Shown here: positions 1 to 64,000 of the stretch, piece by piece
How positions within the stretch are numbered: the first letter of the stretch is position 1
Layout: every line of letters begins with the position of its first letter
Source of the DNA: Longimicrobium sp.
GTDB taxonomy: Bacteria > Gemmatimonadota > Gemmatimonadetes > Longimicrobiales > Longimicrobiaceae
NCBI GenBank assembly: GCA_036377595.1
Contig: DASUYB010000107.1
Location: forward strand, 1-64,000
Reading direction: 5' to 3'
Length of the DNA: 64,000 nt
Notes under the pieces: generated by a model
What the model saw: only the letters and a program-made list of their open reading frames with translations
Database searches by the model: none
Told to the model about the DNA's origin: nothing
Position numbers and translations under genes: made by a program

Positions 1-540
1 CTTCACGAACAGCGAGTCGATGCGGATGAACCCGCTGTCCGGCAGGTCGCCGAACTTCACCCCCGGGCGGGGGCGCGGCACGACGTAGCCCAGCGTGTCC
101 ATCCACACGTTGAACTCGGCGCGCGAGATCTTCTGCAGGTAGCCGTTCACGTTCACGCCGCAGCCGCTGCACATCGACGCCAGCCGGTCACGCGGCGGCT
201 CGGGCTCGAAGCGCACCAGGATGCGCCGCCCCTCGCGCGTGCGCACGTAGATCGCCGAGCGCCGCACGGGCGTCTCCGCCGTGCCCACCAGGTGGACGAC
301 GCGGCCGAGCTCGCGGTCGGTGAGCTTGTCGACGTCGTCGAACGACTCGATCACCACGGGGATCACCGGCGCGCGGTCGGCGCCGAAGTTGGCGTCGGCG
401 CCCACCCCGCCGTAACGCCCGTGCGACGTGGGATCGCCGAAGAGCACGGCGGCCAGGATGGCCAGCGCGCCCAGGAAGGCGAGCGTCAGGGTCCAGAGCC
501 AGACCCGGTGGTTGCGACCGCGTACGAGCCGGATGTCCAT
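1..540 (-). CDS. Membrane-anchored protein, C-terminus missing
   Basis: A reading frame open to the window edge gives 180 residues from an ATG at 540. Residues 12-36 (WLWTLTLAFLGALAILAAVLF) form one membrane segment, after which the chain is probably periplasmic. A CSGCG pair of cysteines lies near residue 140, and the text ends VKFGDLPDSGFIRIDSLFVK without a stop. I do not recognise the family. It reads away from the DsbA-like gene at 834, so the 290-bp gap between them holds divergent starts. No clear ribosome binding site precedes the ATG. Confidence 0.7.
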   Translation of the reverse strand, partial: MDIRLVRGRNHRVWLWTLTLAFLGALAILAAVLFGDPTSHGRYGGVGADANFGADRAPVIPVVIESFDDVDKLTDRELGRVVHLVGTAETPVRRSAIYVRTREGRRILVRFEPEPPRDRLASMCSGCGVNVNGYLQKISRAEFNVWMDTLGYVVPRPRPGVKFGDLPDSGFIRIDSLFVK

Positions 541-833
541 GAACCGCCAGGGGACCAGGGGGACAGGTTACGGGGGACAGCGGGACCGAATCGCCCGCAT
601 CGCGGGTACATCGCGCCACCGAAGACGCGGATCGATCGCCGGCGACCGGGAGCGGGGACTGCGTTCCTTGCTATCCCCTGTTCCCTGTCCCCTGTCCCCT
701 GCTGTTCGCAAGCGCCGTTCCCCGTTCGCTTTCCGGCGCGGAACGGCTTGCTCGGCCGGGAGCGGGGCGGTTATCATGTTCCGCCGCGCCCACGGGCGCA
801 ATCCACCCCACCCGTACAGACCGGAGGATCTCC
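541..833. repeat. Gap with complementary GGGACAG / CTGTCCC tracts
   Basis: This gap between divergent genes has short G-rich tracts near 548-580 (GGGGGACAG copies) and C-rich tracts near 668-705 (CCCTGTCCCCTGTCCC). They are complementary and could fold into an imperfect hairpin. The sequence GGAGG at 822-826 is the ribosome binding site of the gene at 834. I see no convincing gene here. Confidence 0.35.
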
Positions 834-1613
834 GTGCCCCGACCCGCGCCCGCGAAGCAGCGGCGGTCGCTCACGCCCTTCTACGTCCTGCTGGGCCTCG
901 TGCTCGTGGCGGGCCTCGGCGTGCTGGCCACGCAGCTCATCGGCACCAAGAGCGAGGGCGCCAACCAGGGCGTGCGCGTCACGCTCACCCCCGACCAGCT
1001 CCAGCGCGTCAAGGGGATCTCGCGCGGCCGCGAGGACGCGCCCATCACCATCTACGAGTTCGCCGACTTCCAGTGCCCGCACTGCGCCGAGTTCGCGTGG
1101 AAGCTCGAGCCGGTGATCGTCGACTCGCTGGTGAACACGGGGAAGGCGCGCTACGTGTTCTTCGAGTTCCCGCTGGGCTTCAAGTGGAGCTTCCTCTCCG
1201 CGCGCTCGGGCCGCTGCGCCAACGAGCAGGGCAAGTTCTGGGAGTACCACCAGATCATCTTCGCCCGGCAGACCGAGTGGGCGTTCGACAAGGACCCCGC
1301 CGCCAAGTTCACCGGCTACGCGACGCAGGCCGGGCTCGACGGCGCGAAGTTCGAGGAGTGCGTGCGCTCCGACCGGTACGTGCGCGAGGTGTCGGAGAGC
1401 GCGCAGCTGGCCCAGTCGCTGGGCGTGCAGGGGACGCCCACGCTCTTCATCAACGGCCGCAAGATCGAGACGCCCAGCAGCTACCGCGACCTGGCCGTGC
1501 AGGTGCGCGCCATCGCGCCGGGCGCGTTCGGCGCTGCGCCCGCCCCGGCCTCGCCTGTGACGGCGCCGGCCGACTCGCCGGCGGCGGCGGCCGCCGCGCC
1601 GGCCGGCACGTGA
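834..1613 (+). CDS. DsbA-like thiol:disulfide oxidoreductase (Thioredoxin_4 type)
   Basis: The protein has 259 residues. An N-terminal membrane segment (about 12-36) places a thioredoxin fold outside the cytoplasm. The active site is C81-P-H-C84 within FADFQCPHCAEF, followed by the helical insertion typical of DsbA/DsbG-like proteins, the phrase QGKFWEYHQIIF, and the cis-Pro loop GVQGTPTLFING. The last 40 residues are an Ala/Pro-rich tail. The start is GTG 834, with GGAGG 8 bp upstream. It overlaps the VKOR-like gene by four bases (GTGA), so both are probably made together. Family knowledge: such proteins insert disulfides into exported proteins and are re-oxidised by DsbB or VKOR. Confidence 0.88.
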   Translation: MPRPAPAKQRRSLTPFYVLLGLVLVAGLGVLATQLIGTKSEGANQGVRVTLTPDQLQRVKGISRGREDAPITIYEFADFQCPHCAEFAWKLEPVIVDSLVNTGKARYVFFEFPLGFKWSFLSARSGRCANEQGKFWEYHQIIFARQTEWAFDKDPAAKFTGYATQAGLDGAKFEECVRSDRYVREVSESAQLAQSLGVQGTPTLFINGRKIETPSSYRDLAVQVRAIAPGAFGAAPAPASPVTAPADSPAAAAAAPAGT

Positions 1614-2092
1614 CCGCGGCGGTGATGGACGCCCCCGCGCGCACGCCCGACGAGGAGGAGTACGCCGCGCCGCCGGTCACGCGCATGGCCATCGCCGTGC
1701 TGGCGCTGGTCGGGCTGCTCGTGGCCGCCTACCTGTCGCTGTACAAGCTCGGCCTGATCGGCGGGCTGACGTGCACGGTGGGAAGCTGCGAGCAGGTGCA
1801 GCAGTCGCCCTGGGCCACCTTCCTGGGGCTCCCCGTCTCCATCTGGGGGCTGGGCGCGTACGCGGTGATCCTCACCGTGGCCGTGCTCGGGCTGCAGCCG
1901 CGCTTCGTGGAGGCGCGGTGGGTGCCGCTGGCGCTGTTCGGGATGGCCGCGGTGGGAGTGGCGTTCTCGGGGTACCTGACCTACATCGAGGCGTTCGTGA
2001 TCGAGATGTGGTGCATGTACTGCGTGATCTCGGCCATCCTCATCACCCTGATCTTCTTCCTGTCCATCCCCGGGCTGAGGCGGGCCCGGTGA
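1610..2092 (+). CDS. Vitamin K epoxide reductase (VKOR) family protein
   Basis: This is a 160-residue integral membrane protein with about four helices. It carries the VKOR signatures: a loop cysteine pair C-x5-C (LTCTVGSCEQV), then SPWATFLGLPVSIWGLGAY with the conserved serine region, and a C-x2-C in the last helix (WCMYCVISA). VKOR homologues re-oxidise DsbA-type enzymes with quinone as electron acceptor, replacing DsbB. Partner and position fit: it overlaps the DsbA-like gene by the GTGA junction. An in-frame ATG at 1625 is an alternative start. A stem-loop at 2358 ends the unit. Confidence 0.88.
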   Translation: MTAAVMDAPARTPDEEEYAAPPVTRMAIAVLALVGLLVAAYLSLYKLGLIGGLTCTVGSCEQVQQSPWATFLGLPVSIWGLGAYAVILTVAVLGLQPRFVEARWVPLALFGMAAVGVAFSGYLTYIEAFVIEMWCMYCVISAILITLIFFLSIPGLRRAR

Positions 2093-2118
2093 GCGGCGGC
2101 GTGCCCGAGGAGGAGCCG

Positions 2119-2337
2119 ATGCCGGAGCAGAGCGACGCGGGTGCCACGGTGCCGGTGCGGCTGGTGTTCGCCGACCAGGGCACCTTCCACGACGAGACGG
2201 TGCACGTGCCGGCGGCGATGCTCTCCGAGTACGACCGGCTGATCGACCTCCTGCGCGAGGAGGAGACCGTCACGCGCCAGGTCTATGTCGACCTCGACCG
2301 CCTGGTGAGCGCCTACGTGGTGAACGACGGCGAGTAG
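2119..2337 (+). CDS. Small acidic protein of unknown function
   Basis: The 72-residue product starts at ATG 2119, with GAGGAGG 5-11 bases upstream. It is acidic and soluble, has no signal peptide or cysteine, and contains LVFADQGTFHDETVHVPAAML and DRLIDLLREEETVTRQVYVDLDRLVSAYVVNDGE. It lies 26 bp after the VKOR gene and before the terminator, so it is likely the last gene of that operon. The frame is open further upstream (GTG 2089 would overlap the VKOR stop). I do not recognise the family. Confidence 0.6.
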   Translation: MPEQSDAGATVPVRLVFADQGTFHDETVHVPAAMLSEYDRLIDLLREEETVTRQVYVDLDRLVSAYVVNDGE

Positions 2338-2357
2338 CCTGTCCGTCGGCGATGATC

Positions 2358-2395
2358 GAAGCCCTTCCTTCGCCTCGGCGCGGAGGGAGGGCTTC
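2358..2395 (+). terminator. Terminator of the DsbA-VKOR operon
   Basis: The sequence GAAGCCCTTCCTTCG at 2358 pairs with CGGAGGGAGGGCTTC, allowing G-U pairs, around a short loop. It lies 20 bp after the stop at 2337 and is followed by a moderately T-rich stretch (GTCGTTCTTCG). Confidence 0.65.
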
Positions 2396-2448
2396 GTCGT
2401 TCTTCGTCCGTAGGCTCTGATTGTGATAAAATGACGTATTTGTTACCG

Positions 2449-2477
2449 TTGCACGGCGCAATAAGATCTGCTTATCT
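2449..2477 (+). promoter_or_regulatory. Sigma-70-like promoter of the 55-aa peptide gene
   Basis: The -35 candidate TTGCAC (2449-2454) and -10 candidate TTATCT (2472-2477) are separated by exactly 17 bp, in an unusually AT-rich island (about 2415-2480). Transcription would start near 2484, about 95 bases before the peptide ATG. The same -10 hexamer with the same spacing occurs at 9278-9306. Confidence 0.5.
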
Positions 2478-2578
2478 TCGACGGGCGCGGTTCCCTTCCC
2501 CCCACATATGGGCGATGCGCCGGCGGACGCGAGCCATTTCGTGTCCGCATCTCACCTCTCCTGTGCACGGAGTTCCCG

Positions 2579-2746
2579 ATGAACAAGCTGAAGCTCGACG
2601 TCGACACGCTGCGGGTGGATCAGTTCCAGGTGGAGCCGGAGATGAAGGACGGCGAGGGGACGGTGCTCGCGCACTCCGACACCCTCACGTATACCACGTA
2701 CCCGATCCGCTACTGCCCGAACATGCCGGCCACGGCGCGCTGCTGA
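2579..2746 (+). CDS. 55-aa two-cysteine peptide with RiPP-like leader
   Basis: The product has 55 residues. Its N-terminus MNKLKLDVDTLRVDQFQVEP matches, as far as I remember, the leader pattern (KLxLDxLxVxxF) of ribosomally made peptide precursors in Bacteroidota and Longimicrobium-like bacteria. A short linker (DGEGTVLAHSDT) leads to a C-terminal segment YPIRYCPNMPATARC with cysteines at 46 and 55. There is no Sec signal peptide. The gene has its own promoter-like sequence and a strong terminator. No cyclase, dehydratase, peptidase or dedicated exporter is in the window. It sits between two disulfide-oxidoreductase loci. Function is unproven; it could be an ordinary small protein. Confidence 0.55.
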   Translation: MNKLKLDVDTLRVDQFQVEPEMKDGEGTVLAHSDTLTYTTYPIRYCPNMPATARC

Positions 2747-2768
2747 TCCGGCTGGGAGAGAAGGAGAA

Positions 2769-2805
2769 GGCGGGGCCGCCCCATCGGGCGGCCCCGCCAT
2801 TTTCT
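2769..2805 (+). terminator. Strong intrinsic terminator after the peptide gene
   Basis: GGCGGGGCCGCCC (2769-2781) and its exact complement (2786-2798) form a 13-bp stem with loop CATC, followed by ATTTTCT. It lies 22 bp after the peptide stop codon. Confidence 0.85.
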
Positions 2806-2863
2806 ATTCCGGAGCGAACTCCCTAATCCGAAGATTATGCTTCGGGCGCGGACGATCCTGGTT

Positions 2864-2941
2864 TCACACAGAGACACGGAGGCACAGAGAAGAGCACTCA
2901 AGTTCTCTGCGCCTCTCTGTTCACTCTGTGCCTCTGTGTGA
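2864..2941 (+). repeat. TCACACAGAG hairpin repeat (TCTCAC family)
   Basis: TCACACAGAG (2864-2873) and CTCTGTGTGA (2932-2941) are perfect terminal arms. The inner parts (ACGGAGGCACAGAGAA / TTCTCTGCGCCTCTCTG...) pair imperfectly. ATTGTTTTTA follows, so it can act as a + strand terminator. It lies just past the stop of the - strand gene ending at 2948. Related elements occur at 8978, 12602, 43149, 55488, 60207 and 63555. Confidence 0.7.
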
Positions 2942-2947
2942 TTGTTT

Positions 2948-3712
2948 TTATGGCCGCGGCGCGGTTGGAGGCGGCGTGGGCGGCGGGGCGCCGGCCGGCG
3001 GAGTGCCGCTCTGCCGGGCGATGGCGGAATCCACCTCCGCCGCCAGCTCGGCGAAGGGGATGGCGCCGTTCAGCATCTTCTCGCGGTTGATGACGAAGGT
3101 CGGCGTGGAGTTGATCCCCGCGCTGGCGGCCTGGGTCAGGTCGTTCGTGATCAGCGGTGAGACGCGGTCGTTGTCGTAGCAGTCGCGGTACTGCGCCGCG
3201 TCGAGCCGCAGCTCCGTGGCGAAGCGGGTGAAGCGCTGCGGCGCGTCCTGCTGGTCGGCCCACTCGCGCTGGCGACCGAAGAGCAGGTCGTGCATCTCCC
3301 AGAACTTCCCCTGCGCGCCCGCGCACATGGCCGCCTTGGCCGCCGCGAACGCCTGGTTGTGCATGGGAAGGGGGTAGTTGATGTACACCATCCGCACGCG
3401 CCCCGTCTTCACGTACGCGCTGTCGAAGCGTCGGTAGGTGCTGTCGTAGAACATCTTGCAGTACGGGCACTGGAAGTCCGACACCTCGATCACCGTGACC
3501 TTGGCGTCGGACGGGCCCTTCTGGCGGGCGGTGCTGGCGCGGTTCAGCACCGAGTCCAGCGGCGGCAGCCCGCGCGCGGCGCCGGCGCTGGCGGCGTTCC
3601 CCGCCTGGCCGCCGCCCTGCGCGCAGGCGGCGACGGCCGAGAGGAGCGCCACCGCGCCGGCCGCGAGGGTGGCGGCCAGGCGCGTGCGGCGCGCGGAGCG
3701 ATGTGTGGTCAC
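2948..3712 (-). CDS. DsbA-like thioredoxin lipoprotein
   Basis: The product has 254 residues from GTG 3712, overlapping the DUF402 gene stop by GTGA. A lipoprotein signal peptide ends LLSAVAAC with the lipidated cysteine at 30. The thioredoxin-like domain has active site C82-P-Y-C85 in DFQCPYCKMF, and a cis-Pro loop GINSTPTFVIN. A Pro-rich tail ends the protein. It resembles the oxidoreductase at 834 in order and wording (QGKFWEMHDLLFGRQREWADQQD), so the two are paralogs. It should act in the periplasm, tethered to a membrane, on protein disulfides. Whether it oxidises, reduces or isomerises cannot be read from the sequence. Confidence 0.87.
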   Translation of the reverse strand: MTTHRSARRTRLAATLAAGAVALLSAVAACAQGGGQAGNAASAGAARGLPPLDSVLNRASTARQKGPSDAKVTVIEVSDFQCPYCKMFYDSTYRRFDSAYVKTGRVRMVYINYPLPMHNQAFAAAKAAMCAGAQGKFWEMHDLLFGRQREWADQQDAPQRFTRFATELRLDAAQYRDCYDNDRVSPLITNDLTQAASAGINSTPTFVINREKMLNGAIPFAELAAEVDSAIARQSGTPPAGAPPPTPPPTAPRP

Positions 3713-4275
3713 GATGATTCGGGGTCGGTGGCCGGCCGCGCGCCCCGGGAGACCGCCTCCCGCGCGCGCTCCAGCGTCCATTCGTGCACCTCGGGGCCGG
3801 GCCAGCGGTCCGCCCGCGCGGCCTCGAGCAGCGCGGCGGCCTCCTCGCGCGCGCGGGTGGAGACCTCGGGCGCCACCCAGCCGGCGGCCTCGGCGGCGCG
3901 AAGCTCGTCCTCGTCCAGCACCACCAGCGTGCCGTCGTCGCCGGCCCAGAGGTCGAGGCAGAGGTCGGTGGTCTCCCACCGCGCGCCGTCCATCTCCACC
4001 GGCGTGAGCATGTTGGCGTACACGCCGGTGAAGGTGCCGTCGGCCAGGTGGAAGCGCCCGACGTCGTGCCACTGCCCGCGGTAGGTGATCCAGACGACCG
4101 GGGCGCCCGGCTCCAGCACCGTGCGCCCTCCCGCCGTCACCGGCTTCGCCAGCTCCGCCGATTCGAGGAGGGTGACAACGTAGGCCCCGGCATCGTGCAC
4201 CACAATCTGCCGGAACACCTGCTCCTGGTCGGGGAGGCGGCGGTAGTGGATGTGGACGAAATCACCGTGCGTCAT
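3709..4275 (-). CDS. DUF402 family protein
   Basis: The 188-residue protein has the DUF402 (FomD-like) pattern: WITYRGQWHDVGRFHLADGTFTGVYANMLTP, then DLCLDLWAGDDGTLVVLDEDELRAAEAAGWV. The conserved Asp/Glu residues of the D-x-D-x-W and LDEDE parts are the likely metal-binding set. Family members characterised elsewhere hydrolyse nucleotide-type diphosphate substrates, but the substrate here is unknown. The TGA overlaps the GTG of the DsbA-like gene, so the two are co-translated, although no functional link is obvious. The gene starts 11 bp from the DUF559 gene's stop. Confidence 0.75.
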   Translation of the reverse strand: MTHGDFVHIHYRRLPDQEQVFRQIVVHDAGAYVVTLLESAELAKPVTAGGRTVLEPGAPVVWITYRGQWHDVGRFHLADGTFTGVYANMLTPVEMDGARWETTDLCLDLWAGDDGTLVVLDEDELRAAEAAGWVAPEVSTRAREEAAALLEAARADRWPGPEVHEWTLERAREAVSRGARPATDPESS

Positions 4276-4280
4276 GCGGA

Positions 4281-4324
4281 GACCCTCACCCCCCGGCCCC
4301 CTCTCCCGACAGCAGGAGAGGGGG
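4281..4324. repeat. Left copy of perfect 44-bp inverted repeat
   Basis: These 44 bases are the exact reverse complement of 4763-4806. The unit starts GACCCTCACC, runs through a CCCCGGCCCC tract and contains its own small hairpin CCCTCTCC-CGACAGCA-GGAGAGGG. The last twelve codons of the DUF559 gene, including its stop, lie inside this copy. Confidence 0.9.
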
Positions 4325-4705
4325 TGACTCCGGGGAAATTGTCGTCCTTATGCGAGCCAGGACATCGGGCAGGTTCTGCATCACTTCCTCGTTGCGGAAA
4401 CGGATCACGCGGTAGCCGTGCGCCTCGATCACGGCGGTGCGCTCGGCGTCGCGCTCCTGCTGCGAATCGTGCACCTCGCCGTCCACCTCCACGGCGAGCT
4501 TGTGGATCGGGCAGTAGAAGTCGAGCACGAAGCGGCCGACGGGGTGCTGCCGCCGGAAGCGCAGCCCATCCAGCCGCCGTCCGCGCAGCGCCTCCCAGAG
4601 CACGTCCTCGGCCTCCGTGGGCTCGCTGCGCATGCCCCGCGCCGCCTGCTGCAACTCTCGCGTGTTCTTGCGGATACGATTCGGATTGATCTGAACCTCC
4701 GTCAA
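4286..4705 (-). CDS. DUF559 (Vsr-like fold) endonuclease
   Basis: The 139-residue protein is a standard DUF559 member: RSEPTEAEDVLWEALRGRRLDGLRFRRQHPVGRFVLDFYCPIHKLAVEVDGEVHDSQQERDAERTAVIEAHGYRVIRFRNEEV. The D of VLDFYC and E of AVEVDGEVH fit the PD-(D/E)xK nuclease core of very-short-patch-repair-like enzymes. The C-terminus PPLLLSGEGAGG is encoded by the flanking inverted repeat and is not part of the fold. The start is ATG 4705; a second M lies at residue 25. The activity and target are not known from the sequence. Many genomes carry such genes in repeat-rich gaps. Confidence 0.85.
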   Translation of the reverse strand: MTEVQINPNRIRKNTRELQQAARGMRSEPTEAEDVLWEALRGRRLDGLRFRRQHPVGRFVLDFYCPIHKLAVEVDGEVHDSQQERDAERTAVIEAHGYRVIRFRNEEVMQNLPDVLARIRTTISPESPPLLLSGEGAGG

Positions 4706-4762
4706 AGTGGTTGCGATGAAACCAGAGGAAGAGAGCCGAAAACTCCCCCCGCGCTGAGGTCT

Positions 4763-4806
4763 CCCCCTCTCCTGCTGTCGGGAGAGGGGGCCGGGGGGTG
4801 AGGGTC
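4763..4806. repeat. Right copy of perfect 44-bp inverted repeat
   Basis: Exact reverse complement of 4281-4324. Just to its left is GCGCTGAGGT, a flank also seen beside related repeats near 60332 and, in altered form, near 25287, so the repeat unit is longer than the 44 bp shared here. Confidence 0.9.
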
Positions 4807-4874
4807 CCCGCCGTCGGCGCCGATACCGATCCTGAGACCAGTCCTCCTGTTCTCCGTCTTTGAGAGTCGCCGCC

Positions 4875-7154
4875 CTACCGCGCCCGATACCGCGCCCCGC
4901 CGTGCTCCTGCGCGTCGACCACGGCTACGGCGGTGAGGTTGGCGATCTCGGCGGCCTCGCTGGCGCGCTGGAGGACGTGCACCGGGTGGCCCATCCCCAG
5001 CAGGATGGGGCCGAACGCCTCGGCCTTCCCCAGCCGCATCATCAGCTTGTAGGCGATGTTGGCGGAGTTCAGGTCCGGGAAGATCAGCACGTTGGGCCGC
5101 TTGCGCAGCGTGCTGAACGGGTACAGCTCCTTGCGCAGGTCGTCCATCACCGCGATGTCGGCCTGCATCTCGCCGTCCACCTCGAGCGTGGGATCGGTGC
5201 TGCGCACCAGCTCCGTGGCCTTGCGCACCTTGTCGCTCAGCGGGTGGCGCGCCGAGCCGAAGTTGGAGAACGACAGCATCGCCACGCGCGGCTCCAGCCC
5301 CAGGCGGCGGACGAACCCCGCCGCCAGCGTGGCGATCTCGGCCAGCGCCTCGGCGTCGGGCTCGATGTTCACGGTGGTGTCGGCGAAGAAGAGCATCTCC
5401 TGCTCCAGCACCATCATGTACAGCCCGGCCACGTGGCGGACGCCGGGCGCGGTGCCGATCGCCTGCAGCGCGGGGCGGATCGTCTCCGGGTAGTGCAGGT
5501 CCTCCCCCGCCACGAGCCCGTCGGCCTCGCCCTCGCGCACCATCATCATCCCGAAGGTGATGGCGCGCCGCACCTCGCCGCGCGCGTCGGCCAAGGTCAT
5601 CCCCTTGCGCTGCCGGCGCGACCACAGCGTCTGCGCGTAGCGCTCCAGCCGCTCCTCGTCGGCCAGCCGGTCGACGACCCGGATCCCCTCCAGCGACACG
5701 CCCAGCGCCTTCGCCGTCTCCGCGATGCGGTCGGGGCGGCCGACCAGGATGGGGCGCGCGATCCCCTCGCCCACCACCAGCGCGGCGGCGCGGATGATCC
5801 GCTCGTGCTCGCCCTCGGGATAGACGATGGCGCGCGGGTCGCCGCGCGCCTGGCGCATGATGTCGCGCATCACCTCGCGGCCGCGGCCCAGCCGCGCCTC
5901 CAGCTCCTCGCGGTAGGCGACCAGCTCGATCTCGCGCCGCGCGACGCCCGTCTCCATCGCCGCCTGCGCCACGGCGGGGGCCACCCAGAGCATGATGCGC
6001 GGGTCGAACGGCTTGGGGATCAGGTAGTCGCGGCCGTAGCGCAGCCGCTCGTCGCCGTACGCGCGCTCGACGGATTCGGGGACGTCGAGCCGGGCGAGCT
6101 CGGCCAGCGCGCGCGTGGCGGCCATCTTCATCGGGTCGTTGATGGCCTTCGCGCGCACGTCCAGCGCGCCGCGGAAGATAAAGGGGAAGCCCAGGACGTT
6201 GTTCACCTGGTTGGGATAGTCCGACCGTCCGGTGGCGATGATGGCGTCGGGCCGCACCTCCATCACCTCCTCGGGCATGATCTCCGGGTCGGGATTGGCC
6301 AGGGCGAAGACGATGGGATGCTCCGCCATCGACGCCACCATCTCCTTCGTCACCGCGCCGGCGACGGAGAGGCCCACGAACACGTCCGCCCCCGCGATCA
6401 CCTCGGCCAGCGTGCGGAGACTGGACGTCTGCGCGAAGCGGGACTTGTACGGGTCCGTGTGCTCGGGATCGCGGTCGGTGGTGACAAGCCCCTGCCGGTC
6501 GCACATCCAGATGTTCGCGCGGCGCACGCCGAGGGAGACGTAGTGCTCGGCCGTGGAGATGGCCGCCGCGCCGGCGCCGGAGAAGACCACGCGCACCTCG
6601 TCGAGCTTCTTCCCCACCAGCTCCACCGCGTTCAGCAGCGCGGCGCCGGAGATCACCGCCGTGCCGTGCTGGTCGTCGTGGAAGACGGGGATCCCCATGC
6701 GCGCCTTGAGCGTCTCCTCGATGTAGAAGCACTCGGGCGCGGCGATGTCTTCCAGGTTGATCCCGCCGACGGTGGGCTCGAGCAGCTGGCAGAAGCGGAT
6801 CACGTCCTCGGGGTCCTGCGAGCCCACCTCCAGGTCGAACACGTCGATGTCGGCGAAGCGCTTGAACAGCACGCCCTTTCCCTCCATCACCGGCTTGGAG
6901 GCCAGCGGGCCGATGTTCCCCAGCCCCAGCACCGCCGTGCCGTTGGAGACCACGGCCACGAGGTTGCCGCGCGCCGTGTACTTGAACACCTCCTCGGGGT
7001 CGCGGGCGATCTCGCGGCAGGGCTCGGCCACGCCCGGCGAGTAGGCCAGCGACAGGTCGCGCTGCGTGCTGGCCGGCTTGGTGGGCACCACGGCGATCTT
7101 GCCGCGGCGTCCCTGGCTGTGGTAGTCGAGCGCGTCCTGCCGTCGGTCTGACAT
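4875..7154 (-). CDS. maeB: NADP-dependent malic enzyme with phosphotransacetylase-like domain
   Basis: The 759-residue protein is the usual MaeB fusion. Residues 1-430 are malic enzyme, with [12 protein letters not shown], the loop [18 protein letters not shown] and a nucleotide-binding GAGAAAIS. Residues 440-759 are a phosphate acetyltransferase/butyryltransferase-like domain. It decarboxylates malate to pyruvate with reduction of NADP. In characterised MaeB enzymes the C-terminal domain senses acetyl-CoA rather than catalysing. The start is ATG 7154 ([20 protein letters not shown]). Upstream in-frame codons run into repeat DNA and are rejected. The gene stands alone. Confidence 0.92.
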
Positions 7155-7708
7155 GTTCCCGGACAGTGCTGAGTGCGGAGTCGGAGTGCCGAGTCCCCAG
7201 TGCCCAGTGCCAAGTGCCAAGTGCCCAGTGACAGACGGGGCAGATCGAGATGGGGAGAACGGGACAGCGTACCCCCGGTGCCGGGGGGTGTCAAGCAAGC
7301 GCCCGCGCGGGGGATCGGCGGCCGGCGCGGTGACGATTCACGGCGTCGCACGCAGGCCTTGCGGCGGCGATGGCATCCCGGCACGCGCCGCGTCCGCGCA
7401 TCGGGATGTTCACGCACGGAGCCGTAAACATCCGTGTAGCAGATTTTTTATTCGCGATTCAACTGCACCATTCTGGTTCTCGTGCACCAATATCGACCGA
7501 CAGCCCGAACCTCATAAACAAATTAAGTAATTGCAATGAGTTATGTTGAATGGCCGCGCATCCGTGGCGTGATCGGTGCTGCTCACAGTTCCATCCACGT
7601 GCCGGTTCCCGCCCGGTTTTCCGGGATTCTCCGCCGGTCCTTCCCGTGGATCGCGCCGTCCCCCCTTTCGGGCCGGCGCCCTCCTTCCCACACCCAGGGA
7701 GTGCTCCG
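7155..7708. other. Gap with tandem repeat and AT-rich protease leader
   Basis: The left part (7168-7235) is a degenerate seven-base tandem repeat (AGTGCTG, AGTGCCA and variants). The middle is unremarkable. The segment 7440-7555 is strikingly AT-rich and holds the operator-like site at 7465. The remaining 150 bp form the untranslated leader of the protease gene. Malic enzyme and protease are transcribed divergently from this gap. Confidence 0.5.
7465..7498. promoter_or_regulatory. GCACC-N5-GGTGC operator-like site, protease 1
   Basis: GCACCATTCTGGTTC (7465-7479) matches the palindrome found ahead of the other proteases with one mismatch. A second half-site GCACC begins 19 bp later at 7484 and runs into AATATCG. 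It lies about 230-245 bp before the protease ATG, in AT-rich DNA. Confidence 0.45.
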
Positions 7709-8926
<1,218 letters not shown>

Positions 8927-8977
8927 TCCCGGATTGCGGCAGCGACCGTGCATGCAACGGTCTCTGATCAAAGGAGT

Positions 8978-9068
8978 CTCACACGGAGGGAACGGAGGAA
9001 GCGGAGGACTCATGTGCAGTCCTCCGTTTCCTCCGTTTCCTCCGTTTCCTCCGTTCCCTCCGTGTGAG
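8978..9068 (+). repeat. CTCACACGGAGG hairpin repeat
   Basis: The arms CTCACACGGAGGGAACGGAG (8978 on) and the complement ending CCCTCCGTGTGAG (to 9068) pair. The inner part is a tandem run of TCCGTTTCC units, four on the right and fewer on the left. It lies 51 bp after the protease 1 stop and may end its transcript. It belongs to the TCTCAC family. Confidence 0.7.
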
Positions 9069-9431
9069 GCATTCCGTTGAACGCGACGTGGCGGGCGCTC
9101 GGCAAGCCGTGGCGCCGCACCGTCTTATCGCCCGACGCGCGGTTGGCGAGGCGCCGTTGCCGCGGCCCCGCCGTTCGCGCCACCGGCGGCAGATCGCGGC
9201 CCGGTCGTGAGGCACGGGCGTCTCAGTGGGACCTGGCACGCACGGCATTGGATAGAATGCGTGCGATCTACTGTCGCTTGACGTTCGAGAGAGCGGGGTA
9301 TTATCTGGATCGGAGCAGATTCGGCCATGGCGCGGGCCGGGTATGGTCGCGCGCCCGGCGGCGAGGTCTGCGCGTTGGCTGGAAATGCATCTGCCTATCC
9401 ACAAGCCAGGCTTGTAACTCCAGACCTTTCG
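9069..9431. other. Lower-GC gap with one good promoter
   Basis: Base composition drops here and stays lower until about 11100. Apart from the promoter at 9278 I see no convincing gene. A longer start for the ParB-like gene at ATG 9327 is possible but would add 35 residues that do not look like protein. Confidence 0.4.
9278..9306 (+). promoter_or_regulatory. Sigma-70-like promoter of the ParB-like gene
   Basis: TTGACG (9278-9283), a 17-bp spacer and TTATCT (9301-9306) match a vegetative promoter well and share the -10 and spacing with 2449-2477. The ParB-like start codon is 126 bp further on. Confidence 0.55.
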
Positions 9432-9821
9432 ATGAGGAAGCAGTATCACCTCCGTCCATCGCCTCTCGGTCTTCTCGCCTGGGATGTCGACCGGCTCATC
9501 GAGTTGACCAGGCGGCTTCCGCCTGTGGAGGTACCACTTGACTCCATCCGGGAACTCGACGAGCCGTTCTGGTTCGGAGGCGGAAGCGAGACGGCAACCT
9601 GTCGCGCGGTAGCGGACCATGCTCGTCTGATTTCCGAGACCGATCTGAAGTACCCGGTCATCCTGGGAGCCGACGGCCGCGTGATGGACGGCATGCATCG
9701 GGTAGCCAAGGCCTACCTCGAAGGTCGGTCCACCATCCTGGCCGTCCGGTTGGAGCGCGATCCGGAGCCGGACTTCGCTGGCGTGGATGAAGCAGACCTT
9801 CCCTATGATGATCAAGACTAA
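9432..9821 (+). CDS. ParB/sulfiredoxin-fold domain protein
   Basis: The 129-residue protein begins MRKQYHLRPSPLGLLAWDVDRLIELTRRLPPVEVPLDSI. It contains the ParB N-terminal-like phrase YPVILGADGRVMDGMHRVAKAYLEGRSTILAVRLERDP, where DGxHR is the conserved nucleotide-binding motif of the ParB/Srx fold. It has no helix-turn-helix and no ParA partner, so a role in chromosome segregation is unlikely. Small stand-alone members of this fold are common in accessory DNA, and their substrate is unknown. It lies in the lower-GC island, suggesting acquisition from elsewhere. Confidence 0.6.
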   Translation: MRKQYHLRPSPLGLLAWDVDRLIELTRRLPPVEVPLDSIRELDEPFWFGGGSETATCRAVADHARLISETDLKYPVILGADGRVMDGMHRVAKAYLEGRSTILAVRLERDPEPDFAGVDEADLPYDDQD

Positions 9822-10111
9822 CGCCCATGTCATCCTCCGGCACCCGCGCCTGACTTCCGCTTGCAGGGGACGTGGGGCCAGGCATCTCTTCATGCTGAAA
9901 GTGCGTCGAGGCCCCACGCCCCTGAAGCTCTCACGTTCGGCCGCTGGATCAACATCCCGATAGCGGCATGTGATCTCTCGCGGCTGCCGTGTACATCTTC
10001 AACCAAGAGTTCGGTCCCTTACACGCTAGACGCTCGTAGTATCGGGCCGCTCGCTATCGGCCCGCCAAGTTTGCAGAATGCGGATGAAATACCCACACGC
10101 GAGAGGAATGC

Positions 10112-10888
10112 ATGATGAAACCGCTCATAAAGTTCACCCGCAGGTCGTTCGTGGTTCTGGCCACACTCACCGGCTTCTCCGGGGCCATTCCTGCAGTATC
10201 GCAGACGCCGGAAGAGCGGGACGCAGCTGCCAGGAACAAGCTTTTCGCCGGGGTCACCATGGGCATATCCCGGGAGCTGCGCACACGCATCGCGTCACTG
10301 CTCCGAATGTCCGAGGATTCGTACTACATCAGCGTGCCCATTAATGCCGGGGTACAGAGCCTGGAGGAGTATTCGGGCGGCCGACGGAGTCGCAGTTGGG
10401 AAATCTATCCGATATGCCCGATTTTCGACGACATCTGCATCGCTGAGCACCGCCGGTACAATCTCCGCTACGTGGTCATCTACGAGCGTGCAAGAGATAG
10501 GCTTTTTGTTGGCTACCGTTCTGACGGTGCGTCCGCAACGTGGTGTCGCGAGGCGCCAAGGCGCGTATGCGGGGTGTCTAGCAGCACTGGGCGATGGTAT
10601 CTCGATGCGCTTCGTGAAAGCCCCATCGCGGCTTCCGACTTCGCCCAGTTTGGAGTGGCCCATGCGAGCCGGCGTGAAGATTCCGACGCGGTCGTCAGCC
10701 GCTGTATCCGCATTTCCGAGGATGACGTTTATCTTCGCAACATCTGCAACGAGCACTTGTTTCTCGCCGTGGACAACTGCCGGAGCTTCTGGTATGAGGG
10801 TCCATTCACGCTGCTGGCTGGCACGTCGAAGTGGGCGCCGCGGAGCGGGAACTGTCGCTTCTTTGCGCTGACCGAGCGACAGTTGTGA
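10112..10888 (+). CDS. Secreted cysteine-rich protein of unknown function
   Basis: The 258-residue product starts at ATGATG after GAGAGGA. It has a basic N-terminus and a hydrophobic stretch (SFVVLATLTGFSGAIPAVSQ), so it is probably exported with cleavage after AVSQ. The rest has about nine cysteines, including YPICPIFDDICIAE and CIRISEDDVYLRNICNEHLFLAVDNC, likely disulfide-bonded. I recognise no domain. The GC content is clearly below that of the neighbours, as for the ParB-like gene, and the 220-bp space before the next gene shows nothing. Confidence 0.6.
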   Translation: MMKPLIKFTRRSFVVLATLTGFSGAIPAVSQTPEERDAAARNKLFAGVTMGISRELRTRIASLLRMSEDSYYISVPINAGVQSLEEYSGGRRSRSWEIYPICPIFDDICIAEHRRYNLRYVVIYERARDRLFVGYRSDGASATWCREAPRRVCGVSSSTGRWYLDALRESPIAASDFAQFGVAHASRREDSDAVVSRCIRISEDDVYLRNICNEHLFLAVDNCRSFWYEGPFTLLAGTSKWAPRSGNCRFFALTERQL

Positions 10889-11132
10889 GTGATGGCAGGC
10901 ATTGGATCGACGTGCCTGCGGCCTGACAATCGGCTGAGGGTGCGTTGGGCGGCTCACCATTCTGGCTGCGTAATCAAAGACTCGCACGACTGTTCCAACC
11001 CGCGACCAGGTATGGGCATCTACACCCTGCTGACGACGCGTTCACGCCGGCAGAGGCTTTCCGCGCTTGTCGCCGGGCTCGGACAGCCCTGATCCCGTGG
11101 GTGCCGGCGGGCCACCCGGGCTGGAGGGTACG

Positions 11133-12584
11133 ATGATGAAGAATCACGGAACGCTGGCGTTGGCCGCGATGGCAGCATGGTCGCTGCTGCTCGATGGGTG
11201 CGCCACGTCCTCCCGCGCCGTTCCGGGTCCCGAAGCGGACCAGGTGGCGCGTTTCGAGCAGCAGGCCGAAGCGCTCCGAGCGCGCCTCTTCATCCCCGGC
11301 ATGTCCGCGGTCATCCTCAAGGACGAGCAGGTCCTGTGGGCGAAGGGATTCGGCTATGCCGATGTCGAACACCGCATCCCCGCCACGCCGGAGACCGTCT
11401 ATCACATCGCGTCCGAGACCAAGCCGGTGGCGGCGACGCTCGTGATGCAGCTCGTCGAGCAGGGCAGGCTCGACCTCGACGAGCCTGCCTCGCACTACAC
11501 GAGCGAGATCACGGGCGATGCGATCCGCATCAGGCACCTGCTCAGCCATACCGCGGGCAGCGAACCGCCGGGCGAGCGCTTCGCGTACGACCCCGCGCAT
11601 TACGAGTACCTGACGAACGTCATCGAGAAGCACGCCGGCAGGCCGATGCGCCTGGTGGTGGCCGAGACGATCCTCGACCCGCTCGGCATGACGAGCAGCG
11701 TGCCCGGCTCTGGCGTCCTCAGGGATCCGAAGTGGGCCGTGCTCGGGCAGGACCGGCTCGCGCGGTACGCGAAGGTGCTGGAACGGCAGGCGCAGCCCTA
11801 CACGCTCTACGGCGACGGCGAGATCGTCCACGTCGGCTATCCGGGCGACTTCTTCGGCGCGTCGGCCGGTTTGCTGTCGACGGTGATGGACATGGCGAAG
11901 TTCGACATCGCGCTCGACCGCCATGTGCTGTTGAAGCCCGAGACGCAGGCCCGCGCCTGGACGCCCTTCGTCTCCAATGGCGGCCAGCCGCTGCCGTACG
12001 GCCTGGGATGGTACGTGCGCGACTACAACGGCGCACGGATCGTCTGGCACGGCGGCAACTGGGGCACCGGCTTCTCCGCGATCTACGTCAAGGTCCCGGC
12101 ACAACGCCTGTCCCTGATCATGTTCGCCAACAGCGATGTCCTGAACGGCCACATGTACGCGGTCGGCGAGGACATCGTGCACAACGCGTTCGCGTGCGCG
12201 TTCCTGCGCGACTTCGTGTTCGCGCCGACGCAGGACGTGGACTGCGCCCGGACGTCCGAAACCGCCGTGGCGAGATCCCTGGCCGAAGAGCGGGCGGGCG
12301 CGCATGCCGTGGTCCCGGTCGATCGTGCGACCGTCGAGTCCTACGTGGGGCAGTACCGGTTCGAGTTCGACCCGGCGCAGACCCTCAACGTGACCAGCCA
12401 CGACGGCCGGCTGTACGCGGACATCCCCCGCAACCAGGAATCCGAACTCTTCCCCGAATCGCCGACGACCTTCTTCTTCAAGATCCGGCCGGCCGAAATC
12501 ACCTTCGTCAGGGACGGGAACGCGGTCACGCACCTGAACTGGGTCGAACGCGGAAACACCCTGCGGGCCAATCGAATCCGGTAG
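11133..12584 (+). CDS. Serine hydrolase, class C beta-lactamase fold
   Basis: The 483-residue lipoprotein (signal ending SLLLDGC) belongs to the beta-lactamase/DD-peptidase family. The nucleophile motif S-x-x-K is in HIASETKPVAATL, and the third motif is HGG in IVWHGGNWGTG. The usual second motif Y-x-N, expected just before NxGYxLL, reads FAYDPAHYEYL, so the catalytic Asn is replaced. The C-terminal 90 residues form the small beta domain seen in many such proteins. The start is ATG 11133 with GGAGGG upstream. Likely substrates are esters or peptides in the periplasm; beta-lactam cleavage cannot be claimed. Confidence 0.82.
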   Translation: MMKNHGTLALAAMAAWSLLLDGCATSSRAVPGPEADQVARFEQQAEALRARLFIPGMSAVILKDEQVLWAKGFGYADVEHRIPATPETVYHIASETKPVAATLVMQLVEQGRLDLDEPASHYTSEITGDAIRIRHLLSHTAGSEPPGERFAYDPAHYEYLTNVIEKHAGRPMRLVVAETILDPLGMTSSVPGSGVLRDPKWAVLGQDRLARYAKVLERQAQPYTLYGDGEIVHVGYPGDFFGASAGLLSTVMDMAKFDIALDRHVLLKPETQARAWTPFVSNGGQPLPYGLGWYVRDYNGARIVWHGGNWGTGFSAIYVKVPAQRLSLIMFANSDVLNGHMYAVGEDIVHNAFACAFLRDFVFAPTQDVDCARTSETAVARSLAEERAGAHAVVPVDRATVESYVGQYRFEFDPAQTLNVTSHDGRLYADIPRNQESELFPESPTTFFFKIRPAEITFVRDGNAVTHLNWVERGNTLRANRIR

Positions 12585-12601
12585 GAACGTCGCCGGCCGC
12601 T

Positions 12602-12653
12602 ACGGAGGAACTCAGGTCGGTCCTCCGTTTCCTCCGTTCCCTCCGTGTGAGTC
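12602..12653 (+). repeat. Shortened TCTCAC-family repeat
   Basis: This holds the right arm of the family (CCTCCGTTTCCTCCGTTCCC, then TCCGTGTGAG) with a reduced left arm (TACGGAGGAACTC), 18 bp after the hydrolase stop. The pairing is partial, so it may be a decayed copy. Confidence 0.5.
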
Positions 12654-12668
12654 TTCCGTTGTCGTCTG

Positions 12669-12935
12669 ATACCGGCTGCCGCAATTGATTGTGCATTCCG
12701 GTCGAATGTCATTCCGAGCGGCGCCGCTGCTCCGAATCTCCAATCGCGCTGATGCCGGGCGCCGCCCGAGGAATCTGTGGCATGCGTCCGAGCGAAAGGC
12801 GGCCTGTGGCTCGGGAGCCAGCCACAGATTCCTCAGGCGCCACGGCTTCGACATGGAGGACAGGGCGGCGCAGCGCCTTCGGAATGACATGCCTATTCCT
12901 TCCTCCAATGCACAGTCGATCCGGAGATTCGGTAT
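12669..12935. repeat. 260-270 bp palindromic repeat, copy 1
   Basis: It begins ATACCGGCTGCCGC and ends with the partial complement GGAGATTCGGTAT. Just inside are TTGTGCATT and AATGCACA. Nested pairs include GAATGTCATTCCGAG with CGGAATGACAT and GAGGAATCTGTGGC with GCCACAGATTCCTC. It is nearly identical to copies at 18415 and 23122. Reading frames across it are not genes. Confidence 0.8.
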
Positions 12936-12942
12936 GAAATGA

Positions 12943-12978
12943 GATGGGCCCGCGTGCGGCATCGCACGCGGGCCCATC
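12943..12978 (-). terminator. Terminator of the EXORDIUM-like gene
   Basis: GATGGGCCCGCGTGCG pairs with its exact complement around GCAT, a 16-bp stem. On the - strand it lies 21 bp after the stop at 13000 and is followed by TCATTTCAT. Confidence 0.75.
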
Positions 12979-12999
12979 CGTTCGTGAAACCACTGGAGG

Positions 13000-14022
13000 C
13001 TAGAAGCTCAGCTGGCAGCTGCCGGAGCCCACGTTCAGCCAGTTGCGCTGGATCAGGAAGTCCTTGCCGCCCAGGTTCACGTTCGCCACGCCGCCGTTGG
13101 CCGTGGTGTACGTGGTGCCCCACGTCCAGGCGCACTTGTCGGCGTTCTCGTTGCCCTGCGCGTCGAACCAGGCGTTGCCCAGCGGGTCGGTGGTGGTCTC
13201 CTCGATCTCGTGGATCAGGGTGCTCACCTCGGCGTCGGCGTGCGGGTCGTTGTTGGGCGACTTGAGCCCCGACGAGCAAGCGCTGGCCTTGGCGTAGTCG
13301 TCGGGCATGGCCGCGTACAGCACCGTGCGCGACACGCCGTTGATCGTCACCGTGCCGTGGTAGTGGTAGGCGCAGTACTGCGTGCCGAAGCCGCCGCCCA
13401 GGTTCACCGTGCCCTGGGTGAAGATGGCGTACAGCGTGTTGGGGTCGTACGCCAGCTTGCCGTTGTTGAACGCGTACTGGAGCATGGCCACCATGTTGGC
13501 GTCCGTCACGCGCGTCTTGCCGCCGGGCACGTTGTACGAGTTGTTGGCCCAGAACTGCGTGTAGCTGACCTGGTTGACGATGGGCAGGCCGGTGCCGTCG
13601 GTGTAGCTGGTGTTGATGTTGAAGTACGGCGAGCCGCCCACGTGGTTCAGGAAGAAGCCCACGTTGGAGCCGTCGGCCGAGCCGGCGCCCGTGCTCCCCG
13701 GCGTGGGCCCGCCCGGGTAGATGGTGGTGGCCGACCAGTAGATGGCCGCCACGTTGGTCTGCGCCTGCAGCACCGGGCCGCCGTGGTAGTTGATGCCGGC
13801 CTGCGTGAGCGCGGTGCCGGTGCCGGCGTTGCCGTGGTTCATCTCGTTGCCGTTGTTGAACCGCGGCGGCGTGGGCGTGCCGCGCAGCGGCACGATTCCC
13901 AGGTGCTCGGTGCTCACCTGGTCGACCGCGCTGGCGGGGGTGGTCTGGGTGGGATTCTGGTCCGAGCACGCCGCGAGCGCGACGAGACCGGCGACAACTG
14001 CGAGGGACGGAATGCGGGGCAT
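13000..14022 (-). CDS. EXORDIUM/PHI-1-like lipoprotein
   Basis: The 340-residue protein starts at ATG 14022 with GGAGGTCGC directly before it. The signal peptide ends LVALAACSDQ (lipobox). The body has YHGGPVLQAQTNVAAIYWSATT, LYAIFTQGTVNLGGGFGTQYCAYH, and near the C-terminus STLIHEIEETTTDPLGNAWFD followed by GNENADKCAWTWG. This order resembles the plant phosphate-induced protein 1/EXORDIUM family, whose AHELAE..DP..NAWY and EIADLC motifs it echoes. HEIEE also looks like a metal-binding site. The molecular role is unknown. It lies inside the protease cluster, divergent from protease 2. Confidence 0.65.
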   Translation of the reverse strand: MPRIPSLAVVAGLVALAACSDQNPTQTTPASAVDQVSTEHLGIVPLRGTPTPPRFNNGNEMNHGNAGTGTALTQAGINYHGGPVLQAQTNVAAIYWSATTIYPGGPTPGSTGAGSADGSNVGFFLNHVGGSPYFNINTSYTDGTGLPIVNQVSYTQFWANNSYNVPGGKTRVTDANMVAMLQYAFNNGKLAYDPNTLYAIFTQGTVNLGGGFGTQYCAYHYHGTVTINGVSRTVLYAAMPDDYAKASACSSGLKSPNNDPHADAEVSTLIHEIEETTTDPLGNAWFDAQGNENADKCAWTWGTTYTTANGGVANVNLGGKDFLIQRNWLNVGSGSCQLSF

Positions 14023-14301
14023 GCGACCTCCACAAATGAGGAGTGTGGCCGCGCCAGGGGTGGCGCGGTGCCAGGACGGGCCGGTCGCCAGGGACCGGCG
14101 GGCGCGAGCGACGCGTCCTGGTTGGGAGGTCGCATGTTTCGAAGGTGGGTCCGTGCTCGCGTGACGCAGGGTGATTACAAGATGCAGACCGCTTGCGCCA
14201 TCGGCCTCGCAGAAGATATGGACGGCTAGGGAGATGGGTCTCCGCACCAAGCAGTCGCGATGATCGGCTCGGGCGGTCCGCATCAAAATTGGACACGCGA
14301 A

Positions 14302-14335
14302 GAAGCGGTGCGGGGATCATCTGCCGCACCGCTTC
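14302..14335. promoter_or_regulatory. Inverted repeat with GGTGC/GCACC cores
   Basis: GAAGCGGTGCGG (14302-14313) and CCGCACCGCTTC (14324-14335) are perfect 12-bp arms around 10 bases. The cores are the same half-sites as in the nearby operator-like palindromes, in the opposite order. It lies between the divergent EXORDIUM-like and protease 2 genes. Confidence 0.4.
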
Positions 14336-14347
14336 GCGTCGCCTGCC

Positions 14348-14362
14348 GCACCGATGTGGTGC
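14348..14362. promoter_or_regulatory. GCACC-N5-GGTGC operator-like site
   Basis: GCACCGATGTGGTGC is a perfect match to the shared palindrome. It lies 326 bp after the start of the EXORDIUM-like gene and 342 bp ahead of protease 2, so it could serve either. Confidence 0.45.
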
Positions 14363-14461
14363 GCACACACGCCGCGAGAGCAGGCGGAAGATGAATGGAC
14401 GAGCGGACGCTTCGTCCCCGGTTGGACCAATCTTCCCCGGCATACCCGGCACACGTTTGCT

Positions 14462-14486
14462 GCACCAATCCGGTGCGTGCTGCACC
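14462..14486. promoter_or_regulatory. GCACC-N5-GGTGC operator-like site, protease 2
   Basis: GCACCAATCCGGTGC (14462-14476) is identical to the second site ahead of protease 4. A further half-site GCACC starts at 14482, exactly 20 bp after the first, about two helical turns. Confidence 0.55.
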
Positions 14487-14514
14487 AACCTGAGAGGCGT
14501 CCACACTGCTGCAG

Positions 14515-14553
14515 ATCTACGTAACCCTATCAAATACGGCCATTTACGTAGAT
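14515..14553. promoter_or_regulatory. 10-bp inverted repeat in the protease 2 leader
   Basis: ATCTACGTAA (14515-14524) and TTACGTAGAT (14544-14553) are perfect arms separated by 19 AT-rich bases (CCCTATCAAATACGGCCAT). It is either a second operator or a leader hairpin. It lies 150 bp before the ATG. Confidence 0.4.
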
Positions 14554-14703
14554 GCAAAACGGTGGCGCGGTCCCTGCCTTTCCCAGCGCCGATCCCACCG
14601 CATCGGACCACCGCTGACTCATCTCGGCCCATCCCGATCGAACCTGGATCGCGCCGCCTACCACCGGGCAGCGCCACGCGTGCTTGTGCCCCGAGGAGTT
14701 CCG

Positions 14704-15924
<1,221 letters not shown>

Positions 15925-15951
15925 GCCCGGGACCCGAAGCGGACGCAGTCT

Positions 15952-16003
15952 GAACGGCGCGAGGGCGCGGGGGGAATCTTCCTCCCGCGCCCTCGCGCCG
16001 TTC
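15952..16003 (+). terminator. Long GC hairpin after protease 2
   Basis: GAACGGCGCGAGGGCGCGGG pairs with CCCGCGCCCTCGCGCCGTTC across AATCTT, a stem of about 20 bp with one extra G. It lies 27 bp after the stop. There is no T run, so it may be a transcript-stabilising hairpin rather than a classical terminator. Confidence 0.6.
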
Positions 16004-16255
16004 CGGCATCCGGCGGAGAGGAAAGCCGTCGCCGCGGAGGAAACGGCGGTAACCGGGAGGAGGAACACGGGCCGGTCTCCTTCATCTCCCCCATGATCCA
16101 GGATCCGGGATGCGGCCTCCGAGACCGCTGCCGGCGGAAGCAAACCGGCGCCTCCCGCGCGAGCACCTCGGTCTCTCCCGCGTTTCCGCCGTCACCTCAT
16201 TCCTCGTGAATGCGACCCGCGCGTGCGCGTGTTCCGCGCGGGCATACGCGAGGAC
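16004..16255. other. Gap without recognised gene
   Basis: I see no gene, clear hairpin or known repeat in this part of the 640-bp gap between proteases 2 and 3. Confidence 0.4.
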
Positions 16256-16292
16256 GCACCGTCTCGGTGCACCGGCTTGGTGCAGCCGCACC
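16256..16292. promoter_or_regulatory. Two overlapping GCACC-N5-GGTGC sites, protease 3
   Basis: GCACCGTCTCGGTGC (16256-16270) overlaps GCACCGGCTTGGTGC (16269-16283) by two bases, so the half-sites alternate. Another half-site GCACC starts at 16288, followed by ACTATCTCG, a possible -10 region. They lie about 275-308 bp before the ATG. Confidence 0.55.
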
Positions 16293-16563
16293 ACTATCTC
16301 GCGGCGCCTTTTCCGCGCCGCGAATCCCAAGTAGAACCGCTGCAACGACTTTGCATCTGTGGCAGCTTCGGCGCAGTGCGTGCCCTGCTACCACGCGCTC
16401 AGCCCAGGCATCAGCCATGGATCGCCGGCCTCCGCCTCCTTCCCACCTGGAGCGCGGCGCCGCTGCGCTTTCGCCGTTGTCGCCGACGTTCCCCACACGA
16501 GCGCGGCAATGGGCGCCCGGCATCGGGCCGCGCGCCGCACCTCACCCCCTGGAGGACGCTTTC

Positions 16564-18087
<1,524 letters not shown>

Positions 18088-18115
18088 GCCGGGCCTCGGC
18101 TCGGCCGTGAAGGAC

Positions 18116-18154
18116 TCCGCCCGGCGCGCACCCGCGCGCCGGGCGGATTCTTTT
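18116..18154 (+). terminator. Intrinsic terminator of protease 3
   Basis: TCCGCCCGGCGCGC pairs with its exact complement around ACCC (14-bp stem), followed by TTCTTTT. It lies 28 bp after the stop. Confidence 0.88.
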
Positions 18155-18156
18155 AG

Positions 18157-18243
18157 TGCTGAGTGCTGAGTGCTGAGTGCTGAGTCCTGAGTCCTGAGTC
18201 CTGAGTCCTGAGTCCTGAGTCCTGAGTCCTAAGTCCTAAGTGC
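18157..18243 (+). repeat. Seven-base tandem repeat GTGCTGA/GTCCTGA
   Basis: About twelve head-to-tail units drift from GTGCTGA to GTCCTGA to GTCCTAA. Similar runs occur at 7168, 31675, 50869, 51247, 55391 and 55645. There are no spacers, so it is not a CRISPR array. Confidence 0.85.
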
Positions 18244-18414
18244 TGGGTTGAATGGATGCGTGACCGACCTCGAGCGTGCGGCGACGAGGGGATTGTTGGA
18301 CGATGCGACTGAAGTCGCGGCTACAACGACACACAGTCCGCCTTCGCGGACTTCGCATCCGCGCGTGACGAGAGTTCGGATCGACGACCAAGCTCGATCC
18401 CGCACTCAGCACTC
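18244..18414. repeat. Repeat fragment with GAAGTCGCGGCTACAACG
   Basis: The piece around 18300-18360 contains GACTGAAGTCGCGGCTACAA and GTCCGCCTTCGCGGACTTCG, which resembles the repeat at 37507-37690. No gene is seen. Confidence 0.5.
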
Positions 18415-18675
18415 ATACCGGCTGCCGCGATTGATTGTGCATTCCAATCAGATGTCATTCCGAGCGGCGCCGCTGCTCCGAACCTCCAATCGCGCTGATG
18501 CCAGGCGGCGCCCGAGGAATCTGTGGCATGCGTCCGAGCGATAGGCGGCCTGTGGCTCGGGAGCCGGCCACAGATTCCTCAGGCGCCACGGCTTTGGCAC
18601 GGAGAACAGGGCGGCGCAGCGCCTTCGGAATGACATTCCTTCGTCCAATGCACAGTTGATCCTGGAATCCGGTAT
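18415..18675. repeat. 260-270 bp palindromic repeat, copy 2
   Basis: Runs from ATACCGGCTGCCGC to ATCCGGTAT with the same nested palindromes as 12669-12935. It abuts the operator-like sites of protease 4. Confidence 0.8.
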
Positions 18676-18689
18676 CAGCACTTCGGTTC

Positions 18690-18724
18690 GCACCGTCCCG
18701 GTGCAACCCGCACCAATCCGGTGC
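18690..18724. promoter_or_regulatory. Paired GCACC-N5-GGTGC sites, protease 4
   Basis: GCACCGTCCCGGTGC (18690-18704) and GCACCAATCCGGTGC (18710-18724) are two perfect sites spaced exactly 20 bp, on the same face of the helix. They lie about 230-260 bp before the ATG. The imperfect GCACGGCTTGGTGC near 18830 may be a third. Confidence 0.6.
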
Positions 18725-18952
18725 GCGCGCGCAATGTCCTGAAAGGGTTATGTGATTGGGAGACAAGCAGTTGATCTTCGCGTGGTATCTGGCTCACCTC
18801 ATGCTGCGAATTGCCTGTCCCTGAGCACAGCACGGCTTGGTGCGGCACGATGGAATTGCGGAGAACGGCGGCGTCTCCATGATTCCGCCATCCCCTAACA
18901 TCTGTCGCTATCCGATAGCCATCGCGGAAGATAACTCGAGGAGGCGGAACCG

Positions 18953-20107
18953 ATGCGCCCACTCCGCTCGACGTCCCTTCTCGCACTCATGGCGGCCGCC
19001 GCGGCCTGCGCGGACGGTGGGCCCACGGCCGCGCGCGAGCCCCACGCCGCGCCCATCCTCGCCTCGCGCGGGGCGGCGGTCGCGGACGCGTTTCTCGTCG
19101 TCCTCGATGACGGCGCGGATCCCCGCGGGCTGGCAGCGGCGATGGGGATCGCGCCGCGCTTCGTCTACACCTCCGCCGTCCACGGCTTCGCGGCCACGCT
19201 CAACGCGGGGCAGCTGAACGCGCTGCGGCAGAATCCCGCGGTCGCGTACATCGAGCAGGACGCGGTCTATCACGCCGCCACCACGCAGCTCAACCCGCCG
19301 TGGGGGCTGGACCGCATCGACCAACGCAATCTCCCGCTCTCCCTGAGCTACTCCTACAACTCCACGGGAACGGGCGTCCGCGCGTACATCATCGACACCG
19401 GCATCCAGCACGACCACCCGCAGTTCGGCACCCGCGCGCAGAACGTGTACGACGCGTTCGGCGGCACGGGCGCGGACTGCAACGGCCACGGGACGCACGT
19501 CGCGGGAATCGTCGGGGCGGCGACGTACGGCGTCGCGAAGAACGTGCAGCTGCGCGGGGTGCGCGTGCTGAACTGCAGCGGCTCGGGCACCACCTCGGCG
19601 ATCGTGGCGGCCATCGACTGGGTGCGCGCCAACGCGGTCAGGCCCGCCGTCGCCAACCTTTCCCTGGGCGGGCCGTTCTCGTCCACGCTGAACACCGCGG
19701 TCACCAACCTGTGGAACGCGGGGATCTTCACCTCCGTGGTCGCGGGGAACGAGAACCGGGACGCGTGCACCGTCTCCCCCGCCAGCGCCACGGCGGTGAT
19801 GGCGGTGGCCGGCACCAACCGCGACGACACGCGGCTGAGCTCCGGCAACTTCGGCCCGTGCGTCGACATCTACGCGCCCGGCGGCTCCATCCCCTCCACC
19901 TGGATCGGCTCGGGGGCGGCGACCCTGAGCGGCAGCTCGATGGCGGCGCCGCACGTGGCGGGGGTGGCCGCGCTGTACAAGGCCACCTTCGGCGACGCCG
20001 CGTCGAGCACCATCGACACCTGGATCAAGACCAACGCCACCGCGGGCGTGGTGAAGAACGTTCCCGCGGGCACCCCGAACCGGCTGCTCTACAAGGCGTC
20101 GCTCTGA
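18953..20107 (+). CDS. S8 family serine protease 4, secreted
   Basis: The 384-residue protein has a signal peptide ending MAAAAACADG, an I9 propeptide (ADAFLVVLDDGADP ... VAYIEQDAVY), and catalytic D148, H179 and S329. The serine motif reads SGSSMAAPHVAG, a mild variant of GTSMASPH. All three catalytic positions equal those of protease 5 and both have the same length, so they are tandem duplicates. GAGGAGG lies just before ATG 18953. It probably shares a transcript with protease 5, 72 bp downstream. Confidence 0.92.
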   Translation: MRPLRSTSLLALMAAAAACADGGPTAAREPHAAPILASRGAAVADAFLVVLDDGADPRGLAAAMGIAPRFVYTSAVHGFAATLNAGQLNALRQNPAVAYIEQDAVYHAATTQLNPPWGLDRIDQRNLPLSLSYSYNSTGTGVRAYIIDTGIQHDHPQFGTRAQNVYDAFGGTGADCNGHGTHVAGIVGAATYGVAKNVQLRGVRVLNCSGSGTTSAIVAAIDWVRANAVRPAVANLSLGGPFSSTLNTAVTNLWNAGIFTSVVAGNENRDACTVSPASATAVMAVAGTNRDDTRLSSGNFGPCVDIYAPGGSIPSTWIGSGAATLSGSSMAAPHVAGVAALYKATFGDAASSTIDTWIKTNATAGVVKNVPAGTPNRLLYKASL

Positions 20108-20179
20108 GCGAGGCCCCCACGCGCCGGCGGGAGCGCCCGGCCGGCGGCATCCACCACCCCACCAACTGGAGGACGTGGT

Positions 20180-21334
20180 ATGAAATCGATCCGCAATCTG
20201 CTGCTGGCCGGTGCCGCGCTGTCGCTGGCCGCCTGCGCCGACCAGGGCCCCACCGCCGCGGGGCCGCGGGCCAGCGCGCCGCTGCACATGGCGCGCGGCG
20301 CCGCGATCGACGGCAGCTACATCGTGGTGCTGAAGGAAGGCGCCGACCCGCGCTCGGTGGCGGCGGTGGCCGGCGTGAACCCGCACTTCGTGTACACCGC
20401 GGCGCTGAACGGCTTCTCGGCCGAGCTGAACCAGGGACAGCTGAACGCGCTGCAGCACAACCCCGGCGTGGACTACATCGAGCAGGACCAGGCGTACACC
20501 GTCGAGACGACGCAGTCCGGCGCCACCTGGGGGATCGACCGCATCGACCAGCGCAACCGGCCGCTGTCGGGCACGTACACCTACACCGCCAGCGGCTCGG
20601 GCGTGCGGGCGTACATCATCGACACCGGCATCCAGGCCAACCACCCGCAGTTCGGCACGCGCGCCAGCGCCGTGTACGACGCGCTGGGCGGCAGCGGCGC
20701 CGACTGCAACGGGCACGGCACGCACGTGGCCGGCACCATCGGGTCCACGACCTACGGCGTGGCCAAGAACGCGCTGCTGCGCGGCGTGCGGGTGCTGAAC
20801 TGCAGCGGCAGCGGCAGCACCAGCGGCATCATCGCGGGGATCGACTGGGTGCGGCTGAACCACATCAAGCCGGCCGTGGCCAACATGTCGCTGGGCGGCG
20901 GCCTCAGCTCGTCGCTGAACACGGCGGCCACCAACCTGGTGAACGCGGGCGTGTTCCTGGCCGTGGCCGCGGGGAACGAGAACCAGAACGCCTGCAACGT
21001 GTCGCCGGCCAGCGCGTCGGGCACGCTGACGGTGGCGTCGAGCACCAGCAGCGACGCCAAGTCCAGCTTCAGCAACTGGGGCGGCTGCGTGGACGTGTAC
21101 GCGCCCGGCAGCAGCATCACCAGCACCTGGATCAACAGCGGCACGGCCACCATCAGCGGCACCTCGATGGCCAGCCCGCACGCGGCCGGCGTGGCGGCGC
21201 TGTACAAGTCCGCGTTCGGCGACGCGGCCAGCAGCACGATCGTGTCGTGGATCATCAACAACTCCACGGCGAACGTGATCACCGGCAACGTCACCGGCAC
21301 GCCGAACCGCCTGCTCTACAAGAGCACGCTGTGA
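20180..21334 (+). CDS. S8 family serine protease 5, secreted
   Basis: The 384-residue protein has a lipobox (ALSLAACADQ), I9 propeptide (DGSYIVVLKEGADP ... VDYIEQDQAY), triad D148, H179 and S329 (HGTHVAGT, SGTSMASPHAAG). It is the tandem partner of protease 4. No operator-like site lies in the 72-bp space, which contains only a GGAGGACG ribosome binding site, so expression probably comes from the upstream promoter. A UUCG-capped terminator follows. Confidence 0.92.
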   Translation: MKSIRNLLLAGAALSLAACADQGPTAAGPRASAPLHMARGAAIDGSYIVVLKEGADPRSVAAVAGVNPHFVYTAALNGFSAELNQGQLNALQHNPGVDYIEQDQAYTVETTQSGATWGIDRIDQRNRPLSGTYTYTASGSGVRAYIIDTGIQANHPQFGTRASAVYDALGGSGADCNGHGTHVAGTIGSTTYGVAKNALLRGVRVLNCSGSGSTSGIIAGIDWVRLNHIKPAVANMSLGGGLSSSLNTAATNLVNAGVFLAVAAGNENQNACNVSPASASGTLTVASSTSSDAKSSFSNWGGCVDVYAPGSSITSTWINSGTATISGTSMASPHAAGVAALYKSAFGDAASSTIVSWIINNSTANVITGNVTGTPNRLLYKSTL

Positions 21335-21365
21335 TGGTTCGTTGCTGAGATCCGGATGTGAAAGG

Positions 21366-21399
21366 GCCCCGGGGCGGTTCGCCGTCCCGGGGCTTGTTC
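21366..21399 (+). terminator. Terminator of the protease 4-5 unit
   Basis: GCCCCGGGGCGG and CCGTCCCGGGGC form a 12-bp stem with one G-U pair and a TTCG tetraloop, followed by TTGTTC. It lies 31 bp after the stop. Confidence 0.8.
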
Positions 21400-21872
21400 A
21401 TGGAGGAAGAAGATGAACCGCGGGTTTGGGACGTGTTGGGCGCTGAGACGCCCAAACGGGCTGCGCGCGCCGTAGGCCACGATACTACTGTGGCCAACGG
21501 CGCCGGGCCCCCGCCGCGCCACGCATCCGCGCGATCCGCCGGCGTCCGCGCACGCGCGGCGGCGTCCCGGCCCTCCGGGCGCGCATCCCTCACGCAAGTG
21601 CTTGCGCCGCACTGAGTTCTCCCCTCCCCTGCGCAGCGGGGGAGGGGCCGGGGGAGGGGGCCACTCCGCGGCCGCGCGAATCCCCGCCACTCGCGCGGAC
21701 GTCCTCACCCCTACCTCTCCCGGTACGGGAGAGGTGGCGAGCCTAGGCGAGCCGGAGAGGGCGAGCCGGAGAGGGCGCGATATCCGCGCCGAGCATCACC
21801 GCCGATTGATCCGCGGCGTCCGCGCCCGCACATTGCCGCGAGAGAGGCGTTCATCCCCGCGCCGCGGGTTCG
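21400..21872. repeat. Gap with C/G-rich hairpin repeats
   Basis: The first part has no recognised feature. From about 21608 comes CCCCTCCCCTGCGCAGCGGG with its paired GGGGAGGGG, and at 21706-21750 CCTCACCCCTACCTCTCCCG-GTAC-GGGAGAGG. Both are members of the same repeat family as 25068 and 29785. Confidence 0.6.
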
Positions 21873-22340
21873 ATGGAGGCGCCGCCACCATCCATCTCCC
21901 GCACCCGGCCCTACGTGAGCGACGCGCCCGAGATCCCCGACACCGGCAGCGAGTTCGACCGCGAGCGGCTGCGGCGCGTGGCCCACGCCGTCGGCGTCCC
22001 CGCGGCGCGGCGCCACATCTTCCTCTGCTGCGACCAGACCAAGCCCAGGTGCTGCGACCACGCGCGCGGGCTGGAGGCGTGGGAGTACCTCAAGTCGCGG
22101 CTGAAGGCGCTGGGCCTGTCCGAGCGCGGCGGCGTCGCCCGCACCAAGGCCAACTGCCTGCGCGTGTGCGAGGGCGGGCCCATCGCGGTGGTCTATCCCG
22201 AGGGCGCGTGGTACGGGCGCTGCGACCCGCCCGTGCTGGAGCGCATCATCCAGGAGCACCTGATCGGCGGGCGCGCCGTGGACGAGTTCCTGATCGAGGC
22301 GCGCCCGCTGGACCCCGCGGACGAATCCTTGTCTCCCTGA
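21873..22340 (+). CDS. Thioredoxin-like [2Fe-2S] ferredoxin domain protein
   Basis: The 155-residue protein contains [37 protein letters not shown], then [45 protein letters not shown]. The cysteines (C-x8-C in the first block, C-x3-C in the second) match the thioredoxin-like ferredoxin family, which binds a [2Fe-2S] cluster in the cytoplasm. Its redox partner is unknown. ATG 21873 is used; GTG 21915 (VSDAPEIPD) is an alternative that drops an unconvincing N-terminus. The next gene starts 13 bp after its stop. Confidence 0.82.
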
Positions 22341-22353
22341 GCCTGTCGCGCCC

Positions 22354-22896
22354 ATGCCCGCGCAGCCCACGCTCACCACCGAACGGCTGATCCTGCGCCC
22401 TTTCACCCCGGCCGACGCCGACGCGGTGCACGCCATCGTGAGCGACCGCGAGATCGCGTACAACACCGCCCACATCCCGCACCCGTACCCCGAGGGGATG
22501 GCGGCGGAGTGGATCGAGCGCGTCACGGCACGCTGGGAGACGGGCGAGAGCGCGGTGTTCGCCGCCACGCTGCGCGGCACGGGCGAGGTGGTGGCGGCCG
22601 TGGGGCTGGAGATCGAGCCGCACCACCGGCGCGCCGAGCTGGGGTACTGGGTGGCGCGGCCGCACTGGAACCTGGGCTACGCCACCGAGGGGAGCCGCGC
22701 GGTGGTGGAGTTCGGGTTCCGCGCGCTGGGGCTGAACCGCGTGACGGCGCACTACTACTCGCGCAACCCCGCGTCGGGGAAGGTGATGCAGAAGATCGGG
22801 ATGACCTTCGAGGGCCGGCAGCGCAAGCACGTGCTCAAGTGGGGCGTGTTCGAGGACATCGAGCTGTACGGCATCCTCTCCGACGAGATCGGGTGA
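22354..22896 (+). CDS. GNAT N-acetyltransferase, RimJ/RimL type
   Basis: The 180-residue protein has the typical opening TERLILRPFTPADADAVHAIV, acetyl-CoA-binding region EVVAAVGLEIEPHHRRAELGYWVARPHWNLGYATEGSRAVVEFGF, and ending GLNRVTAHYYSRNPASGKVMQKIGMTFEGRQRKHV. RimJ/RimL-like enzymes acetylate protein N-termini or small amines; the substrate here cannot be told. It follows the ferredoxin-like gene closely and is probably co-transcribed. Confidence 0.88.
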   Translation: MPAQPTLTTERLILRPFTPADADAVHAIVSDREIAYNTAHIPHPYPEGMAAEWIERVTARWETGESAVFAATLRGTGEVVAAVGLEIEPHHRRAELGYWVARPHWNLGYATEGSRAVVEFGFRALGLNRVTAHYYSRNPASGKVMQKIGMTFEGRQRKHVLKWGVFEDIELYGILSDEIG

Positions 22897-22933
22897 GGCG
22901 TATGAGATTCGGCACGGGACGATTCGCCACACA

Positions 22934-23125
22934 GTGTCATCCTGAGGGCGCGGAGCACCCAAACCAAGTCCGCGCAGTAGGTTGCGCGCCCGAAGGATCT
23001 TGCCTCGGCGTGAGCGAGGACGGCGCGTCGAGCAGGCATCTCCGCGGGGGCGAGCAGATCCTTCGGTCGGCGCCAGCCTGTAGAGTGGACGCGAGGCTGG
23101 CGCGGCGCCTCCCTCAGGATGACAC
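22934..23125. repeat. Element with 15-bp terminal inverted repeats
   Basis: GTGTCATCCTGAGGG (22934-22948) is the exact complement of 23111-23125. Inside, CGAAGGATCTTG and AGATCCTTCGG form a second pair. It directly joins the 260-270 bp repeat copy 3. Confidence 0.75.
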
Positions 23126-23393
23126 CGGTTGCTGCAATTGATTGTGCATTCTGATCGGATGTCATTCCGAGCGGCGCCGCTGCTCCGAACCTTCAATCAC
23201 GACGATGTCGGGCGGCGCCCGAGGAATCTGTGGCATGCGTCCGAGCGATAGGCGGCCTGTGGCTCGGGAGCCGGCCACAGATTCCTCAGGCGCCACGGCT
23301 TCGCGTGGAGGACAGGGCGGCGCAGCGCCTTCGGAATGACATGCCTATGCCTGTTCCTTCCTCCAATGCACAGTTGATCCGGCGATTCGGTAT
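23122..23393. repeat. 260-270 bp palindromic repeat, copy 3
   Basis: Begins ACACCGGTTGCTGCAATTG and ends GCGATTCGGTAT, with the same nested pairs as copies 1 and 2. Its first bases overlap the end of the preceding element, so one may have inserted at the edge of the other. Confidence 0.8.
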
Positions 23394-23408
23394 TGAATCC
23401 CACAAAGA

Positions 23409-23442
23409 GCAGGGGCGAGACAGCATCCCGTCTCGCCCCTGC
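23409..23442 (-). terminator. Terminator of the glycosyltransferase unit
   Basis: GCAGGGGCGAGAC and its exact complement form a 13-bp stem. On the - strand it is followed by TCTTTGTGG and lies 21 bp after the stop at 23464. Confidence 0.75.
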
Positions 23443-23463
23443 CGTACTTCCTCCGACGACCGT

Positions 23464-23763
23464 TCAGCTCTCGCCCTGCCCCGGTTCGGTGGACGAGGCG
23501 GCGAGCTTGCGGTCGAAGTCGCGGCCGTCGCCGAGGCGGACGAGGTCCGTGCGGAGCGAGGAGACCTCGGCTTCGAGCGAGGCCAGCCGCCGCTCCACCG
23601 ACGCCAGCGACTCGCCGCCGCCGGGGCCCTGCCGCGCGCGCATGGCGGCGGCGATGGACTCGATCAGCGGCTTGAGCGCGAAGCGCGCCGTGAGCCCCGC
23701 GATGGGAATGAGCACGAGCAGGAGCCCGCCGAGCACCGCGATCATGCCAGTCAGGTTTTCCAT
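23464..23763 (-). CDS. Small membrane protein with coiled coil
   Basis: The 99-residue protein starts at ATG 23763. Residues 4-30 (LTGMIAVLGGLLLVLIPIAGLTARFAL) span the membrane. Residues 53-80 (LASVERRLASLEAEVSSLRTDLVRLG) are a coiled coil. It lies 32 bp after the glycosyltransferase gene on the same strand. I do not recognise a named family, and the role is unknown. Confidence 0.65.
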   Translation of the reverse strand: MENLTGMIAVLGGLLLVLIPIAGLTARFALKPLIESIAAAMRARQGPGGGESLASVERRLASLEAEVSSLRTDLVRLGDGRDFDRKLAASSTEPGQGES

Positions 23764-23795
23764 GCGAAAATCGCCCCGCGATGAGGTTTTGCCGT

Positions 23796-24977
23796 TCAGC
23801 GCGCGCCGGCGGCGCGCGCGGCGGGCGCGGCGGCCGGACGGCCCAGCCGCTCCCGGAAGATCTCCACGAACCGCTCCGCGATCCCTTCCCACGAGTACGT
23901 CCGCGCCGTGTACCGCGCGGCCGAGCGCGACGCCGCCGCCAGCCGCGCCCGGTCGCCGCGGTACCGCGCCACCGCGTCGGCGAAGGCGGCCGCGTCGCGG
24001 CTGGGGACGAGGTGCCCGTTCTCGCCCTCGACGACCACGTCGCTGATCCCCTCCAGGTCCGCCGCCAGCACCGGCATCCCGCACATCCCCGCCTCGAGCA
24101 TCACCACCCCGAACCCCTCGATGTCGCCAGGAACGTGGATGTTGGGCATCACGAACAGGTCGCCGCCGCGGTAGAGGGTGCGCAGCGTCTCCTCGGGCAC
24201 CTTCCCCAGCAGCCGCGCGCGCCCCCGCAGCCCGTGGCGGTCGATGGCGGCCTGGATGCGCGGCGTCATCGGCCCCTCGCCCGTCACGAGATAGTGCACG
24301 TCATCGGGGAGACGCGGCATCACCTCGTCGGCGAACCACTGGAAGCCCTTGCGCTCCTGGTGGCGGCCCACGCTCACCAGCAGCAGCGCGTCGTCGGGGA
24401 TGGTCCCGGGCGACTCGCCGATGGCTCGCAGCAGCTCGCGGCGGGCCGCGGCGCGGTCGCGCGGCGGCTCGAACGAGGAGACGTCGACGCCGCAGGGAAT
24501 CACGTGCACGTGCGCCGGGTCCGCGCCGCGCGCCAGGCACTCGTCCGCCGTCGCGCGGCTGATGGGGAAGACCAGGTCGAGCGCGCGGAAGACGCGGCGC
24601 ACGAACCATTGGTACCCCGGCGTGGGGAGCGTCACGTCTCGGCCCACGGGGATGGCGGCCAGCAGCGCGCCCGTCCGCGCCAGCCGCTTCCGCAGCGCCA
24701 CCGCGAGCGACGCCGTCACCATTGACGAGAAGAGCACGACGTCGATGCGCTCCTCCCGGACCACGCGCGGGATGCGGCGCAGGAGGCCGGCCATGTAGCC
24801 GGGCATGCGGTAGGGCGTGGCCTTCCAGCTCGTCTCCAGCACCAGCCGCGAGAGGTGCAGGTCCGTGCGCTCGGCCAGCGCGGCGTGCAGGCCGGTGGCC
24901 ACGCGCTGCATGCCGCCCACGTTGCTGAGCGGCTGCCCGGGAAGGGGAAACGAGTGCGATACGTAGAGGATGCGCAA
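23796..24977 (-). CDS. Glycosyltransferase family 4 (GT-B fold)
   Basis: The 393-residue protein has the N-terminal acceptor domain (MRILYVSHSFPLPG ... NVGGMQRVATGLHAAL) and the donor-binding domain with VSVGRHQERKGFQWFADEV and the E-x7-E motif in EGFGVVMLEAGMCGMPVLAAD. Such enzymes transfer a sugar from a nucleotide donor to lipids, polysaccharides or small molecules in the cytoplasm. No polysaccharide cluster surrounds it, so its acceptor is unknown. Start ATG 24977. Confidence 0.88.
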   Translation of the reverse strand: MRILYVSHSFPLPGQPLSNVGGMQRVATGLHAALAERTDLHLSRLVLETSWKATPYRMPGYMAGLLRRIPRVVREERIDVVLFSSMVTASLAVALRKRLARTGALLAAIPVGRDVTLPTPGYQWFVRRVFRALDLVFPISRATADECLARGADPAHVHVIPCGVDVSSFEPPRDRAAARRELLRAIGESPGTIPDDALLLVSVGRHQERKGFQWFADEVMPRLPDDVHYLVTGEGPMTPRIQAAIDRHGLRGRARLLGKVPEETLRTLYRGGDLFVMPNIHVPGDIEGFGVVMLEAGMCGMPVLAADLEGISDVVVEGENGHLVPSRDAAAFADAVARYRGDRARLAAASRSAARYTARTYSWEGIAERFVEIFRERLGRPAAAPAARAAGAR

Positions 24978-25345
24978 ACCGCCGCCGTGCCGATGGGAGC
25001 CGGATGTTCCGATGCCGGATCAGTCTAGGCCGGCTGGAAAGATTGCGCCAGAACGACACCAGCCGGGACCCTCACCCGAAAACGTGAAGGGCCGAGACAA
25101 AACCGCCGTCTCGGCCCTTCACGTTTTCGACCTCTCCCGACAGCAGGAGAGGTGAACAGCAACAGCAACCAACCGCGGACGAAGTTTTCTGTTCTCCCCT
25201 CCCCTGCGAAGCGGGGGAGGGGTCGGGGGAGGGGGCCGCTCGCGGCCGCGCCGACGCTTCTCGCCACGGCGCAACGCCTTCCCACGCGCTGAGTTCTCCC
25301 CATCTGCAGTTCGGGAGACGAAGGCCGGGGGATGAGGAGCCGACC
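24978..25345. repeat. Repeat block including covarying hairpin A
   Basis: At 25077-25129, CGAAAACGTGAAGGGCCGAG (plus AC) and its exact complement form a 22-bp stem with a 9-base loop. A smaller hairpin CCTCTCC-CGACAGCA-GGAGAGG follows, then GTGAACAGCAACAGCAACC. At 25196-25240 and 25287-25335 lie two more members (CCCCTCCCCTGCGAAGCGGG; TCTCCCCATCTGCAGTTCGG). No gene is seen. Confidence 0.75.
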
Positions 25346-27916
25346 TCAGAACGACGTGCGGATGCCCAGCGTGAGGGTGCGGCCGGCGCGGATGGTCACG
25401 TTGTCGGGCTCGCCGAGCTGGCGGCCGAGGAGATTGTCGCCCGTCACCACCAGCCAGACGGTGGGCGCCACCTGGCGGTTGGTGGTCAGGCGCACGTTGG
25501 TGCTGCCGTCGTACTTGCGCCAGAACGCCCGCAGCGCGTCGCCGCTGAACTGCCGCCAGTCGGCGCCGGACCCGGCGAACGCCGTGGCCAGCGCCACGCG
25601 GTCGTAGTTGATCCAGTCCCACGCGCGGCTGGCGGTCAGCGCCGTGCTGAACCCGGGCCCCGTCCACTCCGCCGTGAGCCCGGCCGTGCGCGCGGGCACG
25701 GCCAGCATCCGGTCCCCCGCGCGCAGGTCGCCGCCGTAGCCGGTGGCCAGCCTGCGCACGCGGCTGTCGACGAACGCCAGCGAGCCGGTCAGCGCCAGCG
25801 CCCCCCGCCGCGCCGTGCCCTGCATCTCCCACCCGCGGTTGGCGATGGAGCCCACGTTCTGCGGCACGTAGCGCACGTGCTGCTCGGGCGAGCCGCCGCC
25901 GCGGGTGATGGTCTCCACCCCCACCACCACGTCCTGGATCAGTCCCGTGGCGCGCTGATCGAAGCGCGTCACCTGCAGCGAGAGCCGGTCGCCGAAGTAC
26001 ATCTCCGCGCCGAACTCGAACCCCGCCTGCGACTCGGGCTCCAGCGGAAAGCCGATGAAGCCGTGCTCGCCCACGCGCAGGCTCTCGCGCGCGGGCACCC
26101 GCGGCGGGCGGATGCCGCGGCCGTACGCGGCGCGCAGCTTCAGCTCCGCCGCACCGAGGTCGCGCACCCACGCCGCGCCGAGCATGGGCAGGGTGGAGAG
26201 CTCGAAGCCGCTGCCGAACGCGTCGTTGCGCTCGAAGCGCACCCCCGCCGTGCCGAACAGCGTGTTGCGCCACGCGCCGCTGGCCTGCGCCATCAGGCCG
26301 GTGTCGTTGCGCCAGTCCACCATGGGCATGGTGGTGGTGGTGTCGGGGTAGCGCCCGCCCTCCGGCAGCGTGCGATTCATCGTGAGTGTCGAGCGCTGGT
26401 GCAGGATCGAGTGCTCCAGCGCCACCGTCAGGTCCGCGGACGCATCGCCCCGCTCCAGCACGCGCGTGGTCCCCGCCGCGCGCAGCGTGGCCCGGTCGCC
26501 CGCGCCGGTGCCGGCGCGCAGGGTGGGGTCGACGGCCACGGGGAAGGGGCCGGTGTTCTCCGCCACGTGGCTGAGGCGGTAGCCGTCGATCCCCGCCAGC
26601 AGGTTCACCGTCCATCGCCCCGGCGCCAGCGCGGCGGCGCCGCCGGCGGTGTACTGCCGGATCCCCTGCCGCGGATACGCCGTCGCGGAGACCGCGTTCA
26701 CCGGCGACCCCTGCATCACCCACCGCTCTCCGCGCGCATTGGCCGCGGTCCCGGCGACCGGCGGCGCGGTGGTGTCGAAGGTGATCTCGCCGAGGATGGG
26801 ATTCACCCCCGCGCCGGCGGTCTGGTCGTAGAAGCGGAAGGTGCCGGTGAAGATGGCGTGCGGCGCCACCCATCGCCCCGTGGCCAGCGCGCTGACGGTG
26901 CGGCTGCCCGCGTCGGGATACACCGCGCCGCTACCGCCCACGGTGACCGCCGCGGCCATCGACCGCAGGTTGTCGCCCGTGCGGAAGGCCAGCCGCTCGC
27001 GGTGCGTGGGCACCAGCAGCGCGGCATAGTCGCTCGCGGCAACGCCCCCGTCGGTGCGGAACTCCACCCGCGTCGCCCCATCCGCGTCGTGGCGGGTGAC
27101 GATGTTGATCACCCCGCTGATCGCGTCCGACCCGTAGAGCGCGGCGCCCTGCGGCCCGCGGATCACCTCCACCCGCTCCACGAGATCGGGATCGATCTGC
27201 GTCAGCACCAGCGGGTTGGCCACCTCCACCCCGTCGATGTAGACTTTGGGATAGGTCGCCGCGAACGAGCTCGCGCCGCGCATGCTGCCGTACTGCGCCA
27301 GGAGGTCCGACGGCCCGCGGCGCCACACCCACACGGCGGGGACGGTGGCGTTCATCACCTCCGCCAGCGAGGTGGCCGAGCGCCGCGCCAGCTCCGGCCC
27401 CTCGAGCACGTCCAGGCCGACGGAGAGCGAGCGGCGGGCGGCGCCGGACGGGCTGCCCGTCACCACGATCCGCTCCAGCACGCTCTCGCGCTCGGTCTCC
27501 GGCGCGGACGCGGCCGCCGTCGCCGCCGGGCGCACGGGGGCGAGCACCACCTGCCCGGCGACCACCATCGGCTCCGCGCCCGCGCCGCCGACCAGCGCGA
27601 CGAGCGCATCCCCCAGCGGCACCCGCGCGGCGGAGACGCAGACGCGGCGGTCGAGGGGAAGGAGATCGGAGGAGTAGGAGAGCCGTACGCCCGAGACGGC
27701 GGAGAGACGGTCGAGCGCGTCGCGCAGGGGAACGTCGCGCGCGCGGAGGGTGACGGCGCGGTCCAGCGGCGGCGCCCACGCGCGGCTCTCCGCCGACGCG
27801 AGCGTGGCGGGGACGCACCCCATCTGCGCACGCGCCGGCATCGACGTCGCCGCGAGGAGAAGAAGGGCGGCGGGAAGCGCCACGCCCCGGGCGCGCATGG
27901 AGCGCGTCCGGGGCAT
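25346..27916 (-). CDS. TonB-dependent outer-membrane receptor with STN domain
   Basis: The 856-residue protein has a signal peptide (LPAALLLLAATSMPARAQ). The N-terminal STN domain (about 48-105: PPLDRAVTLRARDVPLRDALDRLSAVSGVRLSYSSD) contacts a FecR-type anti-sigma factor. A plug domain (RRSATSLAEVMNATVPAVWVWRRG ... YIDGVEVANPLVLTQIDPDLVERVEVIRGPQGAALYGSDAISGVINIVTR) and a 22-strand barrel end with RAGRTLTLGIRTSF. It imports a large nutrient or siderophore using TonB energy; the substrate is unknown. It lies 29 bp after fecR on the same strand, forming a surface-signalling unit with the sigma factor at 29176. ATG 27916 is chosen; 27898 is an alternative. Confidence 0.9.
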   Translation of the reverse strand: MPRTRSMRARGVALPAALLLLAATSMPARAQMGCVPATLASAESRAWAPPLDRAVTLRARDVPLRDALDRLSAVSGVRLSYSSDLLPLDRRVCVSAARVPLGDALVALVGGAGAEPMVVAGQVVLAPVRPAATAAASAPETERESVLERIVVTGSPSGAARRSLSVGLDVLEGPELARRSATSLAEVMNATVPAVWVWRRGPSDLLAQYGSMRGASSFAATYPKVYIDGVEVANPLVLTQIDPDLVERVEVIRGPQGAALYGSDAISGVINIVTRHDADGATRVEFRTDGGVAASDYAALLVPTHRERLAFRTGDNLRSMAAAVTVGGSGAVYPDAGSRTVSALATGRWVAPHAIFTGTFRFYDQTAGAGVNPILGEITFDTTAPPVAGTAANARGERWVMQGSPVNAVSATAYPRQGIRQYTAGGAAALAPGRWTVNLLAGIDGYRLSHVAENTGPFPVAVDPTLRAGTGAGDRATLRAAGTTRVLERGDASADLTVALEHSILHQRSTLTMNRTLPEGGRYPDTTTTMPMVDWRNDTGLMAQASGAWRNTLFGTAGVRFERNDAFGSGFELSTLPMLGAAWVRDLGAAELKLRAAYGRGIRPPRVPARESLRVGEHGFIGFPLEPESQAGFEFGAEMYFGDRLSLQVTRFDQRATGLIQDVVVGVETITRGGGSPEQHVRYVPQNVGSIANRGWEMQGTARRGALALTGSLAFVDSRVRRLATGYGGDLRAGDRMLAVPARTAGLTAEWTGPGFSTALTASRAWDWINYDRVALATAFAGSGADWRQFSGDALRAFWRKYDGSTNVRLTTNRQVAPTVWLVVTGDNLLGRQLGEPDNVTIRAGRTLTLGIRTSF

Positions 27917-27945
27917 CGTGGTGCCGAGCGGGGCCGCCCGTGGTC

Positions 27946-29028
27946 TCACGGCGATCGCGTCTCTCCTCGGGGGGATTCGATCACGGCGGTGTCGCCGCGC
28001 ATCCGCAGCTGGCCGCCCAGCGTGGCGGCGATGATGCGCAGCGCGCCGTCCGCCGTCTGGCCCTGGAAGTCGGCGGTGAGGTGCCGCCCCGCCAGCGCGG
28101 GGTCGTCCACGCGCAGGTTGACGCCGTACCACCGCTTCAGCTCCGCGGCCACGTCCGCCACCGTCGCGTCGCGGAAGACGAGGCGTCCCTGCGTCCACGC
28201 CACGTCCTCGGCCGTCGCCACGCCGCGCTGCACCGTCACGGCACCCGACACGACGGCGGCGCGGTCCCCCGCGTGCAGCAGCGTCGCCGCGCGGCCGGAC
28301 GGCGTCACCGCCACCGCGCCGGAGGTGACGACCACGCGCGTCCCCGCCGCCGCGTCGTCCGTCGCGACGGAGAACGCCGTCCCCACGTCGGTCACCCGCG
28401 CGGCGGGAGTGGAGACGGAGAACTCGTGCGCGTCGTCGTGCGTGACCTCGAAGTATGCCTGCCCGTGCAACTCGACCGAGCGCGCGGGCCGCCCGTAATC
28501 GCGCGCGACGGCCAGGCGGCTGGCGGGTCCGAGCACCACGCGGCTGCCGTCGGGAAGACTCACCTCCTGCCGCATCCCCGTGCGCGTGGCGTACTGGATC
28601 TGCCACGGCCCGCCACGGTTCGACAGCGCGCGCCAGAGCAGCGCCCCGCCGGCGAGCAGGACCAGCGCCGCGGCGATGCGCATCCACGCCGGCGTCCGCC
28701 ACCGCGCCGGCTGCGGAGCGATCGCGGGGCGGCGCGGGGGCGGCGCGTCCGCCACCCCGCCGCGCTCCACCGTCAGCGCGGGGCGGTCGCGGCGCGCCAT
28801 CACCGACGCCAGCGCCGCCTCCACGTCCACCTCCGGCGCGGCGTCGGCGCGCAGCCCCGCGAGCGCGCCGTCCAGCGCGGCCACCAGGGCGGCACGCTGG
28901 GGGTGCCCGTCGAGCTGGCGGCGTAGCGCGGCCTCCTCGTCCGGCGTGGCCTCGCCGGCGAGGGAGCGCGCGACGGCCCGCCACACGGCGTCGTCAGCGG
29001 GAGCGGAGGTGCGGTCCGGGTCGTTCAT
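27946..29028 (-). CDS. FecR-type anti-sigma factor
   Basis: The 360-residue protein has the FecR plan: a cytoplasmic N-terminal part that binds sigma (DDAVWRAVARSLAGEATPDEEAALRRQLDG), one membrane helix (about 126-144: WMRIAAALVLLAGGALLW), and the periplasmic FecR domain QEVSLPDGSRVVLGPASRLAVARDYGRPARSVELHGQAYFEVTHDDAHEFSV. The C-terminus (LKRWYGVNLRVDDPALAGRHLTADFQGQTADGALRIIAATL) is the secretin/TonB-like tail that meets the receptor STN domain. It transmits receptor occupancy to the sigma factor, which is divergently encoded 147 bp away. Confidence 0.9.
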   Translation of the reverse strand: MNDPDRTSAPADDAVWRAVARSLAGEATPDEEAALRRQLDGHPQRAALVAALDGALAGLRADAAPEVDVEAALASVMARRDRPALTVERGGVADAPPPRRPAIAPQPARWRTPAWMRIAAALVLLAGGALLWRALSNRGGPWQIQYATRTGMRQEVSLPDGSRVVLGPASRLAVARDYGRPARSVELHGQAYFEVTHDDAHEFSVSTPAARVTDVGTAFSVATDDAAAGTRVVVTSGAVAVTPSGRAATLLHAGDRAAVVSGAVTVQRGVATAEDVAWTQGRLVFRDATVADVAAELKRWYGVNLRVDDPALAGRHLTADFQGQTADGALRIIAATLGGQLRMRGDTAVIESPRGETRSP

Positions 29029-29175
29029 GCCCTGTGAGACACGCGAGTGCGGCGTCACCCTATCGATTTGTCTCGCCCGCTTCCTGCGGAGGTGCGAGGC
29101 GAGCCGTATCATGTTCGTCCGAAGAATCTCCGAGACGCCTGACCGGTGCCGCGCGTGCCTGAAGATACCTCCGCA

Positions 29176-29724
29176 ATGGACGAGCCGGAACTCCTCGCGC
29201 GGCTGCGCCGGGACGACGACGGCGCGTTCGCGGCCATCTTCCGCGCGCACTACGCCGCGCTGGTGGGCGCGGCGGAGCGGCTGCTGCGCGAGCGCGCGCC
29301 CGCGGAGGACGTGGCGCAGGAGGTTATGCTGGAGCTCTGGCGCCGCCGCCACACGCTGCCGCCGGACGTGTCGCTGCGCGCGTACCTGCACCAGTCCGCC
29401 CGCAACCGCGCGCTCAACCAGCTGCGCCACGGTCGCGTGGTGCGCGAGGGCGAGCCGCACATCCGCCCGCCCACGCCCCCGCCGCCGGCCGACGCCGACG
29501 CGCGCACGGGCGAGCTGGAGATGGCGGTGCGCGCCGCCGTGGCCGAGCTCCCCGACGAGGTGCGCGAGACCTTCCAGCTCAGCCGCGTGGACGCGCTTAC
29601 CTACCCCGAGATCGCCCGCGTGCTGGAGATCTCGGTGAAGACGGTGGAGGCGCGCATGGGCCGAGCGCTCAAGCTCCTCCGCGAGCGGCTGGCGCCCTGG
29701 CTGCCGGAGGGCGGCGGGTGGTGA
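29176..29724 (+). CDS. FecI-like ECF sigma factor
   Basis: The 182-residue protein starts at ATG 29176. Region 2 is DDGAFAAIFRAHYAALVGAAERLL ... AEDVAQEVMLELWRRR, and region 4 is ELPDEVRETFQLSRVDALTYPEIARVLEISVKTVEARMGRALKLLRERL with a helix-turn-helix. GTG 29146 would add ten residues not seen in the family. It should direct transcription of the divergent fecR-receptor genes when the receptor is occupied. The 147-bp gap should hold the target promoter, but I could not identify it. Confidence 0.9.
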   Translation: MDEPELLARLRRDDDGAFAAIFRAHYAALVGAAERLLRERAPAEDVAQEVMLELWRRRHTLPPDVSLRAYLHQSARNRALNQLRHGRVVREGEPHIRPPTPPPPADADARTGELEMAVRAAVAELPDEVRETFQLSRVDALTYPEIARVLEISVKTVEARMGRALKLLRERLAPWLPEGGGW

Positions 29725-30087
29725 TCTGGAGATTTCGGATCACAACGAGATGACGGCGGGGGCGCTTCGCGCCGGGGCCCTCATCCCCCCGACCCCCTTC
29801 TCCCGAATTGCCGGGAGAAGGGGGAGACCTCAGCGCGGGGAGGGGCTGCGGAGCTGGTTGAGACGCATCTTCCCGCCACGAGTGGCCCCCTCCCCCGGCC
29901 CCTCCCCCGCTGCGCAGGGGAGGGGAGAACGGAAGCGCGGGCCGAGTTTAGTTGCAGTTGCAGTTCACCTCTCCTGCTGTCGGGAGAGGTCGAAAATCTG
30001 GAAGGGCGAAGACGGGGGTTTTGTCTTCGCCCTTCCAGATTTTCGGGTGAGGGCCTCTCGGCCGCGACCGCACGGATGCGAGGTACG
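29725..30087. repeat. Repeat block including covarying hairpin B
   Basis: At 29991-30045, CGAAAATCTGGAAGGGCGAA (plus GAC) and its exact complement form a 23-bp stem with a 9-base loop. It is the reversed counterpart of hairpin A at 25077, with different arms. Beside it are GTTGCAGTTGCAGTTCACC and the CTCTCC-TGCTGTCG-GGAGAG hairpin. At 29785-29850 and 29885-29925 lie two further members. No gene is seen. Confidence 0.75.
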
Positions 30088-31410
30088 CTACGGCCTCCCC
30101 CCCGCCCCCAGATCCTCCGTCTCTCCCCGTCCCCCGATCGGCTCCTCGACCTGGGCGGCGATGGCGGCTCGGGGATGCTCGGCGTTCCACGGGGCGATCA
30201 GCGGCAGCAGGAGGATGCCGGGAACCGCGAGCAGCAGGGTGATCAGGAAGAACTGCGGCCACCCCATGTGCTCGGCCAGGCGCCCCGCCGGCGCGCCCAG
30301 CCAGTCGCGCCCGAAGGCCATGAAGCTGCTCAGCAGCGCGTACTGCGTGGCGGAGAAGCGGGGATTGGCCAGGCTCATCATGTACGCCACCAGCGCCGCC
30401 GTCCCCGTCCCCTGGAAGAAGTTCTCCAGCACCACGGCGCCGATCATCAGCGCGTGGTTGCCGGGGTTCAGCGCCAGCACGTAGTAGCTCACGTTCACGG
30501 CGGACTGCAGCACGCCCAGGATCCAGAGCGAGCGCACCAGCCCGATCCGCGCCTGCACCGCCCCACCCGCGATCACCCCGACGATGGTGGCGGCGAGCCC
30601 GATCACCCCCTGCACCTCGCCGATCTGCGTCTGCGTGAAGCCGGCCTCGAGCAGGAACGGCGTGGCCATGTTGTTCAGCACCGCGTCGCCCAGCTTGTAC
30701 AGCACGATGAAGGCGAGGATGGGCGCGGCGTAGACTCCGGCGCGCCGCCAGAAATCCACGAACGGCTGCACGATGGCCTGCCCCAGCCCCGGCGCGCGCA
30801 TCACCCGCTCGGGCTCGGGCGCCATCAGCGTGCCCACGATGCCGGGGATCATCAGCGCCGCCATCAGCGCGTACACCGCGCGCCAGCCGATCTGGTCCGC
30901 CAGGATGAAGCCCAGCCCGCCGACCACCAGCATCCCGACGCGGTAGCCCAGCACGCCGATGGCCGCGCCCGCGCCCAGCTCCTCCTCGCGCAGGACGTCG
31001 ATCTTGTACGCGTCGAAGGCGATGTCCTGCGTGGCGCTGAAGAAGGCGATGATGATGGCGTTGATCGCGACGAGCTGCAGCCCCGCCCGCGGCTCGTGCG
31101 TCGCCATCCAGCCGATGGCCAGGAGGAGGCCGATCTGCGTGGCCAGCAGCCACCCCCGCCGCCGCCCGAGAATGGGGATCGGGAGCGCGTCGATCAACGG
31201 CGACCAGAGGAACTTGAAGGTATACGGCCAGGAGAGGAGGGAGATGTAGCCGATGGTGGCGAGATCGACCTGCTCCAGCTTCATCCAGGCCTGGAGGTCC
31301 TTGCTGGTGAGGTAGAGGGGGAGCCCCGACGCGAAGCCGAGCAGGAGGATGGACGCCATCTTCCGGCTCGCGAACACCTGCCCGATCCCCGCCGCCCGCC
31401 GCTCCGCCAC
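30088..31410 (-). CDS. ampG: AmpG-like muropeptide permease (MFS)
   Basis: The 440-residue protein has about twelve membrane helices. It shows the AmpG start SILLLGFASGLPLYLTSKDLQAWM, SLLSWPYTFKFLWSPLIDALP, LGRRRGWLLATQ and FFSATQDIAFDAYKIDVL. AmpG brings 1,6-anhydro-muropeptides released from the wall into the cytoplasm. It is the last gene of the recycling region, 303 bp from nagZ across a repeat-filled gap, so it may have its own promoter. The C-terminal 25 residues are hydrophilic. Confidence 0.88.
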   Translation of the reverse strand: MAERRAAGIGQVFASRKMASILLLGFASGLPLYLTSKDLQAWMKLEQVDLATIGYISLLSWPYTFKFLWSPLIDALPIPILGRRRGWLLATQIGLLLAIGWMATHEPRAGLQLVAINAIIIAFFSATQDIAFDAYKIDVLREEELGAGAAIGVLGYRVGMLVVGGLGFILADQIGWRAVYALMAALMIPGIVGTLMAPEPERVMRAPGLGQAIVQPFVDFWRRAGVYAAPILAFIVLYKLGDAVLNNMATPFLLEAGFTQTQIGEVQGVIGLAATIVGVIAGGAVQARIGLVRSLWILGVLQSAVNVSYYVLALNPGNHALMIGAVVLENFFQGTGTAALVAYMMSLANPRFSATQYALLSSFMAFGRDWLGAPAGRLAEHMGWPQFFLITLLLAVPGILLLPLIAPWNAEHPRAAIAAQVEEPIGGRGETEDLGAGGRP

Positions 31411-31713
31411 GCGCCCCTCCCCATCGGGTGATCAGCATCGACCCGCATCGCCCGCCAATCGCACGAAAAAACCGCGCCGGGATCGAGGCCGGTGCGGTTC
31501 GCGAGCATCAGCGCGGCCGCAACGGGCCCCCTCCCCCCGCCCCTCCCCCGCTGCGCCCTCTCCCTGGCGCTCCGCGCCTGTCCCTCCCCCGAACAACACG
31601 GAGGAGGGACCTGGGCTCGCTTCGCTCGCGGCAATGACACCCAAGGCCAGGGCGCCATCAGCGTGCCGCCGCACAGAACTGGGCACTGGGCACTCAGCAC
31701 TCAGCACTTCCCG
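31411..31713. repeat. Gap filled with repeats
   Basis: Holds a C/G-rich hairpin-family member near 31525-31620 (CCCCTCCCCCGCTGCGCCCT) and a seven-base tandem run at 31675-31708 (ACTGGGCACTGGGCACTCAG). No gene is seen; a promoter for ampG may be here but was not recognised. Confidence 0.55.
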
Positions 31714-33192
31714 CTATCGATCCACCCCCGTCGTCATCCCCGCGGCGCCGCTGGTCTGGCCCAGCAGCCACGCGGCGACGGCTTCCTGCATCACGCCCTC
31801 GCCGCCCCAGGCGGCCAGCAGGTTGCGCGCGGTGGGGATCTCGTGCGCCAGGCGCGGATGGCTGAACAGCAGCACCGTCGCGTCCGGCGCGGCGTCCGTC
31901 ACCTCGCGGACGCGCTCCCGGGCGGCGGCGCTGATGCCGGGGCGCCCCTTCCACGCGCGGATGTCGGAGTAGAGCGCCACCAGCGGCGTCCCCCCGTCCG
32001 ACAGCTCGACGCCCGCACGCCGGAGCGCGGCCGGAAAGGCGTCGCGTGGATAGGGGGGATACGGGCCGCCCGCGTCGTCCTCGATCTCCACCAGCCGCAC
32101 CGGACCCTGCGGAAGACCCGGCTCGCCGCGGCAGACGCGGAGCGCGCGGATGCCGATCTCCAGCGCCCAGCGGCGGTCCGCCTCGGTACCGACGTCGCCG
32201 CCCGCCGCGCCGCTCACGCGGTCCGCCGCCGCGGCGATGCGGGCGAGCGCCTCCGCCACCCGTGCGCGCGGCAGCCGCCCGTCCGCGACGGCCGACTCGA
32301 CGGCGCGGATCACCGCCTCCGCATCGTCCGGGTAGAGGAGCACGTCGCACCCGGCGGCGAGCGCCTGCACGGCGGCGGCGGCCTCGGTGGTGTCCTCCAC
32401 CAGCCCGTCCATCACCAGCGCGTCGGTGACGACCAGCCCGCCGAAGCCCAGCTCACCGCGCAGCAGGTCGCCCAGGATGCGCGGGCTGAGCGTCGCCGGG
32501 CGGCCGTCCGCGTCGAGCGCGAGATAGGCGACGTGCGCGGTCATCATCGCGTCGGCGCCGGCGGCTGCGGCGGCGCGGAAGGGCTTCAGGTCCTCCTCCA
32601 GCACCTCGCGCGGCGCGGAGACGGTGGGCCGTTCGATGTGCGAGTCGCCGACGGTACGGCCGTGGCCGGGGAAGTGCTTGGCGCACGACAGCGCCCCGCC
32701 GCGCCGACACCCGCGCACCCACGCCGCCACCTGCGCGGCGACGGCGTCCGGCTCCGTCCCGAACGCGCGCACGCCGATGATGGGGTTCTCGGGCTCGAGG
32801 TCCACGTCGGCCACGGGCGCGTAGATCCAGTTCACCCCCAGCGCCCGCGCCTCGCGCGCCGTCAGCTCGCCCGCGCGCTCGGCCACCGATTCGTCGCCCA
32901 GCCAGCCGATGGCCGCGGCGGGGGGGAGCGGCGTGGCGCCGCGGAACTGCTGCCCCGCGCCGCGCTCCAGGTCGCTGGCGATCAGCAGCGGGTGCCGCGC
33001 CCGCGACCGCAGCTCGGCCGTCAGCGCGCGGACGGCGGACGCCTCGCCGCCGAACAGGATGAAGCCGCCCACGCCCAGCGCCAGTCCGCGCTCGATGGTG
33101 TCGCGATGCTCCTCGTAGCCGTTCTCCGCGCTCCACCGCACCGCGGGCAGCAGCAGCCGCGCGACCTCCAGCCGATCGTCCGTCATCTCCAT
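31714..33192 (-). CDS. nagZ: Glycoside hydrolase family 3, NagZ-like
   Basis: The 492-residue protein has the GH3 core. The motif CAKHFPGHGRTVGDSHIERPTV carries the His of the NagZ flexible loop (H in GDSH), which with a nearby Asp acts as general acid/base. The nucleophile Asp is in GGLVVTDALVMDGL. NagZ cleaves the GlcNAc-anhydroMurNAc bond of recycled muropeptides. The family usually has 340-370 residues; the extra C-terminal 130 residues (from about 360) resemble a GH3 C-terminal domain. No signal peptide is evident, which fits a cytoplasmic recycling enzyme. ATG 33192 and ATG 33186 are both possible starts. Confidence 0.85.
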   Translation of the reverse strand: MEMTDDRLEVARLLLPAVRWSAENGYEEHRDTIERGLALGVGGFILFGGEASAVRALTAELRSRARHPLLIASDLERGAGQQFRGATPLPPAAAIGWLGDESVAERAGELTAREARALGVNWIYAPVADVDLEPENPIIGVRAFGTEPDAVAAQVAAWVRGCRRGGALSCAKHFPGHGRTVGDSHIERPTVSAPREVLEEDLKPFRAAAAAGADAMMTAHVAYLALDADGRPATLSPRILGDLLRGELGFGGLVVTDALVMDGLVEDTTEAAAAVQALAAGCDVLLYPDDAEAVIRAVESAVADGRLPRARVAEALARIAAAADRVSGAAGGDVGTEADRRWALEIGIRALRVCRGEPGLPQGPVRLVEIEDDAGGPYPPYPRDAFPAALRRAGVELSDGGTPLVALYSDIRAWKGRPGISAAARERVREVTDAAPDATVLLFSHPRLAHEIPTARNLLAAWGGEGVMQEAVAAWLLGQTSGAAGMTTGVDR

Positions 33193-33419
33193 CCCGTCGA
33201 TGTTCGAATGCGTTTCAAACTGCTGGGTTCGCCGTGTCCCCGCTGAGAGGTCGGGGTCGATAGTAGCGCGGAAAGCCGGCCCGTCCGCGGCCGCAGGCGG
33301 CCCCCTCCCCCCGGCCCCCTCCCCCGCTTCGCAGGGGCGGGGGAGAACTCAGCGTGGTGAGCCCATGCCGCGCCGGCGCTCTCCGCACGCACGCACCGCA
33401 ATCCCCCGTCCATCACCCA
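33193..33419. repeat. Gap with C/G-rich hairpin repeat
   Basis: The element at 33300-33355 (CCCCCTCCCC ... CCCGCTTCGCAGGGGCGGGG) is another member of the family at 25196 and 29885. No gene is seen. Confidence 0.5.
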
Positions 33420-33449
33420 AACAAAACACCCCTCCCGCCGCGGGAGGGG
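33420..33449 (-). terminator. Terminator of the murQ-anmK-HEAT operon
   Basis: On the - strand CCCCTCCCG-CGG-CGGGAGGGG is followed by TGTTTTGTTT. It lies 21 bp after the HEAT-protein stop, so nagZ and ampG are probably transcribed separately. Confidence 0.85.
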
Positions 33450-33470
33450 CAGTCGTTCACCGCGCGGCGC

Positions 33471-34670
33471 TCACTGCGCGCGCGGAGTGGGCCCGGGGAG
33501 GACGAAGGTGCTCACGTCCGTGCCGCGCAGCACGAAGCCGGCGCTGGTCTCGCCCACCACCATGGTGCGCACCGGCGACGCGCCGCCGAAGCGCTCGGGG
33601 CGCACGGTCGCGTGCAGCGTCCCCACGACGGTCGGCTCGCCGCCGGCGAAGGGGGCGCGGACCACCGCGTACTCCACCTCCGTCGCCGTGCCGCTCGCGC
33701 GCCGCGAGCCGGGCGTCTCGCGCAGGTAGACGAACGCGTCGGTGAACGGCCCCGGCCGCGGCGCGATCCCCGGCCCCACCGTGCGCGTGGCGCCGCTGGC
33801 GATGTCGCGCACGTGCACCTGCCGCTCGGCCTCGTACACCACCACGCGCCGCAGCGGGTCGAAGAACGCGGGGACCACGTCGTTCACCACCTCCACCGTC
33901 GGCGCCAGCGGCACCAGCCCCCGCCCGCCGGGAAGCTCCACCCAGAGCGCGCCCGTCTGCAGCCGCATCGCCCTGTCCGCCGTGGCCGGGTGGAAGACGA
34001 TGTGCGGCACCGAGTCGTCGCCGTAGGTGCGCAGGTCGCCGCGCGCGTCGGCGGCCAGCGGCGCGCCGCGCGCCTCGAACAGCGTCAGCAGTTGCGCCGC
34101 GACGACGCGCACCTGCCCGTTCTCCTCCTTGGCCAGCAGCGAGCGGATGGCCGCCGCGTCCTCCACGTCCAGCCCCTGCAGCGCGGCCAGGCGCACGCGG
34201 TTGTGCGGGTCCAGCAGCGCCGCGCGCAGCGCGTTCCGCACCGCGGGGCTGTCGGCGGCGAAGCGCTGCAGGCCGGCCGCCGCGGCCACGCGCACGTCGT
34301 CGTTGTTGCTGGAGATGAGGATCCCGCGCAGCAGGTTGGCCGCGTTGAAGCCGCGCCGGTCGGCCAGCAGCAGGATGGCGTTGGCTCGGACGTTGTCCTT
34401 CACCGAGCCGGTGGTGATGAGCTGGGTGAGCGCGGGATCGAGCTCGGGCCCCATCACCTCCAGCCGCGCGCGCTGGCGGTAGAAGGCCGGGTCCGGCTCC
34501 TCCACGTCGAGGATGCGGTTGACGTCGTACACCAGCCGGTTGAAGCCGTACTGCGGCGGCGGCGTGCGGCGGAGAAGCGACTCGCACCCGGGCGTGGCCA
34601 GCACGAGCGCCGCCAGCAGCGCGAACCGCGCCGGGCGGCGGAGCGTGCGGACGGTGGGTGTGCGGGGCAT
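33471..34670 (-). CDS. HEAT-repeat lipoprotein
   Basis: The 399-residue lipoprotein has a signal ending LVLATPGC (C about 29). Residues 85-190 are HEAT-like helical repeats: SVKDNVRANAILLLADRRG, NNDDVRVAAAAGLQRFAADS, DPHNRVRLAALQGLDVEDA and KEENGQVRVVAAQLLTLFEA. The C-terminal half looks like a beta-propeller or similar domain (HVRDIASGATRTVGPG, TEVEYAVVRAPFAGGEP). HEAT repeats bind proteins, so it may be a scaffold at the envelope. It starts 14 bp after anmK, inside the wall-recycling operon; its own role there is unknown. Confidence 0.72.
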   Translation of the reverse strand: MPRTPTVRTLRRPARFALLAALVLATPGCESLLRRTPPPQYGFNRLVYDVNRILDVEEPDPAFYRQRARLEVMGPELDPALTQLITTGSVKDNVRANAILLLADRRGFNAANLLRGILISSNNDDVRVAAAAGLQRFAADSPAVRNALRAALLDPHNRVRLAALQGLDVEDAAAIRSLLAKEENGQVRVVAAQLLTLFEARGAPLAADARGDLRTYGDDSVPHIVFHPATADRAMRLQTGALWVELPGGRGLVPLAPTVEVVNDVVPAFFDPLRRVVVYEAERQVHVRDIASGATRTVGPGIAPRPGPFTDAFVYLRETPGSRRASGTATEVEYAVVRAPFAGGEPTVVGTLHATVRPERFGGASPVRTMVVGETSAGFVLRGTDVSTFVLPGPTPRAQ

Positions 34671-34684
34671 GGGCAGCGGGAGAT

Positions 34685-35848
34685 TCAGGTGCGCGCCGGG
34701 GGCCGCCGGCCGGGGGTGAAGGAGCCCAGGATGCGCGGACCCGCCGCGCCCGTGGCCCCGGGCTCGTTGGCGGGGAGGCCGCGCAGGTGCGCCCACGCCA
34801 GCAGCGCGAACGCCACCGCCTCCTTGGCGTCGGGGTCCATCCCCAGCGCCGCGCCGTCGGCGACGGGAAGCGGCGCCAGGAGCTCTCGTATCCGCGCCAC
34901 CAGCGTGGGGTTCCGCGCGCCGCCGCCGGAGACCACCACCTCGTCCACCCCGCGCGGCAGCACCCAGCGGCGGTACGCATCGGCGACGGTGCGCGCGGTC
35001 AGCTCGGTCAGCGTGGAGACGAGGTCCAGCCAGTCGCGGTCACCCTCGGGCCGCACCGCCTCGACCAGGCGGATCACGAACGGGCGGCCGAACTCCTCGC
35101 GGCCGGTGGACTTCGGCGGCGCGGCGGCAAAGTACGGGTGCCGCAGCAAGTCCGCGAGGAGCGCCTCGTCGACCTCGCCCCGCGCGGCGAGCATTCCGTC
35201 GCGGTCGAAGGTGGCGCGGCCGTCGGTCGCCAGCTCCACGGCGGCGTCGATCAGCGCGTTCCCCGGGCCGGTGTCGAAGGCGAAGACGGGCTCCGCGCTC
35301 CCCCGCGGCGGCACGCGCGTGACGTTGCCGATCCCTCCGATGTTCTGCAGCGCGCGGGCCTTTCCTTCGACGGAGAAGAGGACCTTCTCCACCCAGGGAA
35401 CCAGCGGCGCGCCCTGTCCGCCCGCGGCCACGTCGCGCGTGCGGAAGTCCGAGACCACGGCGATCCCCGTCCGCTCCGCGATGGTCGCCGCGTCGCCCAG
35501 CTGCAGCGTCGCCCCGCGCGTCTCCGCGGACGGCGGCCGGTGCCACACCGTCTGCCCGTGCGAACCGACGGCGTCCACCGTCTCGGGCGAGATCCCCGCC
35601 TCCTCGCAGACGCGGAGCGCCGCCTCGGCCAGCCATTCGCCCAGGTCGGCGTGCAGCCCGCAGAGCGCCTCGGCGGTGCCGGCGACGATGGCGGCGTGGA
35701 TGGCCTCGCGGCGCGCCGGCTCGTACTCCACCGTCAACGAGCGAACCACGCGCGCGGTGACGTTCGTTTCGTCCGCTCCGCCGACCTCCACCAGCGCCGC
35801 GTCGATCCCGTCCAGCGAGGTGCCGGACATCAGCCCGACGATCAGCAC
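34685..35848 (-). CDS. anmK: Anhydro-N-acetylmuramic acid kinase
   Basis: The 387-residue protein has the AnmK sequence marks: VGLMSGTSLDGIDAALVEV at the start, GSHGQTVWHRPP, NIGGIGNVT, FDTGPGNALIDA, STLTELTARTVADAYRRWV and VSGGGARNPTLVARI. It converts 1,6-anhydroMurNAc to MurNAc-6-phosphate with ATP, feeding MurQ. The start is GTG 35848 (VLIVGLMSGT), overlapping the preceding unknown gene by seven bases. Confidence 0.93.
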   Translation of the reverse strand: MLIVGLMSGTSLDGIDAALVEVGGADETNVTARVVRSLTVEYEPARREAIHAAIVAGTAEALCGLHADLGEWLAEAALRVCEEAGISPETVDAVGSHGQTVWHRPPSAETRGATLQLGDAATIAERTGIAVVSDFRTRDVAAGGQGAPLVPWVEKVLFSVEGKARALQNIGGIGNVTRVPPRGSAEPVFAFDTGPGNALIDAAVELATDGRATFDRDGMLAARGEVDEALLADLLRHPYFAAAPPKSTGREEFGRPFVIRLVEAVRPEGDRDWLDLVSTLTELTARTVADAYRRWVLPRGVDEVVVSGGGARNPTLVARIRELLAPLPVADGAALGMDPDAKEAVAFALLAWAHLRGLPANEPGATGAAGPRILGSFTPGRRPPART

Positions 35849-36312
35849 GCGCCCGCCCCGCGCAGCACCTCGCGCACCTCGGCGAGCGTCTTCCCGTCCA
35901 ACTCCAGGGAGGAGAGGATCACCTGGTGCGCGGTGGCGTGGCCGAAGCGCGGCACGTCGGCCTCCCACTGCCAGACGCCGATCCCCCGCCGCTGCACCTC
36001 GTTGAAGTTGCGCTCGCGCAGCCGCTGGAAGCGCTCGAACAGCGCGTCCGGATCGTCCTTCGCGAACTCGAACCCCGGGCGCTGGCTGATCCCCGCGCGG
36101 TCGCGCATGGCGGCGAAGATCAGCGCAGTCCACAGCTCGTTCGCGACGAGCCCCAGCAGCAGGTCGCACACGCGCTCGCGCGCGGGCCCGGCCGCGTCCC
36201 CATCCGACAGGGCGACGCGGAGCGCGCGCGGGGCGATCTCGTAGCGGACGAGCAGTTCCTCCCACTCCATCTCGCTGGCGGGGCGCGCGGGGAAGTCCTC
36301 GTAGAAGCTCAC
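35842..36312 (-). CDS. Unknown protein within the murQ-anmK operon
   Basis: The 156-residue soluble protein starts at GTG 36312, sharing GTGA with the murQ stop, and ends seven bases into anmK. This tight coupling implies production with both. Recognisable stretches include SFYEDFPARPASEMEWEELLVRYEI, ERVCDLLLGLVANELWTALIFAAMRDRAG and GVWQWEADVPRFGHATAHQVILSSLELDGKTLAEVREVL. It is mostly helical by eye, without signal peptide or cysteine-metal motif. I do not recognise the family. Confidence 0.72.
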   Translation of the reverse strand: MSFYEDFPARPASEMEWEELLVRYEIAPRALRVALSDGDAAGPARERVCDLLLGLVANELWTALIFAAMRDRAGISQRPGFEFAKDDPDALFERFQRLRERNFNEVQRRGIGVWQWEADVPRFGHATAHQVILSSLELDGKTLAEVREVLRGAGAC

Positions 36313-37223
36313 GACCGCGGCTCCAGGATCTCGCCCAGGCGGCCGCCGGCGCGCATCAGCATCTTCGTGGCCTCCTGCCGGCCCACCTTGCACCAGTGCA
36401 TCACCATCGCCGTCTTCACGCTCCCCCCCGACGCCTCCAGCAGCTCCGCGGCCGAGTGGCGGTCCAGGTCCAGCGTCTCCATCAAGATGCGCTCGCTGCG
36501 GTCCTGAAGTTTCTGGTTGGTTGCGCGCAGGTCAACCATCAGGTTGCCGTACACCTTCCCCAGCCGGATCATGGCGCCGGTGCTGATCATGTTGAGGACG
36601 AGCTTCGTCGCCGTCCCCGCCTTCATCCGCGTCGACCCCGTGACGACCTCGGGGCCCACCAGCGGGGCGATCACCACGTCGTACACCATCAGCATCCACT
36701 CCTCGGGATAGGTGCAGAGGAGGAAGCCCGCCTTCGCGCCCAGCTGCTTCGCGCGGGTGAGGGCGCCGTGCACGTACGGCGTCGTCCCGCTCGCGGCGAT
36801 GCCGAAGACGAAGTCGCGGCTGTCGACCTGCATCTCGTCGATCGCCTTCGCGCCGTCCTCGCGGCTGTCCTCGGCGCCCTCGACGGCGTTGGTCAGCGCC
36901 GCGCGCCCGCCGGCGATGATCCCCTGCACCATGCGCGGGTCGACGCCGTAGGTGGGCGGCATCTCCGACGCGTCGAGCACGCCCAGCCGGCCGGACGTCC
37001 CCGCGCCGACGTAGATCAGGCGGCCGCCGGCGCGGAGCGCCTCCTCGGCCATCTCCACCGCGCGCGCGACCTGCTCCAGCTGGCCGGCCACGGCGGGGGC
37101 GATGCGGTGGTCTTCGTCGTTGATGACGCGGACGATCTCGAGGGCCGACAGCCGGTCGATGTCCGTGGTGGCGGGGTTGCGCTGCTCGGTGAGCCGAGGG
37201 TCGAGCGGGGGCTTGGACGACAT
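36309..37223 (-). CDS. murQ: N-acetylmuramic acid 6-phosphate etherase
   Basis: The 304-residue SIS-domain protein has MurQ signatures: LTEQRNPATTDIDRLSALEIVRVINDED, YVGAGTSGRLGVLDASEMPPTYGVDP, AVEGAEDSREDG and PEVVTGSTRMKAGTATKLVLNMIST. It cleaves the lactyl ether of MurNAc-6-P to GlcNAc-6-P, completing anhydroMurNAc recycling after AnmK. It is the first gene of the operon; ATG 37223 follows repeat DNA and no clear promoter was found. Confidence 0.94.
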   Translation of the reverse strand: MSSKPPLDPRLTEQRNPATTDIDRLSALEIVRVINDEDHRIAPAVAGQLEQVARAVEMAEEALRAGGRLIYVGAGTSGRLGVLDASEMPPTYGVDPRMVQGIIAGGRAALTNAVEGAEDSREDGAKAIDEMQVDSRDFVFGIAASGTTPYVHGALTRAKQLGAKAGFLLCTYPEEWMLMVYDVVIAPLVGPEVVTGSTRMKAGTATKLVLNMISTGAMIRLGKVYGNLMVDLRATNQKLQDRSERILMETLDLDRHSAAELLEASGGSVKTAMVMHWCKVGRQEATKMLMRAGGRLGEILEPRS

Positions 37224-37821
37224 CAGGCGCGGGTTACGGGAGATGCCGGGAGATGCGCGAAACGGATGCGTCCCCGCGGCGCGCGCCAACGTGCGCGCTC
37301 GCGTCGGCGGATGCAAGAGTGCTTCCAGCCGCAGGGGACAGGGTACAGAGGGAGGAGCGGGGAATCGCGACGTCCCCGGGATTGAAGAGGAGATGTCATT
37401 CCGAGGCCGGCCAGACCGTACTTGCGTCCGCGCCGATGCCTGCAGGCCGAGGAATCTGTGGCCTGCTCCGAGCGACAGCCTGGCGGTCGACTCGGGAGTC
37501 CGCCATGTACCCCGGGTCGAAACCCGGGGCTACAACGGCCCGAAGTCCGCCTTCGCGGACTCCCAACGCAGCCTTTCGGTGCAACGGAGCTGGATCCGCG
37601 CGCCGAAACCCTCGTACGGGAGTCCGCGCAGGCGGACTTCTTGATGTTCCAGCCCCGGGTTTCAACCCGGGAATCCCAGCGGACGCGCAGGTGTCGGTGT
37701 CGCGCGCCAAGCTCGCCCCGGGAGTCCGCGAAGGCGGACTTCGGGCCGTTGTTGCCGCGAATTCCATTCGCCTGTCCATCCCCGCGGACTCGGCGAATCT
37801 CCCATCGCAGACGGAACGGTC
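37224..37821. repeat. Repeat-filled gap with several inverted repeats
   Basis: From 37391 comes half of the 260-270 bp repeat (GATGTCATTCCGAG ... GAGGAATCTGTGGC). From about 37507 to 37690 is an element with arms CCGGGTCGAAACCCGGGGCT and AGCCCCGGGTTTCAACCCGG, inside which CGAAGTCCGCCTTCGCGGAC and GTCCGCGCAGGCGGACTTC pair. A further CGCGAAGGCGGACTTCGG copy lies near 37730. No gene is seen. Confidence 0.7.
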
Positions 37822-39813
37822 CTACAGCTCCTTCCAGTCCACCTCCAGCACCTTCCGGTAGGCGCCGCTCTCGATCAGCATCTCCACGATCGCCGCGTCG
37901 AGCAGCCCCTCGCGCGCCTCGGCGGTGAGGATGTCGAGCGCGCGCTCGGGCGGCAGCGCGCGCTTGTACGGGCGGTCGCTCGCGGTCAGCGCGTCGAAGA
38001 TGTCGGCCACCGTCATCATCCGCGTCTGCAGGGGGATCTCGTCGCCCGGCACGCCGCGCGGATAGCCGCAGCCGTTCAGCTTCTCGTGGTGCCCGTACGC
38101 GATCTCCGCCACGTTCCGCAGATCCCCCGTCCACGGGATCTGGACGAGGAAGCGGTACGTCTGCTCCACGTGGCTCTCGATCTCCCGCCGCTCCCCCTCG
38201 TCCAGCGTGCCCCTGGGGATGCGGAGGTAGCGCAGCTCCTCCTCCGTCACGTACGGCACCGGCCGGTCGTCGGGACCGCGGAAGGTGAGCCGCCCCGCCT
38301 GCTCCAGCGCCTCGGCCACGCGCTCGCGCAGGATCGTCGGCTCGTTCGACGCGGCCACGACCGCGCGGATGCGCTCCAGCTCGTCCAGCCGCGCGCGGAA
38401 CGCCGTCTCCATCTCCACACCGGGGCGGACGCCGCGTTCCAGCAGCTCCGCGCGCTCGCGGTAGTGGTCCGCCTCGAGCGTGCGGCGGATCAGGTCGAAG
38501 CGGCCGAGCACCCGCTCGTGCAGCACCGGCGGCAGCTTCTTGGCCTTCACCAGCACCTCCTCGCGCACCCCCACCTTGCCAAAGTCGTGCAGCAGCGCGG
38601 CGTAGCGCAGCTCGCGCAGCTGCGCGGCGGTGAAGCGGACGCCGCGGTACGGCGCCGGCGCGTGCCGCTCCAGCCCCTCGGCCAGGTCGCAGGTCAGCGT
38701 GGCGACGCGGACGCTGTGCCCCGAGGTCGTCGGGTCGCGCGAGTCCACGGCGATGACCGCGGCCTTCACGAAGCTCTCGAAGATGGTCTCGATCTGCCGA
38801 TTCAGCAGCGAGTTCTCGATGGAGACGGCGGCCTGGCCGGCGAGCGCCTGCACCAGCGCCAGCTCGCGGTCGGTGTACGGCAGCACCCAGCGCGCCGCGT
38901 CGTTCTCGTCCCTGATCCGCGCGGCGGGGATGCACTTGCGGTTAATCAGCTGCAGCACCCCCACGGTCTCGCCCCTGTGGTCGACCATGGGGACGACCAG
39001 CTGGGACCTGGTGCGGTAGCCGAAGCGCTCGTCGAACGAGCGGTTCAGCGCGTACGGCGCGTTTGCGGGAAGATGATACGCATCGTCGATCCGCAGCGTC
39101 TCGCCGGTGAGCGCCGCGTAGCCGGCCAGCGAGGTGGTGTCGAGCGGGAGGGTGAAGGTGACGAACGCCGTGTTCGGAAGCGAGTCGTTCTGCGCCTGCG
39201 CGAAGCGCAGCCGGGCCACGCCATCGTCGCCGTGCTCGACGAGATACAGGCTCCCCGCGTCGCTCCCGGTGAGCTGCCGCGCCTTGTCGACGATCTTCCC
39301 CAGCAGCTGGTCGGGGTCGCGCTCGGTCATCAGCGCCATCCCCACGGCGGTCAGCTCGCGCAGCTCGCCGCGGGTGCGCGCCAGCTCCGCCTCCAGCCGC
39401 GCCGCGCCCATCTTCGCCGCGGCCAGGCGGAAGGCAGTGCGCAGCGTGGCGGCCGCGCCCTCCCCGTCCTCAGGCAGCACCGCGGCGATGCGGTCGCACC
39501 CGCGCGCGGCCCGCTCCACCTCGCGCGACGCGGCGATGATGGCGACGGACTCGGGGACGTGGCGGAGGAGGGGGACGAGGTCGGGCGTGGCGGCGAGATC
39601 TTCATCCAGCAGCAGGACGGACGGCGATCCGGGGATGGCGCCGACGTCGGCCAGCGTGGCAACCTGCAGCAGGTCGATGCGTTTTGCCGCGATGAACGTC
39701 TGCAGGCGCGACAGCCCGGCGGCCGGCCCGTGCAGCAGGACCGGCCGCGCCTCGCGCCTCGCCTCCGTGATCCTTCGCGCCGAAACACCGCTCGCACGCA
39801 TGTTTACGCTCAT
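37822..39813 (-). CDS. GAF and HD-GYP domain protein, c-di-GMP phosphodiesterase type
   Basis: The 663-residue protein has a receiver-like N-terminus (about 20-120; VLLLDEDLAATPDLVPLLRHV). A GAF domain follows (about 150-330; LLGKIVDKARQLTGSDAGSLYLV ... VLQLINRK), then an HD-GYP domain with H409-D410 (ALLHDFGKVGV) and GYP at 583-585 (HHEKLNGCGYPRG). The HD-GYP domain carries a roughly 100-residue insertion. HD-GYP enzymes degrade cyclic di-GMP. The receiver part lacks an obvious full phosphorylation site. Its ATG overlaps the upstream MBL gene stop (ATGA). Confidence 0.88.
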   Translation of the reverse strand: MSVNMRASGVSARRITEARREARPVLLHGPAAGLSRLQTFIAAKRIDLLQVATLADVGAIPGSPSVLLLDEDLAATPDLVPLLRHVPESVAIIAASREVERAARGCDRIAAVLPEDGEGAAATLRTAFRLAAAKMGAARLEAELARTRGELRELTAVGMALMTERDPDQLLGKIVDKARQLTGSDAGSLYLVEHGDDGVARLRFAQAQNDSLPNTAFVTFTLPLDTTSLAGYAALTGETLRIDDAYHLPANAPYALNRSFDERFGYRTRSQLVVPMVDHRGETVGVLQLINRKCIPAARIRDENDAARWVLPYTDRELALVQALAGQAAVSIENSLLNRQIETIFESFVKAAVIAVDSRDPTTSGHSVRVATLTCDLAEGLERHAPAPYRGVRFTAAQLRELRYAALLHDFGKVGVREEVLVKAKKLPPVLHERVLGRFDLIRRTLEADHYRERAELLERGVRPGVEMETAFRARLDELERIRAVVAASNEPTILRERVAEALEQAGRLTFRGPDDRPVPYVTEEELRYLRIPRGTLDEGERREIESHVEQTYRFLVQIPWTGDLRNVAEIAYGHHEKLNGCGYPRGVPGDEIPLQTRMMTVADIFDALTASDRPYKRALPPERALDILTAEAREGLLDAAIVEMLIESGAYRKVLEVDWKEL

Positions 39814-40685
39814 CCAGCACTCCCGCCGAGCGCGATTTCCTCGCCTTCCGCAGCCGCCGAGAGCACCAGCGGCGAGCCGCGCGCCTGCAGCTCATCGCGC
39901 AACTCGCCGGCCATCCGCTCCACCTCGTCGTCCGTGCGGTCCGGCGCGTGGTGGAAGAGGGCCAACTTCCGCACCCCCGCGTCCTCCGCCAGCCGCACCG
40001 CCTGCCCCGCGCCGCTGTGGCCCCAGCCGCGGAAGCGAGCGTACTCGGCGTCCGTGTACATCGCGTCGTGCACGAGGAGATCGGCGCCGCGCGCGAACTC
40101 CACCATTCCCGCGTACCAGCGCGGATCGGCGTCGCCGAGCTCGTCGTCGGGGACGTAGATGACGGACGCGCCGCCGGCCGACACGCGATAGCCCAAGGTG
40201 ACGCCGGGATGGCGGACGCGGAACGCGGTCACCTCCACCCCGCCCTCGCTCCACGGCGCTCCGTCGGCGGCCGCGAACTCCACCGTCGCGGGCACGTCGG
40301 ACAGGGGGACGGGGAAGTAGAGCGGCGTCATCTGCCCCGCGAACGCGCGGTCGACGGGCACGTCGCCCTGCCGCGGGCCGTGGATGCAGAGGTGGGTGCC
40401 GGGGTGATGGAGCTGCGGGAGGAAGGGGAAGCCCTGGATGTGGTCCCAGTGGTAGTGGGTGATGAAAAGATGCGCCTCGAGCGCGTCTTCGCCCCGGTGC
40501 GCGAGATGCCGCCCGAGCGCGCGGATCCCGGTCCCCGCGTCGAGGATGATCCGCGGCCCGTCCGCCGCGCGCACCTCGACGCAGCTGGTGTTGCCGCCGT
40601 AGCGCAGCGTCGCCGCCCCCGGCGTGGCGATGGACCCGCGCGTCCCCCAGCAGGTCACGCGCAGCGCGGGCTCGGTTGTGCTCAT
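39810..40685 (-). CDS. Metallo-beta-lactamase-fold hydrolase
   Basis: The 291-residue protein opens CWGTRGSIATPGAATLRYGGNTSCVEV and carries the metal motif H77-Y-H79-W-D81-H82 (ITHYHWDHIQGFPF). Later ligands are in LLVHDAMYTDAEY and GWGHSGAGQAVRLAEDAGVRKLALFHHAP. This is the RNase Z/PhnP-like branch, whose members hydrolyse phosphodiesters, including cyclic nucleotides. It is translationally coupled to the HD-GYP gene, which suggests a joint nucleotide-signalling role (inference). Confidence 0.85.
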   Translation of the reverse strand: MSTTEPALRVTCWGTRGSIATPGAATLRYGGNTSCVEVRAADGPRIILDAGTGIRALGRHLAHRGEDALEAHLFITHYHWDHIQGFPFLPQLHHPGTHLCIHGPRQGDVPVDRAFAGQMTPLYFPVPLSDVPATVEFAAADGAPWSEGGVEVTAFRVRHPGVTLGYRVSAGGASVIYVPDDELGDADPRWYAGMVEFARGADLLVHDAMYTDAEYARFRGWGHSGAGQAVRLAEDAGVRKLALFHHAPDRTDDEVERMAGELRDELQARGSPLVLSAAAEGEEIALGGSAG

Positions 40686-41131
40686 CGACGGACGTGGGGC
40701 GCGGGACGGGTGGGGATCGGAAGATCATGGCGGTTGAGGTGCGGTGAAGTTACCGGCGCAACGACAGCCGTGGCAACCGGAAGCCCGACGACCACGCATC
40801 GCGACGGGCGCGTGAACGCGCGGCTGGAACATTGGGAAGCCTGCTGCGCAGGCTGCGGAAGCCGGCCTCCCTGCAAGTTGGCAAGAACCCGCGCCGCTGC
40901 CGCGTCCGCATGCGGTTGGAGCCTCGCGCGGTTTGCGAGGCTTTCCAATGTTCCAGCCGCGGCTTCAGCCGCCCGTCGCGAGCGTGAGCAACCCGCGGAG
41001 AAGATTGAACAACGGGTGAGCAGATTTTGAACTGGTGGGTGAACAAACACCCGGCACATCGTGCGGCCGTTCCCGATGGGGGCGGCCGCTCGCGTTTTCC
41101 GGCCGCCGGACCGCAACCCCGATCGCACACG
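40686..41131. repeat. Gap with a 179-bp palindromic element
   Basis: At 40801-40979 the ends GCGACGGGCGCGTGAACGCG and CGCGGCTGGAACATTGG pair with the other end (CCAATGTTCCAGCCGCGG ... CGCCCGTCGC) with few mismatches over about 40 bp. GCCTCGCGCGGTTTGCGAGGC forms a small hairpin within. The rest shows no gene. Confidence 0.65.
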
Positions 41132-41797
41132 ATGCAGACCAGCACCCTCGCCCGCGCGACCTCCGCGACCTTCGCCGCCGCCGGCGCGTCGCTGGTGCTC
41201 TGGGCCACGCTCCACCCGTGGGACCACCTCACCGGCGCCGCCGTGGGCCAGACGCCGCGGTGGATCGCCGCGCACACCTTCCACTTCCTCTCCGGGCTCC
41301 TGCTGCTGGGCGCCATCGCCGGGTTCGCGGTGCTGCGCGTGCGGACGGCGTCGCGCTTCGGCACGGCGGCGGCCGCGGTGTGGTTCGCCGGCTCGGCGCT
41401 GTGGACGGGGACGGGGATGATCACCGCGTACGTCTGGCCCACGCTGGCCGCCCACGCCCCGGCGATGACCGAGGCGACGGGGCCGATCTTCTCCCCGCCG
41501 CACCCGCTGATCGTCGTCACCAACCTGCTGTTCGCGGCGGGGATGGTGCTGACCGCCGTCGCCATGGCGCGCGCGGGGCTGATGCCGGCGGCCGGCGCCG
41601 CGTGCCTGGCCGTGGGCGGCGCCAGCATCCTCGTCCCCCCGCACCCCATCGGGCCGGCGCCGTGGGCCGCGTTCGTCGCGGGTGCCGTGCTGGCCGGCAT
41701 CGGCACCGCCTGGCTCGGCATCTCCCTGCGCCGTCTCGGCGACGCGGCCCCGTCGGCCGTCCCGATCCGGCGCGCGGAGCCCGTCACCGCGTCGTGA
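41132..41797 (+). CDS. Multi-pass membrane protein of unknown function
   Basis: The 221-residue protein starts at ATG 41132 and has about six hydrophobic segments (ATFAAAGASLVLWATL; TFHFLSGLLLLGAIAGFAVL; AAAAVWFAGSALWTGTGMITAYV; PLIVVTNLLFAAGMVLTAVAM; AAGAACLAVGGASILV; WAAFVAGAVLAGIGTAWLGI). Histidines and tryptophans early on (LHPWDHLTG) could bind a cofactor, but I recognise no family. It precedes an NTF2-like gene and a sigma factor gene on the same strand, each after a short gap. Confidence 0.7.
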   Translation: MQTSTLARATSATFAAAGASLVLWATLHPWDHLTGAAVGQTPRWIAAHTFHFLSGLLLLGAIAGFAVLRVRTASRFGTAAAAVWFAGSALWTGTGMITAYVWPTLAAHAPAMTEATGPIFSPPHPLIVVTNLLFAAGMVLTAVAMARAGLMPAAGAACLAVGGASILVPPHPIGPAPWAAFVAGAVLAGIGTAWLGISLRRLGDAAPSAVPIRRAEPVTAS

Positions 41798-41844
41798 GCC
41801 CCGCATCTCCCGAAATCCACTCACCCCCCACCGTGACCGGACCG

Positions 41845-42327
41845 ATGAGCACCGAGCAGACCATCCGCGAGTTCGTGGAGCGCTTCTACGCCGCGCTCAA
41901 CCGCACGCTGAACGGCGATCCCGCGCCGATGCTGGCGCTGTGGACGCAGGGCCCCGAGGCCACCGTGATGCACCCCGACGGCGCGCGCCAGATGGGCCCG
42001 GAGGAGGTCCGCGGCGCCTTCCAGGCGTGGGCGGCCGCCGTCAGCGACGGCCGCATCACCCCGCGCGACATTTCCATCCGCCTGGTGACGAGCGACGTGG
42101 CCGTGGTCTCGGCCGTGGAGACGGGCCGGGGGACGATCGGGCCGGAGACGGTGGAGGTCGACAGCCGCGCCACGCTGGTCGTCCGCCGCGACGGCGCGGG
42201 ATGGACGGCGGTGCATCACCACGTGGACGTGAACCCGCGCATCCGCGCCCTGGTCGCCGCCGCGCAGGCCGCGACGGTCGACGTGTCGAACGCGCGCATC
42301 GGCTCGCCCGAGCCGGCGCTTTCCTGA
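41845..42327 (+). CDS. NTF2/SnoaL-like domain protein
   Basis: The 160-residue protein begins TEQTIREFVERFYAALNRTLNGDPAPMLALW and has AVVSAVETGRGTIGPETVEVDSRATLVVRRDGAGWTAVHHHVDVNP, the alpha-beta barrel pattern of SnoaL/ketosteroid isomerase-like proteins. Such proteins bind small hydrophobic molecules, and some are enzymes. The HHH near the C-terminal strand is common in stand-alone bacterial members. Its ligand is unknown. It is 48 bp after the membrane protein gene and 27 bp before the sigma factor gene. Confidence 0.78.
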   Translation: MSTEQTIREFVERFYAALNRTLNGDPAPMLALWTQGPEATVMHPDGARQMGPEEVRGAFQAWAAAVSDGRITPRDISIRLVTSDVAVVSAVETGRGTIGPETVEVDSRATLVVRRDGAGWTAVHHHVDVNPRIRALVAAAQAATVDVSNARIGSPEPALS

Positions 42328-42354
42328 TCCCCAACTTCTGATCTTGGACTCAAG

Positions 42355-43074
42355 ATGCAGCTCGCAGTGACCATGGCCGCCCCGGCGGCACGGATGGAGA
42401 TCTGGCTGGGCGGCACCCCCCTGTTCGCGCAGATCCTGGGACGCGGATTTCGCAGGCTCGCATCCGCAGCGCCCGCCCCCTCGTTCGCGCCCGCGACCCC
42501 GCCGGCGGAGACGGACGCCGCGCTGGTGCGGCACATGGCCGAGGGCGACGACCGGGCGCTGGGCACGCTGTACGACCGCTGGCACGCGCAGATCTTCGCC
42601 CTCGCCCTGCACTTGCTGGGTGACCAGGATGAGGCCGAGGAGGTGGTGGAGGAGACGTTCTGGCAGGCGTGGCGGCAGTCCGCGCGCTACGCCGGCGAGC
42701 GCGGCGCCGTGGGCAGCTGGCTGACGATCATCGCCCGCAGCCGCGCGCTGGACCGGCTGCGCGCCCGCAACCGGATGCGCGCGGCGCACTCCGCCTCCGT
42801 GCTGGCCGACCCCTCGGCCGCGTGCGAGGCCTCGTCCGAGGACCCGCTGCGCGAGCTCGTCGCGTCCGAGGCGCGCGCGGCGGTGCGGCGCGCGCTGGAA
42901 ACCATTCCCGCCGACCAGCGGCGGACGCTGGAGATGGCCTACTTCGGCGGGATGAGCCAGAGCGAGATCGCCGAGGCCACGGGCGAGCCGCTGGGCACCG
43001 TCAAGACGCGCACCCGCCTCGGTCTCCAGCGCCTCCGCCGCCTCCTTGCCGATCTCGCCCCCGCCAGCGCTTGA
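42355..43074 (+). CDS. ECF sigma factor, SigK-like
   Basis: The 239-residue protein has a 50-residue N-terminal extension. Sigma region 2 reads LVRHMAEGDDRALGTLYDRWHAQIFALALHLLGDQDEAEEVVEETFWQAWRQ, and region 4 is PADQRRTLEMAYFGGMSQSEIAEATGEPLGTVKTRTRLGLQRLRRLL. A later start (M at residue 7 or 14) is possible. Unlike most such factors it has no anti-sigma gene next to it; a hairpin terminator follows. It may be controlled by its operon partners or by transcription alone. Confidence 0.87.
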   Translation: MQLAVTMAAPAARMEIWLGGTPLFAQILGRGFRRLASAAPAPSFAPATPPAETDAALVRHMAEGDDRALGTLYDRWHAQIFALALHLLGDQDEAEEVVEETFWQAWRQSARYAGERGAVGSWLTIIARSRALDRLRARNRMRAAHSASVLADPSAACEASSEDPLRELVASEARAAVRRALETIPADQRRTLEMAYFGGMSQSEIAEATGEPLGTVKTRTRLGLQRLRRLLADLAPASA

Positions 43075-43148
43075 TCCGCTCGTGGCCGGTTGCTACCTCT
43101 GTCACCGGTGTGTTCTGAAAGACCTCGCGCAGACCTGATTATCTATCT

Positions 43149-43213
43149 GGCTCACGCAGGGTTAGCAGGGTCGGCAGATTGAAGCTGCTCACTCTGCCGA
43201 CTCTGCGTGAGCC
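43149..43213 (+). terminator. TCTCAC-family hairpin with T run, after sigma factor
   Basis: GGCTCACGCAG (43149-43159) pairs with CTGCGTGAGCC (43203-43213), with inner pairs GGTCGGCAGA and TCTGCCGACTC. It is followed by CATGTTTTTTCTTTTTTC. It lies 74 bp after the sigma factor stop and is a good intrinsic terminator as well as a repeat-family member. Confidence 0.75.
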
Positions 43214-43293
43214 CATGTTTTTTCTTTTTTCTGTACTAGATTGATCCGCACGTGGTGTGATGTGGGCGACCCCTCGGACGGAGGAGATGCGCG

Positions 43294-43992
43294 ATGTGCG
43301 GGCGATTCGGGCAGAAGGCGAGCAGCGCGGAGCTGGCGGCGGCGTTCGAGGCGGCGTGGCGATGCCCCGAGCCGGAGCTGCCGCGCTTCAACATCGCGCC
43401 CACGCAGCACGCGCCGGTGCTGCTGAGCGACGCCGGCCGCCGCGTGCTCGACGTGTTCCGCTGGGGGCTGATCCCGTCGTGGGCCAAGGACGCCGCCATC
43501 GGCAACAAGATGATCAACGCGCGCGCCGAGGGGGTGGCCGAGAAGCCCGCCTACCGCGCCGCGTTCCAGCGCCGCCGCTGCCTGGTGCCCGCCAGCGGCT
43601 TCTACGAGTGGAAGAAGGCGCCCGGCGGCAAGATCCCGCACTGGATCCACGCGATGGACGGCGGGCCGCTCACCTTCGCGGGGCTGTGGGAGATCTGGCG
43701 CCCGGCGAAGGACGCGGAGCCGGTGCTCACCTTCACGATCCTCACCACCACGCCCAGCGCGGACGTGGCCGGCATCCACGACCGCATGCCCGTGATCGTC
43801 GCCCCGGGCGACCGCGACGGGTGGCTGGACCCGGAGACGCCCACCGACGACCTGCTGGCGCTCCTCCGCTCCGCGCCCGACGGCACGCTGCGCATGCACG
43901 CCGTCTCCACCGCCGTCAACCGCCCCGCCAACGACGGCCCTGCGCTCATCGAGCCCGAAGCTGCCGAGCCGGAATTGTTCGCCTCTACGTAG
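43294..43992 (+). CDS. SRAP (YedK/HMCES) family protein
   Basis: The 232-residue protein begins MCGRFGQ, with the catalytic Cys2 that becomes N-terminal. The SRAP core is FNIAPTQHAPVL, WGLIPSWAKDAAIGNKMINARAEGVAEKPAYRAAFQRRRCLVPASGFYEWKK and TTTPSADVAGIHDRMPVIV (His of the HDRMP motif). These proteins form a covalent link with abasic sites in single-stranded DNA to protect it. GGAGGA lies before the start. No SOS box was recognised upstream. Confidence 0.92.
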   Translation: MCGRFGQKASSAELAAAFEAAWRCPEPELPRFNIAPTQHAPVLLSDAGRRVLDVFRWGLIPSWAKDAAIGNKMINARAEGVAEKPAYRAAFQRRRCLVPASGFYEWKKAPGGKIPHWIHAMDGGPLTFAGLWEIWRPAKDAEPVLTFTILTTTPSADVAGIHDRMPVIVAPGDRDGWLDPETPTDDLLALLRSAPDGTLRMHAVSTAVNRPANDGPALIEPEAAEPELFAST

Positions 43993-44026
43993 CCGAGCCG
44001 ACGACTGGGCTTGCAGTACGAACACT

Positions 44027-44054
44027 TCGGTCCGATATTTATCGGACCGATTTT
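44027..44054. promoter_or_regulatory. Perfect 11-bp inverted repeat before the ATPase gene
   Basis: TCGGTCCGATA (44027-44037) and TATCGGACCGA (44040-44050) are exact complements two bases apart, followed by TTTT. It lies 35 bp after the SRAP stop and 27 bp before the ATPase ATG. It can be a terminator for the SRAP gene or an operator for the ATPase. Confidence 0.55.
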
Positions 44055-44080
44055 CGTCGTACCAGCGCGGAGAGTTGCCG

Positions 44081-45292
44081 ATGGCGAAGAAACTGCCTGC
44101 GACGCCACGAAATCCGTTCGAGATCGGGCTTCTGGCCCACGACGATCATTTTGCCGACCGCGAGCAGGAGGTCGCCCGAATCGTCCGTGCGTTCCGGGAG
44201 CCCGGCACGCGGCTGGTCGTGTTCGGTGATCGCCGGCTCGGCAAGTCGAGTGCGCTGGACCGGGCAGCGGCAGCGGCCCGCAAAGCCGGCCAGAAGGTCG
44301 CGGTCGCGAGCTTCGCCACCGCGACCGATCCCGCGGATGCCGCGCAGCAGCTGCTCGGCGCGGTCCGTCACGAGATCGGGAGGAACTGGCGCGAGACAAT
44401 GGAACGGATCGCGGAGCGGCTCCAGGCCACGATGGAGCTGCGCCCCGGGACGGCGGCAGGCCTGCCGCCGTCGGTGCGCTTCGCGTTCGGTCTTCGCGAG
44501 GAATCCGATGCGCGTCCCCGGCTCCTGTGGGACGTGCTCGGGGCCATCGACGCGCAGATGGAAGCCCAGCGAATCACGCTCGGGATCGGGATCGACGAGT
44601 TCCAGCGCATCCACGAATGGGGCGGCGAGGATGCCGAGTGGGCACTGAAATCCGCGATGGAAACCCACCGCAACCTGAGTTACGTCCTGGCCGGCTCCAA
44701 GCGGCACCTGATCGAGGCCATGCTGACGAACAAGGGCCGCGCGTTGTGGAAGCAGGTGGACCGATTGGATTTCGGTTCCATCGCTCCGGATGTGCTGGCG
44801 GAGTGGATCACACGCCGCGCGGCACGAACGGGAGTGACGGTTCCGCTCGCGCTCGCGGACCGGATCGTGGCGCTCGCCCAGCCGCGCACGCGCGACGTGG
44901 TGCAGCTCGCCCGCGTGGTGTGGGATTCCGCGATCCGGGCAGGACGTGCGGATGATGGTGCAGCGGAAGCCGCGCTCGACCAGCTCGTCCGCGAGGAAGG
45001 CGCACTCTACGACGCGCTCTGGAGAACGCTCCAGAAAATCGAGCAGCGAATCCTGCGGGCGATTGCCGCCGAGCCGGGGATCGCGATTCTCGCGGCAGAC
45101 GTACTGGCCCGCTACCGGCTGGGAGCCAAGTCGACCGTGTCCAGCGCGCTTTCCCGCCTCCTCGAGCGCGAAGTCCTCGCTCGTGATGCCACGGGCGCAT
45201 ACACGTTCGACGATCCGTTCTTCCGCCGTTGGGTGCAAGTCAACGCCCTTCCCGACCTTGGCCTTCCACCCGGGCCACTTCCTCCCGGCTGA
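44081..45292 (+). CDS. AAA+/STAND-like ATPase with C-terminal winged helix
   Basis: The 403-residue protein starts PRNPFEIGLLAHDDHFADREQEVARIVRAF. It has a Walker A variant GDRRLGKSSALDRA (GxRRxGKSS), Walker B LGIGIDEFQRI, a sensor region YVLAGSKRHLIEAM, and a C-terminal winged helix (ILAADVLARYRLGAKSTVSSALSRLLEREVLARD). This is the plan of archaeal-type/Orc1-like ATPases found across bacteria, often in accessory regions. The role is unknown; DNA binding is likely from the winged helix. GC content is somewhat lower than neighbours. ATG 44081 is preferred to TTG 44075. Confidence 0.8.
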   Translation: MAKKLPATPRNPFEIGLLAHDDHFADREQEVARIVRAFREPGTRLVVFGDRRLGKSSALDRAAAAARKAGQKVAVASFATATDPADAAQQLLGAVRHEIGRNWRETMERIAERLQATMELRPGTAAGLPPSVRFAFGLREESDARPRLLWDVLGAIDAQMEAQRITLGIGIDEFQRIHEWGGEDAEWALKSAMETHRNLSYVLAGSKRHLIEAMLTNKGRALWKQVDRLDFGSIAPDVLAEWITRRAARTGVTVPLALADRIVALAQPRTRDVVQLARVVWDSAIRAGRADDGAAEAALDQLVREEGALYDALWRTLQKIEQRILRAIAAEPGIAILAADVLARYRLGAKSTVSSALSRLLEREVLARDATGAYTFDDPFFRRWVQVNALPDLGLPPGPLPPG

Positions 45293-45693
45293 CGGGCGGA
45301 GGCCGCTCGTATGACGGTAAAGCCGGCGCAATCTTTTCCATTCCGCGAACATCGGTCATCCACTTGTGCATTCCCCTCCTCGTGGCGATACAATGCAAGT
45401 GATTGCACTGCATCTTCTTACATCGAAACGGACGCCACGGCACGGGGATGGCGGTAGGGCGGACGCTCAACGTATACGGGCGCGCAACGCGGCATCGGGA
45501 CGAAGGATAGCGCGCCGTCCGTCTTGACGGGCAGGACGGCAGCGCCTTACCATTCCTGCCACTCCCCCCGATTACAGCACCCGTACCCGGCGACTCCCCC
45601 GCACGGAGCCGCCCGGACACGCCCGCGCGGGCGCCGCCATTGCGCGCCCGCCGCCACCACACCGACCCGACTTTCCGCACCCAGCGAGGTCTC
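45293..45693. other. Lower-GC gap with a promoter candidate
   Basis: It contains the imperfect palindrome ATGCAAGTGATTGCACTGCA around 45393-45412 and a promoter candidate at 45523-45552. No gene is seen. Confidence 0.4.
45523..45552 (+). promoter_or_regulatory. Promoter candidate for the LysM gene
   Basis: TTGACG (45523-45528), 17 bp, then TTACCAT. It is a good -35 with a weak -10. It lies 140 bp before GTG 45694 of the LysM gene. Confidence 0.4.
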
Positions 45694-46728
45694 GTGAAGA
45701 AAGCCGCACTCGTCGCCGCCGCCACCCTGGCCGCCGCGGCCCCGCTGGCCGCGCAGCGGGACACCGTGCCGGAAGGACGCGTGCACGTGGTCCGCCGCGG
45801 CGACACGCTGTGGGACCTGGCCCGCCAGTACCTGTCCGACCCGTTCCTCTGGCCCGAGATCTTCCGGCTCAACACCGACGTGGTGCGCGACCCGCGCTGG
45901 ATCTATCCCAACGAGCGGCTGGTGCTGCCGGTGGGCGTGTACGCGTCGGCGCAGCAGGAGCCCGAGCACACGGTGTTCTACCAGGGCTCCCGCAACACCG
46001 CGCGCGACCGGCTGACCATCCTCCCCGCCGGCAGCGCCGAGTACCCGGTGGTGCGCGTGGGCGACTACTACCGCGCCGGCTTCGTGGCGCGCGACGTCGA
46101 GATCACGCCGAAGGGGCGGGTGACCGAGGTCATCTCGCCCACCGTCGTGCCGCTCGAGGAGCAGCCCGCCATCCAGGTGTACGACCAGGTGTACGTGGCG
46201 GCCATGGACGGCGCCTCGTTCCGCATCGGCGACCGCATCCAGTTCGTGCGCCCCACCCGCGAGCTGCGCCCGTACGGCCGCGTGTGGACGCCGACCGGCG
46301 TGGGCACCGTGGCGAACGTCGACGGCAACGTGGCCACGGTGGTGGTGATCCGCATGTTCGACCCCGTGCGCCGCGGCGACCTGGTCGTTCCCGTGGCGCC
46401 CTTCCCGGTCCGCGCGGGGGTGATGCCGGTGGCGTCCACCGGGATGCAGGCGCGCATCTTCGCCTTCGAGAAGCCGCACCCGGCGCAGGCGGTCGAGGAG
46501 ATCGCCTTCCTCGACGTGGGTCGGCAGGCAGGGGTGAAGGAGGGCGACGAGTTCGAGGTGTTCATGCCGCGCGAGCGCCGCGACTGGGGCACCCGCCCGG
46601 AGATCCCCGTCGCCCGCCTGCAGGTGGTGAAGGTGACGGACCAGACCGCCAGCGCGCGCATCACCACCATGCAGCAGCCGGCGATCGTCGTCGGCCAGCC
46701 CGTCCGCCGCGTGAGGGCGATGCCCTAG
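45694..46728 (+). CDS. Secreted LysM-domain protein
   Basis: The 344-residue protein starts at GTG 45694 with GAGGT upstream. The signal peptide is VKKAALVAAATLAAAAPLAAQ. A single LysM domain (about 28-80: HVVRRGDTLWDLARQYLSDPFLWPEIFRLNTDVVRDPRWIYPNERLVLP) binds peptidoglycan. The remaining 260 residues have a repeated beta-type pattern (DQVYVAAMDGASFRIGDRIQFVRP; EEIAFLDVGRQAGVKEGDEFEVFMPRER) but no known catalytic motif. It is likely a wall-binding structural or adaptor protein in the periplasm. A self-complementary repeat follows. Confidence 0.85.
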   Translation: MKKAALVAAATLAAAAPLAAQRDTVPEGRVHVVRRGDTLWDLARQYLSDPFLWPEIFRLNTDVVRDPRWIYPNERLVLPVGVYASAQQEPEHTVFYQGSRNTARDRLTILPAGSAEYPVVRVGDYYRAGFVARDVEITPKGRVTEVISPTVVPLEEQPAIQVYDQVYVAAMDGASFRIGDRIQFVRPTRELRPYGRVWTPTGVGTVANVDGNVATVVVIRMFDPVRRGDLVVPVAPFPVRAGVMPVASTGMQARIFAFEKPHPAQAVEEIAFLDVGRQAGVKEGDEFEVFMPRERRDWGTRPEIPVARLQVVKVTDQTASARITTMQQPAIVVGQPVRRVRAMP

Positions 46729-46729
46729 A

Positions 46730-46848
46730 AGTGCGAGAGTGCGGAAGTGCGGAAGTGCGGAAGTGCGAAACCGCATCGGCGTCACGGCCGGTGCGGTTTC
46801 GCGCTTTCGCACCCCCGCACTCTCGCACTCTCGCACTCTCGCACTCCC
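46730..46848. repeat. Long hairpin of GTGCGGAA / CTCTCGCA tandem units
   Basis: The left arm has GTGCGAGAGTGCGGAAGTGC units and the right arm CACTCTCGCACTCTCGCACT units. The centre GCGAAACCGCATCGGCG ... CGGTGCGGTTTCGC pairs as well. It lies directly after the LysM stop and resembles the seven-base tandem repeats elsewhere, but is arranged as one hairpin. Confidence 0.7.
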
Positions 46849-46973
46849 TCCGCACCCGCCCGGCAACGGACCGCGCGAGACCTCGCGGGGTACGCGGGAG
46901 TCGAACGCCCGTTCGGCTCGAAGCGGCATTCTCGCCCTTCCGTAACGCCGCGCCGCGACGCATTTTCCACGCG

Positions 46974-47792
46974 ATGACCACCGCCACGCTGCACCTGCTC
47001 TCCCTGGCACTGTACGCGCTCTCGGCCGCCCTCCTGGGCGTGTCGATGGCGCGCAGCGACCGGCGCCTTCCCGGCATCGCCACGGCGGTGCTGGGCGCGG
47101 CGCTGGTGGTGCACGTGGCCGAGTTCGCCGTCTACCACGGCGAGTTCCACGAGCTGCCGCTGGTCGGGCTGGGCCCCTCGCTCTCCGTTTTCGCCCTGCT
47201 GATCGCCGCCGGGTCGCTGGGGCTGGCGACGTTCGGGCGCACCGGGCCCGTCGGCCTCGTGCTGGTCCCCGTCGCCGCCGCGGTGGCCGCCATCGCGGAG
47301 ATCGCGGGGGTGCAGCCGTCGCGGCAGGTGATGGACTTCCAGGGGCCGTGGTTCGTCTTCCACGTGGTCCTCGCCTTCCTGGGCTACGCGGGGCTGACCG
47401 TCGCGTTCGCCGCGGGGCTGATGTACCTGATCCAGTTCCGCGAGCTCAAGAGCAAGCGCTTCGGCGCCATCTTCCGCTTCTTCCCCCCGCTCGACACGCT
47501 CGACCGCATCGGCCGCGGCGCGCTGATCGCGGGGATGGGGTTCCTCACCGTCTCTCTCCTGGTCGGCTGGGCGTGGACGGAGCGCTTCGGCCACCCGATG
47601 TCGCCCGGCAATCCCAAGGTGGTGTGGGGGATCCTGACCTGGCTCGTCTTCGCCGTCGCCCTCGCGGTGCGCGCGGGCGGGGGACGGCCGGCGCGGCGCG
47701 CGGCGCTGGCCAGCGTGTTCGGCTTCGCGGTGGTGATCGTCGGCTACGTCGTCCTGCGCGTGGCGGAGAGCCGCGGGGGAGCGTTCCTGTGA
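46974..47792 (+). CDS. CcsA/HemX-like membrane protein
   Basis: The 272-residue protein has about eight membrane helices and the cytochrome-c-assembly-like region QGPWFVFHVVLAFLGYAGLTVAFAAGLMYLIQFRELKSKRFGAIFRFFPPLDTLDRIGRGALIAGMGFLTVSLLVGWAW with conserved histidines and tryptophans. Two family roles fit: a CcsA-type subunit moving haem for cytochrome c maturation, or HemX, which tunes HemA levels. Its GTGA overlap with the siroheme gene and closeness to hemA favour a haem-linked role. Confidence 0.85.
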   Translation: MTTATLHLLSLALYALSAALLGVSMARSDRRLPGIATAVLGAALVVHVAEFAVYHGEFHELPLVGLGPSLSVFALLIAAGSLGLATFGRTGPVGLVLVPVAAAVAAIAEIAGVQPSRQVMDFQGPWFVFHVVLAFLGYAGLTVAFAAGLMYLIQFRELKSKRFGAIFRFFPPLDTLDRIGRGALIAGMGFLTVSLLVGWAWTERFGHPMSPGNPKVVWGILTWLVFAVALAVRAGGGRPARRAALASVFGFAVVIVGYVVLRVAESRGGAFL

Positions 47793-48427
47793 GCGCGCGC
47801 TACCCGGTGATGCTCGACGTCTCGCGCCTCGCCGTCCTCGTGGTCGGCGGCGGCGAGGTGGCGCTGCGCAAGGTGCGGGGACTGGTCGACGCCGGCGCGC
47901 GGCCGGACGTGGTGGCCCCGCAGCTTCACCCCGAGCTGCGCGGGCTGGTCGAGCAGCACGGGCTGCGGTGGGACCAGCGCACGTTCGCGAAGGGGGACAC
48001 GGACGGCTACGCGCTCGTCTTCGCCGCGACGAACAGCGCGGATGTGAACGCGAGGGTGGGGCGCGAGGCTGCGGAAGAAGGCGCCCTCTTCAACCTCGCC
48101 GACGATCCGGCGCACTCCATCGTCCACGTCCCCTCCAGCATCGCCCACGACGAGGTGCTGGTGGCGTTCTCCACCGGCGGCGCGAGTCCGCTTCTCGCGC
48201 GGCGGCTGAGGGAGAGGCTGGAATCCGTCGTCACCCCCGGCCTCGGTCGCGCGGCGCGGCGTCTCGCCGAATTGCGCGGGGAGGTGCGGAAGCGCTGGCC
48301 GGCCGACGAGGCGCGGCGGCGCGCGGCCTGGTTCGACCTGATCACCCCCGACTTCGTGGACGCGGCCATCGCCGGCCGCGACGACGACGTGGAGCACCGC
48401 ATCGCCCGATGCCTGTCGCAGTCGTAG
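47789..48427 (+). CDS. Precorrin-2 dehydrogenase / sirohydrochlorin ferrochelatase-type protein
   Basis: The 212-residue protein resembles the N-terminal half of CysG or Met8: YPVMLDVSRLAVLVVGGGEVALRKVRGLVDAGARPDVVAPQ is the NAD-binding fold. LVFAATNSADVNARVGREAAEEGALFNLADDPAHSIVHVPSSIAHDEVLVAFSTGGASPLLARRLRERLE is the conserved siroheme core. It oxidises precorrin-2 and inserts iron. It starts at GTG 47789 inside the CcsA/HemX stop and overlaps hemA by 19 bases. Confidence 0.88.
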   Translation: MSARYPVMLDVSRLAVLVVGGGEVALRKVRGLVDAGARPDVVAPQLHPELRGLVEQHGLRWDQRTFAKGDTDGYALVFAATNSADVNARVGREAAEEGALFNLADDPAHSIVHVPSSIAHDEVLVAFSTGGASPLLARRLRERLESVVTPGLGRAARRLAELRGEVRKRWPADEARRRAAWFDLITPDFVDAAIAGRDDDVEHRIARCLSQS

Positions 48428-49713
48428 GCGCCAGCCACCGCACGGCTCCCATCGAGCTGCGGGAACGGCTCGCCTTCGGGCGCGCCGAGATCCCGCCGGC
48501 CCTGGGCGCGCTCGCCCGCGAGGCCGGGGTCGAGGCGGTGCTGCTTACGACCTGCAACCGCACGGAGTTCTATCTCGCGTCGGTGGAAGGGGATGACGGC
48601 GTCGCCCGGGCGCAGGAGGCGCTCGCCGCGCGGATCGGCGTGCGCGCGGAGGACGCGGCGCGCTGGCTTTACGTGCACCGCGACCGCGAGGCCGCGCAGC
48701 ACCTCTTCCGCGTGGCCTCGGGGCTCGATTCGATGATCCTGGGCGAGCCGCAGATCCAGGGGCAGGTGAAGGAGGCGTACGCCGCCGCGCGCGAGGTGGC
48801 CGGCGACCGCGGACCGGTCGTGGGCCCCGCGCTCAACCGCATGTTCCAGACGGCGTTCAGCATCGGCGGGCGGGTGCGCAGCGAGACGGGGCTGGGGATC
48901 GGCGCCGCGTCCGTCTCCAGCGCCGCGGTGGAGCTGGCGAAGAAGATCTTCGGTTCGCTGAAGGGCCGCCGCGCGCTGGTCCTGGGCGCGGGGGAGATGA
49001 GCGAGGTCACGCTCGAATGCCTCGCCGCGGAGGGCGTGCGCACCGCCGTCGTGGCCAACCGCACGTACGAGCGCGCCTGCGAGCTGGCGGAGAAGTGGGG
49101 CGGCGCCGCCATCCACTGGGACGAGTTCGCGCTGGCGCTGGCGGATGTGGACATCGTCATCGCCAGCACGGCGGCGCCGCGGCCGGTGCTCACGCGTGAG
49201 CGCTTCCGCCAGGCGCTCCCCCGCGGCGCGCGGCGGCCGCTGTGCATCATCGACATCGCCATCCCGCGCGACGTGGAGCCGGCGGTGGCCGACGAGCGCA
49301 ACGTCTTCCTCTACAACATCGACGACCTGCAGCAGATCGTCGACGACTCGCTGGACCGCCGCCGCGCCGAGCTCCCCGAGGCGGAGCGGATCGTCGCGGC
49401 CGGGGTGGACGACTTCTGGGCGTGGTACGCGTCGCTCGCCGTCGTCCCCACCATCCGCGCGCTCCGCGACCACGGCGAGCGGGTGCGGCAGGAGGAGACC
49501 GAGCGCGCGCTCCATCGCCTCAGCCACCTGTCGGACGAGGACCGGGCGGCGGTGGACGCGCTGACCCGCTCGCTGCTGAACAAGCTGCTGCACGCGCCGA
49601 CCTCCCGTCTCCGCCAGGCGGCGGGGAACGGCCGCGGCACCGGCGTGCTGGACACGGTGCGCTACCTCTTCGAGCTCGAAAACGACGAAACCGCCGGCAA
49701 GGACGACGAATGA
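48409..49713 (+). CDS. hemA: Glutamyl-tRNA reductase
   Basis: The 434-residue protein has the HemA marks: GASHRTAPIELRERLAF, LLTTCNRTEFYL with the catalytic Cys, RVASGLDSMILGEPQIQGQVKEAY, GAGEMSEVTLECLAAEGV and LCIIDIAIPRDVEPAV. It reduces glutamyl-tRNA to glutamate-1-semialdehyde, the first committed step of tetrapyrrole synthesis. It ends 22 bp before tolQ, so the haem and Tol genes may share a transcript. ATG 48409 gives a proper family N-terminus. Confidence 0.95.
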   Translation: MPVAVVGASHRTAPIELRERLAFGRAEIPPALGALAREAGVEAVLLTTCNRTEFYLASVEGDDGVARAQEALAARIGVRAEDAARWLYVHRDREAAQHLFRVASGLDSMILGEPQIQGQVKEAYAAAREVAGDRGPVVGPALNRMFQTAFSIGGRVRSETGLGIGAASVSSAAVELAKKIFGSLKGRRALVLGAGEMSEVTLECLAAEGVRTAVVANRTYERACELAEKWGGAAIHWDEFALALADVDIVIASTAAPRPVLTRERFRQALPRGARRPLCIIDIAIPRDVEPAVADERNVFLYNIDDLQQIVDDSLDRRRAELPEAERIVAAGVDDFWAWYASLAVVPTIRALRDHGERVRQEETERALHRLSHLSDEDRAAVDALTRSLLNKLLHAPTSRLRQAAGNGRGTGVLDTVRYLFELENDETAGKDDE

Positions 49714-49735
49714 CGCTTCGCCCCGCCCCCGCCGC

Positions 49736-50446
49736 ATGATCATCCAGTCGGCCGCACAAACCGGAGAGCTGGGCAACGTCTGGCGGATGATCGCCGCCGG
49801 AACGCTCTCCACCCAGCTCATCATGTTCCTCCTGGCCGTCTTCTCCATCGTCTCCTGGGCGGTGATCGTGATGAAGGTGCGCCAGTTCCGCCGCCTCCGC
49901 CGCGAGAGCGACCGCTTCGTGGAGCGGCTGGAGCGGGCAGAGCGGCTGGAAGACGCCTACCATGCCATCATGGCGCTCCCCGAGAGCCCCTTCACCCGCG
50001 TGTTCAAGCGAGGGATGACCTTCTACGCCGAGCTCCGCCCCGCCGCGCGCACCACGGGCGAGGTGAAGGGCCTCCTCCCCGCGCAGCTCGAGGTCCTCCG
50101 CCTCGTCCTGGAGAAGGAGGAGGGGGACGAGCGGGACGGGCTGACGCGCGGCCTGATCTGGCTGGCCATCTTCGCCACGGTGTCGCCGCTTCTCGGCCTG
50201 CTGGGGACGGTGATCGGGGTGATGAACTCGTTCATCGGCGTCGCGAGCGCGGGATCGAGCAGCATCACCGCCGTGGCGCCGGGGATCGCGGAGGCGCTGG
50301 TGGCGACGGCGGGCGGGCTGGTCGTGGCCATCCCCGCGGCCATCGGGTACAACTACCTGACGGGTCGATTGAACCTCTTCATGGGCGAGTTGGAGGGCTT
50401 CTCCAGCGAGTTCATCGGGGCGCTGGCGCGCGAGGGGCGCATCTGA
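49736..50446 (+). CDS. tolQ: TolQ/ExbB/MotA-type proton channel
   Basis: The 236-residue protein has three membrane helices ([72 protein letters not shown]). It carries the TolQ motifs LLGLLGTV and [18 protein letters not shown]. With TolR it uses the proton gradient to energise TolA across the envelope during division. Its last base is the first base of the tolR start codon (TGATG overlap). Confidence 0.93.
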
Positions 50447-50865
50447 TGCCGCGGCGGCGCGGGCACGGCGGGCTGGAGATCAGCGCGGAGATCAACGTCA
50501 CCTCGCTGGTGGACGTGGTGCTGACGCTGCTGGTGATCTTCATGATCACCGCGCCGATGCTGCAGGGCGGCGTGGAGGTGAGCGTCCCCCGCGCCCGCAC
50601 CGAGTCCGTCCCCTCGTCCGAGGGCGTCGTCGTCACCGTCGATCGCCAGGGCGCCGTGTTCATCGGCGATTCGCCCGTGCGCTGGGAGGAGTTCGAGCGC
50701 CGCTTCCCCGAGGCGGTAGCCGTGCGCGGCGCGAAGAGCGTCTACCTCCGCGCCGACCAGGGCGTCCCCTACGGCCGCGTCGTGCAGGTCCTCGGCGCGA
50801 TGAAGGCGGCGGACGTAGCGACGGTCGGGCTGATCGCGGAGGAGGAGAGGCCGGGCGGGCGGTAG
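50446..50865 (+). CDS. tolR: TolR/ExbD-type protein
   Basis: The 139-residue protein has a single helix with the proton-binding Asp ([24 protein letters not shown]), then a periplasmic domain ([47 protein letters not shown]). It works with TolQ. It is followed by 425 bp of repeat DNA before tolA. Confidence 0.93.
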
Positions 50866-51290
50866 GGAAGTGCTGAGTGCTGAGTGCTGAGTGCTGAGTG
50901 CTGAGTGCTGAGTGCTGAGTGCTGAGTGCGCGGACGTCCGCGTAGAGCGGGCGAATGAATCGCGGCAACAACAGCACAAAGTCGCTGCGCGACTGCGGAC
51001 GCGGCATCCGCGCGAAAGCTGGCATTCCGAGGCGCGCCGCCGCACCGCAACCGCGTCGGCGCCAATGCCGGCGGCGCCCGAGGAATCTGTAGACGGGGCA
51101 CGAGCGACAGGCGGCCATTCGCGCGGAGGCCGGCCAAAGATTCCTCGGCCGCCGCGCAGATGATGGTACACGACGCGGCATCGGTCGAGCGGCGGCGCTC
51201 GGAATGACAGCAATTGGGCGCTGAGCAGATCCCAAGCACAGTAGCCACTTAGGACTTAGGACTTAGGACCCAGGACTTAGGACTCCCTAG
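50866..51290. repeat. Composite repeat between tolR and tolA
   Basis: It starts with a GTGCTGA tandem run (50869-50928) and ends with CTTAGGA/ACTTAGG units (51247-51285), partly complementary to it. Between are GCGAATGAATCGCGGCAACA (also at 53571) and a diverged relative of the 260-270 bp repeat (CATTCCGAGGCG ... GAGGAATCTGTAG ... AGATTCCTCGGC ... CTCGGAATGACAG). No gene is seen. Confidence 0.75.
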
Positions 51291-52193
51291 ATGGATCTTG
51301 GCGGGCGCGGCGGACGAGCGAGGAATGAGCGGCGCGGCAGGATGTGGCGCGCCGCCGCGGGCTCCGTCGTCGTGCACGCCGTGGTCATCGCCGCGCTGCT
51401 GATCGCCGAGGCGGGGTTCGGGCACGCGCCGCCGCGCGACCGCCGGATGCGCGTGTACGCCGTCAACATCGTCTCGCCCCCGCCCACCGTGCGCGGCGCG
51501 CCCCCGGCCGAATCTCCCGCGCCCAACCTCGGCGGAAACCAGGCGCCGCGGCCGGCTCCCCCCGCCCCGCCTCCGCCGCCCGCGCCAGCGCCCGCACCCA
51601 CGCCTCCGAAGCCGGCGCCCGCGCCGCCGAAGGAACCCTCGCACCCTCCCGCGCCTACAACGCCCACGCGCCCGCAGCCGCGTCCCGCGCCCCCGGCGGC
51701 GCCACCCGCGAAGCCGCCGGCGACGAACCGCGCCACGCCGCCGAAGCCGGACGCGGGGAACACAACCCCGCGGCAGCCTTCCGCATCCAACGGTCCGGGG
51801 AGCGGGCCGCGCAGCACGGGGACGGGCACGCGCGGCCAGCCGACCGGCCGCGATCCCGATCCCAATTCCGCCGGGGGCGAGGGGCTGAACGTGAGCCAGC
51901 GCGGCGTGGAGTGCCCGTCCGCGGGCTACTGCGAGAACATCGTCCGCCAGGTGCGGCGCTACTTCCGCCGCCCCGAGGGCTCCACCGGCAGCGCCGAGGC
52001 GTGCTTCACCGTGCTCCCCGACGGCAGCGTGGACGACATCGACGTGCGGCGCGTGCGCGGCGGCTTCACCTTCCGGCTGGCGGTGCAGGAAGCGGTGGAG
52101 CAGGCCGGGCTGCACAAGGCCTTCGGCGCGCTGCCACGCGCGTTCGGGGCGCCCGAGCTTCCCGTCTGCGTGGACATCACCCCCCAACTGTGA
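51291..52193 (+). CDS. TolA/TonB-like energy transducer
   Basis: The 300-residue protein has one N-terminal helix (WRAAAGSVVVHAVVIAALLIAEAG). A long Pro/Ala-rich periplasmic spacer (about 60-190) follows, then a C-terminal domain with a TonB/TolA-like fold (GYCENIVRQVRRYFRRPEGSTGSAEACFTVLPDGSVDDIDVRRVRGGFTFRLAVQEAVEQAG). Its place between tolQR and tolB-pal makes it the TolA of this system. The spacer is shorter than in enterobacteria and lacks the long helix. It overlaps tolB by GTGA. Confidence 0.85.
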   Translation: MDLGGRGGRARNERRGRMWRAAAGSVVVHAVVIAALLIAEAGFGHAPPRDRRMRVYAVNIVSPPPTVRGAPPAESPAPNLGGNQAPRPAPPAPPPPPAPAPAPTPPKPAPAPPKEPSHPPAPTTPTRPQPRPAPPAAPPAKPPATNRATPPKPDAGNTTPRQPSASNGPGSGPRSTGTGTRGQPTGRDPDPNSAGGEGLNVSQRGVECPSAGYCENIVRQVRRYFRRPEGSTGSAEACFTVLPDGSVDDIDVRRVRGGFTFRLAVQEAVEQAGLHKAFGALPRAFGAPELPVCVDITPQL

Positions 52194-53539
52194 CCATCGG
52201 CCGCGTGCGTTCCATCTCCCGAATCGTCCCGCTCTCCCTGGCGCTGGCCGCGCTCGCGCCCGCCGCCGCCCTCGCCCAGAACGACACCACGCCCGGCGTG
52301 CGGCTGCGGATGACGTACGAGACCGGCACCGCGCCGGGCTTCCTCGTCCTCCCCTTCGCCGGCGAGGACGCGGCCGCGGCGCGGCAGATCCTCCGCAACG
52401 ACCTGGAGTTGAGCGATCGCTTCGAGATGAAGGACCCGCCCGCCGGCACCCCGGTCGCCGACCGCCCCGACGTCGCCACCTGGCGCGACCGCGGCGCCGA
52501 CTGGCTGCTGAACGGCACGGTGACGGACAACGGCGCAGGCGCGACGCTGCGGCTTACCCTCTACGACGCCGTCTACGGCGAGGTGAAGGGGACGGGAAGC
52601 TTCGGCCTCCCCGCCCGTGGCTCGCGCGGATTCCGCATGGCCGTGCACGCCGCCAGCGACGCGGTGGTGAGATGGGCGACGGGGCAGCCAGGCTTCGCCG
52701 CGACGCGGATCGCGTTCGTGACGCAGGGACGCGGCTCGAAGGAGATCTACCTGGTCGACAGCGACGGTGAGGGGGTGACGCGGGTGACGAGCGACGGCTC
52801 GATCGCGCTCTCGCCCGCGTGGTCGCCGGACGGGCGGCGGCTGGCGTACACCAGCTTCAAGCGCGGCGGCCCGCACCTGTTCGAGCGCGACCTGGGGACG
52901 GGGGGCGAGCGCACCGTCTCCGCCCGCGACGGCATCAACATCACCCCCGCGTACGCGCCGGACGGGCGGACCATCGCCTTCGGGATGACGGAGGGCGGGA
53001 ACACGGAGATCGCGCTGGCGGGGCCGGGGGGGACGCGCACGCTGACGCAGTCGCGGCGCTTCGAGAACCTGTCGCCCTCCTTCTCGCCCGACGGCGGGCG
53101 GATCGCGTTCGTGAGCGACCGGCTGGGCGAGCCCGCGGTGTACGTGATGAGCGCCGGCGGCGGCGAGCCGCGCATCGTCTCCGACTACACCTACGGCCGC
53201 AGCGGCTACTCCACCTCGCCCGACTGGTCGCCCGCGGGAGACTGGATCGCGTTCTCGTCGCGCGTGAACGGCGTGCCGCAGATCGTGATGGTGGGCGCGG
53301 ACGGGCGCGGCGCGCGGCTGCTGACCGACCGCGGCCGCAACGAGGACCCCAGCTGGGCGCCGGACGGGCGGCACCTGGTCTTTGCCAGCCCCAACCGCGA
53401 CGGCGGCGGCCTGTTCGTGCTCGACACCGTCACCGGCAAGGTGCGCACGCTGGTCGGCGGGCGCGGCTTCGGGCTGCCGGCATGGTCGCCGGCGCTGGCG
53501 CGCGGCGGCGGCGCGCAGGCGGCGGGGGCGGGGAGATAG
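52190..53539 (+). CDS. tolB: TolB beta-propeller protein
   Basis: The 449-residue protein has a signal peptide (RIVPLSLALAALAPAAALAQ), a TolB N-terminal domain (about 45-170) and a six-bladed WD40-like propeller. Its blades repeat S/APDGRxLAYTS: LSPAWSPDGRRLAYTSFK, ITPAYAPDGRTIAFGM, LSPSFSPDGGRIAFVSD, TSPDWSPAGDWIAFSS and EDPSWAPDGRHLVFAS. It acts in the periplasm and binds Pal. GTG 52190 is chosen for the 4-base overlap; GTG 52205 is an alternative. Confidence 0.93.
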   Translation: MTIGRVRSISRIVPLSLALAALAPAAALAQNDTTPGVRLRMTYETGTAPGFLVLPFAGEDAAAARQILRNDLELSDRFEMKDPPAGTPVADRPDVATWRDRGADWLLNGTVTDNGAGATLRLTLYDAVYGEVKGTGSFGLPARGSRGFRMAVHAASDAVVRWATGQPGFAATRIAFVTQGRGSKEIYLVDSDGEGVTRVTSDGSIALSPAWSPDGRRLAYTSFKRGGPHLFERDLGTGGERTVSARDGINITPAYAPDGRTIAFGMTEGGNTEIALAGPGGTRTLTQSRRFENLSPSFSPDGGRIAFVSDRLGEPAVYVMSAGGGEPRIVSDYTYGRSGYSTSPDWSPAGDWIAFSSRVNGVPQIVMVGADGRGARLLTDRGRNEDPSWAPDGRHLVFASPNRDGGGLFVLDTVTGKVRTLVGGRGFGLPAWSPALARGGGAQAAGAGR

Positions 53540-53564
53540 CCGCTCTGCGGGACCGGCATCTGTA

Positions 53565-53805
53565 CCCGGGCGAATGAATTCACGGCAACAACAGCACAAA
53601 GTCGCTGCGCGACTGCGGACGCGGCACCCGAGCGAGCGGGTGAGATGAGCGCGGCCGCAGCCATCGATGGTGAGGGGTGGAGATGATTTCTCCACTCTCG
53701 AGAAGATCATCGAGGCGGGCAGGGTGATGAGGGAGCGGCAGAATGCCTCTCCAGCAGTCCCGCAGGGACTTTGTGCCCTTGTTGCCGCGAATTCATTCGC
53801 CCGGG
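53565..53805. repeat. Element with 39-bp terminal inverted repeats, between tolB and pal
   Basis: The ends 53565-53603 (CCCGGGCGAATGAATTCACG ...) and 53767-53805 are complementary at 36 of 39 positions. The interior has no gene. A half copy of the same end lies at about 50950. It splits the Tol operon without removing a gene. Confidence 0.8.
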
Positions 53806-53836
53806 ATCGTCACAACCAACGGAGGGGAGACACACG

Positions 53837-54448
53837 ATGAAGCTTCGCCACGCAGCCCCACTGCTGCTGGTTCCGCTGGCGCTGGCCGGCTGCCGGAAGA
53901 AGCCGCAGAACAACCCCGAGCCGTACACCAGCACCACCGTGGTGAACGACGGCGCCGACCGGGAGCGGGCGCGCGCCGACTCCATCGCCCGCGCCAACGA
54001 GGTGGCGCTGCAGGCGGAGCGCGACCGGCTGGAGCGCGAGCGCCGCGCCCGCGAGGCCGCCGTCTCCACCGCGCGCGACGCGCTGACCGAGATCGTGTTC
54101 TTCGAGTACGACAGCGACGAGATCACCTCCGAGGCCGAGCGGCGGCTGGAGATGAAGGCCTCGGTGCTCCGCGCCAACCCCGGCGTGCGCCTGCGCGTGG
54201 AGGGGCACTGCGACCAGCGCGGCAGCACCGAGTACAACCTGGCGCTCGGCCAGCGCCGCGCCGAGGCGGTACGCGCCTACCTGCAGAACCTGGGGATCGA
54301 CGGATCGCGGCTCTCCACCATCAGCTACGGCAAGGAGCGGCCGCTGGAGGAGGGCGAGGGCGAGGAGGCCTGGGCCCGCAACCGCCGCGCGGAGTTCACC
54401 GTGGCCGGCGGCGAGATCACCACCGTGCCCGCGGAGCTGCGCCGATGA
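53837..54448 (+). CDS. pal: Peptidoglycan-associated lipoprotein
   Basis: The 203-residue lipoprotein has a signal ending VPLALAGC, a charged linker, and an OmpA-like domain (TEIVFFEYDSDEITSEAERRLEMKASVLRANPGVRLRVEGHCDQRGSTEYNLALGQRRAEAVRAYLQNLGI). The NLALGQRRA segment and conserved Asp/Arg bind diaminopimelate of peptidoglycan. It anchors the outer membrane to the wall and receives TolB. GGAGGGGAGA lies just before the ATG. It overlaps cpoB by ATGA. Confidence 0.95.
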   Translation: MKLRHAAPLLLVPLALAGCRKKPQNNPEPYTSTTVVNDGADRERARADSIARANEVALQAERDRLERERRAREAAVSTARDALTEIVFFEYDSDEITSEAERRLEMKASVLRANPGVRLRVEGHCDQRGSTEYNLALGQRRAEAVRAYLQNLGIDGSRLSTISYGKERPLEEGEGEEAWARNRRAEFTVAGGEITTVPAELRR

Positions 54449-55383
54449 AGCACACCCGCACCGCCGTGGCCGCCGCGCTCCTGCCCCTGCTGGCCGGATG
54501 CCTGGCCACCAAGCAGGACCTGGAGACGCTGCGCACACAGATGGACAGCGACCGGATCGAGCAGCAGCGGCAGATCCAGGCGCTGATCGCGCGCACCGAG
54601 GCCATGCTCGACTCGCTGAGCACGCAGAACGCGCGGATGCGCGCCGACGTGGCCAACCGCCTGCTGCAGATCGACCGGCAGCTGGTGCAGATCCAGTCGC
54701 TCAGCGGCCAGAGCCAGCAGCAGATCCGCGACCTGCAGCGCCAGATCGAGCAGCGCGCCGAGGAGGCCCGCGCCGCCCAGGCCGCTGCCGAAGCCGCCGA
54801 GCCCGCGCCGGCCGACGACGCGCCCACCGACCGCACCGCCGCGAACGACCGCCCCGCGACGGACCGTCCCGCCACGACCGATCGTCCGGCGACGACGGAC
54901 CGCGGCACCTCCACGCGCCCCGCGACCGATCGCCCCGCGGCGGCGGCGGATCGGCCGACGACGTCGGGGAGCACGACGCGGCCGCGGCCCACGCGCGACG
55001 ACGCGCCGCCGACGGCGGACGACGCGTACCAGGCGGCGATGGGCGCGTACCAGCGCGGCTCGCTGACCACCGCGCGCTCGGGCTTCCAGGAGTTCCTCCG
55101 CATCGCGCCGAACGACCGGCGCGCGGCCGAGGCGCAGTTCTACATCGGCGAGACGTACACGCGCGACCCCGACGCCGCCATCGCCGCGTACCAGCGCGTG
55201 GTGGACCGCTACCCGACGTCCGCCCGCGCCCCGGCCGCGCTCCTGCGCATCGCGCGGCTGGAGATCGCGCGCGGCGACCGGACCCAGGCGCGCAGCCATC
55301 TCAACCAGATCCTGCGCAGCTATCCCCGCAGCGACGAGGCGGAGGAGGCGAGGACGCAGTTGGACCGGCTGGGGACGAGGTAG
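54445..55383 (+). CDS. cpoB: CpoB/YbgF-like Tol-system coordinator
   Basis: The 312-residue protein has a signal ending LLPLLAGC, so it is a lipoprotein here. A coiled coil (about 25-110) is followed by a low-complexity linker of DRPATTDRPATTDR repeats (about 125-185), then C-terminal tetratricopeptide repeats (DDAYQAAMGAYQRGSLTTARSGFQEFLRIAPNDRRAAEAQFYIGETYTRDPDAAIAAYQRVVDRYP). CpoB links Tol function to wall synthesis at division. The repeated Arg/Pro/Thr linker is unusual and may vary between strains. Confidence 0.88.
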   Translation: MKHTRTAVAAALLPLLAGCLATKQDLETLRTQMDSDRIEQQRQIQALIARTEAMLDSLSTQNARMRADVANRLLQIDRQLVQIQSLSGQSQQQIRDLQRQIEQRAEEARAAQAAAEAAEPAPADDAPTDRTAANDRPATDRPATTDRPATTDRGTSTRPATDRPAAAADRPTTSGSTTRPRPTRDDAPPTADDAYQAAMGAYQRGSLTTARSGFQEFLRIAPNDRRAAEAQFYIGETYTRDPDAAIAAYQRVVDRYPTSARAPAALLRIARLEIARGDRTQARSHLNQILRSYPRSDEAEEARTQLDRLGTR

Positions 55384-55390
55384 GGAAAAG

Positions 55391-55671
55391 AAAGTCCTGA
55401 GTCCTAAGTCCTGAGTCCTGAGTCCTGAGTCCTGAGTTGAACGTCCGCCGCGACATGCCCTCTGTGTCGCGGCGGATGCTGTCGATGGTTCTCACGCGGA
55501 GAGGCGGAGTCGCGGAGAGAAAAACGCGGAAACGGATTCGTGTCTCCTCTCTCCTGTAGTTCTCCGCGTCTCCGCGTCTCCGCGTGAGAACATTCTGTTG
55601 ACGGGAGCGCGTACGGGTACCCACTAGATCTTGCGCTACTTGGGACTCAGGACTTAGGACTTAGGACTATC
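55391..55671. repeat. Composite repeat: outer heptad arms and inner hairpins
   Basis: Outer arms are seven-base units: GTCCTGAGTCCTAAGTCCTG on the left (55391-55437) and GACTCAGGACTTAGGACTTA on the right (55645-55671), complementary to each other. Inside are a perfect 12-bp hairpin TCCGCCGCGACA (55444-55476) and a TCTCAC-family hairpin (55488-55591, GTTCTCACGCGGAG arms). It fills the gap between cpoB and nrdR. Confidence 0.8.
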
Positions 55672-55711
55672 TGTTGTAGATTCCTGATCACCCCGAGGAG
55701 ATCCCCCGTCC

Positions 55712-56266
55712 GTGCGCTGCCCGTTCTGCCATCACCAGGACGACCGCGTGGTCGACTCCCGCACCGGCCGCGAGGGGCGCGCGGTGCGGCGCCGCCGCGA
55801 GTGCCTGCGCTGCGGACGCCGCTTCACCACCTACGAGTACATCGAGGAGCGCACGCTGCAGGTGGTCAAGCGCGACGGCGAGACGGAGCCGTTCGAGCAC
55901 CGCAAGCTGCTGCGCAGCATCGAGGTGGCCAGCGCCAAGCGCCCCATCACCCCCGCCGAGATCGAGACCATCGTCGAGGACATCGAGCGCGAGCTGGACC
56001 GCCGCGAGACCGGCGAGGTCAGCAGCCGCGAGATCGGCGAGATGGTGATGAGCCGGCTGAAGGAACGCGACCAGATCGCCTACGTGCGCTACGCCAGCGT
56101 GTACCGCAACTTCGCCGACGTGCAGGAGTTCGCCGAGGAGCTGGGCGAGCTGCGCGAGCTGGCGGCGCTGCGCGAGGTGCGCCGCTACCAGCGCGAGCTG
56201 CCGCTGGCCACCCTCGACGGCGGCGACGAGGAGGAGATGCCCGGCCCCGATCCCTCGCCGTCGTAG
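55712..56266 (+). CDS. nrdR: Transcriptional repressor NrdR
   Basis: The 184-residue protein has an N-terminal zinc ribbon (RCPFCHHQDDRVVDSR ... RRRECLRCGRRFTTYEYIE: CxxC...CxxC), then an ATP-cone domain (TLQVVKRDGETEPFEHRKLLRSIEVASAKRPIT ... YVRYASVYRNFADVQEF). It senses ATP/dATP and represses ribonucleotide reductase genes, none of which are in the window. The C-terminal 30 residues are acidic. The start is GTG 55712 with GAGGAG upstream. Confidence 0.95.
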   Translation: MRCPFCHHQDDRVVDSRTGREGRAVRRRRECLRCGRRFTTYEYIEERTLQVVKRDGETEPFEHRKLLRSIEVASAKRPITPAEIETIVEDIERELDRRETGEVSSREIGEMVMSRLKERDQIAYVRYASVYRNFADVQEFAEELGELRELAALREVRRYQRELPLATLDGGDEEEMPGPDPSPS

Positions 56267-56307
56267 GCCGCACCCCCTTCCCACCGGGGGCCCGAACGCC
56301 GAAGTTA

Positions 56308-56338
56308 CGGGAGGCCGCGCGTTTAGCCCGGCCTCCCG
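56308..56338 (+). terminator. Hairpin after nrdR
   Basis: CGGGAGGCCG and CGGCCTCCCG are exact 10-bp arms, 42 bp after the nrdR stop, followed by CCGCACTTTCG. It is probably a weak terminator. Confidence 0.5.
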
Positions 56339-56482
56339 CCGCACTTTCGCGCGGCTCGGGGGTAGACGGGCCACTCCCTCCGACGTTTTCCCGGAGACCA
56401 ACGCAGCACGCCCGACGGAGCTCGCGGATCGCGGGATCCGTCCCCGCGCCGCCGCGGCTCCGGCTGCACCGGATATTCGAGG

Positions 56483-57256
56483 ATGCCGAAATTCGCCAAG
56501 ACCGCCAGCGGCGAGATGCCGTTCCTCGACCACCTCGAGGAGCTGCGCTGGCGGCTGATCTGGAGCCTGCTGGCGGTCGTGATCTGCGCGGTGGCGGGCT
56601 GGTTCCTGGTCACCCGGCTGGACGTGCTGGGGCTGCTGATCGCCCCCATCAAGCCGTTCCTGCACGGGAGCAAGCTGAAGTACCTGAGCCCCACCGAGCC
56701 GTTCTTCATCACCCTGAAGCTGGCGGTCTCCGTCGGCCTGGTGCTGGCGTCGCCGATCGTGATCTACCAGCTGTGGGCGTTCCTGTCGCCCGCGCTGCTG
56801 CCGCGCGAGAAGCGGGTGATCATCCCCGCGCTGTACATGGGGCTGGTGCTGTTCGCGCTGGGCGTGCTGATGAGCTACGAGATCGTGCTGCCGATGACGC
56901 TGCGCTTCACCATGGGCTTCCAGACGGAGAGCCTGGAGCAGAGCATCGTCATCGGCGAGTACCTGGGCTTCGTCACCCGCCTCCTGCTGGCGTTCGGCGG
57001 CGTGTTCGAGCTCCCCGTGGTGATCCTCATCCTCTCGGTGATGGGGCTGGTGACGCCCGAGTTCCTGGCCAGCAAGCGGCGCCACGCCATCGCCCTGATC
57101 ACCGTGCTGGCGTCGGTGCTCACCCCGGGCGACGTGATCACGCTGACGCTGATGATGATGGTGCCGCTGATCCTGCTGTACGAGTTCAGCATCTTCCTCT
57201 CCCGCCTGGTCACGCGGAAGAAGGTGGCCGCGGCGGCGGAGCCGGCGGAGGCGTGA
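56483..57256 (+). CDS. tatC: Sec-independent translocase subunit TatC
   Basis: The 257-residue protein has six membrane helices and the TatC signatures MPFLDHLEELRWRLIWSL near the N-terminus, KLKYLSPTEPFFITLKLAVSVGLVLASPIVIYQLWAFLSPALLPREKR, and FGGVFELPVVILILSVMGLVT. It binds twin-arginine signal peptides and forms the folded-protein export channel with TatA/TatB, which are not in this window. Confidence 0.96.
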   Translation: MPKFAKTASGEMPFLDHLEELRWRLIWSLLAVVICAVAGWFLVTRLDVLGLLIAPIKPFLHGSKLKYLSPTEPFFITLKLAVSVGLVLASPIVIYQLWAFLSPALLPREKRVIIPALYMGLVLFALGVLMSYEIVLPMTLRFTMGFQTESLEQSIVIGEYLGFVTRLLLAFGGVFELPVVILILSVMGLVTPEFLASKRRHAIALITVLASVLTPGDVITLTLMMMVPLILLYEFSIFLSRLVTRKKVAAAAEPAEA

Positions 57257-57355
57257 GGAATCGGTTAGACGGCGCGCGCCGCGCTCCCCGGCCGGGGCCG
57301 CGGCGCGCTAGATTCGCGGAAGAATGACGGAAACCCCACCCGGACCACGGACCGC

Positions 57356-60181
57356 GTGAAACGGAGAGCAGTTCCCCTGGCGCTCACCCTGGCGCTCGCA
57401 GCCTGCGCGCTGCTGGCGACGGCGGCGCGCGCGCAGGTGATCCCGGGGATGAACCGCGGCACCCGGCCCACGCCCACGCCGCGCCCCAACCAGCCGCGCC
57501 CGCAGGGCGACACCACGCGCCCGGCGGCCACGGGGCGCCCCACGCAGAGCGACTCGACCATCGACGCGCTGCTGAAGCTGCAGGGCTACGTCCCCATCTT
57601 CTACAACGCCGACAGCGCCGAGTACCGCTCGCTCGACCGCACGCTGCGGCTGCGCGGCGCGTCGCGCGTCGAGCGCGCCGGCGACGTGATCACCGCGCGC
57701 GACTCCATCGTCTACCGCGACCTCTCCGACCTGGTCGCCGCCTACGGCAATCCCCAGGGGAACCCGACGGAGGGCGAGCCCATCACCGGCGACGTCTTCT
57801 TCTACGACATCGCCAGCCGCAGGGCGAACGTGCGGGGCGCGAGGACCAAGATCACCGAGAACGCGACCTGGTACGTCGCCGGCGACGTGACCAGCGAGCG
57901 CAACGAGCGCATCTACGCCAACAACAGCACCTTCACCAGCGACGACCGCCCGGAGCCGGCCTACCACTTCAAGGCCGACCGGATCATGATCATCCGCAAC
58001 CGCATCCTCGTCGGCCGGCCGGCCTATCTCTTCTTCAAGAACGTGCCGGTGATGGCGCTGCCCTTCATCGTGCAGGACCTGGAGCACGGGCGGCGGAGCG
58101 GGTTCCTGATCCCCCAGTTCGAGATCAACGACATCATCCGCACGCGCGGCGGGAGCGGGAACAGCCGGGGGACGGGGCGGGAGATCAGCAACATCGGCTA
58201 CTACTGGGCGATCAGCCCGTACCTGGGCCTGCAGCTGGCGGGACGGTGGCGGAGCCAGAGCTACACGGCGGCGCGCGGGAACCTGGAGTTCAACTTCCGC
58301 CGGCGCTTCCTGAACGGGCAGATCGAGGGCGAGCGCTTCTGGGAGGTGGACGGCCCCGGGCGGCTGAACCTGAACGGCGGCGCGCACTGGAGCGCCAACG
58401 AGCGCACGGAGCTGGCGCTGGCGCTGGGCTTCGCCTCGTCGACGGCGTTCGAGCGCGAGCGCGTGGTGGACCCGTTCCGGCAGACGGCGGACCTGTCGAG
58501 CAACTTCTCGCTGACGCGGCGGCTGGACTTCGGCAACTTCTCCTTCTCGGCCGAGCGGCGGCAGAGCGTGGGGAACGACGACCGCACCTTCAGCCCGCGG
58601 GTGGCGCTGAACGTGAACCCCATCAACCTGCTCCCCAACGTGGTGCTGACGGTGGGGTTCAGCGGCAGCCAGACGCAGCAGGCCTTCGGCGACGCGCTGC
58701 TGCGGCGCCTCCCCTCGCAGAACACGGGCGACTTCTCGGCCACGGGCGGGCTGCAGATCGGCAACTTCCAGATCTCCAGCTCGGGATCGTACTCGCACCA
58801 GTCGCGCTCGGCGCTCGACTCGCTTCCGCGCAGCGCCATCGACACCACCGTCTTCCGCACCGACACGACCCGGCTGGCGGCGATCCCCGGGTTCGGCACC
58901 GACCGCGTCCGCTTCAGCGCGTCGACCGGGTACCAGATCCGGCTGATCGGGAGCACGCAGCTGACGCCCAGCATCGGCTTCGAGCGCGAGCTGGTGCGGC
59001 GCGACACCACCGGCGTGATCCCCGACTCGATGCAGGGGGCGTACAACACCTTCGTGGCCGGGCCGCCGCGGCTGAACCTGAGCGTGGGGCTGAACACCGA
59101 CCTGTACGGCTTCTTCCCCGGCTTCGGCAACTACGAGGCGATCCGGCACCACATCCACCCGCTGGTCAACTACCGCTACGCGCCGGCGGTGCAGATCCAC
59201 GACAGCGCGCAGGCGCGCATCCAGCGCCTGGTGTTCGGCCCCACCTCGGCGCGGGCCATCAACCAGATCGAGGTGGGGATCGACCAGACGTTCGAGGGCA
59301 AGGTGCGCGCCCCCCGCCCCGTGCGCGGCGACTCGGCGCGCGACACGGCCAACGCGGCGGGGAACCGCGCGGCGCCGCAGCAGGCGCAGAAGATCACGCT
59401 GCTGGCCATCAACGCCAACGCCATCGCCTACCAGTTCGTGGGGAGCAACCAGTTCAACGAGCGGTGGCTGACGCCGGACCTGAACACCACGGTGCGCACG
59501 GACCTGCTGGGCGGCTTCCAGTTCACCATGTCGCACTCGCTGTTCGACCAGCGGCTGGTGCCGACGGACAGTGGCGTGGCGCTGCGGCGCGGCGGCTTCT
59601 CGCCCTTCCTGACCTCGTTCAGCACCAGCTTCACGCTGGGGCAGAACTCGGCGCTCTTCCGCTGGCTGGGCTTCGCGCGCTCGAACGAGCCGGAGAGGGC
59701 GACTGAGCGCGGCCAGACGCCCGACGCCGCCGGCCGGCCGCCGGAGACGCCGATCGGCGGCGCGAACGCCACGGGGAACAACCAGCAGGCGGGGGGCGGC
59801 CCCTGGTCGCTGGCGCTGACCTACTCGCTGACGCGGCAGCGCCGCAGCCCGGCCGACACGGTGCCGGGGAGCTTCGCGGGCGGGGGGAACTCGCAGATCG
59901 GCGGGCGGCTGACCTTCCAGCCCACGCGCAACTGGGCGGTGAGCTGGCAGACGCAGTACTCGACCACCACGGGGCAGTTCGCGGCGCACACCATCAACCT
60001 GAAGCGCGACCTGTACCGCTGGCAGGCGAACTTCGACTACAACCTGGCGCCGAACGGCAACACGGCGTTCTCGTTCTCGGTGCACCTGATCGACCTTCCG
60101 GACCTGAAGGCCGACTACCACGAGAGCAACCTGGGCGTCGACCGCCCCGCCACCACCCCTACGACGCTTCCGCCGCCGTAA
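57356..60181 (+). CDS. lptD: LptD-like outer-membrane LPS assembly protein
   Basis: The 941-residue protein has a signal peptide (VPLALTLALAACALLATAARAQ) and a Pro/Thr-rich linker. An OstA/LptA-like jellyroll region (about 95-260: EYRSLDRTLRLRGASRVERAGDVITARDSIVYRD ... YHFKADRIMIIRNRILVGRPAYLFFKNVPVMALPFI) precedes a large beta-barrel (about 300-930, alternating aromatic strands). It should insert lipopolysaccharide in the outer membrane. The barrel is diverged, so the lptD name rests on domain order. GTG 57356 gives the signal peptide. No lptE is seen nearby. Confidence 0.82.
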   Translation: MKRRAVPLALTLALAACALLATAARAQVIPGMNRGTRPTPTPRPNQPRPQGDTTRPAATGRPTQSDSTIDALLKLQGYVPIFYNADSAEYRSLDRTLRLRGASRVERAGDVITARDSIVYRDLSDLVAAYGNPQGNPTEGEPITGDVFFYDIASRRANVRGARTKITENATWYVAGDVTSERNERIYANNSTFTSDDRPEPAYHFKADRIMIIRNRILVGRPAYLFFKNVPVMALPFIVQDLEHGRRSGFLIPQFEINDIIRTRGGSGNSRGTGREISNIGYYWAISPYLGLQLAGRWRSQSYTAARGNLEFNFRRRFLNGQIEGERFWEVDGPGRLNLNGGAHWSANERTELALALGFASSTAFERERVVDPFRQTADLSSNFSLTRRLDFGNFSFSAERRQSVGNDDRTFSPRVALNVNPINLLPNVVLTVGFSGSQTQQAFGDALLRRLPSQNTGDFSATGGLQIGNFQISSSGSYSHQSRSALDSLPRSAIDTTVFRTDTTRLAAIPGFGTDRVRFSASTGYQIRLIGSTQLTPSIGFERELVRRDTTGVIPDSMQGAYNTFVAGPPRLNLSVGLNTDLYGFFPGFGNYEAIRHHIHPLVNYRYAPAVQIHDSAQARIQRLVFGPTSARAINQIEVGIDQTFEGKVRAPRPVRGDSARDTANAAGNRAAPQQAQKITLLAINANAIAYQFVGSNQFNERWLTPDLNTTVRTDLLGGFQFTMSHSLFDQRLVPTDSGVALRRGGFSPFLTSFSTSFTLGQNSALFRWLGFARSNEPERATERGQTPDAAGRPPETPIGGANATGNNQQAGGGPWSLALTYSLTRQRRSPADTVPGSFAGGGNSQIGGRLTFQPTRNWAVSWQTQYSTTTGQFAAHTINLKRDLYRWQANFDYNLAPNGNTAFSFSVHLIDLPDLKADYHESNLGVDRPATTPTTLPPP

Positions 60182-60206
60182 TCGCGCTGAACTGAAAAAC
60201 AGAAAG

Positions 60207-60295
60207 TCTCACGCAGAGTCAGCAGGGTCAGCAGAGAACTGAAAGCGGTTCTCTCTGCTGACCCTGCTGACTCTGAGTGAGATAATTTCTTTTTT
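60207..60295 (+). terminator. TCTCAC-family hairpin with T run after lptD
   Basis: TCTCACGCAGAGTCAGCAGG (60207 on) pairs with its complement ending at 60282. The inner units GTCAGCAGGGTCAGCAGAG mirror CTCTGCTGACCCTGCTGAC. TAATTTCTTTTTT follows, 26 bp after the lptD stop. Confidence 0.8.
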
Positions 60296-60658
60296 CGGTC
60301 CTCCCCACCCGCGCCGAAGCCTCTCCCCGCGCTGAGGTCTCCCCCTCCCCCAGTCGGTTTTGGGGGAGGGGGCCGGGGGGAGAGGGCCTCCCCGCCGCGG
60401 CCACACCGATGGTCGATCAGCAGGCAGCGATGACGTTGATCGCCCGTCGCACCCCACTGTCTTTCGCGAAGGACACCCATCCTCTCAAGGCGGGGACGAG
60501 CGCACCTCCTCCGTCCCCGCCATCCGTTCATCCAACCATTTGCATCACAACGACTTGTCCTCGCGTGCCGCACTGCGTGGAGGCCGGAACGCGCGTTGCC
60601 TGATGCATCCGTCGGCAGTCGCGGACTTCCGCACACCACACCGATCAGACGGACCCCC
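60296..60658. repeat. Gap with one C/G-rich hairpin repeat
   Basis: At 60332-60395 is a member of the hairpin family seen at 4763 (GCGCTGAGGTCTCCCCCTCC, loop CAGTCGGTTTTG, then GGGGAGGGGGCC). From 60400 to 60658 the GC content is lower and no gene or clear promoter was found. Confidence 0.55.
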
Positions 60659-61837
60659 ATGCTTCGCAACCGACTCATCCCCGCGCTGGCCGCGGCGGCG
60701 CTGCTGGCCGCCTGCGACCGACACCACGACGTCATCATCGGCGGGCCGCCGCCGGGCGCGCCCACCGACCTGAGCGTCGAGACCCACTGGGTGCTCGAGG
60801 GCTTCACCAACACCGGTCAGTCCACCGGCTACCCGGTGGTGGACGTGCACTGGAACCCGCCGGCGAACTGGAGCAGCCAGCCGTTCCGCGTCTACGCCCG
60901 GCGCGTGGGCGACGCGAACTTCTTCCTGATCGCCACGGTCACCTCATGCACCGCCAACGGGTGCGTGTACCGCGACCGCAACGTCACGCAGGGCGTGCAG
61001 TACGAGTACTACGTGGCCACGGCCGACGAGGACACCAACCAGGAGACGACCACCGACTTCCGCGAGGTGGTGCGCGTCCCCGCGTCCACCACGCCCGCCA
61101 CACCGCAGGCCGACAGCGCGGTGGCGCTCGACAACGCCGCGTTCGTCCGCTGGCGCGACGGCGGCGTGGGCGGCGCGCTGTGGAAGTACGTGGTCTACCT
61201 CACCCGCATCGACGCCACCAGCTACCTCTACGGGCTGGGGGAGACGGACGGGCTGGGGCTGGTGGACACGCGGGCGACGAACGGCCACGTGTACGGCTAC
61301 CGGGTGGCCGCGGTGGACACCTTCGAGCACGTGAGCGCGCTCTCCGCGGAGATGACGGTGGTGCCGCGGCCCGACGTGCGCAGCGAGCTGATCTACACCT
61401 TCCAGACGAACTCCACGCAGAGCGGCTTCCGCTTCCAGACGTCGGAGTCCACCAACCCGGTCCTCGACGGCTCGTCGGCGCAGGCGCAGTGGCGGCTGGA
61501 GCGCACGGGGGCGGGGTGGCAGATCGTGCCGCTGAACGGCTCGTCCGTCGTCGAGTACAGCGGCCGCACCACGGCGCTCGCCTGCGGCCCCGGCGCCGAC
61601 GCCGACTGCCGCGCGGCCACGCGGGCGCCGACGGCGGGATACCAGACCACCGCCATCCTCATCAAGCCCGAGTTCAGCTACATCCTGCGGGTGACGGGGA
61701 GCGACGGGCAGACGCACTACGGCGTCGTGCGCGCCGACATCCTGGGGAACGACGGCTCGGGGCACGACCTGATGATCTTCGACTGGGCATACCAGCTCGT
61801 CGCCAACGACGTGCGCCTCGACCGCGTGGGGGGGTGA
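60659..61837 (+). CDS. Lipoprotein with fibronectin type III-like domains
   Basis: The 392-residue protein has a signal ending AAALLAACDRH (lipobox). Two beta-sandwich modules of FN3 style follow: GAPTDLSVETHWV ... VDVHWNPPANWSSQPFRVYARRVGDANFFLIATV ... YEYYVATADEDTN, and ALDNAAFVRWRDGGVGGALWKYVVYLTRID ... GYRVAAVDTFEHVSALS. The remainder (about 240-392) is beta-rich with a cysteine pair (ALACGPGADADCRA). It is probably displayed on the cell envelope. No enzyme motif is seen. Confidence 0.75.
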   Translation: MLRNRLIPALAAAALLAACDRHHDVIIGGPPPGAPTDLSVETHWVLEGFTNTGQSTGYPVVDVHWNPPANWSSQPFRVYARRVGDANFFLIATVTSCTANGCVYRDRNVTQGVQYEYYVATADEDTNQETTTDFREVVRVPASTTPATPQADSAVALDNAAFVRWRDGGVGGALWKYVVYLTRIDATSYLYGLGETDGLGLVDTRATNGHVYGYRVAAVDTFEHVSALSAEMTVVPRPDVRSELIYTFQTNSTQSGFRFQTSESTNPVLDGSSAQAQWRLERTGAGWQIVPLNGSSVVEYSGRTTALACGPGADADCRAATRAPTAGYQTTAILIKPEFSYILRVTGSDGQTHYGVVRADILGNDGSGHDLMIFDWAYQLVANDVRLDRVGG

Positions 61838-62075
61838 TGGCAGCTCCGGGGATCCCGGTGCGCCTCGCCTGATCGCGTGCCGGGTCAACCCGGCATCGGA
61901 CGGAAGTCGTGCCCGGATGTGGGAGAAGTACCGCGGCCAGGGCGCCGCAGCCGGCAGATAGATGAGGGTTTCGATACACGCAGATGATCGCCCGGGCGGG
62001 CGGAGGAGCGGGGTCACCAACCGCAGGAAGCCAACCTCCGTTCGTCCGGGCGATTCCTCCTCGCGGGAGGAGACG

Positions 62076-63131
62076 ATGATGCCACTCCTTCGGCCGATCC
62101 TGGCCGCGCTGGCCCTCTCCGCGGCTTCGACACCTCACGCGAACCTTCCGCGCGGCGATGCGGATCCCTCCGTGCGCGACACGGCGGCGCTGCGGCGCTC
62201 GCTCGCGGCGGCGCTCGGCGGCGACTTCCGGATCGCGCGCCACGAGCTGAGCCGCGGGCTGCGGGAGCGCGGCGGCGTCTACTGGCTCGTGCACGCGCAG
62301 CCCGTGCGCAGCGGCGACTACGCCCTCGCCTACCGCTACGCGTATCGTGACCACGTGCACCCGGAGAACCCGCTGTACACGCACGTGGAGCACGCCTCCG
62401 CCATCCGCGTGGGCGGGCGCGGCTGCCTGCGCCGCGCCGAGATCCGGGACGTGTGCGTGGGCGACACCATCATCCTGCCGTTCGTGCTGAACGACTTCGG
62501 CGAGCACACCTTCAGCGTCACCCGGCGAGATCCCGGCGCGCCGCTCGCGCCGCCCGACATGGATGGAGAGCTGACGACGGAGCCGGTGCGGAATCCCGCC
62601 GCGCCGCACCTGGAGTATCTCGGCTGGCGGTCGTACGTGATGTGGCACCGCAACGGCGGCGCTACCATCGCGTACTCCGCCGATTTCCGCGCCGGCGCGC
62701 CCGGGCGGCTCAACCTGCGGGTGACGACCAGGCCGGGTGACGTCGCGCCCCCGACGGGCTGGTACGGCGCCGTGCCGATCGTCATCGTGCCGCGCGGCCA
62801 GCCGGTGACGGTGCTGCTGGAGCACGAGAACGTCGTCGGCCGCGACGAGGCGCACGGGTTCTCGTCGCACACCGGCAACGAGTACCAGACCACGCTCAAG
62901 CTCCTGCAGCCGGGCGATCGCATCTCCATCGAGTACATGCGCGTCCTCTCCCCCGCGCGGGGCGGACCCCGGGACAGGGGCGGACCGCGGGACGGCCCGG
63001 CGCCGGAGAATGACGCCGTGACGCCGGTGATCGCCCGGCTGCCGTTCCGCCTGGACACGGCAGAGCGGTTCAATGCCTGGATCACGGGCCATCTCCCCGC
63101 GAACACCGAGGAGAATGGGAGGGGAAGATGA
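62076..63131 (+). CDS. Secreted protein of unknown function
   Basis: The 351-residue protein starts at ATG 62076 with GGGAGGAGA upstream and a signal peptide (LLRPILAALALSAASTPHA). Its body is charged and beta-rich, with YRDHVHPENPLYTHVEHASAIRVGGRGCLRRAEIRDVCVGDTIILPFVL, where two cysteines may pair, and RGQPVTVLLEHENVVGRDEAHGFSSHTGNEYQTTLKLLQPGDRISIEYM. I do not recognise the family. It overlaps the next gene by ATGA, so the two are made together. Confidence 0.65.
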   Translation: MMPLLRPILAALALSAASTPHANLPRGDADPSVRDTAALRRSLAAALGGDFRIARHELSRGLRERGGVYWLVHAQPVRSGDYALAYRYAYRDHVHPENPLYTHVEHASAIRVGGRGCLRRAEIRDVCVGDTIILPFVLNDFGEHTFSVTRRDPGAPLAPPDMDGELTTEPVRNPAAPHLEYLGWRSYVMWHRNGGATIAYSADFRAGAPGRLNLRVTTRPGDVAPPTGWYGAVPIVIVPRGQPVTVLLEHENVVGRDEAHGFSSHTGNEYQTTLKLLQPGDRISIEYMRVLSPARGGPRDRGGPRDGPAPENDAVTPVIARLPFRLDTAERFNAWITGHLPANTEENGRGR

Positions 63132-63535
63132 GGATGAGATCCGCACGAAACCGGGGCCGCGCGTTGCTGCGCGTGATGTTCTGCGCGATGCTCTCCGTCA
63201 CGATCGCGGGATGCTCGGACATCCTGGCGGCGGCGGGGCTCACCGACCTGTCCGGCTACTGGGTGGGGCGATACGACTCCGATTTCGACTTCTACCTGGA
63301 CCTCGACGACGACGTCTATGGGGTGTACGGGCGCGCGGGTCTGGTGCGCGGCGGCTCGTACTCCGACATCTACGTCGACGCGGTGCGGGACGGCAGCCGG
63401 ATCGTCTTCTACGCCGACGAGCCGGGGTACGGCAGCACGCCGATCTTCGAGGGCCACGTCACCGGCCGCGACCGCATCGACGGCATCGCCTATCTCGAGG
63501 TGATCCCCCGCGCCGTCATCCTCCATCGCCAGTAG
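63128..63535 (+). CDS. Small lipoprotein, partner of the preceding gene
   Basis: The 135-residue lipoprotein has a signal ending MLSVTIAGC (C about 28). It then has a compact beta domain (LSGYWVGRYDSDFDFYLDLDDDVYGVYGRAGLVRGGSYSDIYVDAVRDGSRIVFYADEPGYGSTPIFEGHVTGRDRIDGIAYLEVIPRAVI). The pattern resembles small lipocalin-like or META-like barrels, but no family is certain. The ATGA overlap with the upstream secreted protein suggests a joint role. A hairpin terminator follows after 20 bp. Confidence 0.68.
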   Translation: MRMRSARNRGRALLRVMFCAMLSVTIAGCSDILAAAGLTDLSGYWVGRYDSDFDFYLDLDDDVYGVYGRAGLVRGGSYSDIYVDAVRDGSRIVFYADEPGYGSTPIFEGHVTGRDRIDGIAYLEVIPRAVILHRQ

Positions 63536-63554
63536 GACAAATCCCCAAAAGAAA

Positions 63555-63623
63555 GTCTCACGCAGAGGGCGCAGAGGCCGCAGAGGTAAGTTCTCTGCGA
63601 CCTCTGCGGCCTCTGCGTGAGAC
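63555..63623 (+). terminator. TCTCAC-family hairpin after the lipoprotein pair
   Basis: GTCTCACGCAGAGG (63555-63568) pairs with CCTCTGCGTGAGAC (63610-63623). The inner units GCGCAGAGGCCGCAGAGG mirror CCTCTGCGGCCTCTGCG. It lies between two convergent genes and could end both. Confidence 0.75.
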
Positions 63624-63631
63624 TTTATCCG

Positions 63632-64000
63632 TTATCTCCTGATGCCGGAACTGTCGGAGGCGGGGGCGTCGTCGCAGGGGAGGAGGTCGCCGGACGAGGC
63701 GGGCGAGTCGGTCAATCTCCATCTCCAGCAGCTGGAGACGCCGGGCTGCAGGCGCGTGGAATACGACAGCGGGCCCGCCGCGCCGCCGGCCGTGGTCTGC
63801 GCCCGCAGCGCGATGGTCGGCTCGGACGCGATCACCCGCTTGCACACCTCGCGGCCCGACATCACGTCGTAGCGCGTCATCCCCGCGTAGGCGACGATGT
63901 TGCCGTACGCCACCGTCTCGTTCTGCACGCACACGCGCAGCGGCTGGGCGGCGGCGTTCGGCGCGCCGCGCGGAAGCGAGCCGCCGCACGCGGCCGACAG
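63632..64000 (-). CDS. Lipoprotein, N-terminal end beyond the window
   Basis: A reading frame open to the window end gives 122 residues before its stop at 63632. It begins LSAACGGSLPRG, which looks like the end of a lipoprotein signal peptide, so little is missing. The rest has QPLRVCVQNETVAYGNIVAYAGMTRYDVMSGREVCKRVIASEPTIALRAQTTAGG and a second cysteine pair (SSCWRW, LLPCDDA). I do not recognise it. Confidence 0.65.
   Translation of the reverse strand: MSAACGGSLPRGAPNAAAQPLRVCVQNETVAYGNIVAYAGMTRYDVMSGREVCKRVIASEPTIALRAQTTAGGAAGPLSYSTRLQPGVSSCWRWRLTDSPASSGDLLPCDDAPASDSSGIRR

Follow-up and report, generated by a model that had tools for sequence, protein, structure and literature searches.

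The window (the whole stretch of DNA analysed, 64,000 nucleotides, G000:C107:1-64000, from a G000 assembly of 7.2 Mb in 208 contigs) contains two hairpins with 100% complementary arms, one with arms of 22 nt (25077-25098 and 25108-25129, copy 1) and one with arms of 23 nt (29991-30013 and 30023-30045, copy 2), both with a spacer of 9 nt. They lie in opposite orientation and share the flanks CCTCACC and ACCTCTCCCGACAGCAGGAGAGGT, as had been pointed out in a sequence-only reading of this DNA and was confirmed here. A perfect palindrome of 22-23 bp with a 9-nt loop is beyond chance expectation for 64 kb, and the joint right flank, TTTTCGACCTCTCCCGACAGCAGGAGAGGT, is present at two places in the window and was never seen in 100 shuffles.

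Anatomy and distribution of the repeat

The two hairpins represent a single dispersed two-hairpin repeat, which consists of CCTCACC, a hypervariable hairpin of 15-24 bp (H1), a constant short hairpin (H2, ACCTCTCC...GGAGAGGT) and a tail, GAACTGCAACT (Table 1). The H1 stem has the frame CGAAAA..GAC/GTC..TTTTCG and a loop close to AAAACTGCC, while H2, with a loop that is either CGACAGCA or CAAAACAGCCTG-like, is followed by the tail GAACTGCAACTGCAACT; in many copies the motif AAACNGCC is common to the loops of H1 and H2. When folded as RNA from the plus strand of the element the window copies reach a z of about -9.5 relative to shuffles, with H1 and H2 side by side, and the minus-strand RNA gains a few extra closing pairs on H1. 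Other palindromic modules, CTCCCCTCCCCTGCGCAGCGGGGGAGGGG and CTCCCCCTTCTCCCG..CGGGAGAAGGGGG, continue from many copies, and in L005, L009 and L037 the tail GAACTGCAACT is followed just 3' of the element by an inverted copy, AGTTGCAGTTC, so that a third hairpin may form.

Table 1. Positions in the window of the two copies and of related repeats
Feature	Position	Strand	Remarks
Copy 1, 5' flank	25070..25076	+	CCTCACC; common to nearly all copies
Copy 1, H1	25077..25129	+	hypervariable 22-bp hairpin, loop AAAACCGCC
Copy 1, H2	25130..25153	+	constant hairpin ACCTCTCC-CGACAGCA-GGAGAGGT
Copy 1, 3' tail	25154..25170	+	GAACAGCAACAGCAACC
Copy 2, 5' flank	30046..30052	-	CCTCACC
Copy 2 (L012), H1	29991..30045	-	hypervariable 23-bp hairpin, loop AAAACCCCC
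Copy 2, H2	29967..29990	-	constant hairpin
Copy 2, 3' tail	29950..29966	-	GAACTGCAACTGCAACT
L021	4283..4322	+	related repeat without H1, CCCTCACCCCCCGGCC-CCCTCTCCCGACAGCAGGAGAGGG
L022	4765..4804	-	related repeat without H1, form as L021

Copies were selected by the flank pattern CCTCACC...ACCTCTCC only, pairing not being required, and 67 distinct ones were obtained, 47 from G000 and 20 from the congener G003. A covariance model built from 16 copies contributed further clear copies, three from G000 and four from G003, so that about 50 and about 24 copies, or about 75 together, are present in the two genomes; the same search revealed weak or remote relatives in the congeners G001 and G006, and the remaining six congeners gave no match. 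A less dense search, covering 249 genomes of the phylum with 18 candidates scored per genome, matched G000 alone and missed even G003, which makes it a weak negative. Scanning the genome collection for GACAAAACTGCCGTC gave matches scattered over unrelated bacteria at the chance level for 15 bases, and a literature search on CCCTCTCCC gave nothing relevant.

Based on rough gene calls the copies in G000 and G003 are nearly all intergenic. A gene 3' end faces the element on at least one side in 60 of 64 copies, the remaining four being located between divergent genes, and where the upstream gene runs with the element its stop codon lies a median of 46 nt upstream; of the 207 pairs of adjacent genes at these loci, 34 are divergent. 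Judged from position, this placement suits a putative terminator or 3'-end role and also simple tolerance of insertions.

In several congeners the frame CCTCACC-slot-CCTCTCCC is found with other hairpins filling the slot, in 13 to 113 matches per genome (G001, G002, G004, G005 and G007). The slot hairpin is GGCAGC/GCTGCC in G004 and G007 and, with a fixed mismatch, GGCGCCGC/GCGTCGCC in most G001 copies, while G002 has other hairpins; among the copies listed, which leave out the G005 sequences, the hairpins of any one genome are almost alike. The gene at 30088-31410 has at its 3' end a long H1 in G000 and G003, a short H1 in G001 and a separate two-hairpin element in G009, and no such element was found there in G004, G006 or G007. 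The set of hairpin repeats at gene ends thus changes within the genus.

Other repeated sequences were seen in the window as well. These include long inverted repeats of GCAGAG units (GTCTCACGCAGAG..., 60195-60294 and 63552-63626) and a hairpin repeat, CTCACACGGAGGGAACGGAGG..., at 8978-9068 that also occurs in L374 (about 2620-2710). According to their translations, two adjacent and similar genes of 384 codons each (18953-20107 and 20180-21334) encode subtilisin-like proteases and are probably a tandem duplication.

Pairing and variation of the H1 arms

All 67 copies selected by their flanks fold into H1, 48 of them without any mismatch or bulge. The observation that arm differences between the two window copies are each matched on the other arm thereby holds throughout the genome, while the pairing is not absolute: unpaired positions in other copies, named in the sequence-only reading as evidence against it, occur to a limited extent, with a mismatch or bulge in 19 of the 67 copies and with one-sided intermediates. 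Non-Watson-Crick pairs make up 24 of 1,450 H1 pairs (a mismatch level of 1.66%), comprising 14 A-C or C-A, four T-G and six others, and bulges amount to two nucleotides, both within the A tract. Read on the plus strand the wobble pairs are four T-G and no G-T, and on the minus strand at most 14. The excess of A-C over G-T (14:4, p = 0.03) is weak and would fit either a minus-strand RNA or strand-biased mutation.

In the alignment of 16 copies, two-sided changes were found in 14 of 23 H1 pairs (73 cells) together with no one-sided standard change, and H2 in the same copies was invariant except for one cell. The covariation score of 0.417 was far above that of shuffled (0.113 +/- 0.014) and slid (at most 0.095) controls. 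Copies with variant flanks, which were found later, are more decayed than the flank-selected ones; L308 has three A-C mismatches, L314 a 3-nt insertion in one arm, and in L310 the right arm is gone. Arm equality is consequently not absolute: mismatches do arise, and it is kept or restored. The short H1 of G001 and G002 retains fixed mismatches in many copies, indicating that arms are not equalised in every case and that stem length or some other factor must decide whether they are.

Unlike H1, a palindromic repeat of about 80 nt (CGCCCGAGGAATCTGTGGC...), present three times in the window (12763-12839, 18507-18587 and 23214-23294), has arms that are 82-83% complementary and not equalised, with nearly the same mismatches in all three copies.

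Near-identical perfect arms were found to differ by a single paired substitution six times, twice by a transversion, and by a paired indel of 1-2 nt three times. Perfect arms differing by one to three pairs show 53 paired transitions and 48 paired transversions, counted over arm pairs so that the events are not independent. Neither transversions nor indels can pass through a wobble intermediate. In L312 the arms are identical to those of L014 and L044 but the loop is GGCAGTACC, the reverse complement of GGTACTGCC, where the sister copies have GGTACTGCT; this is the only loop inversion among the approximately 75 copies. Comparisons between neighbours gave a ratio of two-sided to one-sided changes of 153:31, which was dropped as a decisive test since slow compensatory evolution with short-lived intermediates can give the same ratio, and the arguments below are instead based on mutation type, indels, inversion and rate.

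Turnover at homologous sites and origin of the matched arms

At four homologous sites the stems of G000 and G003 differ from each other and are each matched within themselves: L012 (window copy 2)/L237, L029/L242, L009/L243 and L248/L227. In a minimal alignment of their arms 16 of 81 pairs are changed, in addition to paired gaps, and the genes beside the elements have a divergence of 0.28 (588/2,112) at 4-fold sites. Where G000 has window copy 1, the corresponding site in G003 is occupied by other repeats, and a repeat related to CTCACACGGAGGGAACGGAGG replaces the H1-H2 element at the G000 site homologous to L235 of G003.

The stems cluster by genome, the nearest neighbour coming from the same genome in 53.8 cases compared with 38.4 under permutation (0/1000 as high), and at some homologous sites the H2 type differs too; whole elements have therefore probably been exchanged. 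Identical arms are found at non-homologous sites (L243 and L301, and window copy 2 and L006 on G000:C89). A rate model assuming weak mutation, independent point mutations and selection set to yield 1.66% mismatches gave an expectation of 0.55 changed pairs at a neutral distance of 0.35 and of 1.7 at 0.8, whereas 16 were observed, a number that would require a neutral distance of more than 7, although the model may overstate the turnover at a site because exchange of whole elements makes the orthology of single elements uncertain.

The sequence-only reading had left a choice between selection on the fold and a copying process that equalises the arms. As an alternative of the two it is supported, and neither branch is proven, but four results favour copying: the paired transversions and indels, the inverted loop, the near absence of G-U pairs and a turnover far above the point-mutation model. 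Arm-to-arm copying of DNA is the best supported, though not proven, cause of the matched variation, and on balance we regard it as probable that the family is a REP-like dispersed repeat, located mainly next to gene 3' ends, in which the arms are kept equal by such copying and the copies are exchanged within the genome. The flanks and H2 stay constant; the long H1 would extrude, or stall replication, and DNA synthesis would switch template between the arms; we infer that a template switch during replication is the agent. A mutation or small indel in one arm would thereby be erased or written into the other, leaving H1 a fast-changing yet almost perfect palindrome, and a rare switch would invert the loop. 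Stems could then spread within the genome by whole-element exchange between loci, either by ectopic conversion or by new insertion.

Selection on an RNA fold, with H1 (perhaps together with H2) acting as terminator, 3'-end stabiliser or small RNA and the arms changing by compensatory point mutation, we consider rather unlikely as the full explanation. The strong covariation and the placement at gene 3' ends both speak for it, the AAAA/TTTT outer stem would suit a bidirectional terminator, the non-Watson-Crick pairs lean towards minus-strand G-U types and the 153:31 ratio is compatible with a slow version of it. It accounts poorly, however, for the scarcity of wobble pairs on either strand, for paired transversions that are about as common as transitions, for paired indels and for the inverted loop of L312, its rate model is off by roughly ten-fold or more, and a terminator scan of window positions 24800-30400 flagged neither hairpin. 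From sequence, selection on the RNA fold (perhaps of a terminator) is possible yet not needed, and selection on the fold may act alongside arm copying.

Pairing might instead be selected at mobilisation, if a single-strand DNA transposase needs a well-paired H1, so that copies start out perfect and mismatches represent later decay. We find this improbable, even though the copies are dispersed and have sharp flanks, both G000 and G003 have Y1 transposase genes, and the flank-degenerate copies L054, L308, L309 and L310 are richer in mismatches or broken ends. None of the Y1 genes examined has the repeat in its flanks, elements whose H1 is short and often mismatched have spread to 55-113 copies in congeners, and both the joint change of the two arms in an active lineage and the inverted loop are left unexplained.

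Exchange of whole elements as the sole cause, by ectopic gene conversion or insertion turnover, with the covariation reflecting swapped hairpins, is very improbable: the clustering by genome, the shared arms at non-homologous sites and the differing H2 types agree with it, but exchange moves variants and does not create them, and it is refuted by the single paired substitutions, paired indels and inverted loop, while it may still contribute.

Comparison with known repeats and RNAs

The repeat resembles REP elements, REPINs and BIMEs (PMC3733652, PMC2817692, PMC3116915) in being a short, dispersed and mostly extragenic palindrome in several tens of copies near gene ends, and many such copies are present in both genomes. 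It differs from them in that the H1 stem sequence is not conserved, that no RAYT neighbour was found and that the GTAG/CGTC tag is missing. REP elements are recognised by an unpaired GTAG or CGTC tetranucleotide at one end of the stem (PMC3733652), while in the copies listed CCTCACC precedes the base of the H1 stem and ACCTCTCC follows it. Y1_Tnp (PF01797) is encoded by two genes in G000 and has six matches in G003, but RAYT genes were rejected as carriers, the element being absent from the seven G000/G003 Y1_Tnp loci checked, including about 1.5 kb on each side. REP-like dispersed repeat is accordingly a well supported description, with the tested marks of REP proper lacking.

On the minus strand the order of parts is the same as in whalefall-1 RNA (Rfam RF01762), with a CUCUCC/GGAGAG hairpin, a second hairpin and GGGUGAGG. 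Most of the long H1 is an insertion relative to that model, though, and the match stays below threshold, with scores of 29.8 and 30.0 bits where the gathering cut-off is 37; no match to whalefall-1 over the cut-off was found in 61 genomes. Sub-threshold whalefall-1 matches of G000 outside the family belong to another two-hairpin repeat with different flanks (L367 and L371-L373 at G000:C126:7500, C128:14495, C128:14700 and C136:59177), which has the frame CCCTCTCCC and the H2 GTCCCTCCCCC-AAAACCGACT-GGGGGAGGGAC. Matches to Rfam microRNAs were weak and all far below the cut-off, as any perfect hairpin gives. A more speculative idea, which we hold to be doubtful indeed, is that H1 is renewed by an active, error-prone hairpin copying (e.g. 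snap-back synthesis from one arm each time the element is copied) so that new perfect 22-bp duplexes keep arising, and that the covariation of some similarly built predicted noncoding RNAs, for example whalefall-1, results from such a DNA process and not from RNA function.

A functional RNA fold is usually considered best proven by covariation, and this repeat family would easily pass a test of that kind, yet the paired transversions, paired indels, inverted loop and scarcity of wobble pairs point to copying of DNA between the arms. Template switching has been reported to homogenise the arms of inverted repeats and to invert spacers, the latter seen only with arms longer than 9 bp (PMC8604942), to make quasipalindromes in E. 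coli more perfect (PMC7202029), and has been proposed to create and maintain RNA hairpins (PMC8794818). The likeness to these cases lies in the matched changes of both arms and in the loop inverted between unchanged arms, found in one copy (L312 versus L014/L044). Those studies describe individual events, at scattered sites or in reporters, whereas here the outcome is visible at once in an entire family of about 75 copies, which, with constant flanks and H2 as an internal control, offers a natural test case for RNA selection versus template switching in bacteria.
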